Shown here piece by piece: positions 1 through 43,530 of a stretch of 43,530 bases of DNA; the first letter of the stretch is position 1, and every line of letters starts with the position of its first letter. Both the position numbers and the translations under genes were made by a program. The DNA comes from Candidatus Peribacteria bacterium (GTDB lineage: Bacteria; Patescibacteriota; Gracilibacteria; UBA1369; UBA12463): positions 1 through 43,530 of the forward strand of contig CALRDN010000010.1 of NCBI GenBank assembly GCA_943354965.1. The letters are read 5' to 3'. Under the pieces are notes generated by a model that saw nothing but the letters and a program-made list of their open reading frames with translations, had not been told where the DNA came from and made no database searches.

Positions 1-407
1 ATGCCAAAGAAATTCTAGAAAAAGCCGTCAGATCTGTCGTAGACGAAGAACCCGGATTAGCCCTTTATAGCTACGATAGCTACAAAGACCAACCCTATGC
101 CAAAGAAATTCTAGAAAAAGCCGTCAGATCTGCTATAAACAAAGCACCCGGATTAGCCCTTCAATACTTTTTCTACTACGAAGACCAACCCTACGCCAAA
201 GAGGTTCTAGAAAAAGCCGTCAGATCTGCCATAGACAAAGATCCCAGATCGGCCCTTTATTACTACAATAGCTACAAAGACCAACCCTACGCCAAAGAGG
301 TTCTAGAAAAAGCCGTCAGATATGCTGCAGACAAGGATTTAGGAGCAGCCATTGATTACTTCGACTCCTACAAAGACCAACCCTACGCCAAAGAAATTCT
401 AGAAAAA
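1..407 (+). repeat. 96-bp tandem coding repeat, just over four copies
   Basis: Copies begin at 1, 97, 193, 289 and 385 with a period of exactly 96 bp, which is 32 codons and keeps the frame. The core CTAGAAAAAGCCGTCAGATC is nearly invariant in copies 1-4, while the second half of each unit varies (SYDSY, YFFYY, YYNSY, YFDSY). The array continues beyond the left edge. The high nucleotide identity points to recent expansion or gene conversion. Confidence 0.95.
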
Positions 408-1652
408 ATGGGATTATATCTATCAAATAATCTCACTTCAGAAACGGCTTTAAGAATCGTACGGTTGATTAACGACCTACATGATGTCAAAGATGAGCTC
501 CGTTTTCTTATTGTAGAGAAAATGCCGGCTTCGGCTCTCTATGCCCTGATGGTCGAAGGAGATCGAGAAATATTTACTTCATCATTCAATGGATTGTTCA
601 ATCGATTTCTCGCAAAAATGCATGCAGAAGAAAAAAAAAGTGATCAGGTGATGCAATCAGGAGATGGTACAAAAACATTCCTACGGCTCTGTGCGAGTTA
701 CAATCGCCTCAGCGAATTTCTCGCAACGATGGACCCCACCAAAGCGCGACAAATCCTGAGGGATTCCGTAATAGACCTCGGCAAGCCAGAAGATCGTCTC
801 AAAAACGCCGTCACGCTTGCGGATACCTTCTCTGTCCTCAAGGATCCTACGCTTATGTCTTCCATGAGTGGGTTCGTCAAAGAAGCCTACGCAAAGGCAG
901 AAAAGTCAGGTGATATAAAATTCAAGAAACTCTACGGCCTCCTCGCGAGCATCATCGCAACCAAGATCAACGATCCATGGTTTTCCCAGATGGCAGTCAA
1001 ATATCCACTAGAAAATGTTTCAAGTCTCCCCTCCAAAGAGCTCTTCAATCCGGATAATAAAAACATACAACAATACTTTTTTTACAAAGATAAAGATGGC
1101 AAAGACTCATTTGCAAACTTTCTCAGATATTATAAATCCCAGCCAGATTGGAAGATGCAAGATCGCGGTTCCTACATCTATATCTCCAAAAAAATAAAAG
1201 ACAGGACCGTGGAAATGTATGCCAACAAACCGGAAAATGAAGAAGATGGCCCTGACGACATCCAAAAAGAATTTGCCACCAGAAACATCAAAACGATCGT
1301 CGTCGTCCATCGTGGTCACAGCTTCCATGCTGCAAAAACCATCAAGCGCATCACTGACATCGCCCGTATCGTCTGGATGGGATCGTGTGGAGGATATCGA
1401 GAGGTCGCAGGTGTATTGGAAAAATCTCCCAAGGCTCATATCATCTCCACTAAAGGCACCGGAACGATGCTCATCAACGATCCTCTCCTCAAAGCTCTCA
1501 ACGAAACAATCTTATCCGGGAAGGATATCGTCTGGTCAGCCTTCTGGGCAGAAGCCGAAAAAAAACTCGGTAAAAATGAAAATTTTCCTAACTACGTTGC
1601 GCCAGACAAGAATCTTGGAGTGAACTTCATGAAGGCGTATCAGAAGCAGTGA
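1..1652 (+). CDS. Repeat protein with putative caspase-like (clan CD) C-terminal domain, 5' truncated by window edge
   Basis: The frame is open from base 3 to a TGA at 1650-1652, so the ATG at 408 is internal and the true start lies upstream of the window. The N-terminal visible part is four copies of a 32-residue helical-looking repeat (core YAKEILEKAVRSA, ending YKDQP) and the start of a fifth. A helical middle region follows. The last 120 residues contain a hydrophobic strand and HRGHS (His codon 1317-1319), then 23 residues later WMGSCGG (Cys codon 1386-1388). A His-then-Cys pair, each after a beta strand, is the layout of clan CD peptidases (caspase, separase, gingipain, CHAT). This assignment is inference, since overall similarity was not tested. 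An inactive or unrelated fold is possible. The stop is doubled in frame (TGA TAA). Tandem tRNA-Leu follows on the other strand. Confidence 0.6.
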   Translation, partial: AKEILEKAVRSVVDEEPGLALYSYDSYKDQPYAKEILEKAVRSAINKAPGLALQYFFYYEDQPYAKEVLEKAVRSAIDKDPRSALYYYNSYKDQPYAKEVLEKAVRYAADKDLGAAIDYFDSYKDQPYAKEILEKMGLYLSNNLTSETALRIVRLINDLHDVKDELRFLIVEKMPASALYALMVEGDREIFTSSFNGLFNRFLAKMHAEEKKSDQVMQSGDGTKTFLRLCASYNRLSEFLATMDPTKARQILRDSVIDLGKPEDRLKNAVTLADTFSVLKDPTLMSSMSGFVKEAYAKAEKSGDIKFKKLYGLLASIIATKINDPWFSQMAVKYPLENVSSLPSKELFNPDNKNIQQYFFYKDKDGKDSFANFLRYYKSQPDWKMQDRGSYIYISKKIKDRTVEMYANKPENEEDGPDDIQKEFATRNIKTIVVVHRGHSFHAAKTIKRITDIARIVWMGSCGGYREVAGVLEKSPKAHIISTKGTGTMLINDPLLKALNETILSGKDIVWSAFWAEAEKKLGKNENFPNYVAPDKNLGVNFMKAYQKQ

Positions 1653-1677
1653 TAAGAAGAAACCGAAATCGGGAACA

Positions 1678-1700
1678 AAATTTCTGCGAAGCAGAAATTC
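1678..1700 (-). terminator. Intrinsic terminator of tRNA-Leu
   Basis: A perfect 9-bp stem (1679-1687 with 1691-1699) has a 3-nt loop. Read on the minus strand it is followed by TTTTGTT. It lies directly downstream of the minus-strand tRNA, and could also end the plus-strand gene finishing at 1652. Confidence 0.65.
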
Positions 1701-1701
1701 G

Positions 1702-1787
1702 TGGTGCGGATGAGAGGACTTGAACCTCCATGGGGTTGCCCCCACTACGACCTGAACGTAGCGCGTCTGCCATTTCGCCACACCCGC
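1702..1787 (-). tRNA. tRNA-Leu (anticodon CAG)
   Basis: The minus strand folds as a class II tRNA of 86 nt. It has a GCGGGTG/CATCCGC acceptor stem with one G-T pair, a CTACG/CGTAG anticodon stem with loop TTCAGGT, a long variable arm (TGGGGGCAACCCCA), a TTCAAGT T-loop and an encoded CCA end. The anticodon CAG reads the leucine codon CUG. Confidence 0.95.
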
Positions 1788-1843
1788 ATGTCTATTTTTT
1801 AATGCTGGCTAAATTGAACCTGCGGCGGTAATATTACAGCCAG

Positions 1844-2347
1844 ATGAACAAAATACAAACCTCAGTTAAGGAAAAGCCCTATATTACTACTCCGGTAGCA
1901 CATTTGAAGACGCCACCTAAACATGCTATCTATGAAAAATCATGCGGCGTGGTGCTTTTCCGCATTGAAAAAGGGGAAAGGTATTATCTATTATTGCACT
2001 ATCCAGGCGGTCACTGGGACTTCGGGAAGGGTCATGTAGAATTAAACGAAAACGAAATCGAGACCGCACTCCGCGAGATGAAAGAGGAGACAGGAATTTC
2101 AAAAATTACATTGCTGAAAGATTTTCGTCACAAAATTGATTACTATTATCGTCGTGAGCGAAAGCTGTATCACAAAGACGTGATTTTCTTTATTGGGAAA
2201 ACGTCTGAGGAAAAGGTAAAAATTTCCCACGAACATCAGGGTTCTACATGGCTTCCCTATGAGGAGGCGATGAAAGAGCTGACATTCGATAACGCACAGA
2301 AACTTCTCAAGAAGGCCGAAAACTTTTTGCGAAAAGAGGATAAGTAG
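1844..2347 (+). CDS. Nudix hydrolase, Ap4A-hydrolase-like
   Basis: This 167-residue protein has a complete Nudix box beginning at about residue 66: GHVELNENE, then REMKEETGI, matching GX5EX7REUXEEXGU. The glutamates of REMKEE would bind the divalent metal. The stretch CGVVLFR and the GGHWDFGKG loop in front of the box resemble the asymmetric diadenosine tetraphosphate hydrolase subgroup, which cleaves Ap4A to ATP and AMP. Substrate is inferred from that resemblance only. About 30 residues precede the first domain strand, so translation could begin later (the Met-free segment makes the annotated ATG the only ATG choice nearby). No Shine-Dalgarno sequence is visible. It lies divergent from the tRNA-Leu gene. 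Confidence 0.8.
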   Translation: MNKIQTSVKEKPYITTPVAHLKTPPKHAIYEKSCGVVLFRIEKGERYYLLLHYPGGHWDFGKGHVELNENEIETALREMKEETGISKITLLKDFRHKIDYYYRRERKLYHKDVIFFIGKTSEEKVKISHEHQGSTWLPYEEAMKELTFDNAQKLLKKAENFLRKEDK

Positions 2348-2393
2348 GCTATCGTGTTGAGGTAAAAATCTACTTCATTACACACGAAACGGT

Positions 2394-3884
2394 ATGCAAA
2401 TTTCATTTTCACCTTCGCTTCCGACAGGATTAGAGGTTCTCATCTGTCCCGTTCTTTTTGATAAAAAACATCCTGAGATTTCGAAGTATCCAAAGGCGCT
2501 TCAGGAGCTCATCAAGTCCGCCCTGAAAAATAAACAACTTTTGCAAAAGGCAGAGAGTAGCTTCGATATGCAGCTATATGCCCCGCGACTACCCAAGGGT
2601 ATCATTCTCGTAAGTTTGGGGGATGTGAATAAATTGAAGAAATCTACCGTGAGAAATGCGATTGCGATAGGAATTAAAATGGCCCGAGCCAAGTCGAAGA
2701 AAGAGGTCGCACTCTATTATTCTGAAGAATTAAATCCGTATGCTCGTGTAATTGGAGAAGTGCTTTTGATGGCGAATTATTTGGTAGCAAGATACAAAAC
2801 GGGAAAGAGTTTAGAGATAGAAAAGAAGAAAATTATGGCTGGCATGACGCTCGTAACATCAAGCAAGGCTGCGATTGAAACAGAATTGAGAAAAGGTATG
2901 GCAGTTGGAACAGTCGTAAACATTACACGAAGCTTAATTAACGATCCGCCAAATATTTTGTCGGCTCGCGCACTTGCCGAACACGCTCGCACCATTTCAA
3001 AAGATGCCGGCCTTAAATGTATTGTCATTGAAAAAAAAGAGTTGGTGAAAATGAAAATGGGAGCTCTCCTAGCGGTAAATCGCGCCAGTGACGCCGAGGA
3101 AGATGACGCACGACTTGTTGTAATTGAGCACCTTCCAAATAAAAACGAGAAGCCAATCGCGCTCATCGGAAAGGGAATTATTTTTGATACCGGTGGATAC
3201 GATCTCAAGCCCTCGAAGCACATGGGCGACATGCAGACCGATATGACGGGCGCAGCAGTGGTAATGGGGGTTATGAGTTTATTGAAAAAGCTTGGTATTA
3301 AGCGAAACGTCATCGGTGTTGCGGCAATTACCGCCAACCTCGTCGGACCAAAAGCCTATAAATCTTCAGAAATTATTACGTCGTATTCCGGAAAGACGAT
3401 TGAGATTACGAATACCGATGCCGAAGGTCGCGTGGTGCTCTGTGATGCGATTAGTTATGCGATCAAGCAGTACAAGGTGAAACAGATTATTGACCTCGCC
3501 ACACTTACGGGCGCCTGCTGTGTCGCCCTCGGCGATCGCTACGCCGGCATGATGGGAACGGACAAGAAAGGTATGTCACTCATGCGAAAAATGGGACGCT
3601 CCACCGATGATCTCGTCTGGCCACTTCCAATTCATCCGGACTTCGAGGAGAAGATGAAGAGCAAGATCGCCGATATCAAGAATACCGAAGACGGCTACTA
3701 CGCCGGCGCCTCAAAGGCCGCCGCCTTCCTCAAATTCTTCGTCGGCAAAACGCCATGGATCCACCTCGACATCGCCGGAACCGCCTACACGCACGACCCA
3801 AAGAAATACGAATCCATTCTCGGAACAGGTTTTGGTGTCCGTCTCGTCTCCGCATATCTCGAGGCGCTAGAGCAGCAGGCGTAA
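2394..3884 (+). CDS. pepA: Leucyl aminopeptidase (M17 family)
   Basis: The 496-residue length is typical of PepA, a cytosolic hexameric di-zinc aminopeptidase that removes N-terminal residues from peptides. The C-terminal catalytic domain carries the M17 signature NTDAEGR at residues 340-346 (metal ligands D342 and E344, catalytic arginine R346). It also has IGKGIIFDTGG at 258-268, which supplies the Lys and Asp ligands K260 and D265, and QTDMTGAA with a further Asp ligand. The residue before that Asp is Thr where many homologues have Lys or Tyr. The N-terminal macro-like domain is divergent, as usual. A weak TTGAGG-16-TACACA promoter sits at 2357-2384, only 9 bp before the ATG. msrB follows 21 bp downstream and may be cotranscribed. 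Confidence 0.93.
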   Translation: MQISFSPSLPTGLEVLICPVLFDKKHPEISKYPKALQELIKSALKNKQLLQKAESSFDMQLYAPRLPKGIILVSLGDVNKLKKSTVRNAIAIGIKMARAKSKKEVALYYSEELNPYARVIGEVLLMANYLVARYKTGKSLEIEKKKIMAGMTLVTSSKAAIETELRKGMAVGTVVNITRSLINDPPNILSARALAEHARTISKDAGLKCIVIEKKELVKMKMGALLAVNRASDAEEDDARLVVIEHLPNKNEKPIALIGKGIIFDTGGYDLKPSKHMGDMQTDMTGAAVVMGVMSLLKKLGIKRNVIGVAAITANLVGPKAYKSSEIITSYSGKTIEITNTDAEGRVVLCDAISYAIKQYKVKQIIDLATLTGACCVALGDRYAGMMGTDKKGMSLMRKMGRSTDDLVWPLPIHPDFEEKMKSKIADIKNTEDGYYAGASKAAAFLKFFVGKTPWIHLDIAGTAYTHDPKKYESILGTGFGVRLVSAYLEALEQQA

Positions 3885-3905
3885 TTGCCCATATAACGAA
3901 CGACA

Positions 3906-4268
3906 ATGGACTACAACGAACTCACTCCTGAAGAGGAGCGGATAATCGCAAACAAGGGGACAGAGGCGCCATTCACGGGCGAGTACGATAACTACTTCGC
4001 CAATGGTATTTACGTTTGCCGTCGTTGCAACACGCCTCTCTACAAATCCGAGGATAAGTTCGACGCCGGTTGCGGCTGGCCAAGTTTCGATTCCGAAATC
4101 CCCGGAGCCGTTCACCGCATCCCTGATGCCGACGGCCAGCGTACAGAGATCGTTTGCAACACCTGCTCTGCCCATCTCGGCCACGTCTTCACCGGTGAGC
4201 ACCTCACCGCCAAGGACACCCGCCACTGCGTGAACTCTCTCTCGATGAAGTTTATCTCAAAGACATAG
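3906..4268 (+). CDS. msrB: Peptide methionine-(R)-S-oxide reductase
   Basis: A full-length 120-residue MsrB, which repairs the R-epimer of methionine sulfoxide in proteins using thioredoxin as reductant. The structural zinc is bound by two CXXC pairs (C38/C41 and C84/C87). GWPSF (57-61), HLGHVF (90-95) and the catalytic Cys in RHCVNSLSM (C108) are all present. C56 in AGCGWPSF is a candidate resolving cysteine. The gene sits 21 bp after pepA. The thioredoxin reductase at 9.9 kb would be part of its electron supply. Confidence 0.95.
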
Positions 4269-4407
4269 CAGTGCGCATAGCCCTGTTTTAATATGAATTC
4301 CGATAAGATATATATAAATATATAAGGAATATATATCCTATAAAAATGAGACTCTCTTCAGATACTAAATTTTAGCTTTATTTAGCTTTGTTGTACAAAT
4401 GGATACA
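4269..4407. other. AT-rich intergenic stretch with no gene
   Basis: This segment between msrB and the SLH gene is strongly AT-rich, with a run of ATATATA-type sequence at about 4305-4340 and a small AGGA/TCCT hairpin around 4325-4340. It carries a TTGTACAAATGGATA motif at about 4391. I see no ORF or RNA gene. It probably holds the msrB transcript end and upstream DNA of the next promoter. Confidence 0.5.
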
Positions 4408-4435
4408 TTGACAAAAAATAAAAAAGAACTAAAAT
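4408..4435 (+). promoter_or_regulatory. Sigma70-type promoter of the 4463 SLH gene
   Basis: A perfect TTGACA (4408-4413), 16-bp spacer and TAAAAT (4430-4435). The -10 box ends 27 bp before the ATG at 4463, giving a leader of about 20 nt. Confidence 0.8.
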
Positions 4436-4462
4436 AGTCAACCAACCCATATATTTACAGAA

Positions 4463-5677
4463 ATGAATATCAAGCCGCTCAAATTCATCATGACATTTAC
4501 GCTCGCGCTAGCTTTTGCACTCTCAAGCTCAAATCTCACATCAGCTGCATCATTCCGCGATGTAACCGATGGAAGTCCGCGCGACAAGGCGATAAAATAT
4601 CTCGTGAATGCGAGTGTTATTAGTGGGTATGGTGACGGAACATTCAAGCCGACGAAACTGATTTCACGTGCGGAAATTATCAAAATGCTCGTGGCCTCTC
4701 AGCCAGGGGTTTCTATCGATGAGCTCAACGCAAATCTCTACGAAAATTACATCTCAAAAAATTACAAATACGCGCAGTTCAAGGACGTCCCGACGAGCCA
4801 GTGGTACGCGAAATATATTGTCTATGCATATGACCACCAGTGGATTCAGGGCTACCCGGACAAGACATTCAAGCCGAATCAGAATGTGAATATGGCCGAA
4901 GCGCTCAAGATGATACTCAAATTCAATGACGTTCAGCCGGATACTGATACGACGAGATATCTTATTCAAAAATATCCGAACTGGTATAATCAGTTCCTCT
5001 TCACGGCGATTGAGAAGAAGATTTTTGCTACTCCGGAACTCAACGATATCGGTGTGACCTTTATGGATCGTGTAAATCAGATTATGTACCCATGGACCAC
5101 GCTCACGCGGGAAAACGTCGCAGAGATTCTCTACCGCGTCTTATCTATGAAGGAAAACTACGCCGCCTGCTACGAGCCTGAAGACTACGTTTGGCAAACC
5201 TACAACGACACAAATCTCGGCTTCTCTATACGTGCGCCGTTCGCAACGTATGAAATTTCTCACGGTGAAAAATTCGAGTGGAACTACAATACGCCGGTAC
5301 ATATTACCTCGCGTCGAGAGGTAAAATTTCAGATCAAAAGCCAAAGTGGCGCACTCGTTACCCCTAGCTTCACCGCAATGGTATACACAGTTCGCGATGA
5401 AAATCTTTCGCTCCAGGACTTCGCAAACGCCCTCGAGATGAACGACGAAAACACCGAGCTCCGCAAACGCCACTATGACTATTACGACGCTTCAGAGCGT
5501 TCAGTGAAGTATGGCTCACAGCTCCTCAACGACGACCGAGCACTCACATCCCACGGTCGAATTATCAAAAGAGGAAATACGTTCTTCCACATCTTCTCCC
5601 TCGACTGGCACGCTCCGTGTGACTTCGAAAAAGTATTGGATTCGTTCTCATTCAACTCGAGCAATAGCATAAATTAA
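4463..5677 (+). CDS. Secreted SLH-domain protein
   Basis: This 404-residue protein begins with a signal peptide (K4-R-poor basic start, hydrophobic residues about 8-22, cleavage near TSAAS at 26-30). SLH domain 1 spans about 29-80 (FRDV... GYGDGTFKP... SRAEIIKML). SLH domain 2 spans about 103-155 (FKDVPTSQWYAKYI... GYPDKTFKP... AEALKMI). A degenerate third follows to about 230. SLH modules anchor proteins to the cell-wall polymer of S-layered cells. The C-terminal 170 residues (from about NDTNLGFSI) look like a PsbP-type beta domain, a resemblance I would not push further. The stop is one base from the stop of the convergent phosphoketolase gene. Confidence 0.88.
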   Translation: MNIKPLKFIMTFTLALAFALSSSNLTSAASFRDVTDGSPRDKAIKYLVNASVISGYGDGTFKPTKLISRAEIIKMLVASQPGVSIDELNANLYENYISKNYKYAQFKDVPTSQWYAKYIVYAYDHQWIQGYPDKTFKPNQNVNMAEALKMILKFNDVQPDTDTTRYLIQKYPNWYNQFLFTAIEKKIFATPELNDIGVTFMDRVNQIMYPWTTLTRENVAEILYRVLSMKENYAACYEPEDYVWQTYNDTNLGFSIRAPFATYEISHGEKFEWNYNTPVHITSRREVKFQIKSQSGALVTPSFTAMVYTVRDENLSLQDFANALEMNDENTELRKRHYDYYDASERSVKYGSQLLNDDRALTSHGRIIKRGNTFFHIFSLDWHAPCDFEKVLDSFSFNSSNSIN

Positions 5678-5678
5678 T

Positions 5679-8063
5679 CTATACATTCTCCCACTTCCAC
5701 TTCTCGATTTCCGGCATATCCGTGCCATGAATCAGGATATATTTCGAATGATCTTTCAATTGTTGTTCAAAAAATTTGATCAACTTAGGTGCCTTCTTGG
5801 CAACAGCAGGATTTACCTCGGAAGCATGTTTCAAGGCCTGTATAGCAAGGTGGAATCGGCTCGTCCTATTTCGTACTACCATATCAAATGGTGTCGTGGT
5901 CGTACCCTCCTCGATATAGCCACGAATACAGAATCGATCCAATGCACCGTGTCCGAACATGAGTTTCTGGATGACGCTTGGATATCCATGGAAGTTGAAA
6001 ATCACATGTTTGTCGGCAGTAAAATAGTGATGAAAATGTTTATCCTCGAGAGCAAGGGGATGGCGCTCATCGCCGATACCCAATGCAGAAATTTCAGATA
6101 CATTTACAAATCGAATTTTTAATTCAGGGCATAATTTTCTGAGCCACCAAATAGCAGCCATCGACTCTTGGACCGGTACGTCACCCGCAGCAGCCATGAC
6201 AATATCAGGATTTGCGGCATGAGATGGATTGATCCAGTCCCATCGTCCAATACCCATTTTTAGCTCCTCACGCGCCTCTTTCAGCGTGAGCCATTGTGGC
6301 ATGGGCTGTTTTCCGGAAACGATAACATTGATAGAGTCTGTTCGATTGAAACAATCTTCCAAAATAACGAGCATGCTATTCGCATCGACAGGGAAGTAGA
6401 CGCTGCAAAATCCTCCGTGTTTTTCTACGAGATTGCTAATAAAAGAAGGATTTTGGTGAGAGTAGCCATTATGTTCCTGTCTCCATCCGACACTCGTGAG
6501 CAAATAATTCAACGAAGAAATCGGCTTCCTCCATTTCACGTGAGACGACTGCTTGAGGAACTTCGCATACTGATCAACCATACTGGCCACAATGGTAGCG
6601 AACGCCTCGTAGGTGGCGAACATACCATGTCTACCTGTAAGTAAATATCCCTCCAGCCAGCCCTGTAACGAGTGTTCATTGAGGATTTCCATAACACGAC
6701 CACTAGGGGAGAGATTTTCATCGTAAGACTTCACGGGCCACACATAGGCCCTCTTCGTCGCCTCGAATAACGCTGTTAATTTATTTGATTCCGTCTCATC
6801 AGGACACATGAACCGGAAGTTTTTTTGTTTGGCATTGAGTTTAAAAATATCCCTCATGTATTTTGCGCCAATCGAAGTATTGCTCACATCAATTTCGCAG
6901 TATTCCTTTGAGCACTTCACTTCGTATTTAGAAAGTGCAGGGAGCTTGAGCGGTTTTCTCATATTGCCACCAAGTGCGTGTTTGTTCATGCCCATGCGAT
7001 TTTTCCCCTGTGGGACGTAGCGCATAACCTCACTCTTCGGACGACCCTTTTCATCAACGAGTTCGGTAAATTTATAGCTCGAGAGCCAGTCTTGTACCTT
7101 CTTGAACTCCTCGGGGTCGGTTTTTGGATGGCCGGCTGGAATCCCGTGAGCGCGATACGTTCCCTCAACTTTTTTGTCATGGAGCTCCTTGATACCACTC
7201 CAGCCTTTTAAGGAACGGAATAAAATCATCGGCCACTTAGGTTTCAAATATGGTTCCTTGCTGCTTCGTGCCTTCTTCTGGATTTTTCGTATCATGCCGT
7301 AGGCCTTCTCGAGGGCATTCATCATTTTCTCATGATAATTTTTCCTGCTCAAGTCGGTAACATCCACGAGGATAGGGAAGTATCCAAGTCCGGAAAAATA
7401 CTGATTCAGCTCCTCATCACTCATCGTCCCATAAATCGTCGGTCCGGTAATTTTGTAGCCATTGATATGCAGAATAGGAAGCACGGCACCTGACTCGGCC
7501 GGATTCAAGAACTTGTTGCTGTGCCATGAGGCAGCGAGTGGACCGCTCTCGGCCTCGCCATCTCCCACCACGCACGCCACGATTAAATCTGGATTATCCA
7601 ACACCGCTCCGAAGGCTGTAGAAAGACAATATCCGAGCTCTCCTCCCTCCAAAATCGCACCCGGAGTTCCAGGATTGGTATGGCTCGGAAATCCTCCCGG
7701 CCAGCTGAACATTTTGACCAACGCAGATGTTCCTTTCTCATCAAGTTTCAAATCAGGATAGTACTCACGCAAACTCGCCTCTGCAAACAAATTCGCAATT
7801 ACCGCAGGTGCTCCGTGGCCGGGCCCCGCAATAAACATCATGTTCAAGTCATACTTTTGAACGAGGTAGTTCAAATGCGCATAGATAAAATTCAAACCGG
7901 GAACGGTTCCCCAGTGTCCCAGGATGCGATCTTTAATATCATTTTGTTTGAGCTCACTTCGCAGGAGACAATTATCTTTCAGGTACAGCTGAGCCGCACC
8001 GAGATAATTCACATAGCGCAGATAGAGATCAAGCCATTTCAGGGCCTTGCTTCGTTCAAACAT
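5679..8063 (-). CDS. xfp: Xylulose-5-phosphate/fructose-6-phosphate phosphoketolase
   Basis: At 794 residues this matches the usual phosphoketolase length. The enzyme is thiamine diphosphate dependent and cleaves xylulose-5-P (or fructose-6-P) with phosphate to acetyl phosphate plus glyceraldehyde-3-P (or erythrose-4-P). Family features visible are GHWGTVPG, GPGHGAPA, the ThDP/Mg motif GDGEAESGPLA, YLLTGRHG and the pyrimidine-domain segment HNGYSHQNPSF. The upstream HAD gene ends 33 bp before the start and is codirectional, so both may form one transcript. With the pentose-phosphate genes at 23-31 kb it would complete a phosphoketolase-type fermentation. No acetate kinase is in the window. 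Confidence 0.96.
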   Translation of the reverse strand: MFERSKALKWLDLYLRYVNYLGAAQLYLKDNCLLRSELKQNDIKDRILGHWGTVPGLNFIYAHLNYLVQKYDLNMMFIAGPGHGAPAVIANLFAEASLREYYPDLKLDEKGTSALVKMFSWPGGFPSHTNPGTPGAILEGGELGYCLSTAFGAVLDNPDLIVACVVGDGEAESGPLAASWHSNKFLNPAESGAVLPILHINGYKITGPTIYGTMSDEELNQYFSGLGYFPILVDVTDLSRKNYHEKMMNALEKAYGMIRKIQKKARSSKEPYLKPKWPMILFRSLKGWSGIKELHDKKVEGTYRAHGIPAGHPKTDPEEFKKVQDWLSSYKFTELVDEKGRPKSEVMRYVPQGKNRMGMNKHALGGNMRKPLKLPALSKYEVKCSKEYCEIDVSNTSIGAKYMRDIFKLNAKQKNFRFMCPDETESNKLTALFEATKRAYVWPVKSYDENLSPSGRVMEILNEHSLQGWLEGYLLTGRHGMFATYEAFATIVASMVDQYAKFLKQSSHVKWRKPISSLNYLLTSVGWRQEHNGYSHQNPSFISNLVEKHGGFCSVYFPVDANSMLVILEDCFNRTDSINVIVSGKQPMPQWLTLKEAREELKMGIGRWDWINPSHAANPDIVMAAAGDVPVQESMAAIWWLRKLCPELKIRFVNVSEISALGIGDERHPLALEDKHFHHYFTADKHVIFNFHGYPSVIQKLMFGHGALDRFCIRGYIEEGTTTTPFDMVVRNRTSRFHLAIQALKHASEVNPAVAKKAPKLIKFFEQQLKDHSKYILIHGTDMPEIEKWKWENV

Positions 8064-8096
8064 AAGTGAGGGTGTTTGAGAATGTTTACGGAGACA

Positions 8097-8783
8097 CTAT
8101 ATACTACCTGCAAGAGTTTCATCAATCATTACATCGCTTAACTCGGTGTAATCTTTTACGACGATATCCGCACCGGCATTTCGCAAATCCATTTCAGGGA
8201 TACGGGATGCAATAGCAATACTCGTTATTCCTGCCGACTCTGCTGCGGTAATTCCATTTACAGCATCTTCGAAAACCACGCACTCTCCTTGCTCATATCC
8301 AAACTTCTTCGCGGCCGCGAGAAAAATATCAGGAGCAGGTTTTGGCTTTTCGGCGTCTTTATTTGTTACGATGAACTCGAAGAATGTACGAACATGAATG
8401 GCATCGAGGAGGTATTCAATTGATTCCAGTTTGTTTCCCGAGGCAACGCACATTCTATATCCACGACCCTGCATTCGTTTGAGAAAATCCTCAACTCCCG
8501 CAACCGGTACGATGGTTTCAGAGCGAATAATTCGATCATAAATTTCTTTTTTCTCATCGGAATATTGCTTGATCTGCTCAGGAGTAAGCGTAAGTCCATG
8601 GTCGGCAAAAACTGTAGGGAAAATAATACCAGATCCCATGCCAGCATATTTGTTGAGGTCATCTTCTTCGGTATAGGTAATGCCATACTTCGCAAACACC
8701 TGCGAAAAAGCCTGATAGTGAAACTGCTGCGTCAGCATAATAGTTCCATCGAGATCAAATATCAGTCCACGAATCTTCGCCAT
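8097..8783 (-). CDS. HAD-superfamily phosphatase, beta-phosphoglucomutase-like
   Basis: A 228-residue HAD hydrolase of the subfamily IA type. Motif I is FDLDGTI near the N-terminus, with the nucleophile and general-acid aspartates. A helical cap follows, then motif II (CVASGNK), motif III Lys (AEKPKPAPD) and motif IV (VVFEDAVNGITAA). I start it at the ATG at 8783, directly before KIRGLIFDLDG, because the upstream ATG at 8810 adds nine unlikely residues. Related proteins act on sugar phosphates (phosphoglycolate, beta-glucose-1-phosphate, 2-deoxyglucose-6-phosphate). The substrate cannot be told from sequence, though the position just upstream of xfp suggests sugar-phosphate metabolism. Confidence 0.85.
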   Translation of the reverse strand: MAKIRGLIFDLDGTIMLTQQFHYQAFSQVFAKYGITYTEEDDLNKYAGMGSGIIFPTVFADHGLTLTPEQIKQYSDEKKEIYDRIIRSETIVPVAGVEDFLKRMQGRGYRMCVASGNKLESIEYLLDAIHVRTFFEFIVTNKDAEKPKPAPDIFLAAAKKFGYEQGECVVFEDAVNGITAAESAGITSIAIASRIPEMDLRNAGADIVVKDYTELSDVMIDETLAGSI

Positions 8784-8834
8784 AGAATGCTTATAAAATA
8801 ATACTGCCACGAGTATACCTAATGAATTCGTTTG

Positions 8835-8863
8835 TTGCTATTCCTTCTCTCTCATCGTACAAT
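8835..8863 (+). promoter_or_regulatory. Promoter of the 8892 SLH gene
   Basis: TTGCTA (8835-8840), 17-bp spacer, TACAAT (8858-8863). The -10 box ends 28 bp before the ATG at 8892. The TTG codon at 8832 lies inside this promoter, which argues against it as a start. Confidence 0.65.
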
Positions 8864-8891
8864 AATTACAATTTCCCTTACTCACAAATCT

Positions 8892-9818
8892 ATGGCAAAA
8901 GCTAAACCAGCAAAGACCGTTAAAAAAACAACGGCAAAACGTCTTGAGAAGAAAGCAGTAGCTGCAAAACCATCGAAGCCCTCCCTCCATGAAAATATGG
9001 CCGTGGCAGGTAGATCCATGAGGATCAGTTTTTTGCTTTTTGCATTTGTTGTTATATTGACTGTCGGAGTTTTGATGTATCAGTACAACGTTGCACCTTC
9101 AGGAAAAGAAATGCTCACATCGACAATGGACGCGACGCCTTCCGTAGACTTCAGTGACATGAGCGTAGAGGACAAATCAAATGGTGACTTCATGGCCGCC
9201 CTCAAATTTCTCGTAGGCAAGAAAGTTATATCAGGCTATAGCGATAACACCTTGAAACCAGGTAACTCCGTAAATCGTGCAGAATTTATCAAAATGCTTA
9301 CAGTGGCATTAAAGGCTGATGTAAGCGGTTCTGCAAAAGCATGCTTCAAAGACGTTGTCGGAACAGAATGGTTTGCGCAGTATATTTGTTACGCCAAGGA
9401 TGCCGGTTGGGTTGGAGGATTCCCTGATGGAACAATACTTCCAGGAAAACAGATCAGTCTCGCCGAAGCACTCAAAATTATCGTTACAGCCGAGGAGTGG
9501 GACATAACCAACACGAAAGATATGACATTACCGAAGAGCAAGAAAATCGACGCAGGGGCATGGTACATCCCATACCTGAAGGTCGCATTCTCAAAATCTC
9601 TCCTGTATTACTACAAAGATGCAAATGTTGATCCAAGTGCACTTCTCACTCGCAAGGATGTAATTATGGTTTTATTCAACGCTATGTTGGCCGATACATT
9701 GAAGGTGGAAAAATACAACCCAAGCCTCATTCCTCAATTATATCAGCAAGAGGGAGTAGTAATGTCCGGAGAAGCTCCAAAGCCGGTGACACCAGAAGCT
9801 ACGCCGAAAAAGAAGTAG
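8892..9818 (+). CDS. Membrane-anchored SLH-domain protein
   Basis: From the ATG at 8892 the protein has 308 residues. The first 40 are rich in Lys and Ala (MAKAKPAKTVKK...), followed by one hydrophobic helix at about residues 50-67 (ISFLLFAFVVILTVGVLMY). This fits an N-in, C-out membrane anchor rather than a cleaved signal peptide. Outside are SLH-type repeats: a first one with GYSDNTLKP and NRAEFIKML, a second with FKDVVGTEWFAQYI, GFPDGTILP and LAEALKII, and a degenerate third with AWYIPYLKVAF and LTRKDVIMVLF. The C-terminus is Pro/Lys/Thr-rich. It could tie the cytoplasmic membrane to the wall or S-layer. Downstream lies a two-way terminator shared with trxB. Confidence 0.85.
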   Translation: MAKAKPAKTVKKTTAKRLEKKAVAAKPSKPSLHENMAVAGRSMRISFLLFAFVVILTVGVLMYQYNVAPSGKEMLTSTMDATPSVDFSDMSVEDKSNGDFMAALKFLVGKKVISGYSDNTLKPGNSVNRAEFIKMLTVALKADVSGSAKACFKDVVGTEWFAQYICYAKDAGWVGGFPDGTILPGKQISLAEALKIIVTAEEWDITNTKDMTLPKSKKIDAGAWYIPYLKVAFSKSLLYYYKDANVDPSALLTRKDVIMVLFNAMLADTLKVEKYNPSLIPQLYQQEGVVMSGEAPKPVTPEATPKKK

Positions 9819-9840
9819 AGCGCAGAGATGTATAAAATGT

Positions 9841-9881
9841 AAAAAAAGGAGGGGTGCGATTAAAAACCGCCTCCTCCTTTT
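9841..9881. terminator. Bidirectional terminator between SLH gene and trxB
   Basis: AAAAGGAGG at the left pairs with CCTCCTTTT at the right over 9 bp across a loop of about 18 nt. On the minus strand the stem is followed by seven Ts. On the plus strand it ends in TTTT. The right arm overlaps the last codons of trxB (the Gly-Gly-Gly-Gly-Phe tail). Confidence 0.65.
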
Positions 9882-10768
9882 ACGAATGAGAACCCAAAGT
9901 ATGCCGCCGTCACTCCCTCGGCTGAACCTGTGATGGCTTGTTTGAATTCAGTATCCGTACAATCTCCGCATGCATACACACCTCCGACGTTCGTCTCGCT
10001 GTGGCGGTTAATGATAATCTCACCCTTGTTATTTAATGCTACTCCGAGTGGTACAGCCAAATCGGTCAGCGGAATCTGTCCGATAGCCACGAATACGCCA
10101 TGCATTTCTAATTCTTTTCCCGACTTCAATCGAATCTTCTCAACATTTTGACTACCCATAATTTCTGCGACCTCTTCCTTGAAAAGAATCTCGATTTTTG
10201 GCTCTTTCTCAATAAGTTTCAAATTAGCAGGTTCAGCTCGCAGCACATCTTTTCTGACAATTAAATATACCTTCGATGCGTGTTGGGCAAGAAATAACGC
10301 CTCCTTCGCCGCAGAATCTCCTCCGCCCACGATACTTACGATTTTTTCTCTATAAAAAGCGCCATCACAAAGCGCGCAGTACGATACGCCGCGGTTAGCA
10401 AACTCTTCTTCGCCCGGGGCACCAAGGTGTTTGTGCTTGCTACCTGTCGCGAAAACTACCGTTTTCGCGCTGTACTCATTCCTCCTACTCTTCGCGACGA
10501 ACATATCTCCCTGCTTCTCTACACTCTGAATGACCTCACTCTTGATGTTCACTCCACTGACTTTTGCATGTTCCCACAGGTTCATTCCTAAATCAGGTCC
10601 TGAAATAGAAATAATTCCCGGCCAGTTCTCTACCACATGAGTCGTCGTAATAAGTCCTCCTGGTAACTCGGCAAAAAGTGTCGTCTTCAGGCCCAATCTA
10701 GCGCTGTACATGCCAGCAGAAAGACCAGCGCAACCGCCTCCAATTATGAGCATATCACTCGTTTCCAT
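9860..10768 (-). CDS. trxB: Thioredoxin reductase (FAD/NADPH)
   Basis: From the ATG at 10768 the protein has 302 residues, normal for low-molecular-weight TrxR. It transfers electrons from NADPH through FAD to thioredoxin. The FAD-binding GGGCAGLSA lies at 10-18, the redox-active pair at C131 and C134 (CALCDG, usually CATCDG or CAVCDG), the NAD(P)-binding GGGDSAAKEAL after it, and the FAD motif GGVYACGDC near the C-terminus. An in-frame ATG at 10819 would add 17 residues before the Rossmann strand and overlap the upstream gene, so I reject it. The gene lies 28 bp after the DUF2203 gene. The Gly-rich end GGGGF doubles as part of the terminator. Confidence 0.93.
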   Translation of the reverse strand: METSDMLIIGGGCAGLSAGMYSARLGLKTTLFAELPGGLITTTHVVENWPGIISISGPDLGMNLWEHAKVSGVNIKSEVIQSVEKQGDMFVAKSRRNEYSAKTVVFATGSKHKHLGAPGEEEFANRGVSYCALCDGAFYREKIVSIVGGGDSAAKEALFLAQHASKVYLIVRKDVLRAEPANLKLIEKEPKIEILFKEEVAEIMGSQNVEKIRLKSGKELEMHGVFVAIGQIPLTDLAVPLGVALNNKGEIIINRHSETNVGGVYACGDCTDTEFKQAITGSAEGVTAAYFGFSFVKGGGGF

Positions 10769-10796
10769 TTGATTGAGATGAAAGAATAGACGGCAA

Positions 10797-11261
10797 TTAT
10801 GCGAGGATAGTTCCGGCACCGCTTGAGTTCATCTGAAAGGAGTCATTGATCAGGTTTCTTCCCTTAAATCCTCCCTCCATCTCATGCCAGTGACCAATCG
10901 TGTTCTCACCAAACTGCCAGCACAAATATACATCTCTTGCCTCGAAATGAGTAGGGAAGTCGACAATTCCGACTTGAAAATCTTTGAAAATGCAGCCAAT
11001 CGTATGGAGCTCTTCGATATTATGTGCGATACGGTCGAGAACGATATTCATCGCTTCATAATTGGAATCAATGACTACTTCAAGAGAATCGTCATTTTCA
11101 ATTTTACCCTCCATTCTCGCGATATCATTCTGAAGAATCAAGAGCTGCTTATGCCGCTCTAGAAGCTCCTTCACGATAGGTCGCACCAAAACTAAAGAAC
11201 TCTTCGCTCTTTCAAGTGAAAAAAACTTTTGCGACAGCGTGATAGGAAGTGAGGATTGCAT
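10797..11261 (-). CDS. DUF2203 family protein
   Basis: A 154-residue cytosolic protein with a helical N-terminal half (FSLERAKSSLVLVRPIV, then a coiled-coil-like segment to about residue 60). The C-terminal half carries the DUF2203 pattern: VGIVDFPTHFEARDVYLCW, FGENTIGHWHEMEGGFKGR. The conserved aspartate, WH and GR positions are present. The function of the family is unknown. It is followed 28 bp later by trxB and probably cotranscribed with it. The -10 box of its likely promoter lies only 9 bp before the ATG, so the message may be nearly leaderless. Confidence 0.8.
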   Translation of the reverse strand: MQSSLPITLSQKFFSLERAKSSLVLVRPIVKELLERHKQLLILQNDIARMEGKIENDDSLEVVIDSNYEAMNIVLDRIAHNIEELHTIGCIFKDFQVGIVDFPTHFEARDVYLCWQFGENTIGHWHEMEGGFKGRNLINDSFQMNSSGAGTILA

Positions 11262-11270
11262 ACTTCATCC

Positions 11271-11300
11271 ATTATAAAACAACATGCCACGTGTGCACAA
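11271..11300 (-). promoter_or_regulatory. Promoter of the DUF2203-trxB unit
   Basis: On the minus strand: TTGTGC (11295-11300), 18-bp spacer, perfect TATAAT (11271-11276). The start codon at 11261 is 9 bp from the -10 box, implying a leader of only a few bases. Confidence 0.55.
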
Positions 11301-11314
11301 TATGCAAATCTAAA

Positions 11315-11332
11315 AAAATATTACAATATTTT
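11315..11332 (-). terminator. A/T-only hairpin at the end of the thyX-HAD unit
   Basis: AAAATATT-AC-AATATTTT is a perfect 8-bp inverted repeat. It covers the TAA stop at 11321-11323 of the HAD gene, and on the minus strand continues into TTTAGATTT. An all-A/T stem is weak, so termination is plausible rather than certain. Confidence 0.4.
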
Positions 11333-12196
11333 AAAGGAAAGTTGTCTCAACAGATACGACGTCGCTCTGGGCCCCATCAATCTCTCACCATTTTCATCAA
11401 TAACGGAAATCAAATCCCCACGTTCCGGAATATCTTCTCCCACCGTCACCGGTCTTCCGAGTTTTCCATTCAAAAAATACGCATCATTACCATAACGAAC
11501 AGGTCGATCCCCGAATAAAATAATCTCACGTAAATCATCACTTAACGGAACTCCTCTCGACACTAACAACTTCCCAAACTCCGCAACGCCCCGATTCTTA
11601 TCGCTATCTACTCCGTAAAGAATGACTCCCAGGCTCGAATTTCCCAAACGAATTTCATCATCAAGACCGTTTTCTTTGAGCATCTTTAGGCCAATATTCT
11701 GGATTTGCTCACATGCGGCCGCAATGTCTTCGGCCGGTACATTAACCTGTTGTGGCCGCAGAATAATCACACTCTCCTGTACATCGACCTGATCAACAAG
11801 ATGATCAAATGTCACATGCACAAGTTCAATAAACTTTTCCTTACTCATAACATTGGTCGGCCACGCGACGCGATAGAATTCCTTGTACGTATCGGACTCC
11901 TCATCATACAGATATCCCGCACCGCCATTTTCGCAGATCCACACCCACTTCGATCTCAGGTCATCAAAATGTTCTCCCAGCATATGATGCGCATCACGAA
12001 ACGCCCCTTCAAAAGGCCGCGCCGTACAAATCGCCATATACGCCTTCCTCGAAGTATCCTGCAGCACCGACGGAATGTACTGCGGCAATGGCATGTGGTA
12101 GCCTCTTTCGACGAGCGTGCCATCGTAATCAAACATGCACGCCACATATTGTCGCTCTAGCGCTCGATTCATTCGTTTTTGTAATTCTTTATTCAT
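11321..12196 (-). CDS. HAD-superfamily hydrolase (Cof/sucrose-phosphatase type)
   Basis: A 291-residue HAD phosphatase. Motif I is FDYDGTLVE at about 18-26, motif II CTARP at about 57-61, motif III the Lys in SDKNRGVAEF, and motif IV FGDRPVRYGND. The inserted middle region with ENGGAGYLYDE fits the C2-type cap found in Cof-like and sucrose/trehalose-phosphate phosphatases. The exact substrate is unknown. It starts 9 bp after the ThyX-like gene, so the two are almost certainly one transcript. Whether it acts on a nucleotide or a sugar phosphate cannot be decided here. Confidence 0.82.
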   Translation of the reverse strand: MNKELQKRMNRALERQYVACMFDYDGTLVERGYHMPLPQYIPSVLQDTSRKAYMAICTARPFEGAFRDAHHMLGEHFDDLRSKWVWICENGGAGYLYDEESDTYKEFYRVAWPTNVMSKEKFIELVHVTFDHLVDQVDVQESVIILRPQQVNVPAEDIAAACEQIQNIGLKMLKENGLDDEIRLGNSSLGVILYGVDSDKNRGVAEFGKLLVSRGVPLSDDLREIILFGDRPVRYGNDAYFLNGKLGRPVTVGEDIPERGDLISVIDENGERLMGPRATSYLLRQLSFKIL

Positions 12197-12205
12197 GGAA
12201 TGATA

Positions 12206-13888
12206 TTAAAAAGGCCTCTTGGTCTTCGGAAAGTTCATCCACACATTAATTCCGCACCATCTTGGTCCCTCTGGGCATGGACCTTCCGTGGTAGCGAGAT
12301 CCAAACTTTTATGTGTATTCGCGCTATCTCCCATGATCGACTTCATTCTATCGCTACTCACATGTCCAACTCCACCCTGATATCGCGTGAAACATGGCGG
12401 CCCAAGATACTTACCCAATAGAGGATGCACCTCTTTGACCTGCATTAACTCATCAACCGAGCAGTTATAAATTTCCAACTGGGCCAAGAAGCAACTTCGT
12501 AGTCTCCACTTATGCATGAAATACAGTAAGGAGCCACTTTGTGTGTATCGAAGCATCACGGCATTCGGGAGGATGTAGCAGGCAAACTCCGACGGCACAC
12601 CCATTTCTATAAGTTTATTTTTCGCGCTCCACATCTCATTCATCACATCCGTATACACCTTCAGAGCCTCTTCATTTTTTTCAAATACAGGCGGCGTCAT
12701 GTAATCTGGTTTCAGCGTATGCGTTAATCTCAATAATGGCTTCGACCCCGGAGTCATGCGATGTCTCTGCTCCTGACTATCTCCCGTATGGGTCATTCTT
12801 TTTTTAAAAGTGTACTGCGCATGGTTCAATGTCCTCATAAGAGGGGACATGTTCCACGAATTCAACGCATCGTTCATATACGTATTTTTCGCCGGATTCA
12901 CCACCCAATCAATCGCCTCATCATCTCCAATTACGCTTGCACCCACACCCATTACCTCACGCACGCTATCCGCAACAATATGCTCAGCTCTCGGATCAAA
13001 CATCACTAATTTCGACCATCTGTCTCCCAATTCTGCATCAAAACTCTCACGGAATTGTTCATTCGCCTCATACATCTTCTCCTGCGTTAAGCCACGTCCA
13101 ACCAATTCTGTATACAATTTTTGCTCAACTAAATCATTCTCAAGAAAAGCCTCATCACCAATGCGTTCAATGAAATCCGGATCAATGTTCCGTACCTCCT
13201 CAACCATCATATCTACAATCAATTTAGCCTCAGTGGGGCAGTCGCTCGTCGCAGCCATGCGCACATATCGCTTCAGCACAATGCCGGAAATCGTATGATA
13301 CATCGTCGTATGCGCGCCCAATGGCAACACATATCGAGCATTTTCAATCGCCTTCTTCTCACTATCGGTCATGATCTGCTTCTCGCTCTGACCCTTCAGC
13401 TTGCCGATCTTTTCCATCAGTCCATAATTATCTCCAATCAATAATTGTGAAATCTTATTGTACGCCTCCCAACTTTTCACCACCGCGCCCTCATATATTT
13501 TCAAAGCCTCGCCCTCGAGAGGTGGCACATATACCGCCGCATCATCCATTACTACGTACCGCTGTGACTGCTGCTCGGAATTATAAAAAGGATGAGCATG
13601 GAAGAAACTCCACACCACATGACGAGAAATATTTTGAAGACCAAAAACGAAGGTCGGATGCTGAAAAGGCGTGTGATGTCCCGCCTCATAGATACTCTTT
13701 CCGATACGATCTCTCTGTCCTGGAGTGATATCTTTTACGTAAACTAAATCAGACGAGTAGCACGTCCTCGCCGTTGCCATAGCGATATCGAAGGGGTGGC
13801 CGGTGTACGCCAACAACTCAATCTTCGCCACAGGGCTAACCACAGCAACATTCTTTCCCGAAAACTTCTCATTAGTATTCTTTTCCAT
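12206..13888 (-). CDS. Tandem ThyX-like (FAD-dependent thymidylate synthase) protein
   Basis: ThyX methylates dUMP to dTMP using methylene-tetrahydrofolate and FADH2, usually as a 220-260-residue protein forming tetramers. This protein has 560 residues and two ThyX-like halves. The first has SRHVVWSFF (R89, H90) and EQQSQRYV (105-112), close to the RHRxxSxNxxSxRY signature, then LPLGAHTTMY at about 188-197. The second has FKKRMTHTGDSQEQRHR (361-377) and LPNAVMLRYTQSGSL around 440-454. Both signatures deviate from consensus, so one half may be structural. The C-terminal tail holds C499, C538 and C545, a possible metal site. No thyA is in the window. dut, tmk and folD at 38-41 kb serve the same pathway. 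Confidence 0.78.
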   Translation of the reverse strand: MEKNTNEKFSGKNVAVVSPVAKIELLAYTGHPFDIAMATARTCYSSDLVYVKDITPGQRDRIGKSIYEAGHHTPFQHPTFVFGLQNISRHVVWSFFHAHPFYNSEQQSQRYVVMDDAAVYVPPLEGEALKIYEGAVVKSWEAYNKISQLLIGDNYGLMEKIGKLKGQSEKQIMTDSEKKAIENARYVLPLGAHTTMYHTISGIVLKRYVRMAATSDCPTEAKLIVDMMVEEVRNIDPDFIERIGDEAFLENDLVEQKLYTELVGRGLTQEKMYEANEQFRESFDAELGDRWSKLVMFDPRAEHIVADSVREVMGVGASVIGDDEAIDWVVNPAKNTYMNDALNSWNMSPLMRTLNHAQYTFKKRMTHTGDSQEQRHRMTPGSKPLLRLTHTLKPDYMTPPVFEKNEEALKVYTDVMNEMWSAKNKLIEMGVPSEFACYILPNAVMLRYTQSGSLLYFMHKWRLRSCFLAQLEIYNCSVDELMQVKEVHPLLGKYLGPPCFTRYQGGVGHVSSDRMKSIMGDSANTHKSLDLATTEGPCPEGPRWCGINVWMNFPKTKRPF

Positions 13889-13896
13889 GCGCTCGC

Positions 13897-13926
13897 ATGG
13901 TAGCAGTCACGCGCCTACCTATGCAA
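13897..13926 (-). promoter_or_regulatory. Possible promoter of the ThyX-like gene
   Basis: Minus strand: TTGCAT (13921-13926), 18-bp spacer, TACCAT (13897-13902), only 8 bp before the start at 13888. The -10 match is modest, and read-through from the PARG-like gene 49 bp upstream is an alternative. Confidence 0.35.
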
Positions 13927-13937
13927 GGAGAGATGTG

Positions 13938-14993
13938 CTAAACCTGTGGGGTCCAAAATTGCTTATTACTGTGTCTGGTTTGCATATAATTGCACAAGGA
14001 ATGAAATACGGCATCATAGCTTTTTTGCATGACGTTCGGACCTTTGAGAAAACGAATGGCCGAGTCGTAAGCTTCTTGTTTTCCATGATATACGAGTTGA
14101 ACTCCGGCGGCCTGAGCGGCGAGAATTTGTATGACGCACGTCACATTTTCGCTATTACCAAAAACTCCGGCGCCCCAGGCGCCTGTTCGAACCATTTTTC
14201 CACCTTTATCGACATGAGCTCTAAAGGATTTATATGCCGTTTCAAACATCTGTTTGTAATTTTGAATTTTATAATGTCCCCATCGATTCCTCTTCATATC
14301 TATAGCTGCCATTGCCATAATTTGGACTTTTTTTGGCGGCTGTACTTTTTGTAGAAATTGATCCACATTGCTCCTGGAAACAGGAGAGGTATCGATAGTT
14401 AATCCAGGACTCCCAAACTGTCCATGGCCGTAGATTTGTTTTCCTTGACCGACAAATCTATGAGTTTGCAGTCCAGTCATGTATAGGGGGTCTATATTGA
14501 GTCCTGAATATTCACCAGCTTCAGACAGTAAATTAGTTTCTATCAGCAATTTTTCCTCCTGTGCAAAACCACGTGGGCCGACAGCACCTCCGCCAAATGA
14601 GTCATTCGCGAAGTCAACAATAGCGGTGTCGCCCGTTGCGTCATCTGACGAAAAAAAACCTCGCTGGTATTGTGAACGGACACGAGGGTTCCATCGCTGT
14701 GTCTGAGTGTAGTCAAAGTTGCAATTTCCAGCTAATTGTTCAATTAAATACTCGTTGCCACTGATGAGTAATTGGTCGTTAAGATTTGTAATGAGAAGGG
14801 CCTTCTTTTGTTCACACATCTGGTGATTATTTTCGATTGCCGCTTTTAAATTTTGAATCCTGTTGGGATCTATTTTTTGCTTACTATTTTTTCCTGACAG
14901 GAGAGCGCGAATTTTACCAGAAAAATAACCTCCAAAACTACCCGTGGAAGGCTTAGGCTGTTGTAGCGGGCTATCGTCTGGATTTTCTCTCAT
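13938..14993 (-). CDS. Poly(ADP-ribose) glycohydrolase (PARG)-like macrodomain protein
   Basis: From the ATG at 14993 the protein has 351 residues. PARG removes poly(ADP-ribose) chains by cleaving ribose-ribose bonds. The signature GGG-X6-8-QEE is met exactly: VDFANDSFGGG (GGG at 134-136), eight residues, then QEE at 145-147 with the presumed catalytic glutamates E146 and E147. A second block, TGAWGAGVFGN (270-280) followed by VIQILAAQAAGVQLVYHG, matches the PARG segment that reads TGNWGCGAFGG with IQ.lAA. The first 90 residues are helical and basic and may be an accessory domain. The ATGs at 15050 and 15041 would add a poor N-terminus. No ADP-ribosyltransferase is visible in the window. Family call is from motifs, not a search. 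Confidence 0.82.
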   Translation of the reverse strand: MRENPDDSPLQQPKPSTGSFGGYFSGKIRALLSGKNSKQKIDPNRIQNLKAAIENNHQMCEQKKALLITNLNDQLLISGNEYLIEQLAGNCNFDYTQTQRWNPRVRSQYQRGFFSSDDATGDTAIVDFANDSFGGGAVGPRGFAQEEKLLIETNLLSEAGEYSGLNIDPLYMTGLQTHRFVGQGKQIYGHGQFGSPGLTIDTSPVSRSNVDQFLQKVQPPKKVQIMAMAAIDMKRNRWGHYKIQNYKQMFETAYKSFRAHVDKGGKMVRTGAWGAGVFGNSENVTCVIQILAAQAAGVQLVYHGKQEAYDSAIRFLKGPNVMQKSYDAVFHSLCNYMQTRHSNKQFWTPQV

Positions 14994-15096
14994 AAAGGAA
15001 TTATACCATAAATATGCGTCAATTTCAATCCAAACCTTCATGTTGCCCATTCCTCATTAAATGCTAATATACTTCCGACAAAATCGCACATCACAA

Positions 15097-15172
15097 GGGC
15101 CCGTAGCTCAGTGGTTAGAGCAGTCCGCTCATAACGGATTGGTCCCTGGTTCAAGTCCAGGCGGGCCCACCA
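15097..15172 (+). tRNA. tRNA-Ile2 (anticodon CAU, lysidine type)
   Basis: A 76-nt cloverleaf with GGGCCCG/CGGGCCC acceptor stem, D arm GCTC/GAGC, anticodon stem GTCCG/CGGAT with loop CTCATAA, T arm CCTGG/CCAGG and encoded CCA. The anticodon is CAT. The body (GTGGTTAGAGCAG, TTGGTC, TTCAAGT) closely follows bacterial ileX, in which TilS converts C34 to lysidine so that AUA is read. An elongator tRNA-Met is the alternative. The initiator is excluded by the paired first base. Confidence 0.9.
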
Positions 15173-15180
15173 TTTAGAAA

Positions 15181-15204
15181 CTCTCCTGCGCGGAGGGTTT
15201 TTTT
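15181..15204 (+). terminator. Intrinsic terminator after tRNA-Ile2
   Basis: CTCTCC pairs with GGAGGG (one G-T pair) across the loop TGCGC, followed by seven Ts. It lies 8 bp after the CCA end. Confidence 0.75.
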
Positions 15205-15213
15205 GAATTTATC

Positions 15214-15242
15214 TTGACGGTGAGTAAATACTCACCTATATT
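15214..15242 (+). promoter_or_regulatory. dinD promoter with palindromic operator in the spacer
   Basis: TTGACG (15214-15219), 17-bp spacer, TATATT (15237-15242). The spacer is filled by the perfect inverted repeat GGTGAGTA-AA-TACTCACC (15219-15236). A dimeric repressor here would occlude both promoter boxes. In other bacteria dinD is under LexA; whether this is the local SOS box is inference. The ATG at 15274 is 31 bp beyond the -10 box. Confidence 0.75.
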
Positions 15243-15273
15243 GAAGCTAAAATAATCCTTAACCCTTAAATCT

Positions 15274-16101
15274 ATGAAAAAGGAAATTATTATTCGCTTA
15301 CATAAACGGTTTGAAGACTTCGTTCACATGGAGAATGGGATGGAGTATTGGTTGGCGAGGGAGCTACAGGGGCTTTTGGGATATACGCAGTGGAAGAATT
15401 TTGAGATGGTAGTGGAAAAAGCAGTGTTAACTTGTGAAAATGCTGGACAGAAGCCAACGGATCATTTTTCCGACGTCAGCAACATGATCGAAGTGGCTAA
15501 GAATGCACATCGAGATATTCTTGATATCAAGCTCACCCGCTACGCATGCTACCTTATAGCCCAAAACGGCGATCCGAGAAAAGAGGAAATCGCATTCGCC
15601 ATGAATTATTTTGCGATGCAGACGAGGAGGCAGGAGCTTATTGAGGAGCGAATTAGTCAGTGGGAGCGATTGCAGGCACGGGAGAAGTTGACCGCATCAG
15701 AAAAAGAACTTTCGCATTTGATATATGAACGTGGTATTGATGAGCGTGGTTTTGGACGAATACGAAGTAATGGAGATGAGGCATTTTTCGGAGGAGTGAC
15801 GACGCAAGGCATGAAAGACAGATTAGCCGTTCCGTCAAATCGACCTCTTGCTGATTTTCTTCCAACGATAAGTATAAAAGCAAAAGACTTCGCTACGGAA
15901 GTAACAAACGCGCAAATTCAGCAGCAGAATTTAAATGCCGAGAATCGGATATCCCGTGAGCATATTAAGAATAATAGGGATGTTCGCAAAATTCTTACCG
16001 ATCGTAATATTATTCCCGAGACACTTCCAGGCGGAGAAGATATGAAGAAAGTACAGAGAAGGCTAAAAGCAGGGCATGAAGGGATTATAAAGCTTAATTA
16101 G
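15274..16101 (+). CDS. dinD: DNA damage-inducible protein D (DinD) homologue
   Basis: A 275-residue protein close to the E. coli DinD length (274). It begins with a BRO-N-type region (EYWLARELQGLLGYTQWKNF at about 24-43), followed by the DinD segments FSDVSNMIEVAKNA, LTRYACYLIAQNGDP and AMNYFAMQTRRQE. The C-terminal half has RGFGRIRSNGDEAFFGG, LADFLPTISIKAKDFATE and a helical basic end. In E. coli, DinD is SOS induced and inhibits RecA-mediated strand exchange by disassembling RecA filaments. That role here is inferred from homology. The palindromic promoter supports tight control. It sits between a tRNA gene and a Fic gene, a place typical for acquired genes. Confidence 0.9.
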   Translation: MKKEIIIRLHKRFEDFVHMENGMEYWLARELQGLLGYTQWKNFEMVVEKAVLTCENAGQKPTDHFSDVSNMIEVAKNAHRDILDIKLTRYACYLIAQNGDPRKEEIAFAMNYFAMQTRRQELIEERISQWERLQAREKLTASEKELSHLIYERGIDERGFGRIRSNGDEAFFGGVTTQGMKDRLAVPSNRPLADFLPTISIKAKDFATEVTNAQIQQQNLNAENRISREHIKNNRDVRKILTDRNIIPETLPGGEDMKKVQRRLKAGHEGIIKLN

Positions 16102-16149
16102 GTTTAAAACCGTGAATATACACTAAATCAGTACTATATTAACGTATTA

Positions 16150-16178
16150 TTGACAATATACCGTTAATTTGATACAAT
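16150..16178 (+). promoter_or_regulatory. Promoter of the Fic gene
   Basis: TTGACA (16150-16155), exactly 17 bp, TACAAT (16173-16178). The -10 box ends 23 bp before the ATG at 16202. A TTG at 16169 lies within this promoter and is not a plausible start. Imperfect inverted repeats AACGTAT/ATACCGTT flank the -35 box. Confidence 0.8.
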
Positions 16179-16201
16179 ATAGGCATATAATAACGAAAAA
16201 T

Positions 16202-17074
16202 ATGGCTACATCATTACTGACCCAGCGCAAAATTCAGGAACTCAAAAAGGAATACAATAAGCTCAAGAAAGGCAAAGAGTCGCTTATTCGTATGATCGAT
16301 GAGGTGGAGATGCCGGAGAGTATTTATAATTCAAATGCGATTGAAAATTCAACATTAACGCTTCAGGACACAGAAAAAATTCTGCTGGAAATGGAAGTTT
16401 CGAAAAATCTTCCTTTGCGTGAAGTATATGAGGCAAAAAATCTGGCACGCGTCATGGAATACATGGAGAAAAAATGCACATCTTCGCTTCTGACCATTGA
16501 TCTCATGAAGCTTTTACATCAAATGCTTATCGGTGGAATTGATGATGATATTGCAGGGAGGTTTAGGGCAAAGGGTGAGTATGTACGTGTAGGAACTCAC
16601 ATCGCCCCGGCCCCGGAACATATAGAATCACAAATTGCGGAGGCATTGGGCGTGTATAACGGTAATATGATTTTGTTTTTAATTGATCGCATAGCCAGAT
16701 TTCATCTCGATTTTGAAACGACACACCCGTTTAACGATGGGAATGGGCGAATGGGAAGAGTGCTCATGAATTGGCAATTGTGTCAGGCTGGTTTTCCGCT
16801 TATTACAATAAGAAACAAGGAGAAGAAATATTACTACCAAGCATTTCAGGTCTATGATAGGACAAAAAGCACAAAAGAGATGGGGAAGGTTATTACGCTG
16901 GCCCTGATAGAATCATTTCATAAGCGTATAGCCTACCTCAAGGGGCAAAAGATTGTGACGCTCGCGGAATATGCCCAGAAAAGCAAGATCTCACTCCAAG
17001 CGACTCTTAATGCCGCCCGACGTCAAACCATACCGGCCTTTCGAGAAAGGGCAGTATGGAAGATTGGAGTATAG
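16202..17074 (+). CDS. Fic-domain protein (probable AMP transferase) with inhibitory motif
   Basis: From the ATG at 16202 the protein has 290 residues. The Fic core motif HPFNDGNGRMGR is intact at 175-186 with catalytic H175, the Gly-Asn-Gly phosphate anion hole and both arginines. Fic enzymes transfer AMP from ATP to hydroxyl side chains of target proteins. The N-terminal helix contains SNAIEN at 44-49, which fits the inhibitory pattern (S/T)xxxE(G/N), so E48 would clamp ATP until released: a class II, self-inhibited Fic protein. The residues after 240 resemble a short winged-helix-like tail (LAEYAQKSKISLQATLNAARRQ). Target unknown. The gene ends convergently, 28 bp from the next gene. Confidence 0.92.
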   Translation: MATSLLTQRKIQELKKEYNKLKKGKESLIRMIDEVEMPESIYNSNAIENSTLTLQDTEKILLEMEVSKNLPLREVYEAKNLARVMEYMEKKCTSSLLTIDLMKLLHQMLIGGIDDDIAGRFRAKGEYVRVGTHIAPAPEHIESQIAEALGVYNGNMILFLIDRIARFHLDFETTHPFNDGNGRMGRVLMNWQLCQAGFPLITIRNKEKKYYYQAFQVYDRTKSTKEMGKVITLALIESFHKRIAYLKGQKIVTLAEYAQKSKISLQATLNAARRQTIPAFRERAVWKIGV

Positions 17075-17102
17075 AATATCGCTATCCGGTGAGGGAAAAC
17101 GG

Positions 17103-17999
17103 TTATTTCTCGCGAATCGTTTCGGCAATTGCCTCGGCAATGATTTGCCCGAGTACGCCAACTTTTTTAGGATCAATCTCAGGATTCAAGAGGTCTGTTT
17201 CGCCATGCGCGTCGGTTTGCGTAACAAGTATTTTTGGAACATCCAAAGCAACGCCACGCGTTTGGTTGACGATCTCGGTGGACATGAGGACTGGCGCAAG
17301 TGGGTAAGGATTGTTAACATCAGAAGCAAAGCCGCCATCAGAAAAAGACTTTTGTAGATTGTGGATGAGAGTCGGGTCACCAATAGGTGGTGATCCCGGA
17401 ATCGAAGTTAAAATATCGATAGGTCGTATAGCACCGCGAAAGCGTAGATCGGTGAATGCTCGAATATAGGCATCCATATTATCCGGATTGAGAATGACCG
17501 CTTCGGTAGTGGAGCTGGCATTAACGGCTGGTGTATATGGAGCCATCGTGTGCATATCGAGGGCGATAACTTGGGAAAGGTTGGGGATGCGAGCCAGACA
17601 CTCGCGGACTTGTCCAATCATTTCCAGGTGTTCAGCCTCGAGTGCCAAGCGTAGACCTGGATACAGATCATAATCAATAATGGGACGTATGGCATGTCCA
17701 GGGAGACGATTGGGGTCAACAACACCACGATGCATATGATGATAAAAAAGTACCCGCGTGGAAATCTGATGGTCTCGCTCAAGATACTGACCAACCGTAT
17801 GGGCAAGGTTTTGACTACCCACATCGCATTCAAGGCGCAAAAATTTTTTCAGCAGCTCCGTGCGGCCGGAAAAAGCCTGAAAGATTTGAGGAAAATTTGT
17901 AAAAAAATCACCTCCATTGCTTGCATGGGGCAAGGTGATGAGACACTGTGGATTCTGGGAATCATGTGGATAATTGATCTCAATAACGGATGAATTCAT
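17103..17999 (-). CDS. N-formylglutamate amidohydrolase-like protein
   Basis: A 298-residue protein from the ATG at 17999. Motifs in order fit the FGase family of zinc amidohydrolases: LPHASNGG near the N-terminus (usually PHxG), CDVGSQNLAHTVGQYL, HRGVVDPNR (family DxNR) and ALDMHTMAPY with a metal-type His. The classic enzyme hydrolyses N-formylglutamate in histidine breakdown, but no hut genes are present and the family is used broadly. The substrate should be regarded as unknown. An ATG at 18026 would add nine residues and is less likely. Confidence 0.62.
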   Translation of the reverse strand: MNSSVIEINYPHDSQNPQCLITLPHASNGGDFFTNFPQIFQAFSGRTELLKKFLRLECDVGSQNLAHTVGQYLERDHQISTRVLFYHHMHRGVVDPNRLPGHAIRPIIDYDLYPGLRLALEAEHLEMIGQVRECLARIPNLSQVIALDMHTMAPYTPAVNASSTTEAVILNPDNMDAYIRAFTDLRFRGAIRPIDILTSIPGSPPIGDPTLIHNLQKSFSDGGFASDVNNPYPLAPVLMSTEIVNQTRGVALDVPKILVTQTDAHGETDLLNPEIDPKKVGVLGQIIAEAIAETIREK

Positions 18000-18072
18000 A
18001 GATATATGATGAAGTATAAGAGGCAAATATAGCGAATATAAGCCATGGAATCAATATGATTTGAAAATAGAA

Positions 18073-18113
18073 TAAAAAAAGACCCCTCAATACGAAGGCC
18101 TAATAGTGCGAGG
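18073..18113 (-). terminator. Possible terminator of the nitroreductase gene
   Basis: On the minus strand CCTC (18110-18113) can pair with GAGG (18084-18087), with further pairing inside, followed by TCTTTTTTT. The stem is short and imperfect, but the seven-T run is clear. Confidence 0.35.
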
Positions 18114-18127
18114 CTTAGGTGTTTAGC

Positions 18128-18757
18128 TTAGAGCTCAATAAACATCTCCTCCTTCGGAAATCGAACTTTCTTGTAGTTCTGGTCGCTGTCTTCAGGGGAA
18201 CGGAAGCCGACGGCGAGAATAGCGCGTGACTTGAGTCCGAGAGCATCGAGCCCGAGAAGCTCATCGAACTTAGCGGTGTCAAAGCCCTCCATAGGAGAGG
18301 AGTCGATATGATTTTCGGCAGCAGCGGCCACGGCAACACCAAGTGCGATGTATACCTGTCGAGAGAGCCAAGTCTCAAGCTGTTCAGGTGTTCTGCCCGA
18401 GATGGATCCGACCATCATATCTCGGAATCCCTTGAGCGCATCGGCAGGGATACCTCGAGTATCGGCAATGGATTTGATATATCGATCAACAAAAGCCTCA
18501 TCAATAGATGCATTGGTTGCGAGAATGAAGAGATCGGAAGCCTCAGTAAGCTGTGGCTGGCTCCATGCAGCATCGCGTAGCTGCTGTCTGAGCTCAGGAT
18601 TGGTGACGTGAACGAACTTCCATGCCTGAAGGCCAAAGGAAGAAGGAGAGAGACGTAATGCTTCCTGCATAAGTTCTAGCTGCTCAGGAGAAAGCTTTTT
18701 TGTAGTATCGTAGTGTTTCGTAGCGTATCTCCAATTGAGATTTTCGAGGGTAGACAT
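18128..18757 (-). CDS. Nitroreductase family protein (FMN, NfsB-like)
   Basis: A 209-residue flavoprotein of the nitroreductase superfamily, which uses NAD(P)H to reduce nitroaromatics, quinones or other substrates. RYATKHYD (10-17) is the usual N-terminal FMN phosphate-binding region (RRSxRxY-like). LSPSSFGLQAWKFVHV follows the family SPSSxNxQPW pattern. The C-terminal half has VAAAAENHIDSSPMEGFD and LGLKSRAILAVGFR. It acts in the cytosol, probably as a homodimer. A TATAAT at 18787-18792 lies 30 bp upstream of the start. It is separated from neighbours by about 80-130 bp and is probably monocistronic. Confidence 0.9.
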   Translation of the reverse strand: MSTLENLNWRYATKHYDTTKKLSPEQLELMQEALRLSPSSFGLQAWKFVHVTNPELRQQLRDAAWSQPQLTEASDLFILATNASIDEAFVDRYIKSIADTRGIPADALKGFRDMMVGSISGRTPEQLETWLSRQVYIALGVAVAAAAENHIDSSPMEGFDTAKFDELLGLDALGLKSRAILAVGFRSPEDSDQNYKKVRFPKEEMFIEL

Positions 18758-18786
18758 AGCGGGGTTGGATTAAAATGAAAATATAA

Positions 18787-18816
18787 ATTATAGGAAAGCT
18801 ATAGTAAATTCATGAA
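18787..18816 (-). promoter_or_regulatory. Promoter of the nitroreductase gene
   Basis: Minus strand: perfect TATAAT (18787-18792) with a weak -35 TTCATG (18811-18816) at 18 bp. The distance to the ATG (29 bp) matches other promoters in the window. Confidence 0.5.
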
Positions 18817-18837
18817 CACGTCTAGGGTATAGGTAAC

Positions 18838-19944
18838 TTAAATTAATTTCTTCGTTATCATCTCCAATATCAAAAATCCCTTCTCGGTAGCCTTCAGTGA
18901 GTTACCGGTTTTTCGTATATGTTCCGATGTAATAAATTCTTCTGCGCGCGCAGAAAGTTCTTTCACGTCTCCCATTTTTTCATACTCCCTCAGGTTAATT
19001 CCTTTATTCGTTCGCAACCGAAGCATAATATATTCCATTCGTTTCAAATCCTTATCGATACGCATCTCATTGGTGACGAGCAGAGGATTCTTCAGATAGG
19101 CATCAAAATCACTCCCATTTTCCCACATTGTTCCACCAACAATAGAATGCGCACCAAGTCCCAATCCTAGATAATCCTTTTGCTCCCAGTATCTCCTATT
19201 ATGCTCGCACTCCTCGCCTTTGAGTGCCCAGTTCGAAACCTCATAATGAGAAAAGCCAGCCTTCTTTAGCCGCCCGCAGAGCCACTCGTACATCACTATC
19301 TGCTCCTCCTCCCCAGGGCACTCCTTTGCAAATAAATCAATTTTTTTCGTATCGTATGACAAGAAATAAAACGATGCATGCGTCGGTGTATATTTCAAAA
19401 TTGTTTCCACTTCTTCTTTGAATGAGTCCAAAGTCTGCCCGGGCAAGCCCATAATGAAGTCCACGCCAAAATGTTTCACGCGAGCTTTTTTAAAAACTCG
19501 AAGCGCACGGAAGATCATCTTCGCATCATGTGGTCGTGCGATTCTCCACAATGTTTTTTTGTTGAGACTCTGCACTCCAAGAGAAAAGCGAGTTATCCCT
19601 GTGCTTCTCCAAATGCGTACTCGCTCGCTATCAACACTCTCCGGATTGCACTCAATCGTTATCTCGCAGCCACGTTTCACCAGAAACGCTTTCTTTATTT
19701 CTTGTACTATTTTTTTGATCAACAGTGGATCAATCAGACTAGGAGTCCCTCCGCCGAAATAGATAGTTTGAATAGCATAACCGGATGCACCATCGTATTT
19801 CTGCGCACGCAGAGAAATTTCCCGCATCAATGCATCTACATACTCCGGAATCTTCTTCTGCTTATTCGCAAACGTCAAAAAATTGCAGTACAAGCAAATA
19901 GTCTTACAGAAGGGGATGTGAATATACAATGAAAGGTCTTTCAT
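18838..19944 (-). CDS. hemW: HemW-like radical SAM protein
   Basis: A 368-residue radical SAM protein. The iron-sulfur motif is CKTICLYCNF (C13, C17, C20). The Phe at the fourth position distinguishes HemW, a heme chaperone, from HemN, where it is Cys. FGGGTPS (about 67-73), ECNPES, SLGVQSL, GVDFIMGLPGQT and HYEVSNWA are all HemN/HemW-family blocks. A wing-type C-terminal domain follows. HemW homologues occur in many bacteria that do not make heme, so its client here is unknown. The start overlaps the stop of the mini-zincin gene by ATGA, indicating translational coupling. Confidence 0.88.
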   Translation of the reverse strand: MKDLSLYIHIPFCKTICLYCNFLTFANKQKKIPEYVDALMREISLRAQKYDGASGYAIQTIYFGGGTPSLIDPLLIKKIVQEIKKAFLVKRGCEITIECNPESVDSERVRIWRSTGITRFSLGVQSLNKKTLWRIARPHDAKMIFRALRVFKKARVKHFGVDFIMGLPGQTLDSFKEEVETILKYTPTHASFYFLSYDTKKIDLFAKECPGEEEQIVMYEWLCGRLKKAGFSHYEVSNWALKGEECEHNRRYWEQKDYLGLGLGAHSIVGGTMWENGSDFDAYLKNPLLVTNEMRIDKDLKRMEYIMLRLRTNKGINLREYEKMGDVKELSARAEEFITSEHIRKTGNSLKATEKGFLILEMITKKLI

Positions 19945-20336
19945 GAATGATTCTTCCTATGATGCGCTTCTTCCATAAGCCTCAACTCATCTTCGCCATA
20001 TCCTAGACAGTGTCCAATCTCATGCCATACAACATCGCGGACCAGATCTTTGAGAGTCTCCATATCGTGAGCTAGTCCTTCTATTGATTGCTTGAAGACA
20101 GAGATTTTATCTGGCGGGGTCTCCATATCGCTGACTCCCCAGGCCGTTTTCGGAACTCCCTGATAGAGGCCCAGGAGCACCTCTCCGCGTTTGATTTCTA
20201 CCTCACCGATGCCGCCCTGTCTCGGCATTTCTTCAATGACAAACGATACGTTCGCAATCGACGCACGGAACTCTTCAGGGACGGCCGCGAGCGTATCATG
20301 AACGAGCTTTTCGAAGTGAGAGAGGGGGATTTGCAT
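19941..20336 (-). CDS. Mini-zincin metallopeptidase-like protein (PF06262 type)
   Basis: A 131-residue protein with a single zinc motif HEIGHCLGYGEDE (HEIGH at 105-109). Ahead of it are the strands VSFVIEEMP and VLLGLYQGVP and a segment PPDKISVFKQSIE, the layout of the short zincin-like family once called DUF1025. Such proteins keep the HExxH metal site in a minimal fold. Peptidase activity is presumed but rarely shown. It is the first gene of an overlapping pair with the hemW-like gene and is divergent from mnmA. Confidence 0.82.
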   Translation of the reverse strand: MQIPLSHFEKLVHDTLAAVPEEFRASIANVSFVIEEMPRQGGIGEVEIKRGEVLLGLYQGVPKTAWGVSDMETPPDKISVFKQSIEGLAHDMETLKDLVRDVVWHEIGHCLGYGEDELRLMEEAHHRKNHS

Positions 20337-20377
20337 ATATGCAAAGTGTATATCAAGGCCGATTCGAAAGCGAGGGA

Positions 20378-20406
20378 TTGAAAAAAGCCAAAAGAAGAGG
20401 TAGGAT
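20378..20406 (+). promoter_or_regulatory. Possible mnmA promoter
   Basis: TTGAAA (20378-20383), 17-bp spacer, TAGGAT (20401-20406). The -10 box is weak and lies only 10 bp before the ATG at 20417, so a near-leaderless message would follow. Confidence 0.35.
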
Positions 20407-20416
20407 AAGCGCCTAT

Positions 20417-21505
20417 ATGAACATCGCCCTTCTTCTTTCCGGTGGAGTAGATAGCTCCGTTGCGTTGCGCCTGCTTCAGGAGCAGGGTCACACCGTCACG
20501 GCTTTCTATCTCAAAATATGGCTTGAGGACGAGCTCGCTTTCCTAGGTGAGTGCCCGTGGGAAGAGGATCTTCGTTACGCTCGCGCCGTCTGCGAACAGG
20601 CGAACATTCCACTGGAGATTCTCTCCATGCAAAAGGAGTATTTTGAAAAAGTCGTCTCGTATACCATCGACGAAGTAAAACATGGTCGCACACCAAACCC
20701 TGATATTATGTGTAATAATCAGGTAAAGTTCGGTCTATTCCTTGATAAAGTTCAGAGTCAATTTGGCCCAACCCATTTTGAAAAAGTCGCTTCTGGCCAC
20801 TATGCACAAGTTGTACAAAAAAATAGTACATACTATCTCAAGCGCTCCCCAGATCCCATAAAAGACCAAACCTACTTCCTCGCACGCCTCTCGCAAAAAC
20901 AGCTCAGCAAAATAATCTTTCCCATCGGACATCTCCACAAATCAGAAGTACGTGAATTAGCGCAAAAATACGACCTTCCAAATAAAGATCGCAAAGACAG
21001 CCAGGGAATCTGCTTCCTCGGAAAGTTTAAATATAATGAATTTCTGAATCACTACCTTGGCGAGAAAAAAGGAGACCTCATCGAGTTTGAGACAAATAAT
21101 AAACTCGGCGAACACAACGGCTTTTGGTACTTCACGATTGGCCAACGCAGCGGAATAATGCTCTCTGGTGGCCCATGGTTCGTGGTAAAGAAGAATATGA
21201 ATACGAACACGGTCTATATCTCAAAAACGTACTATGAGCCGGAAAAGGCCCGTGATTCGTTCACAATTACCGACTTCAACTGGTTCGATGGCCTCACTCC
21301 AATCGCAAAAAACTTTGATGATGGTCTTGGCATAAAGATGCGCCATGGAGAGAGAATATATCGCGCTACAATCGAATCAATAGATCACACCCACGCGCAA
21401 ATCCACATTGATGGCTCCGATCAAGGCATCGCCCCCGGTCAGTTCGCCGTTTTCTACCGTGATGATATTTGTATCGGCTCGGGAGTAATGACCGAGTTAA
21501 CATAG
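20417..21505 (+). CDS. mnmA: tRNA-specific 2-thiouridylase
   Basis: From the ATG at 20417 the enzyme has 362 residues, the normal MnmA size. It adds sulfur to C2 of wobble uridine 34 in tRNAs for Lys, Glu and Gln, using ATP. The PP-loop LLSGGVDSSVA starts at residue 5. The first catalytic Cys is in PNPDIMCNNQVKFG and the second in DSQGICFLG. GHYAQV and DQTYFLARL are also typical. The longer reading frame back to 20339 runs into the divergent promoter region and starts without an ATG, so I reject it. The partner sulfur carriers are not in the window. Confidence 0.95.
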   Translation: MNIALLLSGGVDSSVALRLLQEQGHTVTAFYLKIWLEDELAFLGECPWEEDLRYARAVCEQANIPLEILSMQKEYFEKVVSYTIDEVKHGRTPNPDIMCNNQVKFGLFLDKVQSQFGPTHFEKVASGHYAQVVQKNSTYYLKRSPDPIKDQTYFLARLSQKQLSKIIFPIGHLHKSEVRELAQKYDLPNKDRKDSQGICFLGKFKYNEFLNHYLGEKKGDLIEFETNNKLGEHNGFWYFTIGQRSGIMLSGGPWFVVKKNMNTNTVYISKTYYEPEKARDSFTITDFNWFDGLTPIAKNFDDGLGIKMRHGERIYRATIESIDHTHAQIHIDGSDQGIAPGQFAVFYRDDICIGSGVMTELT

Positions 21506-21508
21506 CAC

Positions 21509-21541
21509 TTGAGTACGGCGCGATAATAGGGGATAATCCCC
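21509..21541 (+). promoter_or_regulatory. lemA promoter with inverted repeat over the -10 box
   Basis: TTGAGT (21509-21514), 17-bp spacer, GATAAT (21532-21537). The -10 box is the centre of GGGGATAATCCCC (21529-21541), a 5-bp-arm inverted repeat. The ATG at 21567 is 29 bp downstream of the -10 box. Confidence 0.6.
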
Positions 21542-21566
21542 ATAGTATTATTCTTAAATCCTTTTT

Positions 21567-22133
21567 ATGGAAATTCTCATACTTCTTATTATCGTAGCTG
21601 CTATTTTTTACGCTCTTTATGTTGGGCTTATTCACAAGCAAAACGCCGCCAAGGAGTCTTTTTCCGGTATCGACGTTCAGCTCAAGAAGCGACATGATCT
21701 CATTCCGAATGTGCTCACGATCGCGCAAAAGTTCATGGATCATGAGAAATCACTCCTTACAGAGATTACCGCCCTCAGAACAAAGGCAGAGAGCCCGATA
21801 GATCCGACAAATGACGATAGTCTCAAGCAGAAGTTCGCAGCAGAGGCGCAGCTTGATAGTAAGATGAAGTCACTCTTTGTAGCTGTCGAAAACTACCCAA
21901 CACTCAAATCCGACACGGTTATGGTTCAGGCTCAGCAGACATATAACGAAGTTGAGGAACATATTTCCGCAGCACGAAGATTCTACAACTCTGCCGTAAC
22001 AGAACTGAACAATGCGGTAAAAGTCTTTCCGGGAAGTATCGTTGCTGGCATGCTCGCAATAAAAGAAATGCCTTATTTCGAGGCAACTGAGGCAGATAGA
22101 AAAGAAGTAAATGCCGCTGATATACTCAAATAA
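21567..22133 (+). CDS. LemA family protein
   Basis: A 188-residue LemA-type protein. An N-terminal transmembrane helix (about residues 2-20) is followed by the family blocks FSGIDVQLKKRHDLIPNV (37-54), a long helical segment, and ARRFYNSAVTELNNAVKVFPGS near the C-terminus. Family members are membrane proteins with a helical bundle outside or at the membrane surface. Their biochemical role is not established. The next gene starts 6 bp later and encodes DUF3137, a common LemA partner, so the two likely work together. Confidence 0.93.
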   Translation: MEILILLIIVAAIFYALYVGLIHKQNAAKESFSGIDVQLKKRHDLIPNVLTIAQKFMDHEKSLLTEITALRTKAESPIDPTNDDSLKQKFAAEAQLDSKMKSLFVAVENYPTLKSDTVMVQAQQTYNEVEEHISAARRFYNSAVTELNNAVKVFPGSIVAGMLAIKEMPYFEATEADRKEVNAADILK

Positions 22134-22139
22134 TAGAAA

Positions 22140-23135
22140 ATGGATATACCCGATGTTCAAACAAATAGGCCAATAATGGCATCTGCTACTTTTGTGGAGC
22201 GGGCGCCATATGAAAAAGGCTTTGCTGACTTTTTCGAGAAGGAACTTAAGGGTCATCTGCAGAAAGCTGAGGAGGGGCGTATCATTCTTTTGGAGGAGTA
22301 TAAACATCGCAAGACGATAGGATATCCCCTATATATTCCAATCATTCTTTTGGCGGGCGTAATAGTGCTCTACGCAGATCCTCAATTTGGTTTATTCGCC
22401 GGAATTGGCCTAGGGGCGCTCCTATATGGGTGGATTCAGGGGCCTGTCCATAAATATCGCTCAAACGTAAAAGAAGGAATTATCGCTGAATTAGTGAAAT
22501 TTTTCGGTGAACTTACGTTTGCCGAATCGAAGAAAATAAGTGAAAAGATATTGGAAGATAGTGGGATTATTCCATCGTATACCACCTATAATGGAAGCGA
22601 TTATTTGAGCGGAAATTATGACGGAGTTCCTATGGAGATGTGCGAGGTGGAACTAAAGCAGAAGGGTAATAAAGACAGAGAATTTACAATATTTCGTGGC
22701 GAGATGTTTAACATTAAATTAAAAAAAACATTTAAAGGGAAGACGCTTGTAAGAAAGGACAGTGGATTTTTGGGAAATGCATTTGGTGGAATGTTCAGTA
22801 AGCTCGAAAAAGTTAAGCTGGAAGATCCAAAATTCGAAAAGGAGTTCGAGGTGTGCGGAAGTGACCAAGTCGAGGCGCGTTACCTACTGACGACGGCCTT
22901 TATGGAGCGGTTACTCACGCTTCGTGATACCTTCGACAAGGATGGGACAATTCAGTGCGAGTTCAGTAACGATCATCTTTTTATAACGATTGCCACAACT
23001 CGTGATTTATTTGAGGCGGGACCTATCGAAAAATCCTGTCTCGATACAGAGGATATTCACACTTTCCTCGCACAAATGGAATCAGTTTTTCAGGTAATCG
23101 AAGTATTGAAACTCAATAAATATACTGGCCTTTAA
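22140..23135 (+). CDS. DUF3137 membrane protein
   Basis: A 331-residue protein. Two adjacent hydrophobic helices at about residues 62-77 and 83-98 (YPLYIPIILLAGVIVLY, then LFAGIGLGALLYGWI) form a membrane hairpin. The large C-terminal part is soluble and presumably cytoplasmic. The DUF3137 pattern is seen in SDYLSGNYDGVPMEMCEVEL, FTIFRGEMFNIKL and FEVCGSDQVEARYLLT. It forms a tight pair with lemA, 6 bp upstream. No enzymatic motif is visible. The second start candidate (MASATF at residue 13) is also possible. Confidence 0.82.
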   Translation: MDIPDVQTNRPIMASATFVERAPYEKGFADFFEKELKGHLQKAEEGRIILLEEYKHRKTIGYPLYIPIILLAGVIVLYADPQFGLFAGIGLGALLYGWIQGPVHKYRSNVKEGIIAELVKFFGELTFAESKKISEKILEDSGIIPSYTTYNGSDYLSGNYDGVPMEMCEVELKQKGNKDREFTIFRGEMFNIKLKKTFKGKTLVRKDSGFLGNAFGGMFSKLEKVKLEDPKFEKEFEVCGSDQVEARYLLTTAFMERLLTLRDTFDKDGTIQCEFSNDHLFITIATTRDLFEAGPIEKSCLDTEDIHTFLAQMESVFQVIEVLKLNKYTGL

Positions 23136-23162
23136 GTCGTCATGTCTCTATACTTGAGGCAC

Positions 23163-24554
23163 ATGAAAAGCGCTATTGGTATTATCGGTCTGGGAGTGAT
23201 GGGTGCGAGTCTCGCGCAAAATTTTGCGAATAAAAAAATCCAGGTGAGTGCCTACAATCACCACAAGGATAAAGTTGATGCGCTTGTGAAAAAAGCGAAA
23301 TCACCGCATCTCATCGGTCATGATATTCTCAAAAAATTTGTCACATCCCTCGAGGCTCCGAGGAAAATTATTCTCATGGTTCCGGCAGGTGATCCCGTGG
23401 ATGAAACGATCAAAAAACTCACACCGCTTCTCTCGAAAGGCGATATAATTATAGATGGAGGAAATTCATTTTTCCGCGATACATTGAGGAGAACAGAAGA
23501 ATTGAACAAAAAAAGTATACACTTCGTAGGGATGGGAATATCGGGTGGAGAAAAAGGCGCACTAGAGGGTCCATGCATCATGCCGGGAACCTCAAAGACA
23601 GTCTGGAAATCGCTCAGACCTCTACTCGAAAAAATCGCCGCAAAAGATTTTTCCAAAAAACCATGCGTGGTGAATGTTGGCGCGCCAGGCGCCGGTCACT
23701 ACGTAAAAATGGTTCACAACGGCATAGAGTATGCGCTCATGCAGCTCATGGCAGAGAGTTACGACTTGCTAAAAGGACTCTACGGAATATCAAACGACAA
23801 CATGGCTACGGTATTCGAGTCATTTAATGATACTCGTCTCGGATCGTACCTAATGGAGATTTCCATCACGGTATGTCAGAAGAAGGAGGGCACAAAAGGT
23901 TTATTAGATCTTATTCTTGATGTCTCTGGTAATAAGGGGACGGGGAAGTGGACCACACAGGAGGCGCTAGATTTGGGTATAGCACTGCCAATAATTACCG
24001 AGTCGCTTTTTGCTCGCTATATTTCTTCAGAAAAAAATCTCCGCATCGCACTAGGAAAGAAGGTGGAACGCAAAAAGCCGGAAGACCTCCCGCCATTAAC
24101 GGTATTTCTCGAAATGCTAGAGAGTGCGCTCTATGGAGCCTTTCTTCTCGCATATGCCGAAGGATTTATGATGTTGGACAGAGCTAATACTGCCTACAAA
24201 TTTGACCTCGATTTCCGTGAAATTGCGAGGATTTGGCAAGGAGGTTGTATTATCAGGGCAAAGATGTTGAAAGACATTACCAAGGCGCTGCCGAGGAACT
24301 CGGGCATACTCCTTATGGATAAAAAATATCTCAAAGACGTTGTATCCAGTATGGATTCTCTCAAGAATATTGCCATTACCGGAGTGCTTACCGAGAAACC
24401 CGTAGCGGCGTATTCCGCAGCCCTCAATAGTTTTTATAGTATGACATCCACACATCTCCCCTCAAATATGATTCAAGGTTTACGAGATCTTTTCGGAGCG
24501 CATACATACCAACGAATTGATAAAAAAGGCACATTTCACACTAATTGGCTATGA
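23163..24554 (+). CDS. gnd: 6-phosphogluconate dehydrogenase, decarboxylating
   Basis: From the ATG at 23163 the protein has 463 residues. It oxidises 6-phosphogluconate to ribulose-5-phosphate and CO2 with NADP+ (or NAD+). The Rossmann motif GLGVMGASLA lies near residue 7. IIDGGNSFFRDT, GISGGEKGALEGPCIMPGT and GAGHYVKMVHNGIEYALMQ contain the substrate and catalytic residues (Lys and His/Asn of KMVHNGIEY). The C-terminal tail with YQRID is typical. The stop overlaps the zwf start by ATGA, so translation is coupled. The start given by the longer reading frame at 23142 lies upstream of a Met directly before the Rossmann strand and is unlikely. Confidence 0.96.
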   Translation: MKSAIGIIGLGVMGASLAQNFANKKIQVSAYNHHKDKVDALVKKAKSPHLIGHDILKKFVTSLEAPRKIILMVPAGDPVDETIKKLTPLLSKGDIIIDGGNSFFRDTLRRTEELNKKSIHFVGMGISGGEKGALEGPCIMPGTSKTVWKSLRPLLEKIAAKDFSKKPCVVNVGAPGAGHYVKMVHNGIEYALMQLMAESYDLLKGLYGISNDNMATVFESFNDTRLGSYLMEISITVCQKKEGTKGLLDLILDVSGNKGTGKWTTQEALDLGIALPIITESLFARYISSEKNLRIALGKKVERKKPEDLPPLTVFLEMLESALYGAFLLAYAEGFMMLDRANTAYKFDLDFREIARIWQGGCIIRAKMLKDITKALPRNSGILLMDKKYLKDVVSSMDSLKNIAITGVLTEKPVAAYSAALNSFYSMTSTHLPSNMIQGLRDLFGAHTYQRIDKKGTFHTNWL

Positions 24555-25987
24555 CAACTCCGTTCCAAATCGCACAGCATGACTTCACGCTGATAATTTT
24601 CGGAGCATCGGGCTCGCTTGCGAAATTGAAGATTTTCCCGTCACTCTACCAGTTACAGCTCGAAAAGCGCTTGCCGGTGGACTTCCGTATCGTTGGATAC
24701 GCGCGAACCGAGATGTCAGAAAAGGAATTTCACGAAGAGTTTTCGAAATCAGTACGAGAAAAATTCAAAGAAATGACCGATGAGAAAATTCTCGCGAAGG
24801 TTTTGAAAAATGTTTCGTATGTTTCCGGCCAGTACGATTCTGAGGCTGATTTTACGCGTCTGAAGGAACACATAGCCACTATAGAGGAAAAAGGGAAGTT
24901 TATGCGTCTAGCCTACTTCTCTACGCCACCATCGGTATTCGAGGCGGTTATTACGCAGCTCGGAAGAGTGAACTTCGACTCGCAAGCTTCCAAGCTTCGT
25001 CTCATTATTGAAAAACCATTTGGTTACGATCTCAAATCAGCAAAAAATCTGGAAAAAGTACTGCTCTCGAATTTCGATGAGTCGCAGTTATTTCTTCTCG
25101 ATCATTATTTAGGAAAAGAGGCAGTATTCAACCTGCTCTCTCTTCGCTACGCTAACCCAATTCTTACGACACTGATTCAGGGCGCATACGTGCGTAATAT
25201 TCAGATTAATGGATTGGAAAATCTTGGCACGGAAGGTCGCGCAAATTACTTCGAACACGTAGGATCGCTTCGGGATATGGTTCAGTCACATCTCTTCCAA
25301 ATTCTCGCATTTCTCACGATGGATCTCCCCGAAAAAATAAATTCTGAAACTATTCATCGAGGAAAGAGAAACCTCATAGAATCGCTAGTGTTAAAGGATA
25401 AGAAGGCATCAGTTGTCCGTGGACAGTACGATGGATATAGAAAAGAAAAGGACGTGGATCCGAAGTCGGATACGGAAACGTTCGCAGCTCTCAGGATATT
25501 CATAGATGAGATGCGTTGGCATAACGTTCCGGTATATTTGCGTACAGGAAAGAAAATGAAAAACCAACTCACGAGTGTAGTGATTGAGTTCAAGCCACAG
25601 GCGTTGCAGAAACTTCATAAGGACTTGGAGCCAAATAAATTGATTATCCAACTTCAGCCAAATGAGAAGATTGAATTTAGTCTCCTGACGAAGATGGGAG
25701 GATCGGAGGTGAACTTCACGCCGCTGAACACAGGTAGACCGATTTACTGCAGCGGAGACTGTCTTGATGAACATGGTCGGCTCTTGATCGAGGCGATTAA
25801 GGGCGACAAGATGCTCTTTCTCGACTTCCCGGAAATCTATGCTTCATGGGGATTTGTGGATAAGATTATTGACGCTTTTGAGGAAAACGAAATTCCGCTC
25901 ACTCACTACAAGCCAGGAACATTTGGCCCAAAGGAGTCCTATGAAATGCTCGAGCAGTATGGGCATAAGTGGCACGATATCGTATAA
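24551..25987 (+). CDS. zwf: Glucose-6-phosphate 1-dehydrogenase
   Basis: A 478-residue enzyme that oxidises glucose-6-phosphate to 6-phosphogluconolactone. The coenzyme motif GASGSLAKLKIFPSLY starts at about residue 18, RLIIEKPFG holds the conserved Lys, and DHYLGKEAV contains the substrate-binding and catalytic-histidine region (D, H, K). The C-terminal domain includes VPVYLRTGKKM and KPGTFGP. Start chosen at 24551 because ATG overlaps the gnd stop. pgl follows after 30 bp, completing the oxidative branch in one apparent operon (gnd-zwf-pgl). Confidence 0.96.
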   Translation: MTTPFQIAQHDFTLIIFGASGSLAKLKIFPSLYQLQLEKRLPVDFRIVGYARTEMSEKEFHEEFSKSVREKFKEMTDEKILAKVLKNVSYVSGQYDSEADFTRLKEHIATIEEKGKFMRLAYFSTPPSVFEAVITQLGRVNFDSQASKLRLIIEKPFGYDLKSAKNLEKVLLSNFDESQLFLLDHYLGKEAVFNLLSLRYANPILTTLIQGAYVRNIQINGLENLGTEGRANYFEHVGSLRDMVQSHLFQILAFLTMDLPEKINSETIHRGKRNLIESLVLKDKKASVVRGQYDGYRKEKDVDPKSDTETFAALRIFIDEMRWHNVPVYLRTGKKMKNQLTSVVIEFKPQALQKLHKDLEPNKLIIQLQPNEKIEFSLLTKMGGSEVNFTPLNTGRPIYCSGDCLDEHGRLLIEAIKGDKMLFLDFPEIYASWGFVDKIIDAFEENEIPLTHYKPGTFGPKESYEMLEQYGHKWHDIV

Positions 25988-26017
25988 AGAATTTCATATT
26001 TTTTCAAAAAAATATCT

Positions 26018-26731
26018 ATGATTGAGCATGTATATCAAACGAAAGATGAACATGAATTTTTGGAGAAAACATCCATACATCTTCTTGAAAAGATTCACGA
26101 GACTCTCGCGAAACAGGATTTTTGCAGATTAGGTCTCTCGGGTGGATCTACGACAAAGAGGCTCTATCATAGGCTTTCTGAGCTGCATATTCCTTGGGAA
26201 AAGATGATTCTGATCGTTCTTGATGAGCGAAATGTACCGCTCAACGATGCGTATAGTAATTATGGCATGATTCGTGATGAGCTTTTTGGGGCAATCAAGA
26301 TTCCCCAAGAGCAGATTATTTTTTTCGACACATCGCTTGGGTATGATTCCGCTGTTCTCTCAGCCGAGCAGAAACTTATTCATCTGAAGCAGGGGCGAAC
26401 GCCAATATTCGACCATCTCATTCTCGGCGTTGGTCCTGATGGCCATATCGCATCGATTTTTCCAGATTCACCAGACCAAAATACTGTCCAGAAGGGCTTT
26501 CTCACGATGAAAACACACACATTAGCTTTTGACGTGAGTGAGCGCATGACGGTTACGATGGAGGCTCTTACGTCCTGCACCTCGGCCACGCTTCTCGTCT
26601 CCGGCCACGAAAAAGCCCGCGTCCTCCACGCAATAATGAGCAACACCGGAGCGATCGAAGGTCAAAACAGCCTTCCAATCATGGAATTCGTCTCAAAAGT
26701 TCCGACAACGGTATTTGCGATGAATGTGTAG
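26018..26731 (+). CDS. pgl: 6-phosphogluconolactonase
   Basis: A 237-residue DevB-type lactonase that opens 6-phosphogluconolactone to 6-phosphogluconate. LGLSGGSTTKRLY (about 38-50) binds phosphate, VLDERNVPLNDAYSNYGMIR matches the D-E-R-x-V-P block, and LGVGPDGHIASIFPDS holds the catalytic Asp-Gly-His. It is the third gene of the oxidative pentose phosphate set. The end lies 12 bp from the stop of the convergent transketolase gene, with no obvious terminator between. Confidence 0.94.
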   Translation: MIEHVYQTKDEHEFLEKTSIHLLEKIHETLAKQDFCRLGLSGGSTTKRLYHRLSELHIPWEKMILIVLDERNVPLNDAYSNYGMIRDELFGAIKIPQEQIIFFDTSLGYDSAVLSAEQKLIHLKQGRTPIFDHLILGVGPDGHIASIFPDSPDQNTVQKGFLTMKTHTLAFDVSERMTVTMEALTSCTSATLLVSGHEKARVLHAIMSNTGAIEGQNSLPIMEFVSKVPTTVFAMNV

Positions 26732-26743
26732 CGAGAGTGAAGC

Positions 26744-28717
26744 TTATATTTTCGCCTTCATCAACTTCTCCACTTCTTTGGTAATATGTGCGATACCGAG
26801 GCCCGCCTCCTCGTACAACTCGTCGGCGGTCCCACTCAGCTGATATGCTCTCACTCCCATAGTCGCAAACGGCACATTGACCTCTTCGTCCTTGAGAGCT
26901 GCATTTGTAAGCATACCCAAGCCAATCTGCGGCTCATGATCTTCGATAGTTAGAACCGCTCCTGTTTTCTTGGCACTCTTCGCAACGGTCTCAGTATCAA
27001 ATGGCTTGAGCGAGCTCACTACAACGATTTCCACATCGACCGTGCCGGAAAGTAACTCTCGCACTCGCAATGCTCTCTCGACCATCGGTCCCGAAGCCAC
27101 AATCGTGACATCCTTACCGCTTCTCAAAATATCCGCTTTCCCAATTTTAAATTCGTACTCTCCTCCGAAAAAAGCACTACCATCTTCTGCAGTGAGAATA
27201 GGCAATTTGGAACGACCCATGCGGACATACACATTTCCATAGACACTCGCCACTCGACGAATAATTCTATCGCACTGATTGGCATCAGCAGGCTCAAAAA
27301 TAGATGTATGGAAAAATCCTAGGAAAGAACTGATATCGTCAATAGCCTGATGTGTTGGTCCATCTTCACCTACGGACAAACCGCAGTGCGTAGACACCAT
27401 CTTGGCATTCGTCTCATTGATATCATTCACACGCGCCTGATCTTTTGCCCTACTCGTCATAAACGCACCAAACGTTGAGCAGAAGGGGATAAATCCTCGC
27501 AAACTTAAACCTCCAGCCGCACTCACCATGTGTTGTTCGGCAATTCCGCACTCGATATGCCGCTCAGGGAAGGCCTTCTTCACGCCATCGGTTTTTACCG
27601 ATCCTGCGAGATCGGCAGTCATGGCAACGACATTCATATTCAATCCGGCCAAATCAGTTAACGCATTTCCATAGGCACCACGGCAATCAAACATTTCTTT
27701 TCCGACCGGATACTCTTTCGGCGTACCTACGTTAAATCCCTCAACTACTGAGCCATTTTTAACAAAATCGTAACTAAAGATTTTATCCTTCAAACTTCCT
27801 CCAAAACCAGCCAAGAAATCCGAAATAGCCCCTACCCCACTTTCATCAACAACAAGCTCGCCCAATGCCTTCTCGGTAAGTTCTTTATTGGTAGTATTTC
27901 CATGCCAGCTCGATTTTCCCGCATCGGCCTCTGACTCCATGAAGCTCACACCCTTGCCCATAATCGTATGAGCAATCAAGCAGACGGGCTTGCCCCTCTC
28001 GCCACTCGCGCCATCAACGCCGGACATCATTTGCATCGCCTTTGCCTTCGATAAGGCATTCCACATCGCCTGATAATCATGTCCATCTACCTCGATAACC
28101 TCCCATCCTGCCGCGCGATAGTGCCCGGATATATTGGTCGGCATCACGGAATCCAATGATGCGCTGAGTTGAAGTTTATTATAATCAATGAACAGCACTA
28201 GATTAGAAAGCGCATACTTACTGGCAAAATTCATCATCTCATAAGCCTGTCCCTCTTGCTGCTCTCCATCACCCATGAGTAAATAAACAGACTCAGTAGA
28301 TTTTTTTAAATGATTCCCAAGGGCAAAAGCGCTCGCTACGCTCGCGCCAACCCCAAGAGGTCCCGTGGAGTAATGAACACCACGAACTTTTCTATTTACA
28401 TGTCCCTCGAATACATCCGAAGGCTTACGGAAAAGCCGAATGGCCCGTTCCTTGTCCACAACGCCTAGCTCACCCAAAATAGCATAAACGGCAGGGGAGA
28501 CGTGCCCATTGGATACAACTACCGGTTCGTTTGAGCCACTAATAACAAAAGCATACAAAAGTGAGAGATAATCCATCACCGAGAGCGATCCACCCGGATG
28601 ACCTGACTGAGCGTTCGAAGTCATCTCAATAATTGAGCGACGGCAGGCCGTAGAGAGGGTTTGAAGAAAGGAAATATGTTCTTCACTAAGTGGTTCGCCT
28701 AAGTTTGGAATATTCAT
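26744..28717 (-). CDS. tkt: Transketolase (single-chain)
   Basis: A 657-residue ThDP enzyme that moves two-carbon units between pentose, erythrose, fructose and sedoheptulose phosphates. The N-terminal half has SGHPGGSLSVMDYLSLLY, NGHVSPAVYAILGELG and the ThDP motif MGDGEQQEGQAYEM. The pyrimidine domain has AEQHMVSAAGGLSLRG with the catalytic Glu, STFGAFMTSRAKDQAR, and GLSVGEDGPTHQAIDD. Many CPR and archaeal transketolases are split in two chains; this one is continuous. It is the last gene of the tal-pgi-tkt operon, 18 bp after pgi. Confidence 0.95.
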   Translation of the reverse strand: MNIPNLGEPLSEEHISFLQTLSTACRRSIIEMTSNAQSGHPGGSLSVMDYLSLLYAFVISGSNEPVVVSNGHVSPAVYAILGELGVVDKERAIRLFRKPSDVFEGHVNRKVRGVHYSTGPLGVGASVASAFALGNHLKKSTESVYLLMGDGEQQEGQAYEMMNFASKYALSNLVLFIDYNKLQLSASLDSVMPTNISGHYRAAGWEVIEVDGHDYQAMWNALSKAKAMQMMSGVDGASGERGKPVCLIAHTIMGKGVSFMESEADAGKSSWHGNTTNKELTEKALGELVVDESGVGAISDFLAGFGGSLKDKIFSYDFVKNGSVVEGFNVGTPKEYPVGKEMFDCRGAYGNALTDLAGLNMNVVAMTADLAGSVKTDGVKKAFPERHIECGIAEQHMVSAAGGLSLRGFIPFCSTFGAFMTSRAKDQARVNDINETNAKMVSTHCGLSVGEDGPTHQAIDDISSFLGFFHTSIFEPADANQCDRIIRRVASVYGNVYVRMGRSKLPILTAEDGSAFFGGEYEFKIGKADILRSGKDVTIVASGPMVERALRVRELLSGTVDVEIVVVSSLKPFDTETVAKSAKKTGAVLTIEDHEPQIGLGMLTNAALKDEEVNVPFATMGVRAYQLSGTADELYEEAGLGIAHITKEVEKLMKAKI

Positions 28718-28735
28718 GGGCAGACTATATAGATT

Positions 28736-30052
28736 CTAATGGGAATCAAGCAACATCTTTTTCGTTAAAACTTTCCCCAGCTCAACACCCGGCTGGTTAT
28801 AGGCATCGATACCATACATCTCACCCAAAAAAGCGATACTACCCTCCAGCATGACAAAAAGTTCGCCTAGGCTTTCTTCGGATATACGATCCAGTGAAAT
28901 ATTGGCTGTTGGCCTATCGTATTGTGTAAGTGCCTCCTGCGTGGCCTTTTGTTCGGTATGCATTAAGTCTGCAAACGAAACTCCACCCAAGAAAGAAAAT
29001 GCCTGTTCATGTATACCAACCTTCGGAATAGAAACAGCGGATCGAAATGTTTTGGTCTCAAGAAAAAGAATGAGTTTATCGTAAGGACCCTCATTATAAA
29101 GCTGAACTTGAGAGTGCTGGTCGGTGACTCCAAGTGCCTTGATGGGCGTTAATCCGGTATGGACGGTCTTGCCCTCTCGATTAACGGCCTTCCCGATGCT
29201 CTCGGCCAGGAGCTGTCGATACCAGTCAGCAACAGAGTAAAGTGCTGAAGAATAAGCCATCATGACCGTAGTAGTGACGCCGTATCGCAGCTGGAGGAGA
29301 TATTGAGCCCGAGCCAACTGGTATGCTGAATTATCTTCTGTCTTTGCTGATAAAAACGCATCAGCACCCTTACTCGCACCCTTTAGTAGCTTCAGAATAT
29401 CAATCCCAATAAGTGCTGCGGGAAGTAGTCCAACCGCCGTCAAAACAGAAAATCGACCCCCCACATTATCAGGAATAGGGAAGTTCACAAAACCCTCACG
29501 CCGAGCTTCTTCCCTGAGGAATCCCTTCTCTAAATCCGTCACCATAACAAAATGTCGCGCATAGGAGGCTCCTTTGACGGCCTTCTTCATTTTTCTCTTA
29601 TAATAAAGATACTGTGCCACGGTCTCCGGAGTCGTTCCCGACTTACTGATAACGACAAATAATGTCTTCGGGTAGTCAAGAATGGAGTCTAGATTTGCGA
29701 TAAGTTCAGGATCAACATTATCAAGTATATGGAGTTGAGGTCCTCCTCTTTTTTTTCCGGAAATCTGATTCCAAGACAAAGGTTTGAGGGCTTGCATAAG
29801 CGCCGTAACTCCGAGGGCAGATCCTCCGATGCCCAGCACAACGACATGCTCAAATGATCCGCGAACTTTCTTTGCATACTTCAAAATATCTTTCGTAGCA
29901 TCAGAGGGGTGTGCTATGTCCAAAAATCCCTGCCTTCGACGCTGAATATCTTGAAGATATCCGCGCAAAAGTTGACCGGAAGAAAGAATCTCTTTCTGCT
30001 TCAAGCCATGTGTCTTAAGGGTGTGGAGATGTTTTAGGGAAAGACCAACCAT
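28736..30052 (-). CDS. pgi: Glucose-6-phosphate isomerase
   Basis: A 438-residue enzyme of the shorter bacterial (Bacillus-like) type that interconverts glucose-6-P and fructose-6-P. VVLGIGGSALG (about 69-79) and VVISKSGTTPET bind phosphate. NVGGRFSVLTAVGLLPA matches the P-GI signature, GKTVHTGLTPIKALGVTDQHSQVQL holds the catalytic Glu/His area, and QPGVELGK near the C-terminus carries the catalytic Lys. It is 9 bp after tal and 18 bp before tkt. This places return of fructose-6-P to glucose-6-P alongside the non-oxidative branch, useful for cycling carbon. Confidence 0.95.
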   Translation of the reverse strand: MVGLSLKHLHTLKTHGLKQKEILSSGQLLRGYLQDIQRRRQGFLDIAHPSDATKDILKYAKKVRGSFEHVVVLGIGGSALGVTALMQALKPLSWNQISGKKRGGPQLHILDNVDPELIANLDSILDYPKTLFVVISKSGTTPETVAQYLYYKRKMKKAVKGASYARHFVMVTDLEKGFLREEARREGFVNFPIPDNVGGRFSVLTAVGLLPAALIGIDILKLLKGASKGADAFLSAKTEDNSAYQLARAQYLLQLRYGVTTTVMMAYSSALYSVADWYRQLLAESIGKAVNREGKTVHTGLTPIKALGVTDQHSQVQLYNEGPYDKLILFLETKTFRSAVSIPKVGIHEQAFSFLGGVSFADLMHTEQKATQEALTQYDRPTANISLDRISEESLGELFVMLEGSIAFLGEMYGIDAYNQPGVELGKVLTKKMLLDSH

Positions 30053-30061
30053 AATAAAGGA

Positions 30062-30742
30062 TCATTTTTTAGAAGTTTTTTTCACTGCTGGCCCCTTAGC
30101 TTTTGAGGCTATATCCCAATCGGCAAGAAATTTTTTGATTCCCACATCGGTGAGTGGGTGCTGGAAAAGTTTCACAAAAATAGCATACGGGACGGTGCAA
30201 ATATGAGCACCCAGAATAGCCGCCTCGGTAACATGACGAGGATGTCGCACACTAGCGACGATTATTTCCGTCTTGAACTCATACTCTCTATATATATCGG
30301 TAATTTCTTCAATAAGCGTCATGCCATCCTGGCCGGCATCATCCAGTCTTCCTATAAAAGGACTTACAAAGGTAGCACCAGCCTTTGCAGCCAATAGCGC
30401 CTGATTAGCCGAAAAGACGAGAGTAATATTAACTTTTATCCCTTTTGAACGTAAATAGCGGCAAGCTTTGAGTCCATTTGGGGTCATCGGTAGCTTCACG
30501 CAGATGTTTTTCGCCCACTTGCTGTAGGCTAAGCCTTCCTTGATCATTCCTTCATAATCTAAGGATATGACCTCGGCGCTAACGGGACCTTCAACCAGCT
30601 TTGCGATAGCTTTGATACGAGATTCAAAATCAACACCTTCTAGCGCAACAAGTGTAGGATTGGTAGTGACTCCATCCAAAAGGCCAAGGGAAGCCGCGTC
30701 GGCGATCTCTTGGATATTGGCGGTATCGAGGAATAGTTTCAT
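30062..30742 (-). CDS. tal: Transaldolase (TalC/FSA-like short type)
   Basis: From the ATG at 30742 the protein has 226 residues. It belongs to the short transaldolase subfamily (MipB/TalC) that moves a dihydroxyacetone unit between sedoheptulose-7-P and glyceraldehyde-3-P. Seen are [24 protein letters not shown], the Schiff-base lysine in [30 protein letters not shown] and ASVRHPRHV. The residue pattern cannot firmly separate transaldolase from fructose-6-phosphate aldolase. Next to pgi and tkt, transaldolase is more likely. A basic tail of about 12 residues ([11 protein letters not shown]) exceeds the family core. It is the first gene of its operon. Confidence 0.92.
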
Positions 30743-30797
30743 GAGCAAAATATACTCTTATTCAAAGCAGGATTCCACTCAAAATCGTAAATGAAAC

Positions 30798-31052
30798 TTA
30801 CGCTGTAGCTCGAGCCAAAAGTGACTTCTTTCTAGCGGCGTTGTTCTTGTGAATGATATTCTTCTTCATGGCCGTGTCGATGACAGAAAAGGCCTTAGGA
30901 AGCATCGTAATAGCAGCAGCCTTGCCGGAATCCTTTGCGACTTTCAGTACGTCCTTGACGGCCTTCTTGAGGTCTGCACGTGTCTTGTAGTTGCGTACTT
31001 TAGCCTTGAGAGACTGACGCATGGACTTCTTGGAAGCTGAAAGATTAGGCAT
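30798..31052 (-). CDS. rpsT: 30S ribosomal protein S20
   Basis: From the ATG at 31052 the protein has 84 residues and is rich in Lys, Ala and Arg, as S20 is. It starts MPNLSASKKSMRQSLKAKVRN and ends HKNNAARKKSLLARA, both recognisable S20 ends. It binds 16S rRNA helices h9 and h44. The longer frame back to 31133 would cover its own promoter, so the start at 31052 is preferred. tal begins 55 bp downstream. A weak CGTAA/TTACG hairpin with TTTT lies between, so some read-through is possible. Confidence 0.94.
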   Translation of the reverse strand: MPNLSASKKSMRQSLKAKVRNYKTRADLKKAVKDVLKVAKDSGKAAAITMLPKAFSVIDTAMKKNIIHKNNAARKKSLLARATA

Positions 31053-31085
31053 AGAGGGATCGTTTTTCAAAAATAAAGCAGACCA

Positions 31086-31114
31086 AATATAGTGATGGTA
31101 GAGCCTGATGTCAA
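31086..31114 (-). promoter_or_regulatory. rpsT promoter
   Basis: Minus strand: perfect TTGACA (31109-31114), 17-bp spacer, TATATT (31086-31091). The -10 box ends 33 bp before the ATG at 31052. Confidence 0.8.
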
Positions 31115-31276
31115 ATATATTTGCATAAAGCACCTCAATTCATGAAAAATTCAACAATTATTAAGGAAAATGTCATGGTTTTGTAACTTTTGTAGTGTAC
31201 AACGTGTATAGGAAGTTACATATGAGTCTAAATAATAGAGATATAAAGCTCGCAGAAAAAAACAATTACAAAAATG

Positions 31277-31306
31277 TTGACAAGAATAGGAATGTTAGTA
31301 TAGAAT
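31277..31306 (+). promoter_or_regulatory. Promoter of the giant SLH gene
   Basis: Perfect TTGACA (31277-31282), 18-bp spacer, TAGAAT (31301-31306); TATAGA at 31299 with a 16-bp spacer is the other reading. The TTG codon at 31314 would fall at the transcription start, while the ATG at 31338 gives the usual 31-bp distance. The rest of the gap back to the rpsT promoter (31115-31276) is AT-rich with no supported gene. Confidence 0.75.
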
Positions 31307-31337
31307 CATCACCTTGCATCATTATTTCATTACTTTT

Positions 31338-34300
31338 ATGCACATGCAAAATGTAAACACACGCAGATTGGCGACGAAGATTCTTTCATCGCTCGTAGCT
31401 CTTACTCTCGTTCTTCAGCCAATGGTTGCCGGTGCAACTGCTGTCTCTGATTCATGGTTGGATATGATCAATGGATCATCTTCTACTATTGGTACAGCTG
31501 CTGCAGCACCTCAGTATCCAGGCGTCTCGAACGTTTCTGCATCTAAGTGGAAAGTAACAGCACCAGATACAACTGTTATTACCTATACGCTTGATGCCTA
31601 TGCATCAAATCTTCAGGTAAATGTATATGCAAACAACACGACATACCCTTCAGCAACTCTTTATAACGCTTACCAAAATGCAGGAACATATACTGCAAAC
31701 TGGAGCGTTACATCTGGTACAGCTGCTGGAACGTACAAGGTTGAGGTCAAGGCGACAAACGCACTTGGTGTCACAGCAGTAAGTTCAACGAAAGTTTACG
31801 TTGTACCTAGCGCCTCAAAAGCAACAACACTTACGAATGTGACTGTTTCTCCATCAGTATTCTCAATGGGACAGTTCACAACCGTTGCATTCACAACAGA
31901 CGTTGCATCACTTGTTACTGTTAATGTTATGCCGGTTGGATACACGGCCACAACAGAGCCGGTCTTTTCTGAGGATGTTTTGATGTCCTCAGCAGGTTCA
32001 CGATCAGTCACATGGGATGGTACAGGCAAGAATGGTTCATATGTATCTGCAGCTGACTATGTAGTACTTGTTGCAGCTCTTAATGATAAGGCTGGTGTAT
32101 TCTCTCCAGAAAAGACAGTTCGATTTAACGGTCAGGGATATACTCCAATCGCCGTTGGACCAGGTGTCTCAATCTTTGAGGTCTCACCACTTGCATTCGA
32201 CTCTGTAAACGCAACTCTCACGGTTAAGTATAATCTTGACGCTCAGGCTACAATTACCGTCACAGTCAAAAATCAATATGGCGCTACCGTCTACACGGAA
32301 ACGAAAGCAGCCAGTACAACTCAAATTGGATTCAACCAATATAGCTACAATGGTTCTGTAACAACAGTTGCTGACCAGGGTCAGACAGCTCCATATGCTA
32401 AGAACGGATCTTATACGGTATCTGTTACAGCTCAGAATACTGCTGGTACATCAACAGACTCTAGGAGCTTCACAGTCATCAACAACCCAACACAGACGGT
32501 TATTCAGACTGTTACAGCTACAATTTCTAACACTACATTCACTCCAAGCCCATTCTACGTTCAGACTCAGAATGCAACAGTAAGCTACACATTATCTGCT
32601 AATGCTTCTACAGAATTCAACGTCTTCAGCAATGGATCACTCGTCTACACAACAGGCAAGGTAAACAAGAATGCCGGTTCGAACTCAACCGTGTACTCAG
32701 GCTACAATCAGAGCGGATCACTTCTTCCATCTGGAGCCTACACATACGATGTTCGTCTCTACGACGCATCAGGTGTATTCATAGCACAGTCACCGAATGG
32801 TTCATTCCAGGTTGTTAACAACCCAATCGTCGTTCCATCAACCACAATCTCAAACACCACATTCACACCTTACACATTCTACGTAAAAAACCAGAATGCA
32901 ACGGTTAGCTACAATCTCAGCGCAAATGCAATTACAGAATTTAATGTCTTCAAAAATGGTGGACTTGTATATACATCAGGCAAGGTAAGCAAGAACGCAG
33001 GTTCAAACTCAACTATCTACACAGGCTACAATCAGAGCGGATCATTGCTTCCGTCTGGAGCATACACCTACGATGTTCGTCTTTACGACGCATCAGGTGC
33101 ATTCACGACACAGTCACCAGTTGGTTCATTCCAGGTTATCAATGATGTAACTCCTCCGGTAACACCAAAGCCATACTTCTCATTAGTTTCATTCACTCCA
33201 AGTCCATTCTACGTAAAGACTCAGAACGCTATCGTAAGCTTCAGTCTTTCCACAAGTGGATCGACACGTTTGAACGTATTCACGAGCGGCGGTGCACAGG
33301 TGTACTCCGGTACACAGACAAATATGAGTGCAGGTGCAAACAGTATTGTCTACCAGGGTTTCAACAACAGCAATACACTTCTTCCTACCGGTAGCTACAG
33401 CTATCAATTGGTAAGCTACGCTACGACAGGTGAGCAGGTTGATACATCAAATGGTTCATTCCAGGTTGTGAACGACCCAATCGTTGTTCCTCCTACGAAT
33501 ACAACTCCATTCTTCCAATCAGTAAATTTCGCACCATCAACTTTTGATGTCCGAAGTACGAACGCAAGTGTTTCATTCTCTCTTCAGAATAGTGGATATA
33601 TCGCTTTCAGAGTTGAAGACTTGAACGGAAACACAGTCTACAACATGTCTAACCTTGGAAACATCACGTACCTTCCAAATATGACACAGACACTTACCTA
33701 CACAGGAGTTAACAACAGCGGTTCACTACTTCCTGCAGGAACATATAAGTATGTTATCAGCTCTACGGCAGCAGTAGGAACAGGTACAGATATGAAGTCA
33801 GGATATTTCACAGCGGTCAATAACGGAGTAACACCTCCACCTTCATACGACGTGATCTCTTCATACAACTTCGCGCCGTCTTCATTTGACCCACGATACT
33901 CATCAGCAACAGTTTCATTCACACTTGTAGACCCAGTATTCGTTGTCTTCCGAACAGAAGATCTCAATGGAAATACACGATATGAGAAATCAACATTCTT
34001 CTCAAGCGGTTACAATAGCTTCTTGTATGACGGTCGTGATAGCAGCGGAAACATACTCGCAAATGCTACATATACGTATAAACTTCTTGTCTTCAAGGCA
34101 AATAGCACGCTCGAGGCTAAGCAAGGTAGTTTCACTATCACGGGCCAAGTTCAGCCACCTCAGCCACCGGTAAACGCACCAGTTATCTCCGGTCAGTTCG
34201 TTACGCCAAATCCATACAACCCGGAGCAGGGACCATTGAGATTGAACTACACACTTTCTGCTCAGGCATATTCAACCGCAACCATCTTGAAGGACAACAA

Positions 34301-35201
34301 CATCGTCAAGACACTCAAGGTAAACCAACTTGAGAACAGCGGATCTAACTCAGCTGTATGGGATGGTAAGTTCTCCGATAGCAAATTTACAGCCGGCGTA
34401 TTCGCTACTCCAGGTGCATATATCATCAGAATAGCTGCATACAACAACTTCGGTAGTGCACAGACAACAGATGTTTCATTCACGGTAATAATAGCCGCTC
34501 AGGGAGCATGTGCAGGATTCAAGGATGTCTCAGTGACATCACCATACTGCAATGCAATCGAAGCGATGAAGGGTCTCGGAGTGTTCGCTGGATACAGCGA
34601 TGGTACATTCAGACCAGAGACTCCAATCAACCGTGCAGAAACAGTGAAGGTTATCATGGCTGCTCTCAAGTACAACGTTCCTACATCAGGATGGTGGTTC
34701 GACAGCGCAGGATTCAAGGATATTAGTTCAAGCGCATGGTATACACCATATCTTGCAGCTGCTAGAATCTACGGAGTTATTAATGGATATCCGGACAATA
34801 CATTCAAGCCAGCTAACACGGTAAATCGTGCAGAGATGTTGAAGATCTTCCTCGAAGGTGCAAACATTGGTAAGGCCTACGTCAAATGCGACAAGCCATA
34901 CAAAGACAACACTGCAGGAAAATGGTTCACGGGATACGCATGTATCGCTAAGCAGTATTCACTCGTCGACGCCGTCAACGGTCAATTCATGGCTTCAAAA
35001 TTGATGACTCGTGGTGACGTAGCAATCATGATCTACCGGGCTCAGATCCTTGGACTCTTGAACAACCTTCCACCAAAGAAGGAAGTAGCTCTCCCACAGC
35101 TCACAAACTACGGAGCCGGAACGTTCAACCCAAGTCAGATCCAGAGCACCGTAAACAAGATAACAGTTTTCCCACCTCCTTCATTCCTTCCTAAGTATTA
35201 A
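31338..35201 (+). CDS. Large secreted surface protein: FlgD/Ig-like repeats plus three SLH domains
   Basis: From the ATG at 31338 (31344 is also possible) the protein has 1287 residues. A signal peptide covers the first 35 (basic TRR, hydrophobic stretch, cleavage near AGATA). About nine beta-sandwich repeats of roughly 100-110 residues follow, each ending in a pattern such as LPSGAYTYDVRLYD or LPAGTYKYVISS, as in FlgD-type Ig domains. Two central repeats are nearly identical. From about residue 1055, three SLH domains follow (FKDVSVTSPYCNAI... GYSDGTFRP; FKDISSSAWYTPYL... GYPDNTFKP; YKDNTAGKWFTGYACI). SLH modules bind wall polymer. The long repeat stalk could project or form the S-layer itself. 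Function is inferred from architecture. Confidence 0.9.
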   Translation: MHMQNVNTRRLATKILSSLVALTLVLQPMVAGATAVSDSWLDMINGSSSTIGTAAAAPQYPGVSNVSASKWKVTAPDTTVITYTLDAYASNLQVNVYANNTTYPSATLYNAYQNAGTYTANWSVTSGTAAGTYKVEVKATNALGVTAVSSTKVYVVPSASKATTLTNVTVSPSVFSMGQFTTVAFTTDVASLVTVNVMPVGYTATTEPVFSEDVLMSSAGSRSVTWDGTGKNGSYVSAADYVVLVAALNDKAGVFSPEKTVRFNGQGYTPIAVGPGVSIFEVSPLAFDSVNATLTVKYNLDAQATITVTVKNQYGATVYTETKAASTTQIGFNQYSYNGSVTTVADQGQTAPYAKNGSYTVSVTAQNTAGTSTDSRSFTVINNPTQTVIQTVTATISNTTFTPSPFYVQTQNATVSYTLSANASTEFNVFSNGSLVYTTGKVNKNAGSNSTVYSGYNQSGSLLPSGAYTYDVRLYDASGVFIAQSPNGSFQVVNNPIVVPSTTISNTTFTPYTFYVKNQNATVSYNLSANAITEFNVFKNGGLVYTSGKVSKNAGSNSTIYTGYNQSGSLLPSGAYTYDVRLYDASGAFTTQSPVGSFQVINDVTPPVTPKPYFSLVSFTPSPFYVKTQNAIVSFSLSTSGSTRLNVFTSGGAQVYSGTQTNMSAGANSIVYQGFNNSNTLLPTGSYSYQLVSYATTGEQVDTSNGSFQVVNDPIVVPPTNTTPFFQSVNFAPSTFDVRSTNASVSFSLQNSGYIAFRVEDLNGNTVYNMSNLGNITYLPNMTQTLTYTGVNNSGSLLPAGTYKYVISSTAAVGTGTDMKSGYFTAVNNGVTPPPSYDVISSYNFAPSSFDPRYSSATVSFTLVDPVFVVFRTEDLNGNTRYEKSTFFSSGYNSFLYDGRDSSGNILANATYTYKLLVFKANSTLEAKQGSFTITGQVQPPQPPVNAPVISGQFVTPNPYNPEQGPLRLNYTLSAQAYSTATILKDNNIVKTLKVNQLENSGSNSAVWDGKFSDSKFTAGVFATPGAYIIRIAAYNNFGSAQTTDVSFTVIIAAQGACAGFKDVSVTSPYCNAIEAMKGLGVFAGYSDGTFRPETPINRAETVKVIMAALKYNVPTSGWWFDSAGFKDISSSAWYTPYLAAARIYGVINGYPDNTFKPANTVNRAEMLKIFLEGANIGKAYVKCDKPYKDNTAGKWFTGYACIAKQYSLVDAVNGQFMASKLMTRGDVAIMIYRAQILGLLNNLPPKKEVALPQLTNYGAGTFNPSQIQSTVNKITVFPPPSFLPKY
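32537..33470 (+). repeat. Near-identical 324-330 bp repeats inside the giant SLH gene
   Basis: The phrase encoding TFTPSPFYV/TFTPYTFYV recurs at 32537, 32861 and 33191 (steps 324 and 330 bp). Copies 1 and 2 share long runs such as GGCTACAATCAGAGCGGATC, while copy 3 is more diverged. More distant copies lie on both sides. This suggests growth by in-frame duplication. Confidence 0.85.
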
Positions 35202-35207
35202 ACACTA

Positions 35208-35253
35208 GACACGGAGAGCGCGCGGCGCGCGGAGTGTCCTGTCCCCCTTTTTT
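35208..35253 (+). terminator. GC-rich hairpin and T6 after the giant SLH gene
   Basis: GACAC (35208-35212) pairs with GTGTC (35234-35238) around CGCGC-GGC-GCGCG (35219-35231). Six Ts follow at 35248-35253, about 9 nt after the stem, which is further than in a standard intrinsic terminator. Confidence 0.4.
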
Positions 35254-35278
35254 CACTCAAAGAATAGTATAAAAATTT

Positions 35279-35308
35279 CCACCCGGACCACACACGGGTG
35301 GATTTTTG
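35279..35308 (+). terminator. Intrinsic terminator
   Basis: CCACCCG (35279-35285) pairs perfectly with CGGGTGG (35295-35301) over a 9-nt loop, followed by ATTTTTG. It ends transcription from the giant SLH gene before the YtxH promoter. Confidence 0.8.
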
Positions 35309-35322
35309 TATAGGGCAAATAA

Positions 35323-35350
35323 ATGACAGGAAAAAAAAGTATGCTAACAT
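35323..35350 (+). promoter_or_regulatory. Promoter of the YtxH gene
   Basis: ATGACA (35323-35328), 16-bp spacer, TAACAT (35345-35350). The -10 box ends 25 bp before the ATG at 35376. The alternative ATG at 35349 would lie inside the box. Confidence 0.5.
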
Positions 35351-35375
35351 GAGATCACTCATAACCTCAACTCAT

Positions 35376-35624
35376 ATGAAATTCAAAGGTCTCTTTACAG
35401 GCTTACTCGCCGGTACAGCCGTAGGTATGTTCTTCGCGCCAAAGGCAGGAAAAGATCTTCGTACGGGCATTCAAAAAGAACGAGCAGCTGGAGGTACAGG
35501 CTTAAGCGAACTTGGAAAATCAGCAAGTGCTGTCGGAACCGGATTCTGGGGTTTTCTCAAAAAGAATTCAACAAAGGCAGAGAAAATGATCAAGAAAGAG
35601 ATAGATGTACTGAAGAAGAAGTAA
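35376..35624 (+). CDS. YtxH-like small membrane protein
   Basis: From the ATG at 35376 the protein has 82 residues. One glycine-rich hydrophobic helix (GLFTGLLAGTAVGMFFAP, about 5-22) is followed by KAGKDLRTGIQ, the usual YtxH/gas-vesicle-like pattern, then a helical basic tail ending in KKEIDVLKKK. Family members are small membrane-linked stress proteins of unknown mechanism. Longer forms starting at 35349 or at the GTG at 35298 run into the promoter or terminator. Its end lies 5 bp from the convergent purD stop. Confidence 0.75.
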   Translation: MKFKGLFTGLLAGTAVGMFFAPKAGKDLRTGIQKERAAGGTGLSELGKSASAVGTGFWGFLKKNSTKAEKMIKKEIDVLKKK

Positions 35625-35629
35625 GAGAT

Positions 35630-36958
35630 CTACTTTCTCAAACTATTCATCATGTCGATCTTGGTATCGATAAGTTTTTTCGTCCCAATATCCTCTCGGT
35701 AGAACACGGGTCCACTGATTTGCGATACCGCACTTTCCGCTAACTGCTCGGCCTGCGCAATAGTATCTCCAACTCCCACTACGGCAATAGCGCGTGATCC
35801 ACAAAGTTCGAGCTCGCCCGATTCGCGCTCATCCACCGATCCATAATACAAACGTACGCCTGCGGGCACAGCGGGAGGCAACGTTACAATCTCGCCTTTT
35901 AGGGCGTTATCGGGATACCCATTCGGAACAATATATTTGCAGACGGTCGCCTTTGGCTCAAAAGAAACGCGAATCTGATCAAGTGATCGATCGATCATCG
36001 CGCTGCATAACTCCAAGAAGTCAGTTTGCAGTAGCGGTAGGGTATTCATCACCTCCGGATCTCCAAAGCGCATATTGTATTCAATCAATCGTACGCCATC
36101 CTTCACGGCGATAAATCCTCCGTACATGATGCCACGATAGAACTCGCCAGTCTCTTTGTGGAGCGCCTCCTGAACCATCTGAGTGATAACGCGAGCCTCA
36201 TCGGCGTCTTCAACGCTCAGGAATGGCAAGAGGTGGTCGCTATCGCTATAGGTTCCCATTCCTCCAGTGTTAGGTCCCTTGTCTCCGGCAAATGCCCGTT
36301 TGTGATCCTGAACGATTGGCATGTCCACCGTATGGACTCCATCAGCGAAACTCATCAGGCTGAACTCTTGACCAACTAATTTTTCCTCAAATACAACGCG
36401 TCCGGATTTCGCAATACACTCACGCGCAAAATCCATTCCATCTTGTATCGTCTCAAAATGATCACCCTGAACTTGCACGCCCTTTCCTCCTGTAAGGCCA
36501 TCGGCCTTAATTACAAATCCAAGTCCGTCTTTTTCAAGTTCCCGAGCAAAGTTTTCCGCCTCGTCGATATCACTGAAAACTCCATATCGTGGATTGCCGG
36601 GAATCTTGTATTTCGCCAGCAGATCCCTTGTGAATGACTTCGATGCCTCCAGTTGAGCAACCTTTTGCAATGGCGCAACCGTCTCAACTCCAATCGCAAA
36701 AAGTGCATCAGCCACTCCATTACCAATAGGATCCTCGGGGCCGATAATCGCAAAATCAGGACGAATTTCAAGAGCATAAGCTACAATTTCTTCATTATTC
36801 ATCAAATCTCCAAGATGATAGCCCTGAGCCATATGCATAATGCCTGGGTTTTTCGTTTTCGCAAAAACGTAAAGTTCCGCTCCCTGCGGACTTCGCAAAA
36901 TCGTCTCAGCCAAAACATGCTCACGTGCACCGCTTCCAACAAGAAGTATTTTTTTCAT
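35630..36958 (-). CDS. purD: Phosphoribosylamine-glycine ligase
   Basis: A 442-residue ATP-grasp enzyme catalysing the second step of purine synthesis: phosphoribosylamine + glycine + ATP to GAR. It starts MKKILLVGSGAREHVLA (PurD N-terminus), followed by IGPEDPIGNGVADAL, FVIKADGLTGGKGV (ATP-grasp loop), PNTGGMGTYSDSD, YNMRFGDPEVMN (metal-binding, ligand RFGDPE). It is 22 bp after purF and cotranscribed. The later steps (purN/T, purL and so on) are not in this window, so a complete pathway cannot be judged. Confidence 0.95.
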   Translation of the reverse strand: MKKILLVGSGAREHVLAETILRSPQGAELYVFAKTKNPGIMHMAQGYHLGDLMNNEEIVAYALEIRPDFAIIGPEDPIGNGVADALFAIGVETVAPLQKVAQLEASKSFTRDLLAKYKIPGNPRYGVFSDIDEAENFARELEKDGLGFVIKADGLTGGKGVQVQGDHFETIQDGMDFARECIAKSGRVVFEEKLVGQEFSLMSFADGVHTVDMPIVQDHKRAFAGDKGPNTGGMGTYSDSDHLLPFLSVEDADEARVITQMVQEALHKETGEFYRGIMYGGFIAVKDGVRLIEYNMRFGDPEVMNTLPLLQTDFLELCSAMIDRSLDQIRVSFEPKATVCKYIVPNGYPDNALKGEIVTLPPAVPAGVRLYYGSVDERESGELELCGSRAIAVVGVGDTIAQAEQLAESAVSQISGPVFYREDIGTKKLIDTKIDMMNSLRK

Positions 36959-36980
36959 AATCCAACAAGGGTTAAGAAAA

Positions 36981-38495
36981 TTAAATAAGCGTTAACTGAT
37001 CGTCGGAAGATTTGTCGTCTTCGCCATTCTCAGACCTATCTGCCGAAGAACGGGCGATATCCATTTCATCAATTCGCTGTTCGGTAATATCCTTTGTGGG
37101 ATATTTACCATCCATACAGGCGGCACAGAACTTGGTGATGTTTTTGTTGCCCTCATGGGCGGACCAGATAAGATCTTCGATTCTCTGATAAAAGAGCCCG
37201 TCGGCGCCAATCGTTTTGCAAATTTCAGATGTATCTAATTTGTTGGCAATGAAGTCCTTCTTGCTTGGCATATCTACACCGTAAACACATGGACTTCGAA
37301 GTGGGGGAGCGGAAGAGGCAAAATAAACACTCTTCGCACCAGCTTCGCGAACGATCTGGATAATTTTTTTACAGGTATTGCCACGAACAATCGAATCATC
37401 AACGAGCAGGATATTTTTTCCGCGAATCTCGAGTACGATAGGCATCAGCTTATATTTGATGCTTTTTTTACGAATAGCCTGACCGGGCATAATGAACGTC
37501 CTGCCGATATAGCGATTCTTAATGAGACCCTCTCGGTATTTGAGTCCAAGCTCTTCAGCTACGGCGAGCGCGCTAGAGCGAGCCGTATCAGGAACCGGCA
37601 TAACAACATCAATCTCGAGCTTATCTCGATCGATTGCCTCTCGAATCTGTTTTGCAAGAGCAGTACCCATACGCAAACGAGTCTTGTAGACGCTAATCTT
37701 GTCGATTACAGAATCAGGACGGGCTAGATAGACGAACTCAAAAATACATGGAGCCCAATCTTTCTCGACACACTGACTACGGTGGAGATCGTGGTTCATA
37801 TCAACATAGACGACCTCACCTGGCTGTACATCGGCAATGATATCAAATCCAAGTCCCGCCAGGGCGACACTCTCAGAAGCAAATACGTATTCGGATCGTA
37901 GAGATTCATTCTTTCGCTCACCAATAACGAGAGGACGAAGTCCGTTCGGATCTCGGAAGGCGACCATACCGTGGTCGGCAATCATCATGATACATGAGTA
38001 ACTACCCTTTAATCGCTTAAATACAACCTTCATGGCATTAAAAATGTCCTCAGGCTCCAACTTTAATTTATTAATTTTCAAGATTTCATTAGCGACCACA
38101 TTCAAAAGCACCTCCGAGTCAGATGAGGTATTCAGATATCGAATATTATCACGAATGATCTCCTCTTTTAGCTGCTCGTAGTTCGTTAAATTGCCATTGT
38201 GAATAAGGGCGATCCCAAAAGGGGAGTTGACGAAGAATGGCTGAGCCTCAGCTGCATCAAAACTTCCTGCTGTTGGATATCGTACATGACCAATACCCAT
38301 CGTGCCCTTCAGGCGTAACATGTTTTTGGTGTGGAATACATCTCGAACTAGGCCATTTCCCTTCTTGAGGTTGAAGTGCCCGTCGAATGTCATAATACCT
38401 GCAGAATCTTGTCCCCTATGCTGGAGCGTCGTCAGTCCGTCGTAAATCTCTTGCGATACATCACCGTTACCCATGATTCCGAGAATGCCGCACAT
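36981..38495 (-). CDS. purF: Amidophosphoribosyltransferase
   Basis: A 504-residue enzyme for the committed step of purine synthesis: PRPP + glutamine to phosphoribosylamine. Cys2 of MCGILG is the glutaminase nucleophile after Met removal; there is no propeptide. LQHRGQDSAGI and HNGNLTNY belong to the Ntn domain. The PRPP loop is LLVDDSIVRGNT. Towards the C-terminus FCAACMDGKYPT keeps the CxxC that in the Bacillus-type enzyme binds a 4Fe-4S cluster, together with the Cys in SPCVYGVDMP, so an iron-sulfur form is likely. The last 30 residues are acidic and low in complexity. Confidence 0.95.
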   Translation of the reverse strand: MCGILGIMGNGDVSQEIYDGLTTLQHRGQDSAGIMTFDGHFNLKKGNGLVRDVFHTKNMLRLKGTMGIGHVRYPTAGSFDAAEAQPFFVNSPFGIALIHNGNLTNYEQLKEEIIRDNIRYLNTSSDSEVLLNVVANEILKINKLKLEPEDIFNAMKVVFKRLKGSYSCIMMIADHGMVAFRDPNGLRPLVIGERKNESLRSEYVFASESVALAGLGFDIIADVQPGEVVYVDMNHDLHRSQCVEKDWAPCIFEFVYLARPDSVIDKISVYKTRLRMGTALAKQIREAIDRDKLEIDVVMPVPDTARSSALAVAEELGLKYREGLIKNRYIGRTFIMPGQAIRKKSIKYKLMPIVLEIRGKNILLVDDSIVRGNTCKKIIQIVREAGAKSVYFASSAPPLRSPCVYGVDMPSKKDFIANKLDTSEICKTIGADGLFYQRIEDLIWSAHEGNKNITKFCAACMDGKYPTKDITEQRIDEMDIARSSADRSENGEDDKSSDDQLTLI

Positions 38496-38552
38496 AGACG
38501 TTGGGGTGTAAAAAAGAAAAAATAAAAATCAGAGAGACTTTTATGTACAACA

Positions 38553-38580
38553 AGTATACGGGAATTTCAGCTTCATGCAA
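38553..38580 (-). promoter_or_regulatory. Promoter of purF-purD
   Basis: Minus strand: TTGCAT (38575-38580), 16-bp spacer, TATACT (38553-38558). A TTGTTGTACA stretch lies just downstream of the -10 box. The ATG at 38495 leaves a leader of about 50 nt, longer than at other genes here. I see no purine riboswitch fold in it. Confidence 0.55.
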
Positions 38581-38594
38581 GGTACAAATGCGCT

Positions 38595-39455
38595 TTAGAG
38601 GTCCTCCTGCTTCAGGCGCTTGGCAGCCTTGACGATATTCGACATCAGGCAGGCCACAGTCATCTGTCCGACTCCACCTGGAACGGGTGTGATAAAGCTG
38701 GCTACTTTCGAAACCTCCTCGAAATCGACATCTCCACAGAGCGTCCCGTCGGCTCTACGGTTGATTCCTATATCCACCACAACAGCTCCTTCTTTCACCA
38801 TATCAGCCATAATAAGCCTTTCCTTACCCACGGCAACGCACAGAATATCCGCTCGTCGAGTGTGGGAAGCCAAATCTTTCGTAAGAATATGGCAGACCGT
38901 CACGGTGGCCCCACGATTCAGCAACATAATAGCCAGAGGTTTTCCGACGATATTACTCGCCCCAACCATCACGACCTCCTTACCAGATACGTCGATATCA
39001 TAGGCATTCAAAAGCTCAATAACTCCCGTGGGTGTACATGGAGCTAACTGCTCAAACTGACTACCCAAAACCATTTTTCCTATATTATAAGCCGTAAAAC
39101 CATCTACGTCTTTTTTCGGATCAATCGCTTTCATCACGAGAGGCATATCGATATGTTTCGGAAGGGGGAGTTGTACGAGCACTCCATGAACATTTTTGTC
39201 TGCATTTAACGCATGAATTTTTTCAATGAGAAAATCAGTCGTCACACTATCTTCGAACTTCATATGCTCGGAAATAATATCGCTCTCTTTGCATCGCTTG
39301 AGCTTCTGTCGAATATACACACTACTTGCCGGATCTTCTCCACACTGAATCACAACAAGTTTAAGTTTCATGCCCTGAGCGCCGAGTTCCTCTACCCCCT
39401 CACGCACGCGCGCGAGTACCGTTTCAGCCACCATTCGTCCGTCAAGAAGTTGCAT
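38595..39455 (-). CDS. folD: Methylenetetrahydrofolate dehydrogenase / cyclohydrolase
   Basis: A 286-residue bifunctional enzyme interconverting 5,10-methylene-THF and 10-formyl-THF with NADP+. SSVYIRQKLKRC holds the catalytic Lys of the YxxxK motif. VQLPLPKHID is the QLPLP motif, DVDGFTAYNIGKM follows, and VVMVGASNIVGKPLAIMLLNRGATVTVCH is the nucleotide-binding domain. TPVPGGVGQMTVACLM closes it. It supplies C1 units for purine synthesis (next to purF-purD) and methylene-THF for the ThyX-like enzyme. Confidence 0.96.
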   Translation of the reverse strand: MQLLDGRMVAETVLARVREGVEELGAQGMKLKLVVIQCGEDPASSVYIRQKLKRCKESDIISEHMKFEDSVTTDFLIEKIHALNADKNVHGVLVQLPLPKHIDMPLVMKAIDPKKDVDGFTAYNIGKMVLGSQFEQLAPCTPTGVIELLNAYDIDVSGKEVVMVGASNIVGKPLAIMLLNRGATVTVCHILTKDLASHTRRADILCVAVGKERLIMADMVKEGAVVVDIGINRRADGTLCGDVDFEEVSKVASFITPVPGGVGQMTVACLMSNIVKAAKRLKQEDL

Positions 39456-39462
39456 AGGGTTG

Positions 39463-39476
39463 TGTAAATGTTTACA
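39463..39476. promoter_or_regulatory. Palindrome TGTAAATGTTTACA between folD and the hydrolase gene
   Basis: Two 6-bp arms TGTAAA/TTTACA separated by TG, in a 53-bp divergent intergenic gap. It could bind a dimeric regulator for one or both genes. This is a shape-only call. Confidence 0.35.
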
Positions 39477-39508
39477 ATAAGAGCAAATTCAGCATAACAG
39501 ATTATTCT

Positions 39509-40375
39509 ATGTTGTGGAACATATTTTCATTCAAAACGTCCGATGGCTTGGATCTCTACGGAGGACTGATAGAGGCTAAGAAGTCACAAAAAAGGAACAA
39601 AAAAGATGCAAAGACAGCGGTAGTTCATGTTCACGGCATGACGGCTTTCTTTTTCGAAGGGAAGCTCATACAGGCGGTGGCGAAGGCAGCAAACTCCGCG
39701 GGCCATGATTTTTTTGCATTCAATAACAGGGGAATGGGATCGGTTTCACTCATAAACAAGCGTTTTTTAGGAACGTCATTAGAGGATTTTGAGGGCTGTA
39801 AATATGATATTTCCGCCGCGCTTACGAGTCTTCAGAAGCTTGGCTACGAAAAATATATTCTCGTAGGTCACTCAACTGGGTGCCAGAAGGTTACGTACTA
39901 CGCCGCTACAACCAAGAAGTTCAAGATTGAATCAATCATACTTCTCGCTCCTGCGGACGATCTAGCGATTCAGAAAGATTTATTAGGTAAAGATTTTAAT
40001 GCATATCTCAAAGAGGCTGAAGAATTAACAAAAAATCGCAAAGGAGATACAATTCTTCCTCCAAGATTCAAGACGACCATGTTTTCCGCAAAGCGTTTTT
40101 ATCATCTCTTCAAAGATAATTCTCTTGAGGGGGATATATTCAATTACACGAAACCAATAATAATGACGGGAAAAATTAAGCAGCCGATTTTGGCTGTATT
40201 TGGCGAAAAAGAGCAGTATACCATTTTGCGTCCAAAAGTTATGTTAGAGAAAATTGCAGCCACATTTACAAATAAAAAATCCAAAACAGTGATTATCCCG
40301 AATGCGGATCACAGTTTTCACGGAGAAGAAAAGCCTCTCTACTCTGCACTGAGAAAATTCTTCACTTCTCTATAA
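39509..40375 (+). CDS. Alpha/beta-hydrolase
   Basis: A 288-residue alpha/beta-hydrolase fold protein. VVHVHGMTAFFFEG (about 38-51) supplies the oxyanion hole, LVGHSTGCQK (118-127) the nucleophile elbow with S122, and ADHSFHGEEKP near residue 270 the catalytic His. An Asp around PADDL or the late FGEK segment may complete the triad. No signal peptide is seen. The substrate is unknown; esterase or serine aminopeptidase-type activities are possible. The 3' end overlaps the convergent tmk gene by 37 bp. Confidence 0.8.
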   Translation: MLWNIFSFKTSDGLDLYGGLIEAKKSQKRNKKDAKTAVVHVHGMTAFFFEGKLIQAVAKAANSAGHDFFAFNNRGMGSVSLINKRFLGTSLEDFEGCKYDISAALTSLQKLGYEKYILVGHSTGCQKVTYYAATTKKFKIESIILLAPADDLAIQKDLLGKDFNAYLKEAEELTKNRKGDTILPPRFKTTMFSAKRFYHLFKDNSLEGDIFNYTKPIIMTGKIKQPILAVFGEKEQYTILRPKVMLEKIAATFTNKKSKTVIIPNADHSFHGEEKPLYSALRKFFTSL

Positions 40376-40941
40376 ATATTTTCAGCGGACTCTTCCTTCG
40401 ACGCGCCAATTTGCACGCGCTTCCATCCGTGTCTTGTTCCTAGATGTGAGAAGTTCGCACGTGCACGCTCGACAAGTTCATTGTCAGACTCATGGATGTG
40501 GGACTCCTCCCTCGCCTTCATAGCTCTCTCTCCCTCGAGTAGCAACGCAAAATCCTCATGTCGCAGGTCTCTATTGAGCATCTCCAGCCACGCCTCATCC
40601 GCCCCCTTGGTCATTCCCCAGGCGATACCCGTTCCGATATAATCTTCCGCAATCACGATCTTCCCTTCAGAAAGCCATGTATTGAGTGTAGGCTGAAACT
40701 GGAAACGATTCAACGTAAACCACATCTGCAGCTCTTCCTCCGTGATGGATTGCTTTTGATTCGTACTATTTCTCAAAAAAGAATTCAAATATCTCCCCGT
40801 TGGTTCGAGATCATACACGGGAAATTTGATATATACCGCATCAAATCCATCGTCACACAAATGCTTCGTAAGTAAGTGAGCATGTGTCGTCTTTCCTATA
40901 TTATTAATGCCGTAGAAGGTGATAAGTTTTCCAGATTTCAT
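40339..40941 (-). CDS. tmk: Thymidylate kinase
   Basis: From the ATG at 40941 the protein has 200 residues. It phosphorylates dTMP to dTDP. P-loop: FYGINNIGKTTHA (9-21). The segment IVIAEDYIGTGIAWG matches the family DRYxxSxxAYQ block in position, but with DYIGTG in place of DRYxxS. The late LLLEGE and a LID-like basic segment (ERAMKAREESH) follow. The lost Arg of DRY is unusual but seen in divergent members. It is 25 bp after dut and cotranscribed. Its last 37 bp lie antisense to the hydrolase gene. Confidence 0.82.
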   Translation of the reverse strand: MKSGKLITFYGINNIGKTTHAHLLTKHLCDDGFDAVYIKFPVYDLEPTGRYLNSFLRNSTNQKQSITEEELQMWFTLNRFQFQPTLNTWLSEGKIVIAEDYIGTGIAWGMTKGADEAWLEMLNRDLRHEDFALLLEGERAMKAREESHIHESDNELVERARANFSHLGTRHGWKRVQIGASKEESAENIYREVKNFLSAE

Positions 40942-40966
40942 AGTAGATAAAATGAAAAAACAATAA

Positions 40967-41410
40967 TTATACTTGCGCGTATCCTCCCGTACTTCCAAAT
41001 CCACCTCGGCTCTCCTTCGTCATTTCTTCAACTTCTTCGAACTGAAACTTCTCGATTTTTACGAACACGCCTTGGGCGATTTTCTCGCCACGGGCAATCG
41101 TTACTGGCTGATCACAAAAATTGTACACCTGAACCTTGATCTCATCGGTTGGTCCGCAATAGTCATGGTCAATAATGCCGATCCCATGGGGGGTCAGGAG
41201 TCCCTTTTTCTTTGGCGCGCTGCTGCGCGCCGCCACAACCAACATAAATCCTTCCGGCACCTCGATCACCACATTCCCCGGAATCAACCCCAGATTCTTA
41301 GTCTCAATCACGACCTCCTCCCTCGCCACAAAATCAAAACCAACCGCACCAGCCGTTTCATACATCGGCAACGGAAGCTTTGAATCGATACGTTTAATCT
41401 TTACCTGCAT
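40967..41410 (-). CDS. dut: dUTP diphosphatase
   Basis: A 147-residue trimeric dUTPase that hydrolyses dUTP to dUMP and pyrophosphate, keeping uracil out of DNA and feeding thymidylate synthesis. All five family motifs can be seen: AGAVGFDF, ARSSAPKK (usually PRSG), GIIDHDYCGPTDEIKV, RGEKIAQGVF and the flexible C-terminal RGGFGSTG. The Cys in DYCGP replaces the usual Arg. It precedes tmk and would act with the ThyX-like protein at 12-14 kb. Confidence 0.94.
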   Translation of the reverse strand: MQVKIKRIDSKLPLPMYETAGAVGFDFVAREEVVIETKNLGLIPGNVVIEVPEGFMLVVAARSSAPKKKGLLTPHGIGIIDHDYCGPTDEIKVQVYNFCDQPVTIARGEKIAQGVFVKIEKFQFEEVEEMTKESRGGFGSTGGYAQV

Positions 41411-41456
41411 GCCGCCACACTATCAACCAGCTTTCAAAAATGCAACTGATAGGCAA

Positions 41457-41485
41457 TTGTCACATCAAATAAATAACAGTATAAT
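41457..41485 (+). promoter_or_regulatory. Promoter of the DUF1385 gene
   Basis: TTGTCA (41457-41462), 17-bp spacer, perfect TATAAT (41480-41485); ATG 41 bp downstream. Confidence 0.75.
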
Positions 41486-41526
41486 GTCACAGCAATACTG
41501 AGATCACCAATAACCCACCAAAGAGT

Positions 41527-42516
41527 ATGTCCACCCAAACGTCTAGAAAAGACCTTCCAATCGACTTCGCACCCGGCGGCCAAGCCGTCCTAGAGGGCGT
41601 TCTCATGCGCAGCCCAAACTATATAGCCGTCGCCGTCAGAAATCCTCAGGGAAAAATCGTCTTCGAAAAGAGAGCCTACAAGCCATGGGGAAAGTATTTC
41701 AGAATTCTCGCACTTCCGCTCGTGCGTGGCATGATCGGAATCTGTGAGATGATGATTATTGGGTTCAAAGCACTCAACTTTTCTTCAGAAGTATTCATGC
41801 AGGAAGAAGAACTTCCGGAAAACGCTCCCAAAAAAGAAGCGACAGCAGCCGACTCCGTCCTCTTCGCCGTCTCACTCATCTTCGCCTTTGCAACGAGTAT
41901 ATTTCTCTTTAAATTCGTCCCACTTTTTATCACAACGCAGCTCCAGAATGTTTTCCCAGTAATAAAAAACAACTATCTCATTTTTAATCTCATCGATGGT
42001 GTTACGAAACTTGGAATCTTTGTTGGGTATCTCTCACTTATGCTTCTTTCGAAGGAGATGAAGCGCGTATTTGAGTATCATGGTGCTGAACACAAGGCCG
42101 TATGGACCTATGAGAAAAATCTCGACCTCACGGTAGAAAACGCAAAAAAGCAAACCCGTCTTCATCCTCGCTGCGGTACAAGTTTTATTATTATCGTATT
42201 TATCATTAGTATCTTCGTCTACATGTTCCTTCCGAAACAAGATACTTTTATCATGAACTTCCTTCTCAGAATCGCCATGTTGCCCCTCATTGGCGGCGTA
42301 GCCTATGAAGTGCTCAAATGGAGTGCCCGACACATCGACAACGCCCTTGTGCGCATCCTCGTCGCTCCAGGCCTTCTCCTCCAACGCATCACGACCCAAG
42401 AACCCGACGACACCCAACTCGAGGTCGCCCTCGCAGCACTACAGGCTACGATTGAGCTGGAACAGGGTGGGCTGCTGGTTCCATGTCAGGAAAATGTTAC
42501 AATAATTTCAGAATAA
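41527..42516 (+). CDS. DUF1385 (YqhQ-like) membrane protein
   Basis: A 329-residue integral membrane protein. The N-terminal signature is PGGQAVLEGVLMRSP (16-30) and a central one EYHGAEHKAVWTYE, both hallmarks of DUF1385. HPRCGTSFIIIVFIISIFVYMF begins another hydrophobic segment, and LLRIAMLPLIGGVAYEVLKW another. Hydrophobic stretches at about 57-80, 110-135, 150-178, 220-240 and 250-275 make four or five membrane segments. The family's role is unknown. The C-terminus is soluble and Gln/Glu-rich. It is preceded by a strong promoter and is probably monocistronic. Confidence 0.9.
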   Translation: MSTQTSRKDLPIDFAPGGQAVLEGVLMRSPNYIAVAVRNPQGKIVFEKRAYKPWGKYFRILALPLVRGMIGICEMMIIGFKALNFSSEVFMQEEELPENAPKKEATAADSVLFAVSLIFAFATSIFLFKFVPLFITTQLQNVFPVIKNNYLIFNLIDGVTKLGIFVGYLSLMLLSKEMKRVFEYHGAEHKAVWTYEKNLDLTVENAKKQTRLHPRCGTSFIIIVFIISIFVYMFLPKQDTFIMNFLLRIAMLPLIGGVAYEVLKWSARHIDNALVRILVAPGLLLQRITTQEPDDTQLEVALAALQATIELEQGGLLVPCQENVTIISE

Positions 42517-42574
42517 TGTTATTAGGGTGAAGCTCATAGGCATGAGATAATATGGCAATCAATATGCTATAGGT

Positions 42575-43459
42575 ATGAGTAGAGGAATTATCGATGCGCA
42601 ATCAGATCCAGAGTTACTCGGTAATGCTGAACTTATGGAGCGCTGCCGTAAATTAGGTACGATATCAATCAAATCCAGACGAATGTTTATTGGACTTCTT
42701 CCACTTGTCGCACGTAGGAAGGCGTATGATATTCGAAAATTCTCATCAATTCATCATTTTGCTTTAGTGATAGGGGGAGTGGGATATCATCTTGTGGATG
42801 AAGTTCTAAGACTAGATGCGCAGCTCAAGTATTTACCACTCTTACGTCGCGAATTATATCGGGGCGAAATAGGATGGGCAAAGATTAGACTCGTGATTTC
42901 TTCAGTAAAAGAAGATGATCAACAGCGTTGGTTGGACTTACTTTATGCACTTTCAAAGCCAGCACTTGAAGTATACCTTCGGGATATTCGTAAACAGAAT
43001 TACGAAGAAAATAATTTATTTTCAGATATGATTGAAGTAGTGTCGCACGCAAGTTGCGCTTCTGAAGAATATAGTACGCAATCACCATTATCTCCAAAAG
43101 GTGCCATTTTTGAAGCTGAAAGTTTTCCCGGGAAAACTTTTGAATCAGGAAATGAAAATGATATAAATCAACTTCAGTCAGGGAAAATTGGTCCGGAAAA
43201 AAATCAACCTCAACAAACTCTAACCAAACAACAAGAGCTTTCATCAAGGCGAGAAAATTTCTCATGCAATATCAATCAATGGCTCGGCGCACAGCTGCGC
43301 CTATTCCGTAAAAAGATGGAAAAGGAACGAAAGAAATGGACCACATGGGAAGATGTCTTGGCGGAGCTCCTAGGAAAAGTAGAGTTAATAGCGGAATCTC
43401 TGTGGCTAAAACAGCTACTTTTGCTCTATAGTAAGAGCAAAATATCCCATTTTTTATAA
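42575..43459 (+). CDS. DUF222/HNH-endonuclease-type N-terminal protein, HNH part absent
   Basis: A 294-residue protein. The first 150 residues (SRRMFIGLLPLVARRKAYD, FSSIHHFALVIGGVG, VDEVLRLDAQL, LRRELYRGEIGWAKIRLVIS, WLDLLYALSKPALEVYLRDI) follow the N-terminal domain common in CPR HNH-endonuclease proteins. Then comes a low-complexity linker rich in Gln, Ser and Glu, and a KMEKERKKWTTWEDVLAELLGKVE segment that normally precedes an HNH domain. No HNH motif follows: the frame stops at 43459, next to an insertion-sequence start, so the 3' end may have been replaced by the insertion. Direct repeats ATAGG(C/T)ATGAG at 42536 and 42569 bracket the leader, the second spanning the start codon. Confidence 0.6.
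   Translation: MSRGIIDAQSDPELLGNAELMERCRKLGTISIKSRRMFIGLLPLVARRKAYDIRKFSSIHHFALVIGGVGYHLVDEVLRLDAQLKYLPLLRRELYRGEIGWAKIRLVISSVKEDDQQRWLDLLYALSKPALEVYLRDIRKQNYEENNLFSDMIEVVSHASCASEEYSTQSPLSPKGAIFEAESFPGKTFESGNENDINQLQSGKIGPEKNQPQQTLTKQQELSSRRENFSCNINQWLGAQLRLFRKKMEKERKKWTTWEDVLAELLGKVELIAESLWLKQLLLLYSKSKISHFL
43419..43442. repeat. Perfect 9-bp inverted repeat
   Basis: TTTTGCTCT and AGAGCAAAA are separated by 6 nt. It lies inside the last codons of the 42575 gene and just before the transposase start. It could be part of the insertion sequence end or a transcription stop. Confidence 0.6.
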
Positions 43460-43463
43460 TGTT

Positions 43464-43530
43464 ATGATAAAAAAAATGTCCCGTATGTAAATCTTTGGAG
43501 ACAAAAAAGGACGGTCAAAGGAACGGAAAA
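43464..43530 (+). mobile_element. Start of an insertion-sequence transposase (zinc ribbon), frame broken at an A8 run
   Basis: Bases 43471-43530 encode KKCPVCKSLETKKDGQRNGK, the N-terminal zinc-ribbon pattern CPxC...KxGxxxGK of IS1- and IS1595-type transposases. The ATG at 43464 is in the neighbouring frame. Removing one A from the run at 43469-43476 would join ATG-Ile-Lys-Lys to the ribbon. In the ribbon frame TGA and TAA stand directly in front, so no start exists there. The element continues past the window. Confidence 0.55.

What the first reader, a model, noticed from the sequence alone, without database searches (positions are those of the whole stretch)
13938..14993. A PARG-like poly(ADP-ribose) glycohydrolase in a small-genome bacterium
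Both diagnostic blocks are present: GGG-X8-QEE and TGAWGAGVFGN followed by IQILAAQAAG. The second block reads partly like eukaryotic PARG (IQ.lAA..aG) and partly like bacterial PARG (GVFGN), so it may be an intermediate or new subgroup. Poly(ADP-ribose) turnover in CPR bacteria is, to my knowledge, little described. It lies in an accessory-looking stretch with DinD and Fic and no visible ADP-ribosyltransferase.
Basis: partly seen in the sequence, partly recalled or inferred. Interest (0 to 1): 0.78.

Follow-up and report, generated by a model that had tools for sequence, protein, structure and literature searches.

The report
Orphan PARG-type hydrolase in a Peribacterium
This tiny-genome bacterium carries a lone, apparently intact gene for an enzyme related to the one that strips poly(ADP-ribose) chains in our own cells, picked up as a single-gene insertion and, lacking any recognisable partner that makes such chains, more likely to undo attacks by ADP-ribosylating toxins than to turn over its own polymer.

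Summary
In detail: an intact 351-aa ORF (13938-14993, minus strand) carries GGG-X8-QEE and TGAWGAGVFGN...IQILAAQAAG. It matches Pfam PARG_cat_C well above cut-off (E 5.6e-14), not microbial-type PARG. An AlphaFold model (pLDDT 79) matches canonical PARGs best (Tetrahymena, E 5e-11). The host belongs to the same genus as a named 'Candidatus Peribacteria' MAG. The gene is very rare: 2 of 353 genomes of its class, both in this genus. In the two species it sits at different, otherwise syntenic places, each empty in the other, and is only 52% identical where neighbouring proteins are mostly 87-94%; two separate gains fit best. No PARP, ART, DarT or other macrodomain protein was found in the genome. 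Wider relatives are a diverse, apparently little-described set in Chlamydiota, Treponema and Verrucomicrobiota, many with QDE instead of QEE. 'Poly(ADP-ribose) turnover' is therefore not supported. The best reading is an orphan ADP-ribosyl hydrolase, probably protecting RNA or protein from ADP-ribosylating toxins, as shown for other bacterial PARGs. DinD and Fic lie across a tRNA and are not part of it. New member of a known kind; moderate interest.

The parts
13938..14993 (-). PARG-family (PARG_cat_C) macrodomain hydrolase gene, 351 aa
   Evidence: ORF; PF05028 E 5.6e-14; Foldseek best hits canonical PARGs, E 5e-11
14553..14594 (-). PARG signature GGG-X8-QEE (residues 134-147; E146 and E147 predicted catalytic)
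   Evidence: sequence and shuffles; alignment with human PARG E755/E756
14103..14186 (-). Second block TGAWGAGVFGNSENVTCVIQILAAQAAG (residues 270-297; F278 aligns with human F875)
   Evidence: F278 invariant in 30 of 30 aligned relatives
15000..15028 (-). Putative promoter TTGAAA-N17-TATAAT, 6 nt before the ATG (leaderless mRNA inferred)
   Evidence: same -10 to ATG spacing in the relative
13927..15042 (.). Approximate insertion carrying only the PARG gene and its promoter; absent between ThyX and tRNA-Met in G001, G002 and G003. Ends approximate; no target duplication or terminal inverted repeats recognised
15097..15172 (+). tRNA-Met(CAT), conserved flank of the insertion
12206..13888 (-). 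ThyX-type (Thy1) protein, 560 aa, conserved flank on the other side; not part of the function proposed

Best explanation
The gene encodes an active macrodomain ADP-ribosyl hydrolase of the PARG_cat_C family. It should bind a terminal ADP-ribose and use Glu147 as acid and Glu146 to activate water, with Phe278 holding the diphosphate, to cut 1''-2' O-glycosidic ADP-ribose bonds (enzyme class about 85% likely; the mechanism is transferred from solved PARGs). The cell has no recognisable PARP, ART, DarT or other macrodomain protein, so the substrate is most likely ADP-ribose placed on its RNA, or on protein, by toxins of competing microbes, hosts or mobile elements. The gene would act as an orphan immunity gene that spreads singly by horizontal transfer and inserts at variable intergenic sites. 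Shown: family, intact motifs, rarity, two different empty sites, absence of the ADP-ribosyltransferase families searched. Inferred: activity, substrate, protective role.
For: Pfam PF05028 above cut-off; human and mouse PARG are the top PDB sequence hits; AlphaFold model pLDDT 79.4, pTM 0.83, best PDB folds all canonical PARGs, ahead of bacterial-type (5e-11 against 2e-7). QEE, GGG and GVFG kept in both genus members, and substitutions between them are weighted to third codon positions (0.63 against 0.38 and 0.27), so it is selected as a protein. Sporadic: 2 of 353 in the class, 1 of 380 in a phylum sample. Clean single-gene insertion between ThyX and tRNA-Met; in G003 the relative sits between an anti-sigma-like gene and an ABC transporter gene, where G000 has none. 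PARG 52% identical against 87-94% for most flanking orthologues compared. No PARP, DarT, ART or Macro. Precedent: Streptomyces and Deinococcus PARGs, and human PARG, remove 2'-OH RNA ADP-ribose, and the two bacterial ones protect E. coli from RhsP2; that paper reports frequent horizontal transfer of bacterial PARGs (PMC11833690). Many bacteria have PARG without PARP (PMC4245714).
Against: No activity data. The enzymes shown to protect were bacterial-type; of the canonical type only human PARG was tested, in vitro. The canonical helical domain is not detected by sequence, and the tyrosine-clasp and Phe902 equivalents are not evident. The relative in G003 lacks 26 residues after the last motif helix and may be impaired. 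No toxin or attacker is identified. Divergent transferases outside the families searched could exist.
Confidence: 0.45

Rival explanations
1. Host-directed enzyme: the bacterium lives on or in a eukaryotic microbe and the hydrolase acts on host poly- or mono-ADP-ribose.
For: Fold and sequence are nearest to the eukaryote-type branch; many relatives belong to Chlamydiota (27 of 234 genomes), a phylum of intracellular bacteria (own knowledge).
Against: No signal peptide or secretion signal is apparent in the 351 aa (inspection only); Peribacteria are not shown to have eukaryotic hosts; the tree does not place it inside the eukaryote-type group.
Confidence: 0.18
2. Internal housekeeping or repair: it removes ADP-ribose or PAR made by an unrecognised transferase, for instance at RNA or DNA ends after damage, as proposed for D. 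radiodurans PARG.
For: D. radiodurans has PARG and PAR but no PARP homologue (PMC6445106); its PARG lies in a damage-induced operon (PMC11833690).
Against: Absent from three of five genus members held and nearly all of the class; no repair gene is linked in both species.
Confidence: 0.17
3. Salvage: hydrolysis of environmental PAR or ADP-ribosylated material for ADP-ribose.
For: PMC4245714 suggests recycling of PAR from the environment; CPR genomes lack many biosynthetic routes (own knowledge).
Against: No export signal or uptake gene seen; not conserved in relatives with presumably the same lifestyle.
Confidence: 0.08
4. Cargo of a phage or mobile element, used against ADP-ribosylation-based host defence.
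For: Single-gene insertion at variable sites.
Against: No hit in phage records (tblastn), none confirmed in four scans of viral contigs, none in PHROGs; no integrase or phage gene beside it.
Confidence: 0.07
5. Drifted or binding-only macrodomain without hydrolase activity.
For: N869 of human PARG aligns with Ala272; the relative in G003 has lost 26 residues near the C-terminus.
Against: Both glutamates, GGG and F278 are intact; third-position-weighted substitutions.
Confidence: 0.05

Closest known systems
Canonical PARG (human, mouse, Tetrahymena; PF05028 PARG_cat_C with PF20811 PARG_cat_N)
   Same: Macrodomain with GGG-X6-8-QEE, Gx[VA]FG with Phe, IQ.LAA helix; best sequence and fold match
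   Different: No detectable PF20811 helical domain; clasp tyrosine and Phe902 equivalents not evident; low identity (18% or less in the fold alignments); separate lineage
Bacterial-type PARG (T. curvata, D. radiodurans DRB0099, S. coelicolor SCO0909; PF10021 / TIGR02452)
   Same: Same signature and fold, compact size, found without PARP
   Different: PF10021 not matched, TIGR02452 below its cut-off; weaker fold match (TM 0.38-0.41)
Chlamydiota, Treponema and Verrucomicrobiota PARG_cat_C proteins found here (L010-L060)
   Same: Compact PARG_cat_C proteins, shared YG[NR] and AMAAP-like segments, no PF20811 in those scanned
   Different: Many have FGY/QDE in place of GGG/QEE; separate well-supported clades
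Larg1 and MavL (Legionella PARG-like macrodomain effectors)
   Same: PARG-like macrodomains that act, or are thought to act, on mono-ADP-ribose
   Different: Larg1 lacks the GGG-X6-8-QEE motif (PMC10989772); no secretion evidence here; not compared directly

Membership tests
PARG_cat_C (PF05028) | Profile score above the curated cut-off | tested here: met
   52.7 bits against 26.3, E 5.6e-14
PARG_cat_C (PF05028) | GGG-X6-8-QEE with two consecutive glutamates | tested here: met
   residues 134-147; also in G003
PARG_cat_C (PF05028) | Conserved Phe of the GVFG motif | tested here: met
   F278, invariant in 30 of 30 aligned
PARG_cat_C (PF05028) | Macrodomain fold of PARG kind | tested here: met
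   model pLDDT 79.4, pTM 0.83; Foldseek 4epp E 5e-11, TM 0.61
Canonical (eukaryote-type) PARG | N-terminal helical accessory domain PF20811 | tested here: inconclusive
   no PF20811 match up to E 10; about 85 ordered N-terminal residues in the model, fold alignment of 373 columns to 4epp. L012 passes PF20811 as a positive control
Canonical (eukaryote-type) PARG | Tyrosine clasp (human Tyr795) and Phe902 | tested here: inconclusive
   no clear equivalents in the alignment; the conserved Tyr188 aligns nearer human Tyr789
Canonical (eukaryote-type) PARG | Groups with human PARG in a tree | tested here: inconclusive
   not grouped in the best tree, but not rejected (AU p 0.33)
Bacterial-type PARG (PF10021, TIGR02452) | Profile score above cut-off | tested here: not met
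   no PF10021 match to E 10; TIGR02452 18.7 bits, cut-off 50
Complete PAR metabolism (PARP plus PARG) | A PARP or ART gene in the genome | tested here: not met
   only a 13.6-bit antisense match for PF00644; none for DarT or ART. Genome about 100% complete by its record
PARG activity | Hydrolysis of PAR or of 2'-O-linked ADP-ribose | not testable with these tools
   needs purified protein

The most novel reading that the evidence does not exclude
Bacteria of host-dependent or crowded lifestyles (Chlamydiota, rumen Treponema, Verrucomicrobiota, Peribacteria) hold an undescribed radiation of compact PARG_cat_C hydrolases without the helical domain, including a catalytic variant (QDE), that serve as transferable immunity to ADP-ribosylating toxins and among which the eukaryotic PARG may have its roots.
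Probability: 0.2. Interest if true: 0.62.

Novelty: new member of a known kind. Interest (0 to 1): 0.38.

Why it matters
PARG without PARP is a standing puzzle in bacteria. A streamlined CPR genome that has nonetheless gained one, apparently twice within a genus at different sites, and that lacks every other ADP-ribose family searched, is a clean setting in which to test the orphan-immunity idea. The wider PARG_cat_C set, with QEE and QDE versions, would also help to show how canonical PARG arose.

Tried and rejected
Phage or plasmid origin: tblastn on phages, four viral-contig scans and PHROGs gave nothing; plasmids gave only Treponema pTS2 at E 0.04. PARP hit at G000:C3 (13.6 bits): antisense to a 744-aa gene, chance. 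Operon or module with DinD and Fic: not conserved (G002 has DinD without Fic; G001 and G003 have Fic without DinD; none of these has PARG there). First structure model (12 rows, pLDDT 57) discarded for one with 30 rows. Target-site duplication or terminal repeats: none recognised. A literature search for PARG in Patescibacteria or Chlamydiae found nothing pertinent in the held library.

Full report
Observation. The ORF at 13938-14993 (-) is intact, 351 aa. It holds GGG-AVGPRGFA-QEE at residues 134-147 and TGAWGAGVFGN at 270-280, followed by IQILAAQAAG. Neither motif occurs in any other frame of the window, and shuffled versions of the protein give them 20 and 3 times in 200,000. A near-consensus promoter (TTGAAA-N17-TATAAT) ends 6 nt before the ATG at 14993. 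The relative in G003 has the same spacing to its ATG with a weaker -10.

Family. Pfam gives PARG_cat_C at E 5.6e-14, above its cut-off, and no PF10021 or PF20811. NCBIfam gives TIGR02452 only below its cut-off. The best PDB sequences are mammalian PARGs. With a 12-row profile the score rises to 1e-26 for human PARG, against about 1e-3 for the D. radiodurans enzyme. An AlphaFold model from 30 rows (pLDDT 79.4, pTM 0.83) finds 42 canonical PARG chains before the first bacterial-type one (Tetrahymena 5e-11, TM 0.61; T. curvata 2e-7, TM 0.39). In solved PARGs the first glutamate activates water, the second protonates the leaving 2'-OH, and the Phe of GVFG holds the diphosphate (PMC4030884). These correspond to E146, E147 and F278. 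The tyrosine clasp and Phe902 have no evident counterpart.

Relatives. The nearest is in G003, the same genus, 52% identical. The same contig, CALREA010000014.1, is titled Candidatus Peribacteria bacterium isolate MaH-04nov19-110. Its protein lacks 26 residues after the final motif helix, in frame. In the class 2 of 353 genomes have the gene. More distant relatives (about 16-29% identity) occur in Rhabdochlamydiaceae, Treponema and other Spirochaetaceae, Verrucomicrobiaceae, a myxobacterial MAG and an 'Acidobacteria' MAG. 27 of 234 genomes in the phylum of the Rhabdochlamydiaceae MAG have matches, a few of which are microbial-type. Many of these relatives keep GGG...QEE; a large clade has FGY or FGF and QDE. 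In the tree the two Peribacteria proteins form one lineage (99/99) on a long stem at an unresolved fork. Human PARG groups with myxobacterial and verrucomicrobial proteins (100/100). Grouping with the eukaryote-type set is not rejected (p 0.33), nor with a chlamydial set (p 0.38); the join to bacterial-type has only 70/88. So 'canonical-like, own lineage, deep place unsettled' is as far as the data go.

Genome context. In three congeners ThyX and tRNA-Met are separated by short spacers without PARG (G001 about 80 bp, G003 about 210 bp). In the window about 1.1 kb holding only PARG and its promoter lies there. In G003 PARG lies between an anti-sigma-like gene and an ABC transporter gene. G000 has those neighbours (67% and 87% identical) with a small unrelated ORF and no PARG between them. 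Flanking orthologues of G000 and G003 are mostly 87-94% identical (orf154 81%, the ORF beside the sigma gene 75%, anti-sigma-like 67%), PARG 52%. Two separate gains are the simplest account; a move with fast divergence is not excluded. DinD and Fic lie beyond the tRNA on the other strand and come and go independently.

Other ADP-ribose genes. In G000 and G003 no PARP (one chance antisense match), DarT, ART or Macro family protein was found. Families outside those four were not searched.

Function. The enzyme class is well supported; activity is inferred. Without a polymerase, turnover of the cell's own PAR is unlikely. PARGs of S. coelicolor and D. radiodurans, and human PARG, remove 2'-OH-linked ADP-ribose from RNA, whose linkage is the one found in PAR. 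The two bacterial enzymes protect E. coli from RhsP2 (PMC11833690). A rare, singly transferred PARG fits that role best. Host-directed action, internal repair, salvage and phage cargo are the rivals, each weaker.

Verdict. A real, intact PARG_cat_C gene in a Peribacterium, new for that group as far as the held literature shows, and a new member of a known kind.

Noticed in passing
L013 (G697) C376:16438-21687 and C197: A Verrucomicrobiaceae MAG carries at least five PARG-family genes, three of them within 5.3 kb with QDE signatures and two of eukaryote-type with QEE.
   Followed up: partly
L010, L011, L013-L019, L034-L036: A clade of PARG_cat_C proteins in Chlamydiota, Treponema and Verrucomicrobiota has lost GGG (FGY/FGF) and has QDE in place of QEE, which may mean altered chemistry.
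   Followed up: partly
L005:5598-6665: The G003 PARG lacks 26 residues (the VQLVYHG strand and following helix) by an in-frame deletion although the frame stays open.
   Followed up: partly
window 15097-17074: The region beside tRNA-Met varies between congeners: DinD and Fic here, Fic only in G001 and G003, DinD only in G002; G001 has other genes between tRNA and Fic.
   Followed up: partly
window 12206-13888; L073: A 560-aa Thy1-family protein with two matched stretches; in G001 it is broken into two frames.
   Followed up: no
window 17103-18026: A 307-aa ORF with no Pfam, NCBIfam or PADLOC match; it reads a little like an N-formylglutamate amidohydrolase.
   Followed up: no
L043: A chlamydial PARG_cat_C domain at the C-terminal end of an open frame of over 800 aa, so fusions exist.
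   Followed up: no
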